Of a stretch of DNA of 48,076 nucleotides, positions 1-48,076 are shown piece after piece. The stretch is from Bacteroidia bacterium. Its GTDB lineage: Bacteria; Bacteroidota; Bacteroidia; SpSt-205. The notes beneath the pieces are model-generated. The model was not told the origin of the DNA, did no database searches, and saw only the letters and a program-made list of their open reading frames with translations. The first letter of the stretch is position 1; each line of letters opens with the position of its first letter. The translations under genes were made by a program, and so were the position numbers. Location: contig JANXAJ010000015.1 of NCBI GenBank assembly GCA_025062295.1, positions 1 through 48,076 of the forward strand, read 5' to 3'.

Positions 1-315
1 CCCCCCCGGGGGGGCCCCCCGCCGCTCAAAAAACTTACTTCCCGGCTCATTCCATGCCATAGCTTCCACAGGAATCCCTACCTGAGATTAAAAAGCTTAA
101 CGCTTATCCATAGGTGGGGTGTGTCAAAACACCTTCATTGAAGCTTATGGGCTTTTCCTCCCACAGTTTATGGGTCCTTGGAAGGCAGGGCTCAAAGCCT
201 ATTCCCTTAGGAGGATCTTTGGATAAAAGCTCTTCTCAAGACCGAAGCGGGAATGGGGTCTGAAGTTGTGGAGTATGAGAGGGAGGCATGCTACTGAGAA
301 TATCCCTCCTTAGAA
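1..315. other. Non-coding contig end downstream of gyrA
   Basis: No credible gene. The first 20 bases are runs of C, G and C that form a self-complementary palindrome at the very edge of the sequence, typical of a contig-end fold-back. Short weak inverted repeats follow (GGTGT/ACACC near 118-133; GAGGGA at 279-284 against TCCCTC at 303-308). The second lies just beyond the gyrA stop and could be a weak terminator, but it has no clear U-tract. Confidence 0.6.
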
Positions 316-2745
316 TCAAGTCTTAGTTACCGCCACTACCCGATCTTCCTCCCGTAGGCGGATCAGTTGGGTTCCTTGAGCGTCTCTTCCGCGCACCGCT
401 ATTTCCTTTCCCGACAGGCGAATGCTTTGCCCACCTTGGGTTACGATGAGTAGGTCTTCGGTCAGCGAGTGAAAAGAAAGAGCTGCTACTAGCTTGCCTG
501 TCTTCTCTGAGACTTTGAAGGTGCGAATTCCTTTTCCTCCCCGATGAGTTATCCGATATTCTGAAAGGGGAGTCGCTTTGCCCTGTCCTTTTTCAGAAAG
601 AACGAAAAGATAACCATCTTCCTCCAGGATCGGCAGGAGAGCGACTACTTCATCACTTTGCTCTAAAGCCATACCAATGACTCCAGCTGCTTCGCGTCCC
701 ATCGCTCGTACCTCGGCGTGAGGGAAGCGAATGGCTTGTCCTTCAGCACTGACCAAAACTACTTCCCTACCTTTCGTCTCATCTACAAGAGCGACATCTA
801 AGAGCTCATCCCCAGCTTTGACAGAAAAAGCAATAATACCTCTTCCCCGAGGGCGACTATATTCTTTTAGGGGCGTCTTTTTGATGATTCCCTTCTTGGA
901 GACGAAAAGAAGAGTGTGTCTCCGAATAAATTCTTCATCTTCCAGGGAAGAGACATTTACATAAGCTACGACTCGGTCTTCAGAGGAAAGGGCGAGGAGA
1001 TTCTGAATATGTCGCCCTTTCTGATGGCGCTGGGCCTCAGGAATTTCATGCACACGCAGCCAATAACAGTATCCCTTTTCTGTGAAAAGCAAAAGATAAT
1101 CATGGAGGCGAGCAATGAGGACATCTTGGATGAAGTCTTCTTCTTTGAGGTCCATTGTCCGTACTCCTGTTCCACCTCGTCCTTGGGCTCGGTACGCTCG
1201 TAAGTCTGTTCGTTTGATATACCCTTGATGCGAAATGAGAATAGCTACTTCTGAATTAGGAATAGTATCCTCAAGTGTAATTTCTCCTTCGTGAGGGAGA
1301 ATGTGAGTTCGCCGCTCATCCCCATACTCTTCTTCCAGTTTTTTTAGTTCTGAGCTAATAATAGCCTTTTGTTCCTCTGGGTCGGTTAGCACCTTTTTAT
1401 AATAGGCGATGCTTTCTTGAAGGTCTGCGTATTCTTTTTGAATTTTTTCTCGCTCCAAAGCGGTCAATCGTTGGAGACGCAGGTCTAAGATAGCTTGAGC
1501 TTGGAGAAGGGAAAGAGCGAATTGTTCCATGAGTGCTGTACGAGCCTCCTCTGGCGTCTGGGACCGCCGAATCAGGGTGATAATCTCATCTAAGTGATCT
1601 AAAGCCTTGAGAAGTCCTTCTAAGATGTGGGCTCGCTTTTCTGCTTCTGCCAGTTCATGAGCGGTTCGTCTCAGAATCACCTGAGTTCTGTGTTCTAAGT
1701 AGGCCCCTAGCGTCTCTCGTAAGGTCATGAGTTTAGGGCGTCCTTTGAAGAGGGCGACCCAGTAGCCATTATAGCTTGTCTCTAGGGGTGTGTGGAGATA
1801 CAGATTGTTAAGGACAACTTTCGGTACGGCATCCCGTTTGAGTTCTACTACTACTCGTACTCCTTCTCGGTCAGACTCATCGCGCACTTCGGCAATCCCT
1901 TCTATTTTCTTTGTCTCAGCTAAATGAGCAATAGAAGTTACGAGATGAGCTTTACTGACTCGATAGGGAATCTCTGTGATAATGATAGCGCTGCGTCCTC
2001 CTGGTAGAGTTTCTATCAGCGCGCGTCCACGCACTCGTAATCGTCCTCTTCCTGTAAGATACATCTGACGGATGCCCTCCTTTCCTAAGATAATGCCTCC
2101 AGTAGGGAAATCTGGTCCTTGGATGGCTTCGGCGAGGGCTTCAGTTGATACATTCGGATCGTGAAGAAGAAGTAAAAGGGCTCGGACGGTATCCCGTAAG
2201 TTATGGGGTGGAATTTCTGTAGCCATCCCAACAGCAATGCCACTGGCGCCATTGAGAAGAAGATTTGGAAGAAGTGCTGGAAGAACAGTAGGCTCTTTGA
2301 GAGATTCATCAAAGTTTGGAGCAAAGTCCACTGTATCTTTCTCTAAGTCGGCAAGTAGCGTAAGGGAGATGGGAGCAAGTCTAGCTTCTGTATAACGCAT
2401 TGCGGCAGGAGCATCATTGTCCATAGATCCAAAGTTTCCTTGTCCCTCTATGAGAGGATAGCGCAGGCTCCAAGGCTGAGCCATCCGCACCATTGTGTCA
2501 TAGACGGCGGCATCTCCATGAGGATGGTATTTCCCTAAAACCTCTCCAACGATACGAGCTGACTTCTTGAAGGGTTTATCTGGATGCAGACCAAGCTCTA
2601 ACATCCCATAGAGAACTCTCCGCTGAACGGGTTTCAGTCCATCTCGTACATCGGGAAGGGCTCGAGCCACTATCACGCTCATTGCATAGTCTATGTAGGC
2701 ACTCCGCATCTCATCGGTGATGGATCTCGGAATGATATGGCTCAT
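316..2745 (-). CDS. gyrA: DNA gyrase subunit A
   Basis: Type II topoisomerase subunit that cuts and rejoins DNA during ATP-driven negative supercoiling with GyrB. The 809-aa length fits GyrA. The N-terminal breakage-reunion domain is intact, with the catalytic tyrosine Y118 in AAMRYTEAR and the GKYHPHGD motif at 71-78. The C-terminal part carries beta-pinwheel repeats, including THRGGKG, which matches the GyrA-box core and favours GyrA over ParC. In the quinolone-resistance region the position equal to E. coli Ser83 is Ala79, while the Asp87 equivalent (D83) is kept. The ATG at 2745 is chosen because TAGCTTTG ends 4 nt upstream. Divergent from the E1 gene, 63 nt between starts. Confidence 0.93.
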
Positions 2746-2749
2746 GGCG

Positions 2750-2757
2750 CAAAGCTA
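2750..2757 (-). promoter_or_regulatory. Bacteroidota -7 element of gyrA
   Basis: TAGCTTTG on the minus strand matches TAnnTTTG exactly and ends 4 nt before the ATG, predicting a leaderless transcript. Confidence 0.75.
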
Positions 2758-2796
2758 CTGAAACCCTCCCGACTTCTTCTGTAAGCGACAAAGGGC

Positions 2797-2804
2797 TATC
2801 TTTG
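2797..2804 (+). promoter_or_regulatory. Bacteroidota -7 element of the E1 gene
   Basis: TATCTTTG, exact TAnnTTTG, ends 4 nt before the ATG at 2809. A leaderless start is predicted. Confidence 0.75.
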
Positions 2805-2808
2805 CTGC

Positions 2809-5151
2809 ATGAGCCGCCTGAAAGCACTTGCCTTGCCTGGGGGCTTGACTCGCGAAGCTATTTTGAAAGACTATTATATCGGTCACCTGAGTCGTCAAAT
2901 GAGTCTCCTCGGGCGCAAAGAAGTGCTTACTGGCAAAGCTAAGTTTGGAATCTTCGGAGATGGCAAGGAGCTCCCCCAATTAGCTATGGCTCATGCTTTT
3001 CAAGCGGGAGATTTTCGCTCAGGGTATTATCGGGATCAGACCTTCATGATAGCAGCAGGGCTCTTGACCCCTGAGGAATTTTTCGCTCAGCTTTATGCAG
3101 ATACTGATCTGAACCATGAACCAGCTTCGGGCGGGCGGCAAATGAATAATCATTTCGCTACTCCCTTCTTAGATGAGAGGGGCGAGTGGCTTCCTCTAAG
3201 TCAGCTGAAAAACGTCGTTTCCGACGTCTCTCCCACTGCGAGTCAGATGCCACGCTTAGTGGGACTGGCATGGGCTTCTGTCCTTTACCGCCATCTGCCT
3301 GAACTCAAAGCCTTCACTCAATTCTCTCAAAACGGAGATGAAATTGCTTGGGGTACTATCGGGGAAGCCAGTACAAGTGAAGGGCTTTTCTGGGAGTCTA
3401 TCAATGCCTTGGCTGTCCTTAAGGCACCTGCTATTATCAGTGTATGGGATGATGGCTATGGCATCTCTGTACCAGTGCACCTTCAGACAGCTAAGGGAAG
3501 CATTTCTGAAGTGCTGAGTGGATTCCGTCCAGCCTTACAGATTTATGTGGTAAAAGGATGGGATTATCCTTCTCTTGTAGAGACCTATCAGAAGGCCGCG
3601 CGGTATGTTCGTCAGCACCACAAGCCCGCTCTTATCCATGTGACGGAACTGACTCAGCCGCAGGGACACTCTACTTCGGGTAGCCATGAACGCTACAAAT
3701 CTCAAGAACGGCTGGAGTGGGAACGAGCCTATGATGGGCTGCTGAAAATGCGGCAGTGGCTCCTTCAGGAAGGATTGGCAGGAGAGTCAGAGTTAGACGA
3801 TATAGAAAAGGAGGCTAGTGAGGCGGCTCGTGCTGCTCAACGGCGAGCATGGGAAGCTTATACACGTCCCATTCAGGCTTTCAGAGATGAAGCTCTTCAG
3901 CTTATGCCCAGCTCAGAAGAACGCACAGCCCTTGGAAAACTCAAGCCTGTGAATTATCGTGAGGTTTTTGAACTTATTCATCGGACTTTGCGCCGCTACC
4001 GAGGTAGAGCCCAAATAGAATCCCTTCGGCACCTCTACCGAGCAAAATATGCCGAATTGGCTCAGCGATATGAGAGATGGATGTATCGGGGCACAGCTTT
4101 GGAGATCAGGCCGATTCCTCCTCTTTATCCCTCTGAGCCTGAGCGAGTAGAGGGCTTCCGCATAATCAATGCTTGCTTCCGGGCTGCGCTTCAGCGCGAT
4201 CCTCGTGTGATCATATTTGGGGAGGATGTGGGCAGGTTAGGTGATGTAAATCAGGGCTGTGCAGGGCTCCAAGCTGAATTTGGTGAGCTTCGGGTGGTAG
4301 ATACGGGGATTCGGGAAGCTACGATCATCGGGCAAGGCATCGGTCTGGCTCTGCGCGGACTGCGCCCTATTGCTGAAATTCAGTATTTGGATTATCTCCT
4401 CTATGGGATTCAAATTTTGTCCGATGATGTGGCGACTTTGAGCTGGCGCACAGTTGGCAGACAGAAGGTGCCCCTAATCGTACGCACTCGTGGGCACCGT
4501 TTAGAAGGTATCTGGCATTCGGGGTCTCCAATGCAGCTCCTTTTAGGAGCTCTACGAGGAATGTATATACTTGTGCCCCGAAACATGACGCAAGCCGCTG
4601 GAATGTATAATACCCTCTTAGCAGCAGATGAACCTGCCCTCTTGATTGAGGTACTCAATGGATATCGTCTCCGAGAACCTCTCCCAACAAACCTTGGTGA
4701 GATGCGGGTTCCTCTTGGCGTCCCAGAGGTTCTGCGAGAAGGGACGGATATCACGCTGGTTACCTATGGAGCTGTAACTCGTTTGGTCTTGGAGGCTGCC
4801 GAAGCTTTGGCTGAAATGGATGTCTCATGCGAGGTGATTGATATCCAGACCCTTCTTCCATTTGATCTTCATCATGTAGTTGGGGCTTCTCTTCGTAAAA
4901 CTGGGCGGATTGCCTTTATTGATGAAGATGTCTCAGGCGGAGCCACCGCATATATGATGTGGCATGTGCTGGAGAAGCAAGAGGGGTTCTACTGGCTAGA
5001 TGCTCCTCCTCTCACTATTCCAGGTAGTGATCATCGCCCCGCTTACGGATCAGACGGGGACTTTTTCTCTAAGCCTGGAGTTGAAACAATAATTGAGAGA
5101 ATCTATAACTACATGAGTGAAATAGAGCCTCGGCGCTTTCCGCCCCTGTAA
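2809..5151 (+). CDS. Fused alpha/beta thiamine-dependent 2-oxoacid dehydrogenase E1
   Basis: Decarboxylating E1 component of a pyruvate or branched-chain 2-oxoacid dehydrogenase complex, cytoplasmic. Both E1 subunits are in one 780-aa chain. The alpha half (about 1-400) has the thiamine-diphosphate region GEASTSEG at 185-192 followed by an N-x-A and WDDGYGIS in place of the usual NNGYAIS. The beta half starts near 440 with the conserved GEDVG and continues through a transketolase-type pyrimidine domain and C-terminal domain. Such fusions are common in Bacteroidota. Substrate (pyruvate or branched-chain) cannot be told from sequence alone. No E2 or E3 gene is nearby, so it must assemble with subunits encoded elsewhere. 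Its end faces the MFS gene 40 nt away. Confidence 0.88.
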   Translation: MSRLKALALPGGLTREAILKDYYIGHLSRQMSLLGRKEVLTGKAKFGIFGDGKELPQLAMAHAFQAGDFRSGYYRDQTFMIAAGLLTPEEFFAQLYADTDLNHEPASGGRQMNNHFATPFLDERGEWLPLSQLKNVVSDVSPTASQMPRLVGLAWASVLYRHLPELKAFTQFSQNGDEIAWGTIGEASTSEGLFWESINALAVLKAPAIISVWDDGYGISVPVHLQTAKGSISEVLSGFRPALQIYVVKGWDYPSLVETYQKAARYVRQHHKPALIHVTELTQPQGHSTSGSHERYKSQERLEWERAYDGLLKMRQWLLQEGLAGESELDDIEKEASEAARAAQRRAWEAYTRPIQAFRDEALQLMPSSEERTALGKLKPVNYREVFELIHRTLRRYRGRAQIESLRHLYRAKYAELAQRYERWMYRGTALEIRPIPPLYPSEPERVEGFRIINACFRAALQRDPRVIIFGEDVGRLGDVNQGCAGLQAEFGELRVVDTGIREATIIGQGIGLALRGLRPIAEIQYLDYLLYGIQILSDDVATLSWRTVGRQKVPLIVRTRGHRLEGIWHSGSPMQLLLGALRGMYILVPRNMTQAAGMYNTLLAADEPALLIEVLNGYRLREPLPTNLGEMRVPLGVPEVLREGTDITLVTYGAVTRLVLEAAEALAEMDVSCEVIDIQTLLPFDLHHVVGASLRKTGRIAFIDEDVSGGATAYMMWHVLEKQEGFYWLDAPPLTIPGSDHRPAYGSDGDFFSKPGVETIIERIYNYMSEIEPRRFPPL

Positions 5152-5191
5152 TCACCTTTGGCGAGAAGAGTAATGGGGGAGTTTTTACCCT

Positions 5192-6400
5192 CTAATCTTT
5201 CTCTACAAAGTTTAGAGAGGTGCCAAAAGTTTCCTTTATCTGAATTGCTGCATAAAAGGCTATAACATAGAGGAGAATGCCAGTGGCAAGGGCACTCTCT
5301 CGAAGGGAAAAGAGAGACTGGAACCCATTCCACAGGAGAGATGAAAGCACAAGAGAGCCTCGGATCCAGTTAGGAATGCTTGTTGCTACCGTAGCCCGGA
5401 GGTTAGTTCCAAACTGTTCTGCTGCACTCGTAATGAGGACAGCCCAGTAGCCTGAGAAAAGGCCTAAGAGGAATACCATACCATAGACTGCTTCGGCTGA
5501 GGAAAAAGGAAAGAGATTGTAGGCGATTGCCAGCAGGCTACCCATTCCCAGCCAGAAAAGGATAGGTTTGCGTCGGCTTCTGAGGACCTGACTGTAGAGA
5601 CCTGCTAAGAGATCCCCTACGGAGAGACCAATGTAGGTATACATGATGGCTCTGCCTGCGATGAGAGAAAGCCCACTTTCTCTAAAAAGGTCTGGGGAAA
5701 AGGTAACAAGAATCCCTACTACGTACCAAATGGGAGCACCAGCGAGAATAGCATATAAATACCGCTGTAGCCTTTCCCGTTTTCGAAAAATTTGCAGAAA
5801 ATCTCCCAGAGGGACGTTTGTCTGTTGGCGCAAAGCTTGGAAGAGGAGGGATTCACCAATGCCGATGCGTAAGAAGAGCAAGAGGAAACCCATACCACCG
5901 CCGATGAAATAAGCGACCCGCCAAGGGAAAATCTCACCGATGAGACTTGCCGCTACAGCGCCTAAAATCCCTACGGTCGCAATCAAAGTTGTACCCCAGC
6001 CCCGCAGATGAGGTGGCATGAGTTCAACCACTAAGGTCACCCCTGCTCCTAATTCACCCGCTAAACCAATCCCAGCGATGAATCGCCATATCGCATATCC
6101 TTGAATGCTCTCCACTATTCCATTCAAAAGCGTTGCAAGGGAGTAAGTGCTGATTGAAGCAAAAAGGATGGACAGCCGTCCTCGTTTATCTGCTAAAATA
6201 CCCCACAGAAGTCCTCCAAGAAGCATACCCACCATTTGAAGATTGATTAAGAGGACGCCATATTGAAGCTTTGCCTTTCCCTGATAGCCTAAATCAGTCA
6301 GGCTGGATTCGCGAACGACGGAGAATAAAATGAGATCATAGATATCCACGAAGTACCCTAAAGTAGCTACAAATACTGCTGACCATTCCCGTCTTGTCAC
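5192..6400 (-). CDS. Major facilitator superfamily transporter
   Basis: A 402-aa inner-membrane protein with about 12 hydrophobic helices. The MFS signature after helix 2 is visible (GILADKRGR), and the helix 4-5 region (GLAGELGAG...PPHLRG) resembles metabolite:H+ symporters of the aromatic-acid/sialic-acid type. The substrate is unknown. The start is a GTG at 6400, 18 nt after the stop of the radical SAM gene, so the two are probably co-transcribed and the transporter may import or export a substrate or product of that enzyme (inference). No TAnnTTTG directly adjoins this start, in line with an internal operon position. Confidence 0.82.
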   Translation of the reverse strand: MTRREWSAVFVATLGYFVDIYDLILFSVVRESSLTDLGYQGKAKLQYGVLLINLQMVGMLLGGLLWGILADKRGRLSILFASISTYSLATLLNGIVESIQGYAIWRFIAGIGLAGELGAGVTLVVELMPPHLRGWGTTLIATVGILGAVAASLIGEIFPWRVAYFIGGGMGFLLLFLRIGIGESLLFQALRQQTNVPLGDFLQIFRKRERLQRYLYAILAGAPIWYVVGILVTFSPDLFRESGLSLIAGRAIMYTYIGLSVGDLLAGLYSQVLRSRRKPILFWLGMGSLLAIAYNLFPFSSAEAVYGMVFLLGLFSGYWAVLITSAAEQFGTNLRATVATSIPNWIRGSLVLSSLLWNGFQSLFSLRESALATGILLYVIAFYAAIQIKETFGTSLNFVEKD

Positions 6401-6418
6401 TGGGAGAGCAAAGAAAGG

Positions 6419-7726
6419 TTAGGCAGAGGATTTCTCGTTGTGGATTGAAGCCAGAGAGAGGCGACGAGCGATAAAGGCCTTGTGAGGATTGAAGTACCCA
6501 TAGCTCAGATGGGGGAAACGCCGCTTAAGAAGCCGCATAAGGGTATAAATCCCAACAGGAGGAGCAAAAGTTTCAGGCTTAAAACCCATCCGTTCTATGT
6601 ACCAATCGGGGTCAATGTTGAAGTTTCGCCACTGAATCATGTGGAGGTGGGTCTCGGAGATGAGTTGACAGAGAGCTTTTATTTCTGCTGGCTGGTCGGT
6701 GAAGCCCGGGAGGGTAAAATAATTGATAGAGACCCACTTTCGGACTTGTATAGCTCGTTGGATGGACTCTTTGACCATCGCGAAGTTGTAGTTGCGCGGG
6801 CGGTAGTAGCGCTCATACCATAGGGGCTGCGCACTATTGAGGCTGATACGGAAGCTATCTACACCGCTCTGGGCTAGACGCTCTACGATGTCAGGCCAGC
6901 ACCCATTTGTATTGATATTGATGATGCCTCTCTGAGTTTTTTTTCGGATGAGGCGAACCGCCGTCTCAATGACCTTCCAGGCGAGAAGGGGCTCCCCCTC
7001 ACATCCTTGCCCAAAACTTACGATAGGCTGTGGCGCACGTTCTAGATGATATACTGCCAGTTCAGCGATCTCCTCTGGAGTAGGCATGAATGTGAGACGC
7101 TCTTGGGCACTTGGTATGGGGGATTCTTGAGGGAGTTGAAGGGAAATACAGCCGATGCAGGCGGCATTGCAGCCAGGGGAGACAGGGAGGGGACATTCCC
7201 ATCGTCCGAGAGCTAAATTCCGAGCAGCTGGGCAGCAGTACCGTTCTACACAATTCTCCATCAAGTGCTGAACGAGCCGATTGTGTGGGAAGCGACGGCG
7301 AAGCGTTCGAGCTCCCTCTGCGATAGCTGGTGGGAAAAAACGCTTGGCATCCTGTCGGGGTTGAGGATCGACTCGGACTACAGGGACAAAAAATCGCCCT
7401 TCTTTCCATCCAACAGCGGTATAGGCGTAGAGAGGGAGGGTGGGTGCATCGGGTTCTCTTTCATAAGCAGCTGAGGCAAGCTGGGTATGAGCAGGAGCTA
7501 CAAAGGCAGCCACAGCCCATCCTTTAGGATATGGACGCAGTCGTCCCTCTGGAGTGATACCTACAGGTCGTCGTCCTACTAAGTGAAAAAGAGTACTTCC
7601 AGGGGGTAAGGGTTTCCAGCAAGGATATTCATACCATGGATAAGTCCAGAAGCCACTTCGTCCCGCTGCCTGCCAGCGAGGCTCATCGTAGATAGTACCG
7701 CGCTCGTCTGCCCAGAGCAGCCGCAT
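6419..7726 (-). CDS. Radical SAM protein with extra cysteines before the SAM cluster
   Basis: A 435-aa protein with the radical S-adenosylmethionine motif CNAACIGC (C186-x3-C190-x2-C193), followed by a TIM-barrel-like region with glycine-rich and GCEGEPLL segments. About 185 residues precede the motif, much longer than usual, and contain C159, C164, C165 and C178, which could bind an auxiliary cluster (inference). The reaction is unknown. The open frame extends to an ATG at 7753, but I place the start at the ATG at 7726 because TACCTTTG ends 5 nt before it and would lie inside the coding sequence otherwise. First gene of a likely operon with the MFS transporter; divergent from kdsB. Confidence 0.82.
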   Translation of the reverse strand: MRLLWADERGTIYDEPRWQAAGRSGFWTYPWYEYPCWKPLPPGSTLFHLVGRRPVGITPEGRLRPYPKGWAVAAFVAPAHTQLASAAYEREPDAPTLPLYAYTAVGWKEGRFFVPVVRVDPQPRQDAKRFFPPAIAEGARTLRRRFPHNRLVQHLMENCVERYCCPAARNLALGRWECPLPVSPGCNAACIGCISLQLPQESPIPSAQERLTFMPTPEEIAELAVYHLERAPQPIVSFGQGCEGEPLLAWKVIETAVRLIRKKTQRGIININTNGCWPDIVERLAQSGVDSFRISLNSAQPLWYERYYRPRNYNFAMVKESIQRAIQVRKWVSINYFTLPGFTDQPAEIKALCQLISETHLHMIQWRNFNIDPDWYIERMGFKPETFAPPVGIYTLMRLLKRRFPHLSYGYFNPHKAFIARRLSLASIHNEKSSA

Positions 7727-7731
7727 CTTTA

Positions 7732-7739
7732 CAAAGGTA
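7732..7739 (-). promoter_or_regulatory. -7 element of the radical SAM gene
   Basis: TACCTTTG on the minus strand, 5 nt before the ATG at 7726. It decides the start over the upstream in-frame ATG at 7753. Confidence 0.7.
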
Positions 7740-7753
7740 TCCCCTTTCGGCAT

Positions 7754-7761
7754 TAGGTTTG
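7754..7761 (+). promoter_or_regulatory. -7 element of kdsB
   Basis: TAGGTTTG, exact match, 13 nt before the kdsB ATG. It predicts a leader of only a few nucleotides. It lies 14 nt from the oppositely directed element of the radical SAM gene. Confidence 0.65.
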
Positions 7762-7774
7762 TAGTAATCTGTGT

Positions 7775-8515
7775 ATGCGTGTCTTAGGGGTAATTCCTGC
7801 TCGCTATCACTCACAGCGCCTACCAGGTAAGGTACTTTTGCCTCTTCGCGGCAAGCCTATCGTTCAACACGTATATGAGCAGGCTCAGCCTGTCTTTGGT
7901 TCAGACCTTCTTGTCGCTACGGATGACATGCGCGTGGTTGAAGCCGTAGAGGCATTCGGAGGACGAGCGGTAATGACTCGCTCCACCCACCTCTCAGGGA
8001 CAGAACGCGTAGGAGAAGTAGCAGAAAAATTTATTTACGATGCTTATGTCAATATCCAAGCAGATGAGCCTTTCATTGATCAAGAGCAGCTTAGAGCTAT
8101 TTTACGACTTCTGCAGAAATATCCACTTGTAAGCTTGATGAGTCGCCTTCACAAATTGGAAGAGCTTCTCAGTCCCTCTGTTGTAAAAGTTGTTGTCAAT
8201 AAAGAGGGAAAGGCTTTATATTTTTCTCGCTCGCTTGTGCCTCATCCGAGGGACTTTCCCCTCACAAGTTCGGAGATTTTGACTCGCTATAAGTACTTCC
8301 GACATATAGGGATTTATGGCTACCATCGCTCGGTCCTAATGGAGATAGTGATGCTTTCGCCTGCACCTTTGGAGGAAGTTGAACAGTTAGAACAGCTCCG
8401 ATGGCTGTATCACGGCTACTCTATTTACCTTCAGGAGACCCCCTACCGAGGACCTGGCATAGATACTCAGGAAGAGTATGAGATGGCTCAACGGCTGGCT
8501 GAGAGGCTTTTATAA
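7775..8515 (+). CDS. kdsB: 3-deoxy-manno-octulosonate cytidylyltransferase (CMP-Kdo synthetase)
   Basis: Activates Kdo with CTP to CMP-Kdo for lipid A-core assembly in the cytoplasm. The 246-aa length fits the family. The nucleotide-binding N-terminus (IPARYHSQRLPGK), the ATDD motif, SGTERV and NIQADEPFI are all present and typical of KdsB. It heads a tightly overlapping operon with a protease, an HU-like protein and a repeat protein; the next gene begins 38 nt before its stop. Its presence implies a Gram-negative outer membrane with Kdo-containing lipopolysaccharide. Confidence 0.95.
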   Translation: MRVLGVIPARYHSQRLPGKVLLPLRGKPIVQHVYEQAQPVFGSDLLVATDDMRVVEAVEAFGGRAVMTRSTHLSGTERVGEVAEKFIYDAYVNIQADEPFIDQEQLRAILRLLQKYPLVSLMSRLHKLEELLSPSVVKVVVNKEGKALYFSRSLVPHPRDFPLTSSEILTRYKYFRHIGIYGYHRSVLMEIVMLSPAPLEEVEQLEQLRWLYHGYSIYLQETPYRGPGIDTQEEYEMAQRLAERLL

Positions 8516-9278
8516 GAGGAGCGTATGCTTTCTTTTCGTGATAGCGTGTGAGTCCGAGCTTCACCAAGCTTCGGGTTCAAAAGATACGCTTTCCACTCTC
8601 CTCAAGAGTACATCAGCAACTCTAACTATAGATGAGATCACCCTGCTGCGATATAGGATTGCGAGTGAGCTTTCTCCGAAAACGTATCTTCTTGAGGTGT
8701 CGGTTCGGTATCCTTACCGAACGGAAAAACAGCGAGGCACGGGGTGGAGAAGCGATCAAGGAGTCATCTACACCTGTAGCCACATTTTTCCTCAAGGGGG
8801 GAAACTGGAGATAGAGGCATGGGGTGCCGATGGAAGCTGTCAGGAAGCTCAGATTGTGTGGATAGATTCTATTGCAGATGTAGCCCTTCTAAGGATAAAA
8901 GAAGGAGAGAAAGGAGGATTGAAACTACGAACCGACACTCTTCCTCGGGTAGGAGAAACGGTATTTGCGATTGGGGCTCCATTTGGACTTCTGGGTACGC
9001 TCAGTGAAGGATTTGTCTCGGCTCCTCTCCGCTTTATAGAGGTGGGGGCAGACAGAGATACACTGCCTTTCCTTCAGCTTTCGCTTCCTGCGCAGCCAGG
9101 TAGCTCAGGAAGCCCTATAGTGGATCAGCGAGGGTATGTCGTGGGGATGATCTCTGATATTGCTACGCTTACAGACAGGTATGAGGGGATTACGTTTGCT
9201 ATACCCGCACATGTGCTAAATGCTGTATGGCTACGCTATCGTAGCTTTGTGAGAAATGACTCGGAAAGAACTCGCTAA
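8478..9278 (+). CDS. Trypsin-like (S1C-type) serine protease, probable lipoprotein
   Basis: A 266-aa secreted protease. The N-terminus has a basic region, a hydrophobic stretch and a lipobox-like VIAC (C24), so it is probably lipid-anchored in the envelope. The catalytic triad can be read as H102 (TCSHIF), D134 (IADVALLRI) and S210 (QPGSSGSP). There is no PDZ domain after the protease, unlike DegP/HtrA, and the protein ends about 55 residues after the nucleophile. The start (ATG 8478) lies inside the 3' end of kdsB, so the signal peptide is partly encoded by the overlap; there is no later start that would keep the signal peptide. The natural substrate is unknown; envelope quality control is possible. 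Confidence 0.78.
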   Translation: MRWLNGWLRGFYKRSVCFLFVIACESELHQASGSKDTLSTLLKSTSATLTIDEITLLRYRIASELSPKTYLLEVSVRYPYRTEKQRGTGWRSDQGVIYTCSHIFPQGGKLEIEAWGADGSCQEAQIVWIDSIADVALLRIKEGEKGGLKLRTDTLPRVGETVFAIGAPFGLLGTLSEGFVSAPLRFIEVGADRDTLPFLQLSLPAQPGSSGSPIVDQRGYVVGMISDIATLTDRYEGITFAIPAHVLNAVWLRYRSFVRNDSERTR

Positions 9279-9564
9279 AGCCATCAGCGAAAAGACAGGA
9301 CTTCCCAGAAAAGATGCTGAAGCAGCGGTAGCCGCCCTCATTGCCACTATCCGAGAAAGTCTATTGGCAGGTGAGCCTATTATCCTGCGTGGATTCGGTA
9401 CGTTTGGTTTGCGTTATCAGCGAGCTAGGAAAGGACGACTTATCCGCACAGGACAAGAGGTCCTCATTCCCCCCCGTGTACGCATCTACTTTGAGCCTTC
9501 GGATATCCTTCAGGATGCTGTCGCCCAAAGAAAAGAACTTGTAGAACGATTTGCTCCAAAGTGA
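9256..9564 (+). CDS. HU/IHF-family DNA-binding protein
   Basis: A 102-aa bacterial nucleoid protein that bends DNA as a dimer. The helix-turn-helix N-terminus (KELAKAISEKTGL), the GFGTF signature at about 46-50 and the beta-arm region are recognisable. The tip of the arm reads GRLIRTG where E. coli HU has GRNPQTG, so the conserved DNA-intercalating proline is absent. The C-terminus is about 12 residues longer than HU. The start overlaps the protease gene by 23 nt, so it is translated from the kdsB operon. Confidence 0.87.
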   Translation: MTRKELAKAISEKTGLPRKDAEAAVAALIATIRESLLAGEPIILRGFGTFGLRYQRARKGRLIRTGQEVLIPPRVRIYFEPSDILQDAVAQRKELVERFAPK

Positions 9565-10123
9565 GCGACTTCGACTGCTCTTCTGGCTTCTGACAGCCCT
9601 AATCGCTGTCGCAGGACTTTTTTGGATAGGTGAGCAGAGAGTAACCCTCTCTTCTCCCCTTAGCCCTGAAGATGAAATAGAGAGTGCTTTCTGGCGATTG
9701 GAAGTTGGCGACTCTCTCTCCCCCGCTGAACAGCGCCACCTCTCCGCTCTCCTTAGCCAAATCCCAGACACAGCATACAGACCCTACAGTTTTGCCGTTG
9801 GATGGCTTCTTATATATGGAACTGAACACTTATCTGGACCACCTATGCTCTATGTTCAACGCCTTCAGCAGCTTCGGGAGGTGCCTATTGTGCGAGCCTT
9901 CTTGGGACGTCTTGCTGCTCATACGGGACAAACCGAAAAGGCTCGCCTTTATTTGCGAGAAGCGATACAAATGGATTCTACTTGTGGTACTCCTTATCTC
10001 TTTTTAGCTCAGCTGGAAGGGGATTCGGCTTGTGAATGGCTAGCTCGCAGTGAAAGAGCTATTCTCACCCCCATAGAAAAAGCCTATAGAGAAAAGCTTA
10101 GGGCCCGCTTGCGCTGTCCGTAG
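9551..10123 (+). CDS. Membrane-anchored TPR-like protein
   Basis: A 190-aa protein of unknown function. One N-terminal hydrophobic segment (about residues 8-25) suggests an inner-membrane anchor. The rest is helical and has a TPR-like stretch (LGRLAAHTGQTEKARLYLREAI at about 120-140 shows the A/G and Y pattern). The start is a TTG at 9551, 14 nt inside the HU-like gene; no ATG or GTG is in frame nearby. Last gene of the kdsB operon; its 3' end overlaps the opposing gene by 26 nt. Confidence 0.6.
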   Translation: MLQSERLRLLFWLLTALIAVAGLFWIGEQRVTLSSPLSPEDEIESAFWRLEVGDSLSPAEQRHLSALLSQIPDTAYRPYSFAVGWLLIYGTEHLSGPPMLYVQRLQQLREVPIVRAFLGRLAAHTGQTEKARLYLREAIQMDSTCGTPYLFLAQLEGDSACEWLARSERAILTPIEKAYREKLRARLRCP

Positions 10124-11858
10124 ATTCGCTACTCCACACTTCTTCTCGTAAGAGTTCCCCTTTTGAGTTATAGTATCGCCACTTCCCTACCTTTTGCCCC
10201 TGTTCATAAAAACCTTGCACTTTCACTAGTCCATTTGGATGATATTCGGTATATTCTCCCTCAAGATTTCCATCCATGAGGATATAGCGTCGCTTTACGA
10301 CCCCGTTTGGATAGTATTCTTCCTGGGGGCCGTCTTGAAGTAGCGTATCCGTTTCAGAGGAGAAGGGGAGGCGAATGGGCTTGAGAGTGTCAGACTGAGC
10401 CGAAGAAGGAAGGGAATCTTCTCGCCATAAGAGGCGCACAGTTATGCGCAGGTGAAGCGAGTCTGTCGGCTCCACCGTAAAATAGGCTGCTTCATAAGGC
10501 TTGAGCTCTTCTTGCCACTGCTCAGCCGACTGGTCTGGAAGCCAAGTTCTCAACCATGAAGAATGGCGACAATCTAAATAGCCTCCTACTAAGGTTCTCT
10601 CTGAGGTTGGGTCAAGAAAGTCTTTTCGGCTATAGAGGCTTTTGCGAGCTATGAAAGCATCTATCCACCTTTGTAGAGGCGTGGGACTGCGGGCAATGAG
10701 AAGCCATTCACCTACCTGAAGCACCCAGGGACGCTCCCATCCGCTGAATCCCTTCCCAAATGCCCATCTTAGGAGCCCCTCTGAACGGACCTGCCGAACC
10801 TCATATCCTCGGTGCTCTATGCTTTGAAGCCTTGGAAAGAGAGAGAAAGGGGAGTCGCTCTTTAGACGACAAATAAGATAAGGAGCTTCTCTGTCATGAA
10901 CTATACCAATCTCACCTGCTAGGGAACTGAAAAAAGTTTCTGTGGAGGAGAAGGATAGACTGCCTTCAGGCAGAGGAGCTTCTTTCAAGTGGGCGAAGAA
11001 ATAGGCAAGGGGATTGAGAAATCGCCAGCTTACAAGGGCAGTGGTAGAGGGAGGGCACAGGTCTGCTAATGAAGCAGGTCCTCTTGCCAGAGCTCCCCAG
11101 ACGGGGTCTATCCAGCGGCATTGTCCCTCTATCCGCACTTCCTCCTCAAAAAGCTGGATTCGCAACTGAAGGGTGTCCCATCCCTTCAAAAACTCAAGCA
11201 AAGGATGAGAGAACAAGCTGGAGAGGGCTTTACCTGTTGTTAGAAGGGTCAGCCATACTTTATCCTCTCCGAAAAAGCTCTCCCTTTGGAAAGGCAGGGG
11301 AGACAGATCCTCGCCACTGAGGAAACGCTGAATAAGAAGAGGTTGGGTGGAATAAACTAAAATGGATCCAGCGGGTACTAAGTAGCCCTGATGGAGTTTC
11401 CATAGCATATAGCCTCCCTTTGTCTGAGTAGACTCTATGTGCCACTTGTATTGTCGGGCTAGCTGCTGCATTTCACCTCGCCAATCCCCTATCTTTGAGA
11501 GAAAGGGCGCTTCTATCAGGTAGAGAGTGCCCTCAGGATACACTGCTATGAGTAGGGCATGTCCGAGGAGCCATCGCTCTATCTGCTCGCTACTGTGGAG
11601 GAGAGAATCCCAGACTCGCCCTAGCTCATAGGCGGATTGAAAAGAAGGGCTTCTTAGCCAGGTTTCGTTCAGACGACTGTGCCGTAGGACTCGCCAGCTC
11701 TGACTGAATGAAGGAGTGTAGGCCACCAGGGAGTAATTCTTAGGAACATTCTGCCAGAGGGCTGGCATGCGAGGAGGGTGAATAAATCGCTGATACATCC
11801 AGAGGCTGCCCGCTCCTAAGATTAAGAGCAGCCCTACACCGATAATGAATCGGCGCAT
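10098..11858 (-). CDS. Large membrane-anchored protein with C-terminal MORN-like repeats
   Basis: A 586-aa protein with one N-terminal hydrophobic helix (about 4-22), so an anchored or exported protein. The middle 400 residues have no motif I can name; the general look resembles DUF3352-type proteins, which is a weak impression. The last about 75 residues contain two or three MORN_2/YwqK-type repeats (EYYPNGVVK, EYHPNGLVK, WRYYNSKGEL). It starts 1 nt after the superoxide dismutase stop and is co-transcribed with it. Function unknown. Its end overlaps the convergent gene by 26 nt. Confidence 0.6.
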   Translation of the reverse strand: MRRFIIGVGLLLILGAGSLWMYQRFIHPPRMPALWQNVPKNYSLVAYTPSFSQSWRVLRHSRLNETWLRSPSFQSAYELGRVWDSLLHSSEQIERWLLGHALLIAVYPEGTLYLIEAPFLSKIGDWRGEMQQLARQYKWHIESTQTKGGYMLWKLHQGYLVPAGSILVYSTQPLLIQRFLSGEDLSPLPFQRESFFGEDKVWLTLLTTGKALSSLFSHPLLEFLKGWDTLQLRIQLFEEEVRIEGQCRWIDPVWGALARGPASLADLCPPSTTALVSWRFLNPLAYFFAHLKEAPLPEGSLSFSSTETFFSSLAGEIGIVHDREAPYLICRLKSDSPFSLFPRLQSIEHRGYEVRQVRSEGLLRWAFGKGFSGWERPWVLQVGEWLLIARSPTPLQRWIDAFIARKSLYSRKDFLDPTSERTLVGGYLDCRHSSWLRTWLPDQSAEQWQEELKPYEAAYFTVEPTDSLHLRITVRLLWREDSLPSSAQSDTLKPIRLPFSSETDTLLQDGPQEEYYPNGVVKRRYILMDGNLEGEYTEYHPNGLVKVQGFYEQGQKVGKWRYYNSKGELLREEVWSSESTDSASGP

Positions 11859-11859
11859 C

Positions 11860-12582
11860 CTAACCTAAAAGCGCTTCTACCCGTTCCCAATTGATTAGGC
11901 TCCACACAGCAGAAAGGTATTCAGCTCGACGATTCTGATACTTGAGATAGTAAGCGTGCTCCCACACATCTATTCCCAAGAGAGGCTTGCCGCGCTCTTC
12001 AGCGAAAGGCATAAGAGGATTGTCTTGATTCGGTGTCAAAACTATCTTGAGGCGCCCTTCAGGGGTTAACACGAGCCAAGTCCATCCCGAACCAAAAAGC
12101 TTCATTGCCGCTTCTAAAAACTGAGAACGAAAATTATCCCAGCTTCCAAAGGTAGAAGCCAGTCTCTTTTGAAGAGCTAGGGAAGGCTCTCGGCGGTTCG
12201 GTGAGAGAATCTGCCACCAGAAGGTATGGTTCCAATGTCCGCCTCCATGATTTCGGACTAGGGTCCGATGAGAAGTAGGGATTTTGTCTAATCCCGAGAG
12301 CAGCTCCTCCAGCGATAACTCCTGAAAGGCTGGAAGCTCTGATAGGGCCTTATTTAGGGTATTCACATAGGTCTGATGGTGCCCCTGGTGATGAACTTTC
12401 ATAGTTTGACTGTCAATGCTTGGTTCTAATGCCTCATAGGGGTAGGGCAGGTCAGGAAGCTTGTAAGGATATCCCCCCACGAGAGAGGAATCGGTCCATT
12501 CATACTTTCGCTGACGGCGAGCCCAGCTTATTCCATTCAGTGCCAAGGCACCGAGCGTAGCTAGGAATGTCCGGCGATCCAT
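11860..12582 (-). CDS. Superoxide dismutase (Mn/Fe) with Tat-type signal
   Basis: Converts superoxide to peroxide and oxygen. Metal ligands are visible: the first His of KVHHQGHH, the His of WNHTFWW, and Asp and His in DVWEHAYY. The GGGHWNH context and the Gln in PNQDNP favour the manganese type. Unusually, the first about 22 residues read MDRRTFLATLGALALNG, a twin-arginine signal, so export of the folded, metal-loaded enzyme to the periplasm is likely. I use the ATG at 12582 (240 aa) rather than an upstream TTG because TATTTTTG ends 6 nt before it. It sits 18 nt after the DegT-type gene but seems to have its own promoter. Confidence 0.88.
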   Translation of the reverse strand: MDRRTFLATLGALALNGISWARRQRKYEWTDSSLVGGYPYKLPDLPYPYEALEPSIDSQTMKVHHQGHHQTYVNTLNKALSELPAFQELSLEELLSGLDKIPTSHRTLVRNHGGGHWNHTFWWQILSPNRREPSLALQKRLASTFGSWDNFRSQFLEAAMKLFGSGWTWLVLTPEGRLKIVLTPNQDNPLMPFAEERGKPLLGIDVWEHAYYLKYQNRRAEYLSAVWSLINWERVEALLG

Positions 12583-12588
12583 ATTGGA

Positions 12589-12596
12589 CAAAAATA
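12589..12596 (-). promoter_or_regulatory. -7 element of the SOD gene
   Basis: TATTTTTG on the minus strand, exact TAnnTTTG, 6 nt before the ATG at 12582. It indicates an internal promoter within the nuoI-to-MORN gene cluster. Confidence 0.65.
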
Positions 12597-12600
12597 ACGC

Positions 12601-13722
12601 CTATATACTCTTTATCTCTTCTCGGAGGAGGCATAAAAGCTGATCTACTGCATCAAGGGGCATGTCGGGCCAGAGAGGCAGACTGAATATCTCCTGAAAG
12701 GCTTGATTGGCGGTGGGAAACTGCTGCTTTTCCCGAATGTAGGGCTTATAAGCAGGGTGAAGGTGGAGGGGCTTGTAATGTACGCCCAGACGAATCCCTC
12801 GCCTCCAGAGACGCTGAAGAAGAAGGTCGCGACGATCAGCCGTAGTCCCTCGCCAAAAAACAGGATAGAGATGCCAAGCGACTGTATTCGGATCATGACA
12901 GGGATAAGGCTCTAACTCAGGAAATGTAGCTAAAGCTTCAGTATATTGGAGAGCCAAGCGAAGCCGTTGAGACCATGTCTCCTGCATTCGCTCTATCTGA
13001 GCCAAAGCTACCGCAGCTTGAAAGTCTGAGAGCATGTAGTTCCATCCCAGCGCTTCTACTTCATAAAGCCAGGGCTGGTTGGAAAGTCGTCTAATTCCAT
13101 TGCGGCGCAAAAGGCGTGCCCGTTCGGCATAGTCCTTTTCGGAGAAAATGATAGCTCCTCCCTGTCCAGCGGCAATCGGCTTCGTAGCATGGAAACTCAG
13201 GGTTGCCGCTATACCAAAGGTGCCACAAAGCTTCCCTTTATACCAAGCGGGTACCGCATGGCATGCATCTTCTACGAGCCAAAGATGGTAATGCTCACAT
13301 ATCTTTTGAATCTCCTCCAAGGGGGCTGGTACTCCTCCATAATGCACGACGATCACCCCTCGGGTTTGGGGAGTGATTAGCGCTTCTATCGCCTCAGCTG
13401 AGAGATGAAGAGAAGGATTCACATCTGCTAAAACAGGAACTCCACCTGCATGGACTACTGCTGATGCGGTCGCTGTAAAGGTCCAAGTAGGCACTATTAC
13501 TTCGTCCCCTCTTTCCACTAAGAGAGTAAGGAGTAAGTGGAGAGCTGAAGTCCCTGAATTCACTACTACCACATGACGCTGGTAAAGCTGCTCAAGTGCT
13601 GCCTCTACCCTCTCTACCCACTGACCGCCTCCCCAATACTGGTCTTCTAAGGCCTCTAAAAGGTATTGAGACTCCAGAGCTGAGAGTGAGGGCTGATGAA
13701 AGGGCAGCTCAAGTGTCCCCAT
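12601..13722 (-). CDS. DegT/DnrJ/EryC1/StrS-family PLP aminotransferase
   Basis: A 373-aa sugar aminotransferase-type enzyme that probably makes an amino sugar nucleotide for surface polysaccharide. The fold-type I features are present: the internal-aldimine lysine in SFHATKPIAAGQGG, the VEDACHA motif with the PLP-contacting Asp, and NSGTSALHL near the N-terminus. The exact sugar substrate cannot be inferred. The ATG at 13722 lies 14 nt inside the preceding 220-aa gene, so the two are translated together. Confidence 0.88.
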   Translation of the reverse strand: MGTLELPFHQPSLSALESQYLLEALEDQYWGGGQWVERVEAALEQLYQRHVVVVNSGTSALHLLLTLLVERGDEVIVPTWTFTATASAVVHAGGVPVLADVNPSLHLSAEAIEALITPQTRGVIVVHYGGVPAPLEEIQKICEHYHLWLVEDACHAVPAWYKGKLCGTFGIAATLSFHATKPIAAGQGGAIIFSEKDYAERARLLRRNGIRRLSNQPWLYEVEALGWNYMLSDFQAAVALAQIERMQETWSQRLRLALQYTEALATFPELEPYPCHDPNTVAWHLYPVFWRGTTADRRDLLLQRLWRRGIRLGVHYKPLHLHPAYKPYIREKQQFPTANQAFQEIFSLPLWPDMPLDAVDQLLCLLREEIKSI

Positions 13723-14371
13723 TCATCGGCTCCTTCCATTCAATTAGGGCCAAAAGGCTCTCCCCAAGGTCTTGGACAAGGTAGCGACCCCGCTCAGGCA
13801 CTTCTATCGCCTCACCTCCACGGAGGATTCGTTTCTCAAAGTACATCCAGTCAAAAAGCACTTCAAAGAGAGAATGAATCCACCCCACTTCTCGGATCTC
13901 CTGCAAGGGATGAGCTAAGTTTGGAAGGGCAAATTGCTCATAACCATGGGTTCGTAGCCATGTTTGAGCTGTGCGTCCTTGAAGAAGGTCATTCAAAGAG
14001 AGTTCCACTTGAATCAAGCCAAGTCCTGTCCAGAGATGAAGGGGAGGAGTCTTCAAAGCAATCGATTCTAGTCCATCTGTAAAAATCTTCTGGGCCCAGC
14101 GGATATGATGAGCAGTGCGAGCGATGGGGTTCGCAATCCCAATGACAGAAGGAATTGTTACAGCTTGACGATAGATTTCAATAAAGGTTTTAGGCACGTC
14201 GTCTTTGATTGGAAATCGCTGGATAAGATAGGCTCGGTGTTGGAGAAGGCTTGCTTTTTCTTCTTGACTCCAGAGACTGGAATCAATTGTTTGGCGTCGC
14301 ACCTCAGGGGGAAGGGGTTGAGGTACCGATCCTGGAATTGGGGTCTCTAAGAGAAAATACAGCTCAAGCAT
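13709..14371 (-). CDS. Conserved hypothetical protein, 220 aa
   Basis: I do not recognise this protein. It is soluble, without signal peptide or membrane helix, and mixed alpha/beta, with several aromatic and acidic stretches. It overlaps the HsdR_N-like gene upstream by 8 nt and the aminotransferase downstream by 14 nt, so it belongs to the nuoI operon. No catalytic motif is evident. Confidence 0.6.
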   Translation of the reverse strand: MLELYFLLETPIPGSVPQPLPPEVRRQTIDSSLWSQEEKASLLQHRAYLIQRFPIKDDVPKTFIEIYRQAVTIPSVIGIANPIARTAHHIRWAQKIFTDGLESIALKTPPLHLWTGLGLIQVELSLNDLLQGRTAQTWLRTHGYEQFALPNLAHPLQEIREVGWIHSLFEVLFDWMYFEKRILRGGEAIEVPERGRYLVQDLGESLLALIEWKEPMNGDT

Positions 14372-14756
14372 CCTTTCGGGGATAGGGAGGTAACCCTTGG
14401 AGGAGGGTTCCTGTAGCTGCTTCCCAGCACCAGAGTAGCTCCCCTACAGCGACTGCTAAATACCGAGGGGAAGGGAGGTTCCGCTTATATCGTCGGAGCT
14501 GAGTCCACGCTTGCTGCCACGCCGCTTCCACATCTGAAGTCGGGGCTTTGCATTCTGCTAAAAGCCAGAGCGTCCCATCTGGCGCACTCACAGCGACATC
14601 AAAGCGCCCTGCCTGTCCTATTTGATACTCTACTTGGATTGCGGAAAGAGGATATCCTTCCTTCAGAAGAAGCTGAATAAGCCGCTGTCGTATAGCCTCC
14701 TCAGGGGTAGCACGTATCATCCGCCGACGCACTGGATCCCAGAGGGTTTCTTTCAT
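14364..14756 (-). CDS. Small HsdR_N-like (PD-(D/E)xK-fold) protein
   Basis: A 130-aa stand-alone protein resembling the N-terminal domain of type I restriction enzyme HsdR subunits, common as a short single-domain gene in Bacteroidota. The nuclease-fold core is visible as [12 protein letters not shown] (acidic D) followed by WLLAECKAP (E-x-K). No helicase domain and no HsdM/HsdS genes are nearby, so it is not a restriction system here; its role is unknown. The ATG overlaps the nuoI stop as ATGA. Confidence 0.72.
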
Positions 14757-15358
14757 GAGACCACTTCTTCTCCTTCCTTCATCATGCTGCGAGCCTTGAC
14801 ACTATGGATATTATTTGCAACACGAAAGCGAAAGCGCTTGCCAAATTGGGTATTGCGCATTTTCTTTAGCCAGCGAAGCCGATGCTCTAAGTCTTTTTTG
14901 TCTACCAAAAGTTTCTCCTTGGTATAAATGGCTTCTTCCCGAGTCCTGAAGACAAAATCATATTCAGGGCTCATAACGATTGCTTCTTCGGGGCAGACAT
15001 CCTCACAGAGACCACAGTAGATACAGCGAAGCATGTTTATTTCAAAAATGGCGGGATATCGCTCCTTTGGGTCATCCGTTTCGGCCGCTTGCATATGAAT
15101 AGCAAAGGGCGGACAGACACGAGCGCACAGCCCACAGGCTACGCAGCGTTCTTTGCCATTTTCAGCCACTAATACAGGACGACCCCGAAATTCTGGACCT
15201 AGCTCAATCGGCTCTTCTGGATACTGGACAGTGAATGGCTTCATGAAAAGGCGCCGAAAAGTGTAAGCAAGCCCTGAGAATACAGCAGGTAAGTAAAGCC
15301 GATCCCACCAGGTGAGTCGGCGCTCATCTGGTGAGGCAGTGCGAATCTGGATAGCCAT
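14753..15358 (-). CDS. nuoI: NADH-quinone oxidoreductase subunit I
   Basis: Peripheral-arm subunit of complex I that carries clusters N6a and N6b. Two 4Fe-4S motifs are present, [12 protein letters not shown] and [12 protein letters not shown]. The 201-aa length is slightly over the usual size because of a C-terminal tail. No other nuo gene is in the window, so it is separated from the complex I operon or an extra copy. I set the start at the ATG at 15358 (TTTATTTG, 6 nt upstream) rather than at a TTG at 15367. It heads the minus-strand operon and is divergent from tpx, with 48 nt between starts. Confidence 0.88.
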
Positions 15359-15364
15359 ATTTTG

Positions 15365-15372
15365 CAAATAAA
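15365..15372 (-). promoter_or_regulatory. Variant -7 element of nuoI
   Basis: TTTATTTG on the minus strand, one mismatch to TAnnTTTG, 6 nt before the ATG at 15358. Confidence 0.45.
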
Positions 15373-15394
15373 CAGAAATGTCATTAAGATGAGC

Positions 15395-15402
15395 TACCTT
15401 TG
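15395..15402 (+). promoter_or_regulatory. -7 element of tpx
   Basis: TACCTTTG, exact match, 4 nt before the ATG at 15407. It rules against the in-frame start 45 nt further upstream. Confidence 0.75.
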
Positions 15403-15406
15403 CAAC

Positions 15407-15919
15407 ATGGCGGCTACCGTTACTCTAAAAGGCAACCCCTTTGCCCTTGCAGGCATGCCCCTCCAGGTCGGGGCGACAGCTCCTCAGGTTTGTCTCGTAC
15501 AGCGGGATAACCAGGAAGTCTTCGTAGGCGGTCCTTCAGATAAGCCTCAATTACTCATTACTGTCCCTTCGCTGGATACCCCCGTCTGTGCCACCGAAGC
15601 TAAAAAGTTCAGCGAAGCCCTCAAAGCGTTCCAAGAGCAGGTACGGGCAGCCGTAGTCTCTATGGACCTTCCTTTCGCTCAGAATCGGTACTGCGAAAGC
15701 TATAAGGTGGAGGGCCTTATAATTGCTTCTGACTATCGGTATAGGGATTTAGAGAAATATGGAGTAGTGATTGCAGAAGGACCTCTCAAAGGTCTGTTGG
15801 CTCGAGCTGTCTTCGTTATTGACAAGAGTGGAAAGGTTGCCTATACCGAGCTTGTCCCAGAGATTAGTCAAGAGCCTAACTACGAGGCGGCTCTGGAAGC
15901 AGTAAAGGCGCTTCTATAA
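15407..15919 (+). CDS. tpx: Thiol peroxidase (Tpx-type peroxiredoxin)
   Basis: Reduces hydroperoxides using thioredoxin. The 170-aa protein has the peroxidatic cysteine C61 in [11 protein letters not shown] and the resolving cysteine C96 in NRYCESYK, nearly the same numbering as E. coli Tpx, which also supports the chosen start (ATG 15407). The frame is open 45 nt further upstream, but that extension would contain the -7 element TACCTTTG. Monocistronic by context; the next gene has its own promoter. Confidence 0.93.
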
Positions 15920-16006
15920 AACTTCATAGCTGAGGCCTAATCTAAGTCGTTCCATGGAGAGTAGCCTAAAGACTTGGGAACAGCGCGCTATATTCTTCTC
16001 TTTCTC

Positions 16007-16014
16007 TACCTTTG
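16007..16014 (+). promoter_or_regulatory. -7 element of the outer-membrane barrel gene
   Basis: TACCTTTG, exact match, 4 nt before the ATG at 16019. Confidence 0.75.
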
Positions 16015-16018
16015 ATCC

Positions 16019-16666
16019 ATGACTCGGCTTTTCTTTTTAGGATGTGCCTTTTTAGCAGCTCAGAATGAGCGCCAGACCTGGTTTGGAGCTCGTTTAGGTA
16101 CTAACTGGGGACAGTATTATACGAAAGCTGAGGATATTACCTCTCGCTCAACATGGGGGGGTGGCTTTCATGGTGCTCTTGCTCTTCAACACCAGCTAGA
16201 TCAGAAGGGGAGATTTGCCCTTCAAGGAGAGCTTGGGATTACCCAACGACGCTCTACTGAGCGCACTCTCCTCTCCGACTACAGATATACTCTCTGGAGC
16301 AGCGATGTGGGAGTCATAGGGGTTTTTCGCTGGCTGCGCAAATTTGAGATTCTCATGATTGAAGCGGGCCCCTCTTCCAGTATTCTTTTGACAGGGCGAT
16401 ATTGGCAAAGAGATAACCTAAATGGAGAAGAAAATACAAGGCGAGTAAATTTTGGGCGAGGGGGCGAACGAGATGTACGGCGGGGAGAGATTGCTCTCAA
16501 CTTAGGAATGAATGCTGCGTACCTAATGGGACCAGGCTACTTGAGTTTTGGTCTTCGCTTTTGGCATGGGATCAATAACCTTGCGGGTGGGGCTTTCCAG
16601 CGCTGGAATAGTTACGGTTTTCTCATGAGCGTTTCCTACTGGTACAATGATGCCCTCCGAGAGTAA
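16019..16666 (+). CDS. Outer-membrane beta-barrel protein (PorT/OmpA-like size class)
   Basis: A 215-aa exported protein with a short signal peptide ending near AAQ (residue 15). Alternating polar/aromatic strands (for example FGARLGTNWG, GGFHGALAL, FALQGELGI, SVGVIGVFRW-like, YLSFGLRFW) suggest a small eight- to ten-strand barrel as in PorT-like and OmpA-like proteins of Bacteroidota. The exact function is unknown. The MazG-like gene starts 20 nt before its stop. Confidence 0.7.
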   Translation: MTRLFFLGCAFLAAQNERQTWFGARLGTNWGQYYTKAEDITSRSTWGGGFHGALALQHQLDQKGRFALQGELGITQRRSTERTLLSDYRYTLWSSDVGVIGVFRWLRKFEILMIEAGPSSSILLTGRYWQRDNLNGEENTRRVNFGRGGERDVRRGEIALNLGMNAAYLMGPGYLSFGLRFWHGINNLAGGAFQRWNSYGFLMSVSYWYNDALRE

Positions 16667-16997
16667 AGCACTTGACCTTGCCCCCCTTCAGTCCATTGTG
16701 GAAGAGTGGATTCAATCTGTTGGAAAGGGTTATTACGGAGTGCTTACGAATGTAGCCCTTCTGATGGAGGAGGTCGGAGAGCTGGCTCGGCTGCTTGCTC
16801 GCCACTATGGAGAGCAAACCTTCAAAGTAGGAGAGGACGCCTCTCCTAAAGCCCTCGCCGAGGAGTTTGCTGACATACTTTTCGTTTTGACCTGCTTAGC
16901 TAATCAAACAGGTGTAGACCTAACAACCGCTTTCCTGGAGAAGCTGGAGCAAAAGACCCATCGAGACGCCTCTCGTCATGCAAATCGTCCTCTGTGA
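16647..16997 (+). CDS. MazG-like nucleotide pyrophosphohydrolase
   Basis: A 116-aa single MazG domain, likely to hydrolyse non-canonical or (d)NTP substrates to monophosphates. The metal-binding pattern is present: MEEVGELARLL (E-E-x-x-E) followed by EEFADILF (E-x-x-D). Two adjacent ATGs (16647 and 16650) could start it, both inside the barrel gene. It overlaps the following membrane protein by GTGA. Confidence 0.83.
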   Translation: MMPSESKALDLAPLQSIVEEWIQSVGKGYYGVLTNVALLMEEVGELARLLARHYGEQTFKVGEDASPKALAEEFADILFVLTCLANQTGVDLTTAFLEKLEQKTHRDASRHANRPL

Positions 16998-18193
16998 AGT
17001 GTATTCTGGACAGGCAGCAGTTTCCGCCTGAGCGTATCTTTCTGATTGTAGGGGTTCTTCATTTCCTCGGACGATTGGCTTTCCAGCTTCTCTTTCAACC
17101 AAAAATTCATGGGGCTGAAGACTTAGATATTGCTCGGCACTTGGCAGCAGGGGAAGGATTTTGCATTTACGATCGCGGCCCCACAACTGCGAAAGGTCCC
17201 CTTTATCCTCTTATGCTGGCTGCTTTCATCAAGATTGGGGTGCTTCCTGATCCTCTAAAGGGGGTCGTCCTACTTCAGCACTTCCTTCTTTCATGGATAC
17301 CGCTTCTATTGTACCGCATCGGTGTCTTGCTTCATCTTCCCTCCATTGGCTTGTATGCTGGTTTCTTATTTGCCCTTCATCCTTCTTTTCTCTACTATCC
17401 AACTGTCTTAGAGAATACTTCTATTTTCATCTTTGGGAGCGTTCTCTGGACGGTCGGGGTTTTGCAGCTGAAAGAATGCTGGCGATGGGGTCAAGCTTTG
17501 CTTATCGGCGGATGGTGGGGTCTCATGTGGATAGAGAAGCCAGTGGCGTGGGTGCCAATGACGATAGTTCTTCTTCGGCTTCTTCCCTGGAAAAGGTGGA
17601 TCCCACTTCTTCTTCCTGCGCTCTTTCCCATTGTACTGTGGAGCTTGCGAGGCTACTATACTTTTGGATACCTCACATGGACGAAGACTTACGCTGGTCA
17701 GCATACTTTCGCCTATTCTTGGCACCCAAAAATGGCTGTATCCCCTCGCTATGCCGTCTCAGAGAGTCTTGCAATCGTGATGGATTCTCTTTTTCTTCTT
17801 CCAGAGAAGGTAGGGGGGCCTGCTTTTGCTAAGCTCGGTAGCCTCATCTTACAGCAGGAGGGAATATACAAAGTGATTGAACGCACTTTTGTTCATGCTG
17901 GTATCTTCTGGTGGATACCACCTCGCTACTGGCATGATCACTCTATCTTCATTTGGATTGGAAGGAAGCTGCCCGTAATTTTTATCAATATCCTTTTCAT
18001 CTTGGGTCTTTTGTATGGGCTCAAGCACTATCCTGATCTGACGCTTTTTATTTTAGGTACCAGCCTCTTTTTCACGATTTTCTATGCTCTGAATCATGTG
18101 CTGAATATCCGCTATCGTTTAGATGTGGAGTGGCTCCAGCTTTTTGTATGCGCAATGGCGATAGAATGGCTCTACCTGAAAAAAAGGACTTAG
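16994..18193 (+). CDS. GT-C-type membrane glycosyltransferase (PMT/ArnT-like)
   Basis: A 399-aa integral membrane protein with about 9-10 hydrophobic helices. The first loop contains GAEDLDIARHLAAGEGF and then KGPLYPLMLA, the pattern of family 39/83-type lipid-linked sugar transferases that act on the outer face of the inner membrane. The acceptor is unknown; glycan or lipid A modification is possible. The start is a GTG overlapping the MazG-like stop. Its last 122 nt overlap the convergent MOP-like gene. Confidence 0.72.
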   Translation: MKCILDRQQFPPERIFLIVGVLHFLGRLAFQLLFQPKIHGAEDLDIARHLAAGEGFCIYDRGPTTAKGPLYPLMLAAFIKIGVLPDPLKGVVLLQHFLLSWIPLLLYRIGVLLHLPSIGLYAGFLFALHPSFLYYPTVLENTSIFIFGSVLWTVGVLQLKECWRWGQALLIGGWWGLMWIEKPVAWVPMTIVLLRLLPWKRWIPLLLPALFPIVLWSLRGYYTFGYLTWTKTYAGQHTFAYSWHPKMAVSPRYAVSESLAIVMDSLFLLPEKVGGPAFAKLGSLILQQEGIYKVIERTFVHAGIFWWIPPRYWHDHSIFIWIGRKLPVIFINILFILGLLYGLKHYPDLTLFILGTSLFFTIFYALNHVLNIRYRLDVEWLQLFVCAMAIEWLYLKKRT

Positions 18194-19466
18194 AGCGGAA
18201 GAGGTAGAGAAATACAAAAGCAAATGCTATTAAGGTGATGATTCGGGCAGTAACTAGGCCTGCCATGGCACCCTTTAGGGCATTCATCCTTGCAAGAAAT
18301 AGAAAGAGTGAAGCAAAGACCGCCACCATGACAAGTTCTGTTAGGGCAGCCAGCAGATTGAGGCGGGTATGACGGGCCCAAATGAAGGTGCCTTTGAGAT
18401 AAGAGAGATAAGCGATAACCGCCGGCATAGGAAGCGCCCACCAGAGCGCTTCGCGAGCAAGGGATTGAAGCGGGTAAGGAAGAGAAAAGAGATATCCAAA
18501 CCACCACCTATATACTTGCGGTAGTGTCAGAAGCGACATACTGCTGATTGTAAACAGGGCAATCCGATGGGCAAAATCCAAGAGTTTCTGTCCTACACGA
18601 GTCCCCGCTAAGACAATGACTACTTCTTGATAAGCCACTCCAAAGCAGCTAAAAAGGAAGACGGTGCTTGTCGTGGGAGAATAAGCCGCCAAAGAGGGGA
18701 TTGGTTCTCGTCCATGAGCGATGAAGGTCGTCAGGAGAGGGGTAAGCCCTACACTAAGAATGGAAGTAAGAAGGAGGGGGAGGTAAAACGAGAGGATTTT
18801 TCTCTGAGAGATGGGGGGATAGGGGTAAGTAGGTAACTTTTTGAGAGTAGGGGCGGCCCACCATCGCACTGCCAGCATTTCTGTACATACGCCGGTGGAG
18901 AGGGCGAAGGCACCTATCCATTCTCCTTCCCATGAGCAAAGAGAGAGAGCGATAAGAGCTCCGCCTGCCATTCCACAAAGCCGCAAGACCGTGCCTGCTG
19001 CCACTAATTGGGCCTGTCCAAAACGAATCAAGATGCCTTGCCAAAGCCGCCGATAAGCAATAGCTGCTGGCCAGGGGATCAGTAGCCGCACGGCTCCAGC
19101 TACCTCCTCAGCCATAGCTTCAGGAAGCTGCCAGACAAGTTCATTGATATAAGAAAAAACCAAAGGTGTCCCCATCGCTCCCATTAGTCCAGATAGAGGT
19201 AGAGCTAAGGCTGAGGTGAATCTCCAGAGCTGCTCGTAGCTCAGCCGATCTGTCGTCAGTGCGGCAGAGGTGCTCAGAAGCATCATCACCGGCGCCTCTA
19301 CCATAAGAGCGATAGAAAAGGCTATGCTGAAAGCAGCTAAGTTTTCCGTCGGTGAAGGAAGCCGAGCTATTAGAGCTACTACAATAGGTCCTTCCAGCGC
19401 CATCAGCAGCCAGTTCAACGCTAATGGCAGCCAAGTGCGCCAAATCACACTAAAAGCCAGCCTCAT
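18072..19466 (-). CDS. MOP-superfamily/ANKH-like multi-pass membrane protein
   Basis: A 464-aa protein with about 12 hydrophobic helices. The N-terminal half (LLMALEGPIVVALIARLPSP, AAFSIAFSIALMVEAPVMML) resembles ANKH-type and MATE-like transporters of the MOP flippase superfamily; the substrate is unknown. The last helix ends near residue 424. The final 40 residues (SKSFFSG...HRKS) are encoded entirely antisense to the end of the GT-C gene, so the tail may be an accidental extension. The ATG at 19466 lies 17 nt inside the Ddl fusion gene, indicating coupled translation and perhaps a cell-wall precursor role (inference). Confidence 0.62.
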   Translation of the reverse strand: MRLAFSVIWRTWLPLALNWLLMALEGPIVVALIARLPSPTENLAAFSIAFSIALMVEAPVMMLLSTSAALTTDRLSYEQLWRFTSALALPLSGLMGAMGTPLVFSYINELVWQLPEAMAEEVAGAVRLLIPWPAAIAYRRLWQGILIRFGQAQLVAAGTVLRLCGMAGGALIALSLCSWEGEWIGAFALSTGVCTEMLAVRWWAAPTLKKLPTYPYPPISQRKILSFYLPLLLTSILSVGLTPLLTTFIAHGREPIPSLAAYSPTTSTVFLFSCFGVAYQEVVIVLAGTRVGQKLLDFAHRIALFTISSMSLLTLPQVYRWWFGYLFSLPYPLQSLAREALWWALPMPAVIAYLSYLKGTFIWARHTRLNLLAALTELVMVAVFASLFLFLARMNALKGAMAGLVTARIITLIAFAFVFLYLFRSKSFFSGRAILSPLRIQKAGATPHLNDSGYSAHDSEHRKS

Positions 19467-22068
19467 CTCGCCTCTTGCGTCCCTCGTCCATAATGTGCTC
19501 CAGAATCTGTAGCGGCGTATATCCAGCTAAGATTGCTTGATGAAAGAAGACAGTTGCAGGCGTGAGCCCGGGTAAAGCATTCACCTCCAGTGTCCAGAAT
19601 TCTACTTCACCTTCTCCCCTAATCTCTACAAATCCGTCTATCCGAGCATAACCGTGAATCCCCAGCGAAGCAGCAATAGCCTCTACTTTCCGCTGGATTG
19701 TAGCCAAAGCTCTGGCGTTGAGGCCTGGATCCTCAGGGTAGAGTCGGGCTGGCGTGACGTTTTGTCCAGCACCCGCTAAAAATTTCTCTTCCAAACCTAA
19801 AATGTTCCCTTCCTTGACTGTCTCACTAGGAAGGAAAGCCTGATATCGAACCTTCTTCCCCTCGGTGTGAGTGATAACTCCGACCGTAACCTCTACCCAC
19901 TGAGGACCCTGAAGGTATTTCTCAATGAGCGCTTCCGTCTTTCTTGGAAAAAACTCATTCTCTTTCAAACCCAGCTCTTGCTGAAAGCTCAATGGAAGAG
20001 ACTCCTCTTCCCGAAAGAGAGCATTCAGATAGGTCTTTAGCTGCCGAGGCTGAGTGAGTAGCCGAACGCCCATGCTACATCCTTCATCCACAGGTTTTGC
20101 AATAACTGGATAGCTGCCTATAAGGCTCTCAACACCTTGAAAGACTCCAGCAGGATTAGTCTTCCACTCCTCTTTTTTCACTCTGAAATGAGGAGGAACT
20201 TTGAATCCACTTTTCTGAAGATACTTGTAAGTTGCATACTTATCCATAAGAAGGGCACATACTGGGGGAGGACTTCCATTGTAAGGGAGCCCTAATGTTT
20301 CTACTTTTCTTTGAACTGTCCCATCTTCGCCTGGTCGTCCATGAAGGGCTAAGAATACAAAATCTACCTCTTGGGCAAGTGTGTCCCATGCTATCCGCTC
20401 GGCGAAGTAGCTAGGAAGCAAATAGAGAGAGAAGAGCTTTTCTGCCTCTAAACGCTGACGTGCAGCCTTCACAGGGAGCGGTATCTCCGTGTGGCTGAGG
20501 GCTGCCGCCACATCATCTGCATTATCTTTGAAAAGGAGACGAGGAGGAACCCGCCAAAGTTCTAAGGCGTCTTCCTTCACAAGAAGAAACAGAGGAATCA
20601 CCTCATAAGTGCTGGAAAGCTTTTCTATGACGTTTCGTCCGCTTTCTAAGGAGATGTGCCGTTCAGAAGAAGGACCGCCAAAAATGACACCTACCCGCAG
20701 TTTTTTAGAGGAGGAAAACCGCTTGTCTTCTGAGAGAGTGAGGCGATGTCGTCGTAAAAATGCTGGTATCGGACCTGTCCGAGGCTGCCGAAGCGAAAGC
20801 TCTATGAGATAGCTAAGAAAGTCGGTCGGCGTGAAGCCTATCTCAGCCGCCTGATGAAAAAGAAGAGAAGCAGGTAGCATCCCAGAGGTCGTATTCGGAT
20901 CATTGAAAAAAACCCGACCCTTTCGGCTCACAATCCCATCTAATCTGGCATACACGTTCAGCCGAGCAGTGAGAGCAAGCCGTTCTGCCTCGCGTTGAAT
21001 CTCTTCATTCGGCAAGGTGGGAGAGGGTGTCTTCTTGGAACTGATACCTGAAAGGTACTTTGCGCGATAGTCATATAGACGAGTCGGCTTCTGAATATGA
21101 GTAGGCGGAAGGGCGACCATCGTCCCATTTGGCGTCTCTATGACGATTACAGAGAATTCTTCTCCCTCTACGAACTCCTCTATCAGCAAAAAAGGAGGGC
21201 TATCCCACGCCTCTACGAAGCCGTGCTGGGGACATCGCCGAAGGAAATGCATCAGCTCTGTCCAATCAGTAACAAGCTCCTGAGGAGAGCCTTCCCTATC
21301 TCGGTAAAGAAAGGGTAGCCCTATACCTTCTGTAAGGTCTAAAAGACTTGCCAAAGGTATCTCTGTCAGTCTGCGAGCAGGAAAAGTAAAACTGCACCGC
21401 ATACATGCCTCCACTAAGGAGGAAGGGTCGTAACACACAGCTACACCGATAGTAGAACCCTGCCATGGATGCTTAACAACACAAGGAAAACCCACGAGCT
21501 CCGCTACTTGAGCTGAAATAGCATTCGGCTCTTTCCATAAAAGGTCCCTCTGGAGAATACAGTAGCGGGGCACTTCAAATCCATGCCTCTCAAGCCACTG
21601 CCGCTGAGCGGACTTATCTAGGCCCCAAGCACTTCCACCTACCCCACTCCCTACATAGGGGATGCCCAGCTGTTCCAGAAGTCCTTGGATGCTACCATCC
21701 TCTCCTCCTACCCCGTGAAGAACCAAAAAAGCAAAATCAATCTCTCTCGTGAGGCTTTCCAAAGAAAGCAGCGGACCCAGACGACTCAAAGCTCGCATGT
21801 AGGCTGAGCTTTCGGGATAATACAACTGCTCTGCGTATATAGGAAAGCGAATCTCCCGAGGCACATCTTCAGGAGGTGGGAAAAAATCACAAATCATTCC
21901 ATAGTATAGAAAATCAGTTCTTAGGCGAACCATTCTATGAAAAGCATCTAAAAAGATCGGTATTGGATCAAATTTTCTTCTGTCAATAAGGTCAAAGACG
22001 GTGCGTCCTCCAGCGTAGGATACCTCGCGCTCCCGAGAAGCCCCACCGAAAAGTATGCCGATGCGCAC
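19450..22068 (-). CDS. Tandem D-alanine-D-alanine ligase fusion
   Basis: ATP-dependent ligase making the D-Ala-D-Ala end of peptidoglycan precursors. The 872-aa chain holds two full Ddl/ATP-grasp units: about 1-450 (GILFGGASREREVS, LHGVGGEDG, HPWQGSTIGV) and about 455-872 (GVIFGGPSSERHIS, LHGRPGEDG, KPVDEGCSMGV). The second has the normal metal-binding LEVNALPG. The first has FNDPNTTSG, so the usual Glu is Asp at about residue 388. Both keep the N-terminal Ser-x-Glu-Arg. I use the GTG at 22068, because TACATTTG ends 4 nt upstream, rather than a TTG at 22089. Either unit may be the main catalyst, or the two may differ in substrate. Confidence 0.85.
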   Translation of the reverse strand: MRIGILFGGASREREVSYAGGRTVFDLIDRRKFDPIPIFLDAFHRMVRLRTDFLYYGMICDFFPPPEDVPREIRFPIYAEQLYYPESSAYMRALSRLGPLLSLESLTREIDFAFLVLHGVGGEDGSIQGLLEQLGIPYVGSGVGGSAWGLDKSAQRQWLERHGFEVPRYCILQRDLLWKEPNAISAQVAELVGFPCVVKHPWQGSTIGVAVCYDPSSLVEACMRCSFTFPARRLTEIPLASLLDLTEGIGLPFLYRDREGSPQELVTDWTELMHFLRRCPQHGFVEAWDSPPFLLIEEFVEGEEFSVIVIETPNGTMVALPPTHIQKPTRLYDYRAKYLSGISSKKTPSPTLPNEEIQREAERLALTARLNVYARLDGIVSRKGRVFFNDPNTTSGMLPASLLFHQAAEIGFTPTDFLSYLIELSLRQPRTGPIPAFLRRHRLTLSEDKRFSSSKKLRVGVIFGGPSSERHISLESGRNVIEKLSSTYEVIPLFLLVKEDALELWRVPPRLLFKDNADDVAAALSHTEIPLPVKAARQRLEAEKLFSLYLLPSYFAERIAWDTLAQEVDFVFLALHGRPGEDGTVQRKVETLGLPYNGSPPPVCALLMDKYATYKYLQKSGFKVPPHFRVKKEEWKTNPAGVFQGVESLIGSYPVIAKPVDEGCSMGVRLLTQPRQLKTYLNALFREEESLPLSFQQELGLKENEFFPRKTEALIEKYLQGPQWVEVTVGVITHTEGKKVRYQAFLPSETVKEGNILGLEEKFLAGAGQNVTPARLYPEDPGLNARALATIQRKVEAIAASLGIHGYARIDGFVEIRGEGEVEFWTLEVNALPGLTPATVFFHQAILAGYTPLQILEHIMDEGRKRRDEAGF

Positions 22069-22072
22069 CTGA

Positions 22073-22080
22073 CAAATGTA
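22073..22080 (-). promoter_or_regulatory. -7 element of the Ddl fusion gene
   Basis: TACATTTG on the minus strand, exact match, 4 nt before the GTG at 22068; it decides the start. Confidence 0.72.
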
Positions 22081-22110
22081 CAGCGACAAAATCCCTATCT
22101 TCGTTAGGAA

Positions 22111-22119
22111 TAGGTTTTG
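22111..22119 (+). promoter_or_regulatory. Variant -7 element of lon
   Basis: TAGGTTTTG has one extra T relative to TAnnTTTG and ends 14 nt before the lon ATG. Weaker candidate. Confidence 0.4.
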
Positions 22120-22133
22120 CCCACTTTCCTACT

Positions 22134-24557
22134 ATGCGAGAAGAGCAAAGCCCTTTTGCTGAAGAGATGGACACGCTGGCATATGTCTTGCGAGCGCAGG
22201 GTGTGCCAGAGTTTCCGCTTGTGGAGCTGGAGGTTATTAGTGTCCTGCCTCTGCGGAATACCGTGCTATTTCCGGGGGTAATCCTACCTATTTCTGTCGC
22301 TCGCCCCAGCTCTATTCAGCTTTTAGAGCATCTCAAGGCTGAAAAAACTCCCTATTTAGCCATCACTGCTCAGAAAGATCCTGAGCGGGATGAAGTTTTG
22401 CCAGAGAATGTCTATACTGTGGCTACGCTTGCCAAAATTTTACGGGCTCAGCCTACGCCTGAAGGACATATCACCCTTATGATTCAGGGACGCCATCGGA
22501 TTCGTCTGACAGAGTTTGTGCAAACAGAGCCATTTCTCCGAGCTCGTTACCTCTATGCCCCTGAGAGTTTGCCAGATGAAACTCATCAGAAAGGGCTACT
22601 TCTTGCCCTACGAGAAAATGCGCTTAAGGCCCTTGAGCATCTCCCAGAGAGCCCTCAGGAAGCTCGGGTGCTCCTTCAGAATATTCAAGGTCTTCCCTTC
22701 ATGACCAACTTTCTGGCAAACAACCTTCCCATGAGTCTAGCTGAACGGCAGGCTCTTTTAGAGATTGATGACTTAGGGGAACGGGCAGAAAAGGTTTTAG
22801 CTCAACTGCAAAATCAGCTCAATATCTTAGAAGTAACCGAAGACATTCTCAATCGAGTTCGCAGTACCCTGGAGCGGCAGCAGCGGGACTACATTCTGCG
22901 GCAGCAAATAAAAGCGATTCAAGATGAGCTGGGCGAATCGCCTGAGCAGTCTGATCTGACTCGCTACAGAGAAGCCGCCAAAAACAAGAAGTGGAGCGCC
23001 GAAGCCCAGCAAGCTTTTGAAAGAGAAATGGCCCGCCTAGAACGAATCCCGCCTTTTTCCCCTGAGTATGGAGTAATAACTGCCTATATTGAATGGCTTG
23101 TTGAGCTTCCTTGGGCTACCTATACAAAGGATCGCTTTGATTTAGAAAAAGCCAAAAGAATCTTAGATGAGGATCATTATGGGATGCAGAAAGTCAAAAG
23201 GCGCGTGCTGGAGTATCTCTCTGTCCTCAAGTTGAGGCAGGACATGAAGGGTCCGATTCTCTGCCTGCAGGGTCCTCCGGGGGTAGGTAAGACTTCTCTC
23301 GCTCGCTCCATTGCCAGAGCACTCGGACGCAAATACATACGGATGTCCCTCGGTGGGCTCCACGATGAAGCTGAAATTCGGGGCCATCGACGCACTTACA
23401 TTGGAGCTATGCCAGGGCGAATCCTCCAACTTCTGCGGCGGGCAGGTACCAGCAATCCTGTGTTTGTTTTAGATGAGATAGACAAAATCGGGCATGACTT
23501 TCGCGGCGATCCTGCTTATGCGCTCTTGGAGGTTTTGGACCCCGAGCAGAATTCCACCTTTCAAGACCACTACTTAGAGGTGCCATACGATCTTTCCCGA
23601 GTCCTTTTCATTGCGACGGCGAATACCTTGGAGACTATTCATCCAGCGCTCAGGGATCGTATGGAAGTCATAGAACTCTCTGGCTACAGCGTTCCAGAGA
23701 AGCTACAGATAGCTCGGCGATATCTCCTTCCTCGGGTGGCTGCGGATCATGGACTTAAAGCCAACCAGTTCAAGGTCTCAGATTCCCTTCTGCTCCATGT
23801 GATTGAACGCTACACGCGTGAATCCGGCGTGCGACAGCTCCAGCGTGAATTAGCAGGACTGGCTCGCTGGCTGGCACTTCAAAGTGTGGAGAAAAAGAAA
23901 AAAGCTCAAGATATCATTCTTACTGAGGAAGAAGTGGAAGAGATATTGGGAGTTCCTCGATTTGAAAAAGAAGAGTATGAAAAAGACCTACGCCCAGGGG
24001 TTGGGATTGGCTTAGCATGGACGCCTTATGGTGGTGATGTTCTTTATGTTGAGACCATAGCCATGCCAGGAGAGGGCAAACTCTCTCTGTCTGGACAGCT
24101 GGGCGAGGTAATGAAGGAATCCGCCACTTTGGCGTATCACTTGATAAGGGCATATCGGTTAGCTTCGCCTGAGTGGTTTAAGACTCATGATATTCATATT
24201 CATATCCCTGCTGGAGCTGTGCCTAAGGATGGACCCTCAGCGGGTGTAGTATTGCTGGCAGCGCTCGCTTCATTAGTCACAGGACAGCCCATTCGTCCGT
24301 ATTTGGCGATGACAGGAGAGATCACCCTTAGGGGAAAAATCCTTCCCGTTGGGGGGGTAAAAGAGAAGCTCTTAGCTGCCCTTCGTGCGGGACTGCAGAT
24401 AGTCGCCCTGCCCGAAGCCAATCGTAAAGATGTGTCCGAGATCCCCTCTGAGCTTCTCCAAGGATTGTCGCTCGTGTATTTCTCAGACATCTCTTCGCTC
24501 TTGGCATTCGCAATGGAAGGATTGGAAGCTCGCCTCCTGGAAGGAGCAGTAGTGTAA
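22134..24557 (+). CDS. lon: ATP-dependent Lon protease
   Basis: Degrades damaged and regulatory proteins in the cytoplasm. The 807-aa length is standard for LonA. Domains in order: N-terminal substrate-binding domain (about 30-230), coiled coil and AAA+ module with Walker A GPPGVGKTS (K386), Walker B VFVLDEIDK, then the C-terminal protease domain. The Ser-Lys dyad is S702 (KDGPSAG) and K745 (GGVKEKLLAA), 43 residues apart as in E. coli Lon. Divergent from the Ddl fusion and convergent with porX. Confidence 0.97.
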   Translation: MREEQSPFAEEMDTLAYVLRAQGVPEFPLVELEVISVLPLRNTVLFPGVILPISVARPSSIQLLEHLKAEKTPYLAITAQKDPERDEVLPENVYTVATLAKILRAQPTPEGHITLMIQGRHRIRLTEFVQTEPFLRARYLYAPESLPDETHQKGLLLALRENALKALEHLPESPQEARVLLQNIQGLPFMTNFLANNLPMSLAERQALLEIDDLGERAEKVLAQLQNQLNILEVTEDILNRVRSTLERQQRDYILRQQIKAIQDELGESPEQSDLTRYREAAKNKKWSAEAQQAFEREMARLERIPPFSPEYGVITAYIEWLVELPWATYTKDRFDLEKAKRILDEDHYGMQKVKRRVLEYLSVLKLRQDMKGPILCLQGPPGVGKTSLARSIARALGRKYIRMSLGGLHDEAEIRGHRRTYIGAMPGRILQLLRRAGTSNPVFVLDEIDKIGHDFRGDPAYALLEVLDPEQNSTFQDHYLEVPYDLSRVLFIATANTLETIHPALRDRMEVIELSGYSVPEKLQIARRYLLPRVAADHGLKANQFKVSDSLLLHVIERYTRESGVRQLQRELAGLARWLALQSVEKKKKAQDIILTEEEVEEILGVPRFEKEEYEKDLRPGVGIGLAWTPYGGDVLYVETIAMPGEGKLSLSGQLGEVMKESATLAYHLIRAYRLASPEWFKTHDIHIHIPAGAVPKDGPSAGVVLLAALASLVTGQPIRPYLAMTGEITLRGKILPVGGVKEKLLAALRAGLQIVALPEANRKDVSEIPSELLQGLSLVYFSDISSLLAFAMEGLEARLLEGAVV

Positions 24558-24646
24558 GAGGCATTCTCCCTTATTTACACTATAAAACTGCTTCCATCTC
24601 TGTAGAGGGGCTTATTCTTTCCACCTCCCTCTTTGATTTGAACTCA

Positions 24647-24664
24647 GGTCTATGCCCTTAGACC
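24647..24664. terminator. Perfect hairpin between lon and porX
   Basis: GGTCTA and TAGACC form a 6-bp perfect stem with a 6-nt loop in the 122-nt gap between two convergent genes. The flanks lack a clear U-tract, so a two-way terminator is possible but not shown. The flanking bases also resemble parts of a tRNA, but a whole tRNA cannot be folded. Confidence 0.35.
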
Positions 24665-24679
24665 AAGCAAATACGGCTT

Positions 24680-26242
24680 TTACACTTTTGCTTCTAATCG
24701 GACAAAGGGGACTATGATTTCTTCCATGCTTATGCCGCCATGCTGGTAAGAGTCTCGGTAGAGACGCACATACTCGTTATAGTTTGTGGGATAGACTAAG
24801 AAGTGGTCTTCCAAGGCGAAAAGGTAAGTGGCACTAGCGGTTGCTCGAGGCAGACGAGCTTCTTCTGGCTTTCGGATATGGTACACGCCTTTCTCCCCTT
24901 TATCATAGCTAAGATTCCGACCTTGTTTATAGCGTAGATTTGTTGTGGTTTCGCGGTCACCAAGAACCCGAATCGGTCGTCGTACTTGAACGAATCCATG
25001 ATCCGTAGTAATAAAGACCTGTGACACGTACTGAGGGAGAGTCTTGATCACTTGGAAAAAAGTGGAACTTTCTAACCATGCCCTTGTTGTTGCGCGCAGG
25101 GCGATATCGTTTGCTGCTAACTCCTTGAGAACATTCATCTGAACTCGTGTATGGGCCATTAGGTCTAAGAAGTTGAAGATAAGAAGCACAACCTCGTTCT
25201 GTTTCAAAAGCTGAGGAAGCTGTTGCATTAGCCCCTTTCCTTCTTCTGGACGCAGGACCTTTACATACCCAGTTTTAGCTGGGATTTTGTGACGATGGAG
25301 AAAATCTATAAAGAATTCCTCCTCAAAGAGGTTTTTTCCCCCTTCTTCATCATCATCTGCCCAATAGCGAGGGAAGCGCTGGGCAATCTCAACGGGGAAA
25401 AGCCCGGAAAAAAGGCTGTTTCGAGCGTACTGGGTGGCGGTAGGCAGAATAGAGAAGAAAAGATGCTCTTCAGCAGTATGATAATAAGGAGTACAAAGGG
25501 CTTCCAGTACCTTCCACTGATCATATCTCATGCCATCTATCAGAAGAAGCACAGTGGGTTCATTTCGACGACCGCCAATATGGGGAAGGAATAAACTCTC
25601 AAGAACATCAGGGGAAAGAGGGGGGCGCTGCGTACTATTGACCCATTCCAAGTAATTCTCTGTAAAGAATCTTCCAAACATGAGATTAGCTTCTGCTTTT
25701 TGTCCTTCTAAAATCTCTCGTAGCTCAGGAGCATCCACTTTTTCTAAGGCAATGTCCCAGTGGACGAGGTCTCGATAGATTTGCCACCACTCTTGGAGGC
25801 TGGGTCCAAAGGCGATTTGAGCACTCAAGCGTCGAAATTCTCTCTGGTAATCTAAGGAAGCCTGGCGCTGGAGTAGAGTTCCTCCACTCAATAGACGCTT
25901 ACACGTAGAGAAAAGCTGTTGGGGTTTGACAGGCTTGATTAGAAAATCGGCTATCTCCACTCCTACTGCTTCCTCAATTAGGCTTTCTTCTTCATCTTTT
26001 GTTACCATGACGATAGGAAGGTGGGGATATAACCTTTTGAGTTGGCGAGCCAGTTCAATGCCTTGGATTCCAGGCATGTGCTCATCTAAAATCAGCAAGT
26101 CTATGGGCTGTTGGCGCAAAAGTTCCATCGCTTCACTCGGATGCCGAGAAGTAAGGACTTCAAAGCCTTTCTGACTCAGATGAATAACCTGAGGCTCTAA
26201 ATGCTCTATTTCGTCATCTATCCAGAGGATGCGGCTTCGCAT
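24680..26242 (-). CDS. porX: PorX-type response regulator with PglZ domain
   Basis: Regulator of the type IX secretion system. The 520-aa length matches known PorX. The N-terminal receiver domain is complete: acidic pocket D9-D10, phosphoacceptor D53 in LLILDEHMPG, T81 and K103. After a helical linker, the C-terminal two thirds has the PglZ/alkaline-phosphatase-like region (for example LLLIDGMRYDQW, FITTDHGF, RFPRYWADDD). No sensor kinase PorY or porin gene lies next to it, as is usual in Bacteroidota. The ATG at 26242 puts the receiver at the N-terminus; the frame is open further upstream but the extension looks non-coding. I find no clear -7 element here. Confidence 0.9.
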   Translation of the reverse strand: MRSRILWIDDEIEHLEPQVIHLSQKGFEVLTSRHPSEAMELLRQQPIDLLILDEHMPGIQGIELARQLKRLYPHLPIVMVTKDEEESLIEEAVGVEIADFLIKPVKPQQLFSTCKRLLSGGTLLQRQASLDYQREFRRLSAQIAFGPSLQEWWQIYRDLVHWDIALEKVDAPELREILEGQKAEANLMFGRFFTENYLEWVNSTQRPPLSPDVLESLFLPHIGGRRNEPTVLLLIDGMRYDQWKVLEALCTPYYHTAEEHLFFSILPTATQYARNSLFSGLFPVEIAQRFPRYWADDDEEGGKNLFEEEFFIDFLHRHKIPAKTGYVKVLRPEEGKGLMQQLPQLLKQNEVVLLIFNFLDLMAHTRVQMNVLKELAANDIALRATTRAWLESSTFFQVIKTLPQYVSQVFITTDHGFVQVRRPIRVLGDRETTTNLRYKQGRNLSYDKGEKGVYHIRKPEEARLPRATASATYLFALEDHFLVYPTNYNEYVRLYRDSYQHGGISMEEIIVPFVRLEAKV

Positions 26243-26293
26243 ATAAGGAAATAACAATTTTTCTCGGGTCTTGGAAGACGGGCTTCTCTCTTG

Positions 26294-26301
26294 TACCTTT
26301 G
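26294..26301 (+). promoter_or_regulatory. -7 element of the PP2C phosphatase gene
   Basis: TACCTTTG, exact match, 6 nt before the ATG at 26308. Confidence 0.7.
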
Positions 26302-26307
26302 AATCCA

Positions 26308-28059
26308 ATGAAGGCGCCCATAGTAGTGGCATGGATTCCAGAGCAGTGGGAAGAGGTTTTGCCCACGCTTCAGGCGGCTCTCGGGGAGATGGAGTGGCGA
26401 ATATTTTCTCACATGCAGCAAGCCCAGTCCTTCTTGGAGAAAGGCATTTTAGAGGGGTTAGAATTTTTCCTCTTTCTTGCGCCTGTGCCAGAAGGCAAAG
26501 TTTTTTTAGAGGAAGCGCTGCGTCGGTGGCCGCTCGCTTATGGGCTGGGTTTAGCTACGGATGCTTCCTACACTGAAAAAGGAGCTCCTTATTTTCTTGT
26601 CCCTCTCCATACGGAAGCGCCGGTGCTCACAAGCTACTTACAGGAGCTGCGGCATCGGTACTTGGAACGGCAGGAGAGAGAGAGACAGCAGCAAATCTTG
26701 AGCGAGCTGCATCGGGTCTCACTCTCCCTCACAGGAGAGGTACGATTAGAAAGACTCATATTCAAACTGCTCAAAATTGCTTTGGAGAATAGCGAGGCAG
26801 AGTCGGCATTTCTCGTAGTGCCGCATGAGGGTCATTTAGAGAAACTTCAGGTTGTCGGCTATGCTGAACGTCATCACCGAGAACCCCAGCATTATCCTCC
26901 CCGACCTGTGGAATCGGAGGATCGGCTCTTTTTGCCCTTGCTCTTACATGGGGCTCGCATGCGAGAAAATCTCTTTGTATCTGACCAGACGCCTACAGGC
27001 TTTCTTCATCATCACCCTGACTGGGATCGGCTTCAAGCCCATACTATCCTTGTGCTTCCCCTCATTTATCAAGGGCGGCTCATCGGTATTGTGTATATCC
27101 ATAATCCCTTGCCTGAGCTTCAATCCCAACCTCATAAGATGGAATTTCTTAAGCTCTTTACGGCACCAGCAGCGATTGCGCTCCAAAATGCTCAGCTATA
27201 CGCTGAGATGGAAGCTCGTGTCCGAGAACGCACACAAGAGGTGATCCGGCAGAAGGAAGAGATAGAACGGCAGAGTACTCTTTTGCGCCAGCAGAATGAA
27301 GACATCTTAGCGAGTCTGCGGTATGCACAGCGAGTGCAGCGTGCCATCTTTCCTCCGTGGGGTGAGCTCCAAAAAACCCTTCCTGATAGCTTTCTCTTCT
27401 ATCAGCCACGAGAGATAGTAGGGGGAGACTTTTACTGGTTTGCTCAGCGGCTGAGTAAGGTGATTGTAGCTGCTGGCGACTGTACGGGACATGGGATTCC
27501 TGGTGCTTTTATGACCATTATTGCTAATACTCTCCTCAAGCAAATTGTAGAGTTAGAAGGCGTCTTCAAGCCCTCAGAAATCCTCTATCTCTTGAACCTG
27601 CGCATGAGGGCTGCCCTCCAACACGAGGAAGAGATGTATCAGCGGTTTCGTGAGGGAATGGAGCTTGCTCTAGTTCAGATAGACCCTAAGCGTCATAAGC
27701 TCTTGTATGCAGGGGCTGGTCGTCCTCTCTTTCTTGTGCGCAGTGGTAAGGGAGAGGAAATCCGTCCAGATCGTATTACTATCGGTGCCCCTTACGAAGG
27801 AGATGCCCCGGAATTTTCTTTGCACACGCTTGATTTAGAGAAAGGAGATATGATTTATCTATTCTCGGATGGCTTTTCAGACCAGTTCAACGCCGAAGGC
27901 AAAAAGTATCAATTGCGTCGCTTTTATGAGTTCTTGGAAATTATCTCTGAACAATCATCTCGTCAGCAAGCGATTTTGCTGGAGTCAGAGCTTCAGCGAT
28001 GGATGGGGAATGCCCGACAGACGGATGACATTTTGGTAGTGGGGATTCGGGTGCCATAG
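26308..28059 (+). CDS. GAF-domain PP2C (SpoIIE-type) serine/threonine phosphatase
   Basis: A 583-aa signalling protein. The first about 125 residues may be a degenerate receiver-like domain without a clear phosphoacceptor Asp (inference). A GAF domain follows (about 130-300; ends with APAAIALQNAQLYAEME), then a coiled coil (about 300-345, MEARVRERTQEVIRQKEEIE region) and a SpoIIE/PP2C domain with REIVGGDFYWF, AAGDCTGHGIPGAFM and LFSDGFSDQF. It may dephosphorylate an anti-sigma antagonist. It is divergent from porX with 65 nt between starts, which may tie it to T9SS control. The start ATG is fixed by TACCTTTG, not a TTG 9 nt upstream. Confidence 0.87.
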   Translation: MKAPIVVAWIPEQWEEVLPTLQAALGEMEWRIFSHMQQAQSFLEKGILEGLEFFLFLAPVPEGKVFLEEALRRWPLAYGLGLATDASYTEKGAPYFLVPLHTEAPVLTSYLQELRHRYLERQERERQQQILSELHRVSLSLTGEVRLERLIFKLLKIALENSEAESAFLVVPHEGHLEKLQVVGYAERHHREPQHYPPRPVESEDRLFLPLLLHGARMRENLFVSDQTPTGFLHHHPDWDRLQAHTILVLPLIYQGRLIGIVYIHNPLPELQSQPHKMEFLKLFTAPAAIALQNAQLYAEMEARVRERTQEVIRQKEEIERQSTLLRQQNEDILASLRYAQRVQRAIFPPWGELQKTLPDSFLFYQPREIVGGDFYWFAQRLSKVIVAAGDCTGHGIPGAFMTIIANTLLKQIVELEGVFKPSEILYLLNLRMRAALQHEEEMYQRFREGMELALVQIDPKRHKLLYAGAGRPLFLVRSGKGEEIRPDRITIGAPYEGDAPEFSLHTLDLEKGDMIYLFSDGFSDQFNAEGKKYQLRRFYEFLEIISEQSSRQQAILLESELQRWMGNARQTDDILVVGIRVP

Positions 28060-28160
28060 GAAGATACAAGCGACCTTCCATCAAGAATTTCTGCTTTCAA
28101 AGACTCTTGAGATAGATAAGAGGTGTTTTGGTGGCGGGAGTGAGGTTCTTGAGATGGCTA

Positions 28161-29162
28161 CTATGGTATCTTATAAGCTTTGCCTTTAGAGAGAGCCGAG
28201 TAAAATGATCGAATTCGCTTCTCTACGTAATCAGGGGTAAGGCTTCGCATGCAGTCATGATGACCTTGCGGGCAGGCTGAAAATCCAAGCTTGCTACAGG
28301 GACGGCATCGCAGATGCCTCGTTTCTATATTCGCATAAGGGACATGCCAGGGGGTCATACCAAACTCTGGCACGGTATTTCCCCAAAGCACAAGAGTAGG
28401 CGTCTGCATGGCTGCACCCAAGTGAGCCGTGCCAGTGTCATGGGTAAGCAAAAGAGAAGCAAGCTTAATAGCGGCTGCAGTTTCAAGGAGAGAATATCGT
28501 CCAGCCCCTATGACTGCTGGAACTTTCAGCCTCTTTGCTAAGAGAAAGCACTGGGGCGCTTCAGTCGCTCCTCCTAAAAGGATCACGGGCATTTCCAGAC
28601 GATTGAGAAGGGTCTCATAGTAAGGAATCGGCCATCGTTTCGTGGCATACGTTCCTCCTATCCCTACAGCAAGCCATCCCCCTTCAGAGTTGAGACTTCG
28701 GAGGTCTTTCTCTACTTTCTCTATAATGGAGGGAGGAAAATAGACTTCTATGGGGCCTAGTTCCTCTTGGCTCACTCCGAAGGGGCGAAGAGCTTCTCCA
28801 TAGCGCTTCACTACATGGGGTAGGGGGATGAGTCGCTTTTGTCGAACCATAATCCATTTCAGGACATTTTTTTTGGGGAAGGTTGTGTAGCGCATGTATC
28901 GCAGGCGCCATCGGAGCGGAAGAGTCCGCAAACTTCGCTGAAGGTCAATCACTCCTTCCCACTTCTGCTTGCAGACGAAGGTAGAAGGAGGCCAGGAATG
29001 AACAGCTTGCAAAAGGGGGTGATACAGAAGAAGAGGCTCATATGCCTTCTTCGTGAGGAAGTGAATCTCCGCTTGGGGGTAAGAGTTATGAAGGGCTCGG
29101 ATTGCTGGTGTAGTAAGGATCACATCGCCCATGCTGCTGAGACGCACTAAAAGGAATTTCAT
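28161..29162 (-). CDS. Glycosyltransferase family 9 (heptosyltransferase-like)
   Basis: A 333-aa cytoplasmic transferase of the ADP-heptose:LPS heptosyltransferase type. The N-terminus (LLVRLSSMGDVILTTPAIRAL) and the sugar-nucleotide region THDTGTAHLGAA, followed by a C-x-x-C...CxxxxxxxCM cysteine pattern near the C-terminus, are typical. It probably builds LPS core or a surface glycan. It follows the M1 peptidase by 96 nt and may share its transcript, though AGAGTTTG 1 nt before the ATG is a weak -7 candidate. Confidence 0.86.
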   Translation of the reverse strand: MKFLLVRLSSMGDVILTTPAIRALHNSYPQAEIHFLTKKAYEPLLLYHPLLQAVHSWPPSTFVCKQKWEGVIDLQRSLRTLPLRWRLRYMRYTTFPKKNVLKWIMVRQKRLIPLPHVVKRYGEALRPFGVSQEELGPIEVYFPPSIIEKVEKDLRSLNSEGGWLAVGIGGTYATKRWPIPYYETLLNRLEMPVILLGGATEAPQCFLLAKRLKVPAVIGAGRYSLLETAAAIKLASLLLTHDTGTAHLGAAMQTPTLVLWGNTVPEFGMTPWHVPYANIETRHLRCRPCSKLGFSACPQGHHDCMRSLTPDYVEKRIRSFYSALSKGKAYKIP

Positions 29163-29258
29163 TCAAACTCTCCTTTTCCTTGAGTGGGTGCTCCTTCAGC
29201 AGGAAGAAAAGGCTTCTTCTGTAGGGATATTTGGCTGAGCATGGACGACCGATAAAGC

Positions 29259-32200
29259 TTACCAAGGCAAAGCCCATCGCAAGTCTAAAGGCACCTGTAT
29301 GCTCCACACGAAGCGGCGCAATATAGCTTGGAAACTCTCAGGACGCCTATCTGGAAAGGCATCGCCTAAAAAGGGAAAGTACCCCCCTACTATAAATCGG
29401 TCTCGGAAGCGAATGACTGGAAGTCCCACGCTCAAGCCCCAGTAGGATCGGCCATCTGAGGGGAGATAGCCCACGTCGGCACGCAGAGCTATAAAGGAAA
29501 AAGCGGGCAGGGGAATCTCTACATTCACAGCAAGGAGAGCAGGAGCTGTCAAGGTATCGCTTGAAAAGCGGGCTGCCCCTTGCGTCTCTACCATCTGCTG
29601 CCGCAGAAAGCGAGCTGGGCTCTCCCGAAAGCGATCTAAAAGCACAGCTTCTCCAAAAGGATCAAATCCAGCTGCTCGGAACTGTAGATAGCTGGGAGAG
29701 CCCTCAGCCGTCCAGCCAGCATACACCCGCGCCCAAGGTCGCCACTGCTTGAGAGGGCGCCACATTAGTCGCCCCTCCGCCTCAGCGCGAGCATGTCCTT
29801 GTAGGTCGTGCCCTACCGAGAGCATGCCATATAGCGTGAGGATGGGCTCCTCTCGGCGCGCCTCCCAGTCCAGAGCTACATAGGCTGGTCGTCCTTCACT
29901 CACCCAGTCATAAGCGCGGTTCTCTAAGTCCTGAAACGCCAAATGATGAGTGCGCAGTCGCAGGATATGGCGCCAACCAAACCGGTCATACGCTCGTCGC
30001 AGCGTAGCTTCTAAGCTGGCTTTGGTACGCCAAAAGCCCGCAAAGCTGGCACTGCGCAAGCGCAGCTCTATAAGCTGAATGCGGCTGTCAGCAGGAAAAG
30101 CTCGCAGCGTGAAGCCCACGCTCCCCCGCAGGTCGCGTCGCAGCACACTGTACATCGGAAGGAGGTGAAACTCCCCTATACGCTTCGGGAAAAGACCGTG
30201 GTATGCGCCTAAGCCTACTATCAGTCCATCTCGGTAGTTATACCCCAGAGCTGGAAAGAGTCCAAGATAAGTCGTGTGCACCTGCGGCAGTCGGAGAGGA
30301 GCACCGAGAGCCACCCTTAGATTGCGCCACTGAGGGAAAAGTCGCCGATGGTATAAGAAGTTATTCCCCACTCGCCGTTCGTAGAGCGTGAGCTGGGGAT
30401 TGACAAGGAAGGCTCGGGTCTCCTTCGGCACAGTGATTGTGAGGCTGCTATCTAAGGGGAGGCGATAGTCTTGCAGAATAAACTCCTCTTTATCCACGGC
30501 TACCCCTTCTACCCAGAAAGGACGAGGCAGATACTTTTTAGGCTCCTCCAATCGGATTTGATAGGTTGTATCCGAGAGGCGGCGCGCGCGCAGACGAATA
30601 TCCACCTCAGCATCGGTGCGCAGATAGCGCAGGAGCCCTTTTCCTGGCAGACCCTCCTGCTCTAAACTCTCGGCCCAGTCCTCAGGGTAAGGATGACGAA
30701 ACGCCCACTGCTGAAAATAGCGCTGCATGGCGGCATCCCAGCGTTCAGGCGTGAAGGCAAACACCGCTGAACGCAAAACGGTCCCAGTCTGCTGATATAC
30801 GCCTAAGGCATATGAGAGAGGACTGTGCTCATGCGAGGGTCGGGCAAGAGCTATATCAGCATTGAGATGATGATAAGCAGCGATTTCCAGCGATATATTA
30901 GTTGCACTCTGAGCGCCTGCCGCCCGAACCCTTTGAGATGGATCGATTGTAAATGTAGGGCTTTCCGTTAGGATACGCTTCTCGTAATAGGTATTCACAC
31001 CTTCATCCTGCCAAGGGGAGAGTCTTTCGTTAGATGCCAGAAGCCCTTGAAACCAGTTATGTCCTACCTCATGTACGACGATTTGCCGAAGGGTGCTTGT
31101 ATCTGTCGTAGGGATGATTATTGTAATCATTGGGTATTCCATCCCTCCACCTGCTTCTAAGCCGCCTTCTACAGCCGTGGCATGGGCATAGGGATAAGGT
31201 CCTACCGATTGACTGAGTTTTCTTATAGCCTCTGCGATGTACTGAGGGGTATATTGCCAAGCCTGATAATACGGCAGATGAAAAACACTTACGCAGGCTA
31301 CCTTATGTCCATTCGGAAGCTCCATTGTATCGCTTACGATGCCATACCGTGGGTCCGCAAACCAAGCGAAATCATGGACACTGTCTTGGGTAAATCGCAG
31401 GACTTTGTAGGTTGGGCTGACAGTCGTGTCGGAAGCCCAAGCGGGTAGGTTAGGGGGTGTTTTCGCCTCTCCTGCTAAGGTAAGGTTGAGGAAAAGGAGT
31501 CGGCGAATCCTTAGACTTCTGATCGTATCCTTGGAGGACTGCTGAGCTATCCAAGTTCGGGTTGCCTCCTCTCGCTGGCGCAGACGCTCTATCTCTTCTG
31601 GGGTCTGCAAGATGCCCGTAGCTGCAACGATGAAGTTATCAGGGACCTCTATTTCCACCTCGTAGCGTCCCCATTCGCTGTAATATTCTCCCTGGTCTAA
31701 ATAAGGGAGGGGATGCCATCCGTGTCGGTCGTATACAGCGGGCTTAGGGTACCATTGGGTTATGGCGTATTGCACCTTTGAGCGTCCCATGCGTGAGAAG
31801 GTAACCGGCACCCTTACACGGAAAGGAGTTTCTATGAGGCAGCTTTGTCCTGATGGGAGCGGCTTAGGAAAGGGCAGCCATACTACGTCAGGGGCACGCC
31901 GAAGGAGAGCCTGGCTATGTCCTTCCGCAGGCTTTGGTCCTTGATGAGCGGGGAGGGGGCGCACAGCTTGCCCATCCACCTGAAAGGCTAAGCTGTCCAT
32001 AAAGCCCCGTTCTGCTTGTGTAGCAAAATAGAACCGGGTTTTTCCTGCAATGCGCTGCTGGCGGTCAAAAGGTGTACCGCGTCTCTTGTAAGCATTAGGC
32101 CAGAGATGGAAATACAGTCCTGAGAGCGTATCAGGACTATTATTTTGATAGCGCAGGCGAAGGTAGCCGTGCAGTAGATGTCGCTGGGGCTCTAATCGTA

Positions 32201-32303
32201 CCTTGATAAAGTATTCTACTCGCTGCTGGAAGTAAGGCTTCTGAGCTAAAAGGTATGCCCCTCCTCCCAGGATTATCAGAATTACTATTCCACACCCTTG
32301 CAT
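29259..32303 (-). CDS. M1-family metallopeptidase with barrel-like C-terminal region
   Basis: A 1014-aa exported protease. An N-terminal signal or anchor (about 4-20) is followed by an aminopeptidase N-type domain. The zinc site HEVGHNWF (about residue 408) has the third ligand Glu exactly 18 residues later (WQDEG), and GGMEYP matches the GAMEN-like exopeptidase loop. From about residue 650 to the end the sequence changes to alternating strands rich in aromatic residues and ends with a terminal Trp, which looks like an outer-membrane beta-barrel. If so, the protease is tethered at the surface or in the periplasm by its barrel. TACCTTTG is 7 nt upstream of the ATG. Confidence 0.82.
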   Translation of the reverse strand: MQGCGIVILIILGGGAYLLAQKPYFQQRVEYFIKVRLEPQRHLLHGYLRLRYQNNSPDTLSGLYFHLWPNAYKRRGTPFDRQQRIAGKTRFYFATQAERGFMDSLAFQVDGQAVRPLPAHQGPKPAEGHSQALLRRAPDVVWLPFPKPLPSGQSCLIETPFRVRVPVTFSRMGRSKVQYAITQWYPKPAVYDRHGWHPLPYLDQGEYYSEWGRYEVEIEVPDNFIVAATGILQTPEEIERLRQREEATRTWIAQQSSKDTIRSLRIRRLLFLNLTLAGEAKTPPNLPAWASDTTVSPTYKVLRFTQDSVHDFAWFADPRYGIVSDTMELPNGHKVACVSVFHLPYYQAWQYTPQYIAEAIRKLSQSVGPYPYAHATAVEGGLEAGGGMEYPMITIIIPTTDTSTLRQIVVHEVGHNWFQGLLASNERLSPWQDEGVNTYYEKRILTESPTFTIDPSQRVRAAGAQSATNISLEIAAYHHLNADIALARPSHEHSPLSYALGVYQQTGTVLRSAVFAFTPERWDAAMQRYFQQWAFRHPYPEDWAESLEQEGLPGKGLLRYLRTDAEVDIRLRARRLSDTTYQIRLEEPKKYLPRPFWVEGVAVDKEEFILQDYRLPLDSSLTITVPKETRAFLVNPQLTLYERRVGNNFLYHRRLFPQWRNLRVALGAPLRLPQVHTTYLGLFPALGYNYRDGLIVGLGAYHGLFPKRIGEFHLLPMYSVLRRDLRGSVGFTLRAFPADSRIQLIELRLRSASFAGFWRTKASLEATLRRAYDRFGWRHILRLRTHHLAFQDLENRAYDWVSEGRPAYVALDWEARREEPILTLYGMLSVGHDLQGHARAEAEGRLMWRPLKQWRPWARVYAGWTAEGSPSYLQFRAAGFDPFGEAVLLDRFRESPARFLRQQMVETQGAARFSSDTLTAPALLAVNVEIPLPAFSFIALRADVGYLPSDGRSYWGLSVGLPVIRFRDRFIVGGYFPFLGDAFPDRRPESFQAILRRFVWSIQVPLDLRWALPW

Positions 32304-32310
32304 CCAGCAG

Positions 32311-32318
32311 CAAAGGTA
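32311..32318 (-). promoter_or_regulatory. -7 element of the M1 peptidase gene
   Basis: TACCTTTG on the minus strand, exact match, 7 nt before the ATG at 32303. Confidence 0.68.
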
Positions 32319-32339
32319 AGGTATGGGCTTTTCTGTGCT

Positions 32340-32347
32340 TTACTTTG
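32340..32347 (+). promoter_or_regulatory. Variant -7 element of the GH1 gene
   Basis: TTACTTTG, one mismatch to TAnnTTTG, 6 nt before the ATG at 32354. Confidence 0.45.
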
Positions 32348-32353
32348 TAGGAT

Positions 32354-33709
32354 ATGAGCCTTTTACCTATCCGACGCGCAGACTTTGGGGAGGATTTTCA
32401 CTGGGGGGTGGCGGTGTCAGCTTATCAAATAGAGGGAGGGTGGAATGCCGATGGCAAAGGACCTTCCATCTGGGATGCATTTGTTCGTCGTCCGGGTAAG
32501 ATAGATCGCCGCGAGACAGGAGATGTAGCCTGCGACTTTTATAATCGGTATTTGGAGGATATTCAGCTTCTGCGCTCATTAAGCATTCCGGCTTTCCGAT
32601 TTTCTCTGTCATGGCCGAGGATTTTACCGGAGGGTCGCGGTAGAAAAAATCCAGCGGGGATCGCATTTTACCATCAAGTCATAGATGCCTGCTTAGCGGG
32701 AGGGATAGAGCCGTGGATAACCTTGTACCACTGGGACCTTCCTCTCGCTTTAGAGGAAGGGTATGGAGGATGGACGAATCGGAAGGTGGTAGAGGACTTT
32801 CTTGCATATGTGGAGGTGTGTGCCCAGGAGTATGGCGGTAAGGTGAAGTACTGGATGGTACTCAATGAACCGCTGGCTTTTACGGCAGCAGGGTATCTTC
32901 TGGGCATTCATGCTCCAGGTCGGCGGGGCCTTAAGAATTTCTTTCCTGCTGTCCATCATGCTGCTCTTGCTCAAGCAGAGGGTATTCGGCTTCTCAAGCG
33001 GCTCCTTCCAAAGGCAGTCGTAGGTACGACCTTTTCTACCTCGCCTACTTTCCCTTACCGTCCTCACAAAGCTCAGGATCAGGCGGCAGCTCGCCGATAC
33101 GATGCGCTTCTTAATCGGCTATTCGTAGAACCGCTTTTAGGACGGGGCTACCCCATAGATGCCTTTCCAGAGCTTCGAGAGATTCCTCGCAGGCATGCTC
33201 AGCCGGGTGATGAGGAGCGCTTATCCGCTCGTCCTGACTTTCTCGGAATTCAAAATTATACCCGAGAAACTGTCAAACATCATGTGCTGATTCCACGCAT
33301 CAAAGGACGACCCATCCCTCCCAAGCGTCGGGGCGTCCCTTATCAGGCGATGGGATGGGAAGTGTATCCAGAAAGTCTATATCTCGCTCTCAAACAGTTC
33401 GCTCAATATGATCCAACCCTTCCCCTTGTCATCACCGAGAATGGATATGCAGCGGAGAAAGAAGCAACGGAGGATCCTGCTCGCTTAGCTTATCTGCAAG
33501 CGGCACTTCGTCAGGTTTATCGAGCTAAGCAAGAAGGGGTGCCTGTTCGGGGATACTTTATTTGGACCTTTTTGGACAATTTTGAATGGGCAGAGGGCTA
33601 TCGTCCTCAATTTGGGATTGTATATGTGGATAGGGCTACATTGGAGCGCCGTCCGAAGAGTTCCGCCCTCTGGTATAGAGACTTTCTTCAAGGAAAAGCT
33701 GAGATATAA
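32354..33709 (+). CDS. Glycoside hydrolase family 1 beta-glucosidase
   Basis: A 451-aa retaining beta-glycosidase. The family features are complete: N-terminal FHWGVAVSAYQIEGGWNADG, acid/base glutamate E172 in LNEP and nucleophile E362 in ITENGY. No signal peptide is present, so it is probably cytoplasmic and acts on oligosaccharides or glucosides brought in by the cell. No transporter gene neighbours it. It is divergent from the M1 peptidase and followed by prfB, which has its own promoter. Confidence 0.93.
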   Translation: MSLLPIRRADFGEDFHWGVAVSAYQIEGGWNADGKGPSIWDAFVRRPGKIDRRETGDVACDFYNRYLEDIQLLRSLSIPAFRFSLSWPRILPEGRGRKNPAGIAFYHQVIDACLAGGIEPWITLYHWDLPLALEEGYGGWTNRKVVEDFLAYVEVCAQEYGGKVKYWMVLNEPLAFTAAGYLLGIHAPGRRGLKNFFPAVHHAALAQAEGIRLLKRLLPKAVVGTTFSTSPTFPYRPHKAQDQAAARRYDALLNRLFVEPLLGRGYPIDAFPELREIPRRHAQPGDEERLSARPDFLGIQNYTRETVKHHVLIPRIKGRPIPPKRRGVPYQAMGWEVYPESLYLALKQFAQYDPTLPLVITENGYAAEKEATEDPARLAYLQAALRQVYRAKQEGVPVRGYFIWTFLDNFEWAEGYRPQFGIVYVDRATLERRPKSSALWYRDFLQGKAEI

Positions 33710-33737
33710 CCTTCAGGGGAGAGACTGAGGAGCTGTG

Positions 33738-33745
33738 TATCTTTG
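33738..33745 (+). promoter_or_regulatory. -7 element of prfB
   Basis: TATCTTTG, exact match, 4 nt before the prfB ATG at 33750. Confidence 0.75.
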
Positions 33746-33749
33746 CAGC

Positions 33750-34830
33750 ATGACCATAGAAGCCATTCGCTTGCTCAAAGAGCGGTTGTCGGCTCTAAGG
33801 AGGTTTCTTTGACATTCCTCAACGAGAAGCCCTCGTGGCTGATTTAGAAGCGGAGAGCCAGAGCCCTAAGTTCTGGGAAGAGCCTGATCGCGCTCGTCAG
33901 GTCTTAGCTCGCCTCAAAGCAGAAAAAGAGTGGGTTGAGAAGTATAAAGAAGTTGCCTTTGCCGTGGAGTTAGCAGAGGTAGCTTTGGAGCTGTACAAAA
34001 GCTCAGATGTGGAAGAAGAGGAACTCAAACGCGCTTTTGTTGAAGCGGAGCGGCTGCTTACGGAGTTAGAGTGGCAGAAAATGCTCTCTCATCCAGAAGA
34101 TGCCTATGGGTGCATCATAGAGATTAATGCAGGAGCAGGGGGGACTGAAGCTCAGGATTGGGTAGCTATGCTGGCTCGTATGTACATGATGTATGCCCAG
34201 AAAAAAGGCTGGCCTGTCGTCATCGTGGATGAACTGCTGGGAGAAGGGGCGGGATATCGAAACATTACCTTAGAGATAGATGCTCCCTACGCCTATGGGT
34301 ATTTGAAGGGCGAGAGTGGTGTTCATCGCTTAGTGCGCATTTCCCCCTTTGATGCAAACGCCCGAAGGCATACTTCCTTCGCAGGGGTCTCTGTTTATCC
34401 GCTCGTAGATGATCGTATAGAGATCAAGATTGATCCTAATGACTTAGAATGGGAGACCTTCCGAGCGGGCGGGCACGGCGGGCAGAATGTGAATAAAGTA
34501 GAGACAGCGGTTCGGGTGCGACACCTTCCCACGGGTATTGTGGTAAGCTGTCAGCAAGAGCGTTCTCAGCATCAAAACCGAGAGAAAGCACTCAAAATCC
34601 TAAAGAGTCGCCTCTACCAATTGGAGCTTCAAAAGCGTCAGGAGGAGCGAGCGAAATTAGAAGCTCAGAAGCGTCCAATTGAATGGGGATCACAGATTCG
34701 GAGCTATGTGCTTCATCCTTACAAGCTGGTGAAAGACTTACGCACAGATTACGAGACCAGTGATGCTCAGAGCGTCTTAGATGGAGACATAGAACCTTTT
34801 CTGAAAAGCTATCTTCTTCAATTCACCTGA
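33750..34830 (+). CDS. prfB: Peptide chain release factor 2, with programmed +1 frameshift
   Basis: Terminates translation at UGA and UAA. The first frame (33750-33812) encodes 20 residues ending ALRRFL and stops at TGA. A +1 shift at CTT TGA C then enters the long frame beginning DIPQREAL, giving 359 aa in total, close to E. coli RF2 (365 aa). The RF2 anticodon-like tripeptide SPF (in RISPFDAN) and the peptidyl-tRNA hydrolysis motif GGQ (GGHGGQNVN) are both present. The long frame alone has no sensible start, so this is autoregulation by frameshifting and not a mutation. Confidence 0.96.
33797..33813 (+). promoter_or_regulatory. prfB programmed +1 frameshift signal
   Basis: AAGGAGG (33797-33803), a Shine-Dalgarno-like stimulator, is followed by TTT, the slippery CTT codon (33807-33809) and TGA (33810-33812) with C next. 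The 3-nt spacing between the stimulator and CTT is the same as in E. coli prfB. Confidence 0.95.
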
Positions 34831-35386
34831 GCAAGGCCTCTTTTTCTGAAGTCAGTAGCGGTACGCACTCAAGCTCATATGGCTTAGGCTGGCTCGCAGA
34901 TCGCTAAGGGCTTCCGTATGGTATCAAATCTCCTCCCAAAGATGAGAAAAACTCTGTCAGAAAACGATTGCTCTCACGCTCGAGGAAGAAGTACAGCAGA
35001 GCAAGTGAAGAGGTGGTTTATGAGAATCTCTCCAATTTGAGCTTATCCCTAAGGTGATAAAAAGGCTAAGACAGGGAATCGGGGTTCAAAAGGCTAATAA
35101 GCAGCTGTTCTCCAATCAGGACACCCACTTTTGATTAGCTGTTGCTTCAAGCAAGAGGGGCAAAGGTGAGCAGTAGCAAGGAAGTGAATGAAATCTTCTG
35201 CGCAGCTTAGATAAATCTTCTGATGAGAGCCTGGACATGAAAGGGGGCCTCCGATTAGAGAATCCCTTCGTAGATGAAATAAGGGGATTACTAAGGTTAG
35301 GATGGGACAGTGAAAGCAAGAGAACTTGAAGAGTATAGCGCAATTGCTTTTATCTCCCCTTAACAGTTCATTCCTAAGCTTGGGGC
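34831..35386. other. 556-bp region without a recognised gene
   Basis: The longest gene-free stretch in the window, between prfB and the TonB receptor. No frame looks coding and no rRNA, tRNA, tmRNA or RNase P core is recognisable. It holds a perfect short palindrome (TTGCTT-C-AAGCAA near 35143) and otherwise ordinary sequence. It may hold regulatory sequence for the TonB receptor, a small RNA, or remnants of a decayed gene. Confidence 0.5.
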
Positions 35387-38185
35387 GTGGCTGGGAGGCT
35401 TTTTCTACTTATAGGGCTTGTATGGGCTCAGGAAGAGAGGCAGATTCCCCTTCCTTCAGTCTCTGCTCCTAACTTGTCCTCCTTCACCTATCCCCAACGC
35501 TTCTACCGATTTATTGTTTTGGATGCCCAGACGCAAGAAGCTCTTCCTGGGGCCTACATTATCAATCTTACCGATAGTACGGGCTATCTCACGGATAGTA
35601 TGGGAGTAGCGGAAGTAGCTATTTCTTTTCGGCAGGATACGGTGTGGATGGAAGTGCGGTATGTGGGATACGAAAAGCAGCGAATTCCTCTCACGCTTAG
35701 AAATTCTGCCCAGCAACAGCTTTGGCTTTTGCCAGAAGGAATCCAGCAAGCTGAAGTGGTAATTGTGAGATTGCGAGTCTATAGGACAGAGGTTTCTCTT
35801 CTTGCTGCTTTGCGCGAAACCCCTCAAATAGCCACCGGGCTCTCAGGTCAAGTGATAGAAAGAACTCCTGACCGCAGCTTAGCGCAGGTTTTATCTCGTG
35901 TAGCGGGAGTGTCAGTCTATGATGGAAAGTTTCTCAACATTCGGGGGATGGGACAGCGCTACAATGCAGTCTTCTTAAATAATTTGCCAGCTCCTCAAAC
36001 AGAACCTGATAGTCGGGGGTTTGACCTAACGCTCATACCCGCAAGCTTGATTGATCAGGTTCTTGTCTATAAGAGTGCTAGTGCAGAACAGACGGCAGAC
36101 TTTGGAGGAGGGATTGTAAATATCGTTACTCGGAAAAGCGAAGAGAAATTCCACGCCAGCTTCAAAACACAGTTTGGCTACCTTTATGGCACCACTGGCC
36201 GGAATGGGCTCCAAGGTACCCTTTCATTTGCTGAGGGGTGGATGGGGGGCTTGGCTGGACGAGGCCTGCCAGCAAATTTTCCAAAAGACTTGAATACTCT
36301 CTCCCTGCGAGAGGTGAATGAATGGAACCTTCGTCTTATCCCAGATTTCTCTTTGAGGACTTTTGCCAGCGTCCCACCAAATAGTCAGGTGGGTTTCCAT
36401 TTTGGCACACCCATAGGACGTACCATATGGACTACTTGGACGGCTTCATACGGCTTGAGCTTTCAGACGCTCCGAGTGCAGCGCTATCGCTATGAGATGC
36501 TTGTGCCTAAGGTAGGTGCCAATCCCTACCTTTTTGCCTATGAGGATTGGCAGACTACCCGACGCATTCGCTCCCTCTTTTTCCAGAATTGGATATGGAT
36601 GCCCTCTCGTAGGCATTCCATAGAGCTTAATGCTCTTATCCTTCGCCTTTCAGACGATGAGACAATCCTCCGAGAGGGCTATTCTTTTTATCAGCGAGCG
36701 GATGCTCGGTTCCGAAACTATAGCTGGCAATACCTCGTACGAACATTAGGAATGGTGCAGATAGGGGGCACTCATGCTTTTTCTCCGTTCTGGACGCTGC
36801 GCTGGGATATAGGTAGTAACTTCAGTCAGCGGGATGAGCCCGACTTCCGGCGCATACGGAGCGTGAAAATTCCCCAAGACTCCGTCTATAGGATTATCCT
36901 TCCCCCGGGCGCAACGACGTTTGATGCTGCCCGTTTCTATAGTGAAATGCGTCAGTCTGGATTGGCTTCTAATCTCGTCCTTCAGACCACGGTTGCTTCA
37001 TGGCAAGTGAAAGGCGGTTTGCAGTCGGAGTATCGGTTCCGTCGGTTTTGGGCTCGCTGGTTTTCTTATACCTTTCCACCAACAGGAGATCCTGCCTTTT
37101 TGGAAGAGTGGAGTGCCCTTCCACCTTCAGAGGCTTTTTCTAGAGAATACCTTCCTTTTCTTCGGCTGCGTGAGGGTACAAATCCAACTGACCGATATCG
37201 GGCGGAGCAATTATACATAGCTCCGTTTATGTCACTTGAAAGAACTTTCAGCCGCTGGCGCATTCATACTGGCATTCGTTACGAGTACAGCTATCAAAGG
37301 CTTCTCTCGGCTACAGCGATTGAAGATATTAACCAATTTATTCCGTTTCCTCTATGGCTTCCTTTCTTTAATGTAACTCATAACTTTAGTCCTGTTCATC
37401 AAATTCGTATTGCTTATAACCGAACTCTCAATCGTCCAGAGCTCCGAGAACTTGCTCCTTTCCTTTACTATGACTTTGCGCTCAATGTGGAACAAGCTGG
37501 TACCCCCGAATTGCGTCCCGCTCGCCTCCATAATCTAGACCTCCGATACGAATGGATTCCCACTCTGAATCAAATTATAGCTGTGGGGGTGTTTTACAAA
37601 CATCTTTTGAATCCGATTGAGACCTATATTCTTCGGGGTGCAGATCAACCTATTATTCGCTTTGGGAATGCCGAATGGGGATGGCTCATGGGTACGGAGG
37701 TAGAGGCTCGACTTCAAATCTCTCCTGCTTTCTTTTGTTTAGCCAATCTCTCATATGTATGGAGCGAGGTGGATATGGGTCGGCGTGTCTATGGTTTTAC
37801 GCCTGGAACAGCTCCGACCCAGGCCCGCTTTAGACCCCTTCAGAGTCAAGCTCCCTATCTTGTGAATTTGATTGCTATCCTTGCCCCACCCGATAAGGGC
37901 TGGGAATTTACCAGCTGTTTTCAGGTCAACGGTCCTCGGCTCTGGTGGGTTGGCGATAACTTCAATCCGAGCGTCTATGAAATGCCCCGGCTTTTATTGG
38001 ACCTCCACTGGCGCCAGACTTTTCGGAAATTCTTCATAGAGCTCCAAGCTCAAGATATCTTAAATCAGCCCTTTTATTATCGGCAAGATACAGATCAAAA
38101 CGGGCGAATATCAAGCCAAGAGGATGTAGTATTCCGATTTGTCCGAGGCTCGGAATGGACTCTGCAAATAGGCTTTGTCTGGTAA
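35387..38185 (+). CDS. TonB-dependent outer-membrane receptor
   Basis: A 932-aa exported receptor. The GTG start at 35387 gives a short signal peptide ending WAQ near residue 15; an in-frame TAA just upstream rules out earlier starts. A carboxypeptidase-regulatory-like domain (about 40-115, with ALPGAYI and YVGYE) precedes the plug (LSRVAGVSVYDGKFLNIRG and FGGGIVNIVTRK) and a 22-strand-type barrel ending in an aromatic residue. No SusD partner or anti-sigma factor gene is next to it, so the ligand is unknown. I see no -7 element near the start. Confidence 0.88.
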   Translation: MAGRLFLLIGLVWAQEERQIPLPSVSAPNLSSFTYPQRFYRFIVLDAQTQEALPGAYIINLTDSTGYLTDSMGVAEVAISFRQDTVWMEVRYVGYEKQRIPLTLRNSAQQQLWLLPEGIQQAEVVIVRLRVYRTEVSLLAALRETPQIATGLSGQVIERTPDRSLAQVLSRVAGVSVYDGKFLNIRGMGQRYNAVFLNNLPAPQTEPDSRGFDLTLIPASLIDQVLVYKSASAEQTADFGGGIVNIVTRKSEEKFHASFKTQFGYLYGTTGRNGLQGTLSFAEGWMGGLAGRGLPANFPKDLNTLSLREVNEWNLRLIPDFSLRTFASVPPNSQVGFHFGTPIGRTIWTTWTASYGLSFQTLRVQRYRYEMLVPKVGANPYLFAYEDWQTTRRIRSLFFQNWIWMPSRRHSIELNALILRLSDDETILREGYSFYQRADARFRNYSWQYLVRTLGMVQIGGTHAFSPFWTLRWDIGSNFSQRDEPDFRRIRSVKIPQDSVYRIILPPGATTFDAARFYSEMRQSGLASNLVLQTTVASWQVKGGLQSEYRFRRFWARWFSYTFPPTGDPAFLEEWSALPPSEAFSREYLPFLRLREGTNPTDRYRAEQLYIAPFMSLERTFSRWRIHTGIRYEYSYQRLLSATAIEDINQFIPFPLWLPFFNVTHNFSPVHQIRIAYNRTLNRPELRELAPFLYYDFALNVEQAGTPELRPARLHNLDLRYEWIPTLNQIIAVGVFYKHLLNPIETYILRGADQPIIRFGNAEWGWLMGTEVEARLQISPAFFCLANLSYVWSEVDMGRRVYGFTPGTAPTQARFRPLQSQAPYLVNLIAILAPPDKGWEFTSCFQVNGPRLWWVGDNFNPSVYEMPRLLLDLHWRQTFRKFFIELQAQDILNQPFYYRQDTDQNGRISSQEDVVFRFVRGSEWTLQIGFVW

Positions 38186-38431
38186 GAGTGGTTTAGTGTG
38201 GAGGAAGTGGAATTATCCCTTGTAAGGCGCCTGTGTTACTATAAGAGCTGGCTAAACACTGCTTCTCTAAAGAAGATAAAGCTTATGGAGGCATTGTGGG
38301 GGAGAGAAGCTGATGAGGGGGTAGGAGGTTTGAAGACAGAGACACCAAACGAGATATTACTATCCTGAAAGCACTTTTATTATTAGAGGGTAGGGTTTAG
38401 AGGGCTCTTCTAAAAAGTCTTAGAAGCCTAC
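38186..38431. other. Non-coding gap between convergent genes
   Basis: 246 nt between the TonB receptor and pdxH. I see no gene and no convincing terminator hairpin. Confidence 0.5.
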
Positions 38432-39073
38432 TTACGGGGCGAGGCGTGTTTTCTTCCATTGGTTCCCTTCTCGGATGTAAAGAATGCGGTCATGCAGTCG
38501 GTCTGGGCGTCCCTGCCAGAATTCCATCCGATGAGCAATGATTCGGTAGCCTCCCCAAAAAGGGGGACGAGGAACTGAACCCTCGGGAAACTGTTGAGCA
38601 TAAGTCGCCCACCGAGCTCGTAGCTCCCCTATTGTAACTGGCTGGCTCTGAGGGGAAGCCCAAGCTGCTATTTGGCTGCCATAGGGTCGTCCCGCAAAGT
38701 AGGCATCGGAGATAGAGGTCGGCGCTTTTTCTACTCGCCCTTCTATCCTCACCTGTCTCTCTAATGCATCCCACCAAAAGGTCGCAGCTACTCGTGAATT
38801 AGCCGCAATTTCCTGTGCCTTTGCACTTTCATAATTTGAATAAAAATAAAGATATGGCGGTTCTAGCCCCTTCAAAAGGATAACTCGAGCATGGGGCTGA
38901 CCTGTCGTATCGGCTGTAGCCAAAACAAAGGCAGTTGGTTCTAGAAGGCGAGCAGTAATAGCCTCCTCTAACCACTGACGCAGAAGGATGTAAGGGTCTG
39001 AGGGGGCTTTCTCCTCGTCCAATTCCGCCTGTAGGTATTCTCGGCGGATTTTCGCTAAGTCTATATCGGCCAT
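38432..39073 (-). CDS. pdxH: Pyridoxamine 5'-phosphate oxidase
   Basis: FMN-dependent oxidase that makes pyridoxal 5'-phosphate from pyridoxine or pyridoxamine phosphate. The 213-aa length is normal. Features include the N-terminal substrate-binding REYLQAEL, FVLATADTTGQPHARVILLKG in the FMN fold, FYSNYESAKAQEI and the C-terminal EFWQGRPDRLHDR. It supplies the cofactor of the aminotransferase encoded just upstream, and their frames overlap by 13 nt, so the pair is functionally consistent. Confidence 0.94.
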   Translation of the reverse strand: MADIDLAKIRREYLQAELDEEKAPSDPYILLRQWLEEAITARLLEPTAFVLATADTTGQPHARVILLKGLEPPYLYFYSNYESAKAQEIAANSRVAATFWWDALERQVRIEGRVEKAPTSISDAYFAGRPYGSQIAAWASPQSQPVTIGELRARWATYAQQFPEGSVPRPPFWGGYRIIAHRMEFWQGRPDRLHDRILYIREGNQWKKTRLAP

Positions 39074-40119
39074 ATCCAGTCAGATTGTGCTGGCTTTTGC
39101 TGACCTCTCAACACTTCCCTATACGCTTTTAGGAGCTCCTCCGCGATTGGATGGGTGGGGGGTAGCTCCCAAAGTTTTCCCTCATGGTGAAGTGCCTGAA
39201 GAGGTGTAATCGTGGCTGCTGTACCTGTTCCAAAGACTTCCCTTACCTTTCCATGGACGATACCCTCAATCAGTTCGTAAATAGAGATTTCTTGCTCCTC
39301 TACAGCTATACCTAAGGTCTGAGCTAAATAGATGACGGTATCACGGGTAATCCCGGGTAAAATTGTACCTCGCTTCAATGGGGGAGTGATCAAGCGGGGA
39401 CCCTTCATCACCACAAAGACATTCATAGTGCTAAATTCTTCTATATATTCTCGGTGCTGGGCATCAAGCCATAAGGAGACCTGACATCCTACTTGTTGAG
39501 CCTTTTTCCCGCTCAAGAGGGCGCCAGCGTAGTTGCCCGCCATCTTGATGTGTCCTGTACCGCCAGGAGCGGCGCGACTCATTTCAGTCTCTACATAGGC
39601 TCTGACTTTTCCAGTGTAATAGGGACCAACAGGAGTTAAATAAATCAGTAGTAAATAACTTTCAGAAGGACGCACGCCCAGCCAGGGGTCTGTAGCAAAA
39701 TATACTGGACGAATGTAGAGAGCATAGGAAAGGTCTGGGGGAGAAAGGTCTTCTTCCATCCGGAAGAGCGTTAGAAGCATCTCCATGAAGAGCTCATAGG
39801 GAACTGGGGGCATAGCGAGACGCTCTGCTGAGTGATTGAGACGCTGCCAGTGGTCTTTTACCCTAAAGGCAAAGCGAGTCCCGTCTGGGCGGATGTAGGC
39901 TTTCAGTCCTTCAAAAAGGGCTTGACCATAATGGAGAGCGGAAGTCCCAGGGTGGAGAGGTAATTCAGCCATCGGTTGGATTCGTGGACGATGCCAAGTT
40001 CCTTCTTCATACCGAGCCACAGCTAAATGCCGACTAAAGACTCGTCCAAAAGGGAGCTGTTCCCATATCAAAGGCTGGGGCCGAGGAGGCGCAGCATGAA
40101 TCTCAGGGCTCCACTTCAT
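39061..40119 (-). CDS. ilvE: Branched-chain amino acid aminotransferase
   Basis: PLP enzyme interconverting Leu, Ile and Val with their 2-oxoacids. The 352-aa protein matches the class IV long (eukaryote-like) form. The PLP lysine lies in GHIKMAGNYA, and the family signature EEFSTMNVF-x-V...LPGITRDTV is present. It may feed 2-oxoacids to the E1 encoded at 2809-5151, but that substrate link is inference. The ATG overlaps the GT2 stop by 4 nt. Confidence 0.92.
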   Translation of the reverse strand: MKWSPEIHAAPPRPQPLIWEQLPFGRVFSRHLAVARYEEGTWHRPRIQPMAELPLHPGTSALHYGQALFEGLKAYIRPDGTRFAFRVKDHWQRLNHSAERLAMPPVPYELFMEMLLTLFRMEEDLSPPDLSYALYIRPVYFATDPWLGVRPSESYLLLIYLTPVGPYYTGKVRAYVETEMSRAAPGGTGHIKMAGNYAGALLSGKKAQQVGCQVSLWLDAQHREYIEEFSTMNVFVVMKGPRLITPPLKRGTILPGITRDTVIYLAQTLGIAVEEQEISIYELIEGIVHGKVREVFGTGTAATITPLQALHHEGKLWELPPTHPIAEELLKAYREVLRGQQKPAQSDWIWPI

Positions 40120-41321
40120 GAGGGCGTGAATTGAGGTTCCATGCGTTCAAAGCGTAGCCATACGCGCATGGGGTCATCCTTGCGAAGGTACCTCCACAAG
40201 CCGCTTAGCTGAGCTAAGTGAGCAAGTACGAAGTAGCCAGGAAGGCCTATCTTCCATGGCCACCGCAGCTTTGGGAAGTTCCAAGATAAAAACGCTTGTA
40301 TCCATGCTCCGGCTTGGAGAGTCAAAGCAATGCCATATGCTGAAAAGGGCATCTTAACCCCTAATATACTTGTACTTATCAGCAGAAGGATTAAGGCCAT
40401 GGGGGCGATAAAATATCGGCAGACTTTATGAGAGAAGAGGAAGTAGCTAAAGAGGGGATAGCGAAGGGCTTCTTTCCAGCGAAAGCGATGGTGAAGGGTC
40501 TGAAAAGCGGTATAAGCGATGCGGACTTTCCGCTTAAACTCAGTTCGGATGTGAAGGGGCGGAGACTCATAGCCTTGAGCTTGAGGTTCAATCACACTCT
40601 TGGCGCCGCTAAACCCTACCTCCAAATTCAGATACAGGTCATCAGCTACACCGAGGGGCATTCGCTTCCAGTATGCATCTCGGATAAGGAGAAATCCACC
40701 TCCTACACCTAAAGCATATCCCCAAGCGCTTTCTGCCAAGGCAATCTGTTCATCATAACTCAAATATAGAGCCTCATGGGGAGCAACAGAGTGACTCTGG
40801 CTTTCTGGACGGATGCGGCGAATGCCTCCCACTAAGGCTATTCGGGGATCGCTTTCGGCTCGGCACACCGCCTGACGGAGAGATCTCTCAGAGAGAGGGA
40901 TGTCTGCATCTGTGAGAAGGGCATATGGAGTGTGAAGATGAGCCCGAGCTTCATTTAGGGAATAAATCTTCCCCCGATGGGGGACTACCAGCACTTCCGC
41001 CTCTGGGTAAGCACTCAGGGCCTGTATTGTCGGATCAAAGCTGTCATCGCCTTCATGAGTAGCCACTACCCACAGAACTCGCAGTTTCTCTCGGGGATAA
41101 TCAAGGCGGCGAATGGATTCCATCTTTGGTCTTACGGACTGAGCCTCTCTGTAGGCAGGGATAACGATGGTAACCTCAGGCCATTCCTTTGGCTCTCCAA
41201 GGGGAAGGGGGTAGAGTCGACGTTTCACCCATCCTATTGGGACAATCAGAGCTGGATAGATAAGATATGGATACAGGAGAAGAGCAGCTGAAATTGCGAA
41301 TACCCACTCCCATAAAAGCAC
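40116..41321 (-). CDS. Glycosyltransferase family 2, membrane-bound
   Basis: A 401-aa inner-membrane transferase. A hydrophobic N-terminus (about 5-30) precedes a GT-A domain with VTIVIPAYREA, the metal-binding DAD in LLTDADIPLS and a later GVADDLYLN acidic site. C-terminal helices (about 300-380) anchor it. The open frame extends upstream to 41465, but the start is set at the GTG at 41321: TACTTTTG ends 4 nt before it, and this removes a 144-nt head-on overlap with the LD-carboxypeptidase gene. First gene of an operon with ilvE and pdxH. Confidence 0.85.
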   Translation of the reverse strand: MLLWEWVFAISAALLLYPYLIYPALIVPIGWVKRRLYPLPLGEPKEWPEVTIVIPAYREAQSVRPKMESIRRLDYPREKLRVLWVVATHEGDDSFDPTIQALSAYPEAEVLVVPHRGKIYSLNEARAHLHTPYALLTDADIPLSERSLRQAVCRAESDPRIALVGGIRRIRPESQSHSVAPHEALYLSYDEQIALAESAWGYALGVGGGFLLIRDAYWKRMPLGVADDLYLNLEVGFSGAKSVIEPQAQGYESPPLHIRTEFKRKVRIAYTAFQTLHHRFRWKEALRYPLFSYFLFSHKVCRYFIAPMALILLLISTSILGVKMPFSAYGIALTLQAGAWIQAFLSWNFPKLRWPWKIGLPGYFVLAHLAQLSGLWRYLRKDDPMRVWLRFERMEPQFTPS

Positions 41322-41325
41322 TTGA

Positions 41326-41333
41326 CAAAAGTA
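41326..41333 (-). promoter_or_regulatory. -7 element of the GT2 gene
   Basis: TACTTTTG on the minus strand, exact TAnnTTTG, 4 nt before the GTG at 41321; it decides the start. Confidence 0.72.
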
Positions 41334-41342
41334 CAATGCTCT

Positions 41343-41350
41343 TATCTTTA
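41343..41350 (+). promoter_or_regulatory. Variant -7 element of the LD-carboxypeptidase gene
   Basis: TATCTTTA, one mismatch at the last base of TAnnTTTG, 4 nt before the GTG at 41355. It is 9 nt from the oppositely directed element of the GT2 gene. Confidence 0.5.
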
Positions 41351-41354
41351 CAGG

Positions 41355-42278
41355 GTGCGCTGGCCCCCTCCGCTTCAGCCGGGGGACAAAGTAGCTCTGA
41401 TAGCCCCTTCTCGCAGCCTTTCTTATTCCGATATTCAAGGTTTTTTTCAGTTTGCCCGCCGGCAAGGCTGGCGAGTGGAGTACGATGAAGGGCTTTTTGC
41501 AAAAGAAGGGATACTAGCTGGCAGTGATGAACATCGGCTCAAACGGCTACAGGCAGCTTTAGAGGCACCTGATCTTCGGGCTATCTGGTTTGTTCGGGGA
41601 GGGTATGGAGTTTCTCGGCTTTGGCGATTCCTTCGGTGGGAAGGCTTTCAACGCTATCCCAAATGGCTCATTGGCTTTAGCGATATAACGCCGCTTTTAT
41701 GGGGAGCTGCACAAGCTGGGATTGTGGCTCTTCATGCTCCCGTGGCAGTCCATGTCCCTCAGCGCCTCACCCTCTCAGCGCTGGATCATCTTCTTTCTCT
41801 CCTTCAGAAAGAACGCTTTGATTGTGTTTTGAGTTGGAAGCGTCAATCCTGGCACGGATGGCGCGTGGGCACAGCGTTTGGTCCTCTTTTAGGCGGTAAC
41901 CTTAGCCTATTAGAGACCCTATGTGGTACGCCCTTAGATATCAAGAACTGGGATTCAGCGCCTATCCTGTTTTGGGAAGAAGTGGGAGAGTACTACTATC
42001 GCTTAGATCGTATGAGCTGGCATCTTCGGAATGCAGACTGGTATAAACAAGCAGCTGCCCTCCTTGTTGGAGGGTTGACTGCATTGCATGATGACGAGGA
42101 TAACCCTTTTGGTTTTTCACTCAAAGCCTTAGTAGAGCAAAGCTGTGAGCCCTACTTACCCTTAGCGATGGGGCTTCCCGTAAGCCATGATTCAGACCAC
42201 TATGCCCTTCCTATAGGAGCCTGGAGCCACCTTCAAATCCACTCAGAAGAGGCTCGGCTGCGCTTTTGGCGGGATTAG
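41355..42278 (+). CDS. ldcA: LD-carboxypeptidase (peptidase S66, LdcA-like)
   Basis: Serine peptidase that removes the terminal D-Ala from murein tetrapeptides during peptidoglycan recycling. The 307-aa protein shows the fold signature RGGYG, the nucleophile elbow GFSDIT, the catalytic Glu in [10 protein letters not shown] and the His region [16 protein letters not shown]. The start (GTG 41355, [19 protein letters not shown]) matches the usual family N-terminus and abuts TATCTTTA. No signal peptide is present, so it is cytoplasmic. The stop overlaps the L27 gene by 4 nt. Confidence 0.88.
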
Positions 42279-42526
42279 AGAGGTTGCACTTCTACGTAGG
42301 TGCGACCTTTCCGCTCCCGAAAGCGAATCATACCTTCCACCAGCGCGAAGAGAGTATGATCTCTTCCCATACCTACACCTCTGCCAGGCCAGAATTTCGT
42401 TCCGCGCTGACGTACGATAATGTTCCCTGGTTGAGCTCTTTCGCCTCCAAAGAGTTTGACCCCTAATCGCTTGCTTTCAGATTCTCGTCCATTTCTTGTA
42501 CTTCCAAGTCCCTTTTTGTGTGCCAT
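42275..42526 (-). CDS. rpmA: Ribosomal protein bL27
   Basis: An 83-aa large-subunit ribosomal protein whose N-terminus reaches the peptidyl transferase centre. [16 protein letters not shown] and the basic core are diagnostic. It starts 9 nt after rplU, the usual rplU-rpmA order. Its 3' end overlaps the convergent ldcA gene by 4 nt. Confidence 0.97.
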
Positions 42527-42535
42527 ATACTATTA

Positions 42536-42838
42536 TTATATAGATTGAATAGAGACAAGGGTCATTTCTTGCCTGTGTCCTTTCTTACGTTTATAGCCCT
42601 TTCGGCGCTTTTTCTTGAATACAATCACCTTTGGTGCGCGGATGTGGGCTTCAACTTTGGCTTGAATAGAAGCGGGAATGTAGGGCTTTCCAATTTGAAG
42701 CTTTCCATCTTTTTCTATTAGGAGGGCTTTGTCTATAGTGAATTCGGCTCCGGGAGGATAAGGCAGACGGTTAGTGACAAGGTGCATGCCAGGAGAGACC
42801 TTCCATTGCTGTCCACCCAGTTCTATGATGGCATACAT
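42536..42838 (-). CDS. rplU: Ribosomal protein bL21
   Basis: A 100-aa large-subunit ribosomal protein that contacts 23S rRNA and bL20. The beginning MYAIIELGGQQWKV and the basic C-terminal KKKRRKGYKRKKGHRQ are typical. First gene of the rplU-rpmA operon; TATCTTTG is 8 nt upstream of the ATG. Confidence 0.97.
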   Translation of the reverse strand: MYAIIELGGQQWKVSPGMHLVTNRLPYPPGAEFTIDKALLIEKDGKLQIGKPYIPASIQAKVEAHIRAPKVIVFKKKRRKGYKRKKGHRQEMTLVSIQSI

Positions 42839-42846
42839 AAGTCCAA

Positions 42847-42854
42847 CAAAGATA
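42847..42854 (-). promoter_or_regulatory. -7 element of the rplU-rpmA operon
   Basis: TATCTTTG on the minus strand, exact match, 8 nt before the ATG at 42838. Confidence 0.68.
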
Positions 42855-42874
42855 AGTAGTCCTCAGGAGTTGTC

Positions 42875-45733
42875 TTACCAGCGCAGGAGCTTGATAGTCT
42901 CTGTGTGTGATTTTCCTTGCTTGTCTATCATCTCTACTTGAAGGAGGTAGGTGCCATGAGCAAGGGAAGGAAGCCTCCAGCGGAAGGTGTATTCACCTGA
43001 ACTGAGAGGGTTCTGCTCTTCATGATGGGCAAGGTATTGACCTGAGAGGGTGAGGAGCCGCCAATTCATTCGTCTGCAGCCAGAGGGGAGAGACACGCGA
43101 ATTGTTAACTCGTCAGAAAAGGGATTTGGGAAAGCTTCTACTCGGAGAGGCCTGCCAGAGATAGCGGAAGGGAGACTTGTAACCGATCGGCTATTGAGCT
43201 TCCATATGCCCCGTCCCCAAGTGGCAATATATACAGGACGTTCGGGATCGGGCAAGAGGCGAGCCTCCCAGAGGGGATCATCGGGATTACTCCGATCTAC
43301 AGTGTCTATTTGATATCGGTAAGGCTTCCAAGTGATGCAAGTAACGGGAACTCGTCCGATAACCTCACCTGTCATCTCCTCCCATAGGGGCGTACTGACT
43401 CTGGGACAGCGCCAGAGTCCCCATGCCGTTCCTGCTAAAAGCAATTCGCTCGAGTCAGGATGGAAAAAGAGACTAAACACAGGTATATTAGGGAGGTTTG
43501 CATGGATAGAAGTGAAAGTGGGATTTTCAGCGGTGGCGTTCGTAGTGAGAAAGATGCGTTCGGCAGGGGAGGCATAGGAGCCAACAGATATAGCGAGAAG
43601 GTTTGGGTTCTTGGGATGAACAGCAATCGCACTAATGAGTCGTCCTCTCACTAGGTCCTGAATCGCTGGCGTTATCTCCTCAAAATCGAATCCTTCTGAA
43701 CGGTTTCTTCCAATATCTTGGGCTTTTTGTATGCGAAGGAGACGACCATTGGATGTCCCTATCCAGACAGTGTAATCTTCCCCTGGCATAGCTGCCACGC
43801 CCATTGCCGTTGGGATAGTGAGGGATGGACTGAAGTAACTCGCATAGGTCGGCGCATCCGCTAGGTTACTAATCTCTGTCGGACTGACACGGCTCCAATA
43901 TTGAAGGGAATCAGGAGAGAGTGATACGATATTGGAGACATACCACAAATGCTGAGAAGTAGCAATAAAGAGATGGGTGGTACCATTCAGGTTGCGGTTG
44001 CGATCCCGAACAATCTCTGGAAAGCTCTCCACAAGGGCGATTGGAGGATAGATAGGACCGTAGTTGAGCGGGCGATCCTGCTGGATGGTAAATGGAGGTT
44101 GTCTTTCAGGGGCTGGCGCAGAGGGCGGTTGAATAGAGTCATTACGACCACTCCTGTAAAAAGCATACGGTGCGGGTGGATTATAGACAGAGTTATATCG
44201 CAGGCCTCTGTCTACAGAAAGGCGAAATCGTCCCCACTGATAAGCTAGGCCTACGACTTCAGGAAGGCGGGAACTGACCACCACATTCCCTACAGGGTCG
44301 CGTACAGGATTGAAAGCTACACCAGGGGGGAAATTCACGAGTCGGAAAATCTCAGCCGGATCTTTTTGAGAGTAGTGAGAGGAAATATTGAGCGGGGAAA
44401 GGCCAGAAGCGTGAATGTCTCCGTTAGGGGCTACAGCTACTGATAGGACAGCGGCAGCCCGAATACCTCGGTTTGCATCTTCCAGTCGGGCTCCTCGCTG
44501 AGTGACTCGGACGAGCCGTCCATTTCCAATCACTAAATACTCCCCCCCATCCAGAAATACAAAATCCCGAATAGGATTAGGGAAACGAAGAACAAAAGGG
44601 TCTTGATTTGCAGGGCTGACTCGCTGCCAGCCCGTCGCAGGCGAGAAATCCCAAACTTCGTTGCCGCCGATGAGGATATGAGAAGGGTCCGTCGGATCCA
44701 CTCTAAGGGCAAGAGCTGAGAGCCCCACTTGACCAAGCACATTAAATGAGCCACTCTGAGCAGAGGAAAGAAGCGTCCATGTGGAGCCATTATCAGAAGA
44801 GGCCCATATGCCGACAAGCTCTCCCCTTAAGTTTGCACTGGCTACATAGAGAATGTTCCGGTTAGAAGGAGCTGCGCGTACAACTACATTCCCCCCTCCA
44901 ATCCCTACAATGTTTGCAGCTGAGAATTGAGTTTCAGGAGGAAGTCGAAATCCTTGCACTTCTGTGAAAGTATTGCCGCCGTCGGTAGAGCGGTAGAGCT
45001 TTTCAGTCGTGGATACGAATAAGACATTCTCAGCGCCCCATTCCACGCTACACAAAGGCCGACGCACTGGAAGACCCCGCTTTCGCATGCTCTGAAGTCC
45101 ATCATTCGAAAGAAATATGCTGTCCTGAGTAATGACACAGACTCTTCCCTCCACTACCGCTATATCCACAATGTTTGTGAGGGCAGAGTTACTCCTATAG
45201 TTAGAGGCATAAGATAGGTTTGGATAGCTCAATCTCCATGTGGCATTTTGGTTAGAGAAGGTTTGCCCCCCATCTACAGAGATAAAGACTCCCATGCCTG
45301 GCAGTCCTGTAGCACCGATGAGCCACCCTCGCAGGGTATCTAAAAACTTCACCACCGTATCTACCGCCCGAAAATTCAGACGAGTATTGTCAAACCGAGT
45401 AATATTCCCAGTGCCCACATAGAGAGTGTCTCCTGAGGCAGCCAAGGCTGAGATGGAAAGATTTCGGTACACTGCTTCTCCATTTTGATTGAGCGTAAAT
45501 GCTGGGACCACTTGCCAACTGCGTCCTCCATCCGATGATTCATATAATCCTCCAAAGGCTGAGCCTACGAAGATTTTATTTCCTACTCGAATGCCCCTGG
45601 TGAGAATGTTCCCGAGATTTGTCGGGCCGACGGGTTCCCAAGGGAAATAGGAAGTAGAGACTTCCATACGAATGGGGAGGGGCTGCCAGCTCAGAAGAAG
45701 GCATACGATGACAAGGGTAATGAAGCGGTACAT
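42875..45733 (-). CDS. Secreted BNR/sortilin-like protein with T9SS C-terminal domain
   Basis: A 952-aa cargo of the type IX secretion system. A signal peptide (about 4-20) precedes repeated Asp-box/BNR-like motifs (SSDGGRSW, STDGGNTF, SSDNGSTW) of a sortilin/photosynthesis-stability-type beta-propeller. The last about 85 residues form a type A sorting domain, with PNPFSDELTI, LLTLSGQYL, LAHGTYLLQV and a final KLLRW. It is therefore likely displayed on or released from the cell surface. Its ligand or activity is unknown. TATATTTG ends 4 nt before the ATG. Confidence 0.88.
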   Translation of the reverse strand: MYRFITLVIVCLLLSWQPLPIRMEVSTSYFPWEPVGPTNLGNILTRGIRVGNKIFVGSAFGGLYESSDGGRSWQVVPAFTLNQNGEAVYRNLSISALAASGDTLYVGTGNITRFDNTRLNFRAVDTVVKFLDTLRGWLIGATGLPGMGVFISVDGGQTFSNQNATWRLSYPNLSYASNYRSNSALTNIVDIAVVEGRVCVITQDSIFLSNDGLQSMRKRGLPVRRPLCSVEWGAENVLFVSTTEKLYRSTDGGNTFTEVQGFRLPPETQFSAANIVGIGGGNVVVRAAPSNRNILYVASANLRGELVGIWASSDNGSTWTLLSSAQSGSFNVLGQVGLSALALRVDPTDPSHILIGGNEVWDFSPATGWQRVSPANQDPFVLRFPNPIRDFVFLDGGEYLVIGNGRLVRVTQRGARLEDANRGIRAAAVLSVAVAPNGDIHASGLSPLNISSHYSQKDPAEIFRLVNFPPGVAFNPVRDPVGNVVVSSRLPEVVGLAYQWGRFRLSVDRGLRYNSVYNPPAPYAFYRSGRNDSIQPPSAPAPERQPPFTIQQDRPLNYGPIYPPIALVESFPEIVRDRNRNLNGTTHLFIATSQHLWYVSNIVSLSPDSLQYWSRVSPTEISNLADAPTYASYFSPSLTIPTAMGVAAMPGEDYTVWIGTSNGRLLRIQKAQDIGRNRSEGFDFEEITPAIQDLVRGRLISAIAVHPKNPNLLAISVGSYASPAERIFLTTNATAENPTFTSIHANLPNIPVFSLFFHPDSSELLLAGTAWGLWRCPRVSTPLWEEMTGEVIGRVPVTCITWKPYRYQIDTVDRSNPDDPLWEARLLPDPERPVYIATWGRGIWKLNSRSVTSLPSAISGRPLRVEAFPNPFSDELTIRVSLPSGCRRMNWRLLTLSGQYLAHHEEQNPLSSGEYTFRWRLPSLAHGTYLLQVEMIDKQGKSHTETIKLLRW

Positions 45734-45737
45734 GACG

Positions 45738-45745
45738 CAAATATA
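45738..45745 (-). promoter_or_regulatory. -7 element of the T9SS cargo gene
   Basis: TATATTTG on the minus strand, exact match, 4 nt before the ATG at 45733. A TTG 23 nt further upstream could serve as the -33 element. Confidence 0.75.
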
Positions 45746-45759
45746 AAGAAGAAGTCCCT

Positions 45760-46206
45760 CTACTTGCTCAATCGCTCCACTGGAAGCCAGCGAGGTTTTC
45801 GTCCTTTTTCAAAAGGCTGATTGCCCAGCGAGGGAGGCTGCTGCTCAGAAGGGAAAAGGGGAGGCTCATAGAGAGACCGAAGCGGGGGAGAGGGGGGAGG
45901 CGGACGACGAAGCCTAAGAAAAAGCCATTGATAATTCCTCAGAGCCGGAAGATAATCCGGCTTATACCGAAGGCTCTCACGCCATAGGCGGAGAGCTTCT
46001 CCACTATCTCCTCGCTGTACAGCAATATAACCTAACTGCTGATAAATCAGGGCTCGCCGAGAAGAGTCTCTTTCTATCAGCAAAAGAGTCCGCCATACCG
46101 CCAATGCACTATCCCATGCCCTCTGACGGGTATACAGCTGAGCTTGCGAATAACGCGCAGTAAGAGTCTGTGCCCACATCAAGCCGATCACTACCGCTTC
46201 AACCAT
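45760..46206 (-). CDS. Small TPR-like exported protein
   Basis: A 148-aa protein with a short hydrophobic N-terminus (about 4-12, ending WAQ) and two TPR-like helices pairs (for example AWDSALAVWRTLL, GEALRLWRESLRYKPDY). The C-terminal 45 residues are rich in Pro and basic residues. It overlaps the yidC stop by 16 nt, so the two are co-transcribed. Function unknown; an envelope role is plausible from the pairing. Confidence 0.62.
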   Translation of the reverse strand: MVEAVVIGLMWAQTLTARYSQAQLYTRQRAWDSALAVWRTLLLIERDSSRRALIYQQLGYIAVQRGDSGEALRLWRESLRYKPDYLPALRNYQWLFLRLRRPPPPSPPLRSLYEPPLFPSEQQPPSLGNQPFEKGRKPRWLPVERLSK

Positions 46207-47951
46207 CGCCGCATCCGAGCCCGCTCCTCCTTCATTTGGACCTTTACTTGTTTCCTCTTCTGAGCTTCACGCAGCTTGCGAATAAGAGACTCCCTATCTA
46301 CAAATCTTTTCATGATAAGCGTCTGTGCAATCGTCAAAACATTCAGCACAAAGTAGTACCAGCTCAGAGCAGAGGAATAATCATTGAGAAAAATAAAAAA
46401 TATCACAGGTGTTAGGTATGGTAACCACCTCAGGCGAGGGTCTAAAGAAGTCTGGCTTTGCTGAGTGAAGTAAGTGAAGGCCAGAGTAGAAAGGGCCGTT
46501 AGCAGAGCAAATAGGCTCAAGTGGTCTCCAATGAGAGGTAGATCTATGCCCCATGAAATGAGATTATCATAAGAAGAAAGGTCTCTCGTCCAAAGAAATC
46601 CCTGCTGCCGAAGTTCAAATGCATTCGGAAAGAAGCTCGTCATTGCGAAAAATATAGGTATCTGAAGGAGAAGAGGAATGCACCCGCTTAGAGGATTCAC
46701 TCCCAGTTGGCGATATAAAAGAGTGCGTTCTACCATAAGTTTGTCTGGCTGATCCTTATATTTCTCTTCCAATGCCTTGACCTCTGGAAGTTCATTCACG
46801 ATCTGCATCCGAACCCCTATCATGTAACTGCGCCATGTGAGTGGCGAAAGGATAATTTTGACAACCAGAGCCAATATGGTAATAATAATGCCATAAGAGG
46901 GAATGTATTTTTCCATGAAGTTGAATAGGGGGATAATGAAGAGAGTGTTGATATATCGTATGAAGCTCCAGCCTAAGTTGAGCTGCTTTTCATAAGATTC
47001 TCCATAAGATTTCAAAAGTGTATAACGGGTGGGGCCGAGATACCAGCGCTGCTGAGCCTTCTCTCCTTCCAGAGGAAGCTGAAGCTGAAGCTGATAGCGA
47101 GGAAGGGTAGTGTATGGTAGACTGGTCAGAGTCGCCCCAGAAAAGGCGCTCTTAGCTTGAAGGATAAAGCAAAAAAACTGTCCTTTCGCTGAAACCCACT
47201 GGATCCGACCTTGAAGAACCTTCTGCTCAGTCTCTTCCTCATCAGGCGTGAGGGCTTCTATATCTTCACCTTGGCGATAGTAAAGCATGCAATGAGGCTG
47301 CATTAGCTCTGAGGAGGGCTCTGTTTGAGGGGTCTGGTATTGGATTGTACATAAGATGTAGGGATTGCGAAGCCTTTCCCGAAGCCCACGAAAATCAACT
47401 TTCCAATCTAAATGGTATCCATCTGCGGGAATGTGATAAGACACTTGGATAAATGTGTCTTTTGCAAGCTCTAACCTGAAGACTACACTGTCCTCACCTC
47501 TTTCTATAAGAGGACCTGGAGCATGAACAAGCGAAAAAAAGAGCTCTTTACTGCTGACGATGCTTCTTCCTTCAGCAAAAATGAATTGGTATTGCTGAAG
47601 GGAGTCCCAAAGCTGAATAGGTTTCTGAGAGGAGGTAGTGAAACCTTTCAGATTCTGATTGTAGAGGCGTGCCCCGCGAGTCCCAAATCCTAATCGCATG
47701 GAACGGGTTTCAACAAAGAAGATACTATCTCTACCCTGTGTGAATTGGGCATAAATCCCAAAGCGAGCTGCTCGTGTCGCTGAATCCAAAGCTGGTGCGG
47801 AAGAAACAGTATCTCGGGGGAAAGAGGAAGAGGTCTGTACAGTATCTGGCTGGGATGGGGAAGAAGGAGCGGAACTGCGAGCTATCCACAAGGTCCACAG
47901 AAACATCAAAAGCGTAATCAGAAAAAGTCCGATCCAGGTTTGCCTTTGCAC
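46191..47951 (-). CDS. yidC: Membrane protein insertase YidC
   Basis: Inserts and folds inner-membrane proteins, alone or with SecYEG. The 586-aa length fits Gram-negative YidC. Order: first helix (about 7-25), large periplasmic P1 domain (about 60-335), then the conserved core of five helices with WRSYMIGVRMQIVNELP and LLLQIPIFFAM, and a basic C-terminal tail (about 555-586) that binds the ribosome. The GTG start at 47951 is supported by TATCTTTG 5 nt upstream. First gene of an operon with the TPR-like gene. Confidence 0.95.
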   Translation of the reverse strand: MQRQTWIGLFLITLLMFLWTLWIARSSAPSSPSQPDTVQTSSSFPRDTVSSAPALDSATRAARFGIYAQFTQGRDSIFFVETRSMRLGFGTRGARLYNQNLKGFTTSSQKPIQLWDSLQQYQFIFAEGRSIVSSKELFFSLVHAPGPLIERGEDSVVFRLELAKDTFIQVSYHIPADGYHLDWKVDFRGLRERLRNPYILCTIQYQTPQTEPSSELMQPHCMLYYRQGEDIEALTPDEEETEQKVLQGRIQWVSAKGQFFCFILQAKSAFSGATLTSLPYTTLPRYQLQLQLPLEGEKAQQRWYLGPTRYTLLKSYGESYEKQLNLGWSFIRYINTLFIIPLFNFMEKYIPSYGIIITILALVVKIILSPLTWRSYMIGVRMQIVNELPEVKALEEKYKDQPDKLMVERTLLYRQLGVNPLSGCIPLLLQIPIFFAMTSFFPNAFELRQQGFLWTRDLSSYDNLISWGIDLPLIGDHLSLFALLTALSTLAFTYFTQQSQTSLDPRLRWLPYLTPVIFFIFLNDYSSALSWYYFVLNVLTIAQTLIMKRFVDRESLIRKLREAQKRKQVKVQMKEERARMRRWLKR

Positions 47952-47956
47952 TGGGG

Positions 47957-47964
47957 CAAAGATA
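47957..47964 (-). promoter_or_regulatory. -7 element of yidC
   Basis: TATCTTTG on the minus strand, exact match, 5 nt before the GTG at 47951. Confidence 0.72.
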
Positions 47965-48053
47965 GAGTCCTAAGAGTACAAGGGGGAGTGAATCACTCTT
48001 AGACTCTTGAAGCAAGAGGTGCTGGGATGAGTCAGAGGGAGGGGTGCGGCGGC

Positions 48054-48076
48054 GGCAGCCACCTTTGGTGGCTGCC
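48054..48076. repeat. Terminal perfect inverted repeat at contig end
   Basis: A 10-bp stem (GGCAGCCACC / GGTGGCTGCC) around TTT ends exactly at the last base. Together with the palindromic first 20 bases it suggests fold-back contig ends produced by assembly or library preparation. Confidence 0.75.

Follow-up and report, generated by a model that had tools for sequence, protein, structure and literature searches.

A release factor 2 frameshift site in a Bacteroidia family with predicted leaderless genes

Why should an element resembling a Shine-Dalgarno (SD) sequence persist inside prfB, the gene of release factor 2 (RF2), where genes seem to be started without SD pairing? The question is raised by one locus in the window, by which we mean the whole stretch of 48,076 nucleotides analysed here (contig JANXAJ010000015.1 of a Bacteroidia bacterium). 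It belongs to a broader question that the window's family addresses, namely why the anti-Shine-Dalgarno (ASD) is conserved in bacteria that do not initiate with it. We consider prfB of the window, with a probability of about 0.88, to carry a classical autoregulatory RF2 +1 programmed frameshift, placed in a leaderless-prone Bacteroidia lineage without SD initiation. SD-dependent prfB frameshifting has been described for 72% of 726 Bacteroidia genomes despite their occluded ASD (McNutt et al. 2021, PMC8710568). Since the frameshift in SD-blind Bacteroidia was published in 2021, the central surprise of an earlier note on this DNA, SD pairing kept for frameshifting and not for initiation, was already known. 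What is added here is the setting: a family with leaderless spacing of its promoter boxes and an rpsU gene devoid of an SD, in which a perfect prfB site has been retained.

The prfB locus and its conservation

The RF2 gene is read directly from the sequence with a single +1 shift (Table 1). Joining of its two frames yields a protein that scores 482.5 bits against TIGR00020 (cut-off 370) and contains the SPF and GGQ motifs. The earlier note had described a start with TATCTTTG four nucleotides before ATG, AAGGAGG 3 nt before CTT TGA C and a first frame of 20 codons, and all these details were correct on re-reading.

Table 1. Features of the prfB locus and further start-proximal boxes in the window
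Feature	Position	Strand	Basis
RF2 gene prfB, ATG to TGA, one +1 shift	33750-34830	+	direct reading of the sequence
Putative -7 box TATCTTTG (TAHHTTTG type, Bacteroidota primary-sigma promoter)	33738-33745	+	sequence; genome-wide box counts
Spacer CAGC, 4 nt; predicted transcription start site (TSS) = A of ATG at 33750	33746-33749	+	F. johnsoniae spacing (PMC6847099); genome-wide peak at gap 4
prfB frame 0, 20 codons and in-frame TGA (33810-33812)	33750-33812	+	direct reading
Internal SD-like AAGGAGGT (AAGGAGG = 33797-33803)	33797-33804	+	8 bp with ACCUCCUU, -11.8 kcal/mol
TTT, 3-nt gap between AAGGAGG and CTT TGA C	33804-33806	+	direct reading
Slippery site and weak stop CTT TGA C (CTT 33807-33809, C 33813)	33807-33813	+	sequence, conservation
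prfB frame +1, rest of RF2, GAC (GAC ATT CCT CAA...) to TGA	33811-34830	+	reading frame; TIGR00020 for the joined protein
Starts with a box (examples)	2745, 45733	-	
Starts with a box (examples)	2809, 16019, 33750	+	
Predicted leaderless promoters of two divergent genes	2743-2757; 2797-2811	-; +	

A whole-genome search with the pattern AGGNGG-NNN-CTTTGAC gave a single exact match in 2.05 Mb, which is the prfB site. We compared prfB of the window species with that of nine relatives (L001-L008 and L025; RF2 79-85% identical to the query). The 19 nt of CTA AGG AGG TTT CTT TGA C do not differ between the ten species, in contrast to the majority of the remaining first-frame codons. Rare codons are among those kept, since AGG makes up 8% of the Arg codons and CTA 8% of the Leu codons in the sampled genes. 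The ten species have a common ancestry and therefore do not represent ten independent trials, yet silent positions within the same 20 codons have changed. From the uniqueness of the motif in the genome and the invariance of the 19 nt, the prfB site of the window is not due to chance. We also weighed internal initiation at GTG 33835 as a substitute for frameshifting; conservation of the 20-codon frame throughout the ten species speaks against it, and it was rejected.

In a more distant relative (SKYG53, locus L009; RF2 63% identical), TTT CTT TGA C is kept and the SD is degraded (AGGTAAG, -3.7 kcal/mol). The prfB ATG of this relative has no adjoining -7 box, and its site lies just upstream of position 2001 of L009. 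In L009 the shift site has thus persisted beside a weak SD; in the wider group strong pairing is no strict requirement.

SD pairing, promoter boxes and the ASD pocket

Gene statistics were obtained from a 446-kb sample, which covers 22% of the window's genome and 356 genes. Upstream of 329 starts the mean pairing energy was -1.56 kcal/mol compared to -1.43 kcal/mol for shuffled sequences, without SD enrichment in any gene class; for operon-internal genes the values differed little as well (-2.13 and -1.84 kcal/mol). With the same method the SD signal of E. coli, our positive control, was detected (-6.13 versus -3.90 kcal/mol shuffled). AGGAGG-N4-10-ATG occurred 268 times versus 193 times for the reversed control in the window's genome and 223 versus 288 times in a genome of the same genus (G006), giving no consistent SD signal. 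In agreement with the earlier note, which had supposed that SD pairing is not used for initiation, SD sites are thus not widespread upstream of starts.

The note had also proposed inspection of the 16S rRNA. This was done in G006, the single-contig KatS3mg025 record of 2,268,343 bp that is also the source of prfB locus L025. An Rfam search for 16S gave no hit in the window's genome or in its genus, G006 included; most of the G006 16S gene reads N, and its unmasked 3' end was the part used. The 16S 3' end of this same-genus genome (...GGCTGGATTACCTCCTTTCTGG), read there and not in the window species, holds an intact ASD, so that the interpretation was not refuted. It includes ACCTCCTTTCT, which is able to pair with the prfB site, and between this ASD and AAGGAGGU 8 pairs are possible (-11.8 kcal/mol). 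The invariant site and the intact ASD of the same genus support the idea that SD pairing has been retained for the RF2 frameshift, and we infer that it is SD-ASD pairing that drives the shift here.

In F. johnsoniae TSSs lie 4-5 nt downstream of TAHHTTTG (PMC6847099). The corresponding arrangement TANNTTTG-N4-ATG is found 161 times in the window's genome, compared to 8 times for the reversed pattern. TAnnTTTG occurs 3-8 nt before a candidate start in 90 of the 356 sampled genes, with a sharp peak at a gap of 4, whereas in the leadered comparator G141 only 4 of 138 genes have a box at gaps 3-6. Leaderless-spaced TAHHTTTG boxes precede 36-55% of the divergently transcribed genes of the sample. 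When one fixed start was used per gene, 39 of 108 divergent-first genes had a box, and 0-2 in shuffles. We cite strict counts only, since allowing one mismatch inflates the number of boxes called in AT-rich comparators (G141, 13/34). Two divergent genes of the window have back-to-back predicted leaderless promoters, with the -7 boxes about 39 bp apart (Table 1).

According to published accounts (PMC9976891, PMC10618245), the ASD is occluded by contacts with Tyr54 of bS21 and Phe50, Gln58, Leu62 and Leu66 of bS18. Tyr54 of bS21 and Phe50, Gln58 and Leu62 of bS18 are kept here and position 66 of bS18 is Ile, with the bS18 numbering placed by spacing; hence the ASD of the window's family is predicted to be occluded in a bS21/bS18 pocket. 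In Flavobacteriales rpsU has an extended SD, which is used for autoregulation of bS21. In the 11 family genomes analysed for this gene (L134-L144), the rpsU ATG in every case follows a -7 box at a distance of 4-7 nt, once with a mismatch in the box, and no SD was found between the two. There is no evident SD upstream of rpsR. Since rpsU is predicted to be leaderless and lacks an SD, the autoregulation of bS21 known from Flavobacteriales could not work here in that form.

Proposed mechanism and alternatives

We propose that transcription units of this lineage often begin at the start codon or a few nucleotides from it and are initiated without SD pairing, while the bS21/bS18/bS6 pocket would normally retain the ASD. 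At low RF2 levels this ASD would pair with AAGGAGGU immediately behind the P site and put strain on the mRNA; the tRNA would then slip from CUU to UUU, and reading of frame +1 would yield RF2. At high levels, RF2 would terminate translation at UGA. For the window species the efficiency of the shift, autoregulation and an ASD set free from its pocket are, like all steps beyond the sequence, deduced by extrapolation from work on E. coli and F. johnsoniae. More of the sampled genes end in TGA than in any other stop (163 of 356 genes, 46%), so RF2 is presumably needed in quantity and the prfB site should be efficient.

AAGGAGG might instead be an evolutionary relic, with shifting at CTTTGAC resulting mainly from slow termination and the SD kept by weak constraint or inheritance without any working pairing. 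Several observations are compatible with this. Occlusion of the ASD is predicted from the retained pocket residues, and the distant relative L009 has the shift site despite a weak SD. In F. johnsoniae prfB frameshifting is reportedly inefficient (PMC12421855) and can be removed without a fitness cost (PMC8710568), so that conservation need not imply efficient use. The low efficiency in F. johnsoniae has, however, been excused by its low TGA usage (PMC12421855), and with TGA at 46% of the stops inefficient shifting should be costly in the window's lineage. In addition, all six codons of the site, the two AGG, CTA and TTT included, are invariant across ten species that differ elsewhere in RF2, and Weeksellaceae with an altered ASD are uniformly without the frameshift (PMC8710568). 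We therefore regard a mere relic as unlikely and retain the pairing-driven frameshift.

The box next to the prfB ATG could likewise be misread: TAnnTTTG might be a translation-initiation element or a coincidence, and prfB might be carried on a longer or polycistronic message that begins upstream of the beta-glucosidase-like gene, whose end is just 40 nt from the prfB ATG. A -33 element, which was sought upstream of the boxes, is not visible. However, mapped F. johnsoniae promoters are themselves without a clear -33 motif (PMC6847099), and G is scarce at both free positions of our box (11% and 3%), as it is in these promoters. Of the 108 divergent-first genes, 59 have a box at a candidate start, compared to just 8 of the 145 operon-internal ones, a distribution like that of promoters, and upstream of prfB the box is found 4-5 nt from the ATG in all ten species, in one with a single mismatch. 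This makes a message from further upstream very improbable. From the excess at divergent-first genes and the G-poor free positions, the box near the ATG is most likely a promoter. The prfB mRNA is accordingly predicted to be leaderless, and many transcripts of the window's genome should begin at the start codon or a few nucleotides from it, with TSSs deduced from box spacing.

Known systems and the reach of the predicted leaderless trait

The prfB site shares with the E. coli type of RF2 frameshift (PMC12421855, PMC8710568) the SD-like hexamer, the 3-nt spacer, CTT TGA C, a short first frame and an RF2-specific stop. It differs from E. coli prfB by the full AAGGAGGU (8 bp) in place of AGGGGG and by an mRNA that is predicted to be leaderless. 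A perfect SD-like site, the lack of SD initiation and an intact ASD that is occluded, here by prediction, are common to the window's family and to F. johnsoniae (McNutt et al. 2021, PMC8710568). In F. johnsoniae, however, mRNAs are mostly leadered (87% of leaders >10 nt, PMC6847099), rpsU has a strong SD and TGA represents 7% of the stops (PMC12421855), whereas here the genes are largely leaderless by prediction, no SD precedes rpsU and TGA usage is high. In leaderless-rich Actinobacteria and Deinococcus-Thermus (PMC3160421) many starts likewise lie at a leaderless distance from a promoter box, but theirs is Pribnow-like while the box here is the Bacteroidota TAHHTTTG. The prfB frameshift is absent from all surveyed Actinomycetota genomes (PMC12421855) but kept in the window's family.

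Short leaders are rare in other Bacteroidota for which values were published, with 5.5% leaderless mRNAs in F. psychrophilum and 3.7% of leaders <10 nt in B. thetaiotaomicron. A survey confined to Pribnow-like boxes covered 37 Bacteroidetes/Chlorobi genomes and reported leaderless genes for 1 of them, and a comparative study of nucleotide biases suggested leaderless mRNAs in Bacteroidota (PMC5397173). Our literature search, in open-licence papers, found no earlier description of a mainly leaderless Bacteroidota lineage; a whole family with start codons placed right at the mRNA 5' end appears to be new.

We surveyed the box in 197 genomes of the class. The genus of the window has 152-223 sites versus 6-23 controls per genome, while counts in most other families are roughly 1-2 times the control. 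The trait is present in a second genus of the window's family (G011; 251 versus 17, gaps 4-6). It is weak or absent in G012, the sole genome of the sister family in the order (205 versus 121). Leaderless TAHHTTTG spacing is apparently a family-level trait within Bacteroidia, comprising the window's genome and 11 other genomes (12 in total). This suggests the existence of a mainly leaderless-looking lineage within the Bacteroidota, a phylum regarded as mostly leadered, which is relevant to start-site annotation of the genomes concerned.

In the window's family SD-ASD pairing may by now serve mainly prfB. The stronger claim, that this hot-spring Bacteroidia family is mainly leaderless, rpsU included, with SD-ASD pairing left solely or chiefly for the prfB frameshift, is put forward tentatively, and we rather doubt that it holds in full. 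If true, the ASD of these ribosomes would be conserved largely for frameshifting in the elongation phase and not for initiation. Its predicted leaderless genes, its lack of an rpsU SD, its perfect prfB site and the high demand for RF2 make the family a natural system in which to ask whether frameshifting by itself can preserve the ASD, and on account of its high TGA usage it is a useful second test case beside F. johnsoniae.

A milder excess was seen in a second Bacteroidia family, f40 (G050, G089 and G121; L168-L175), where TANNTTTG-N4-ATG reaches 3-5 times the control; the sample from G050 has 34% GC. This family possibly made an independent move to leaderless starts.
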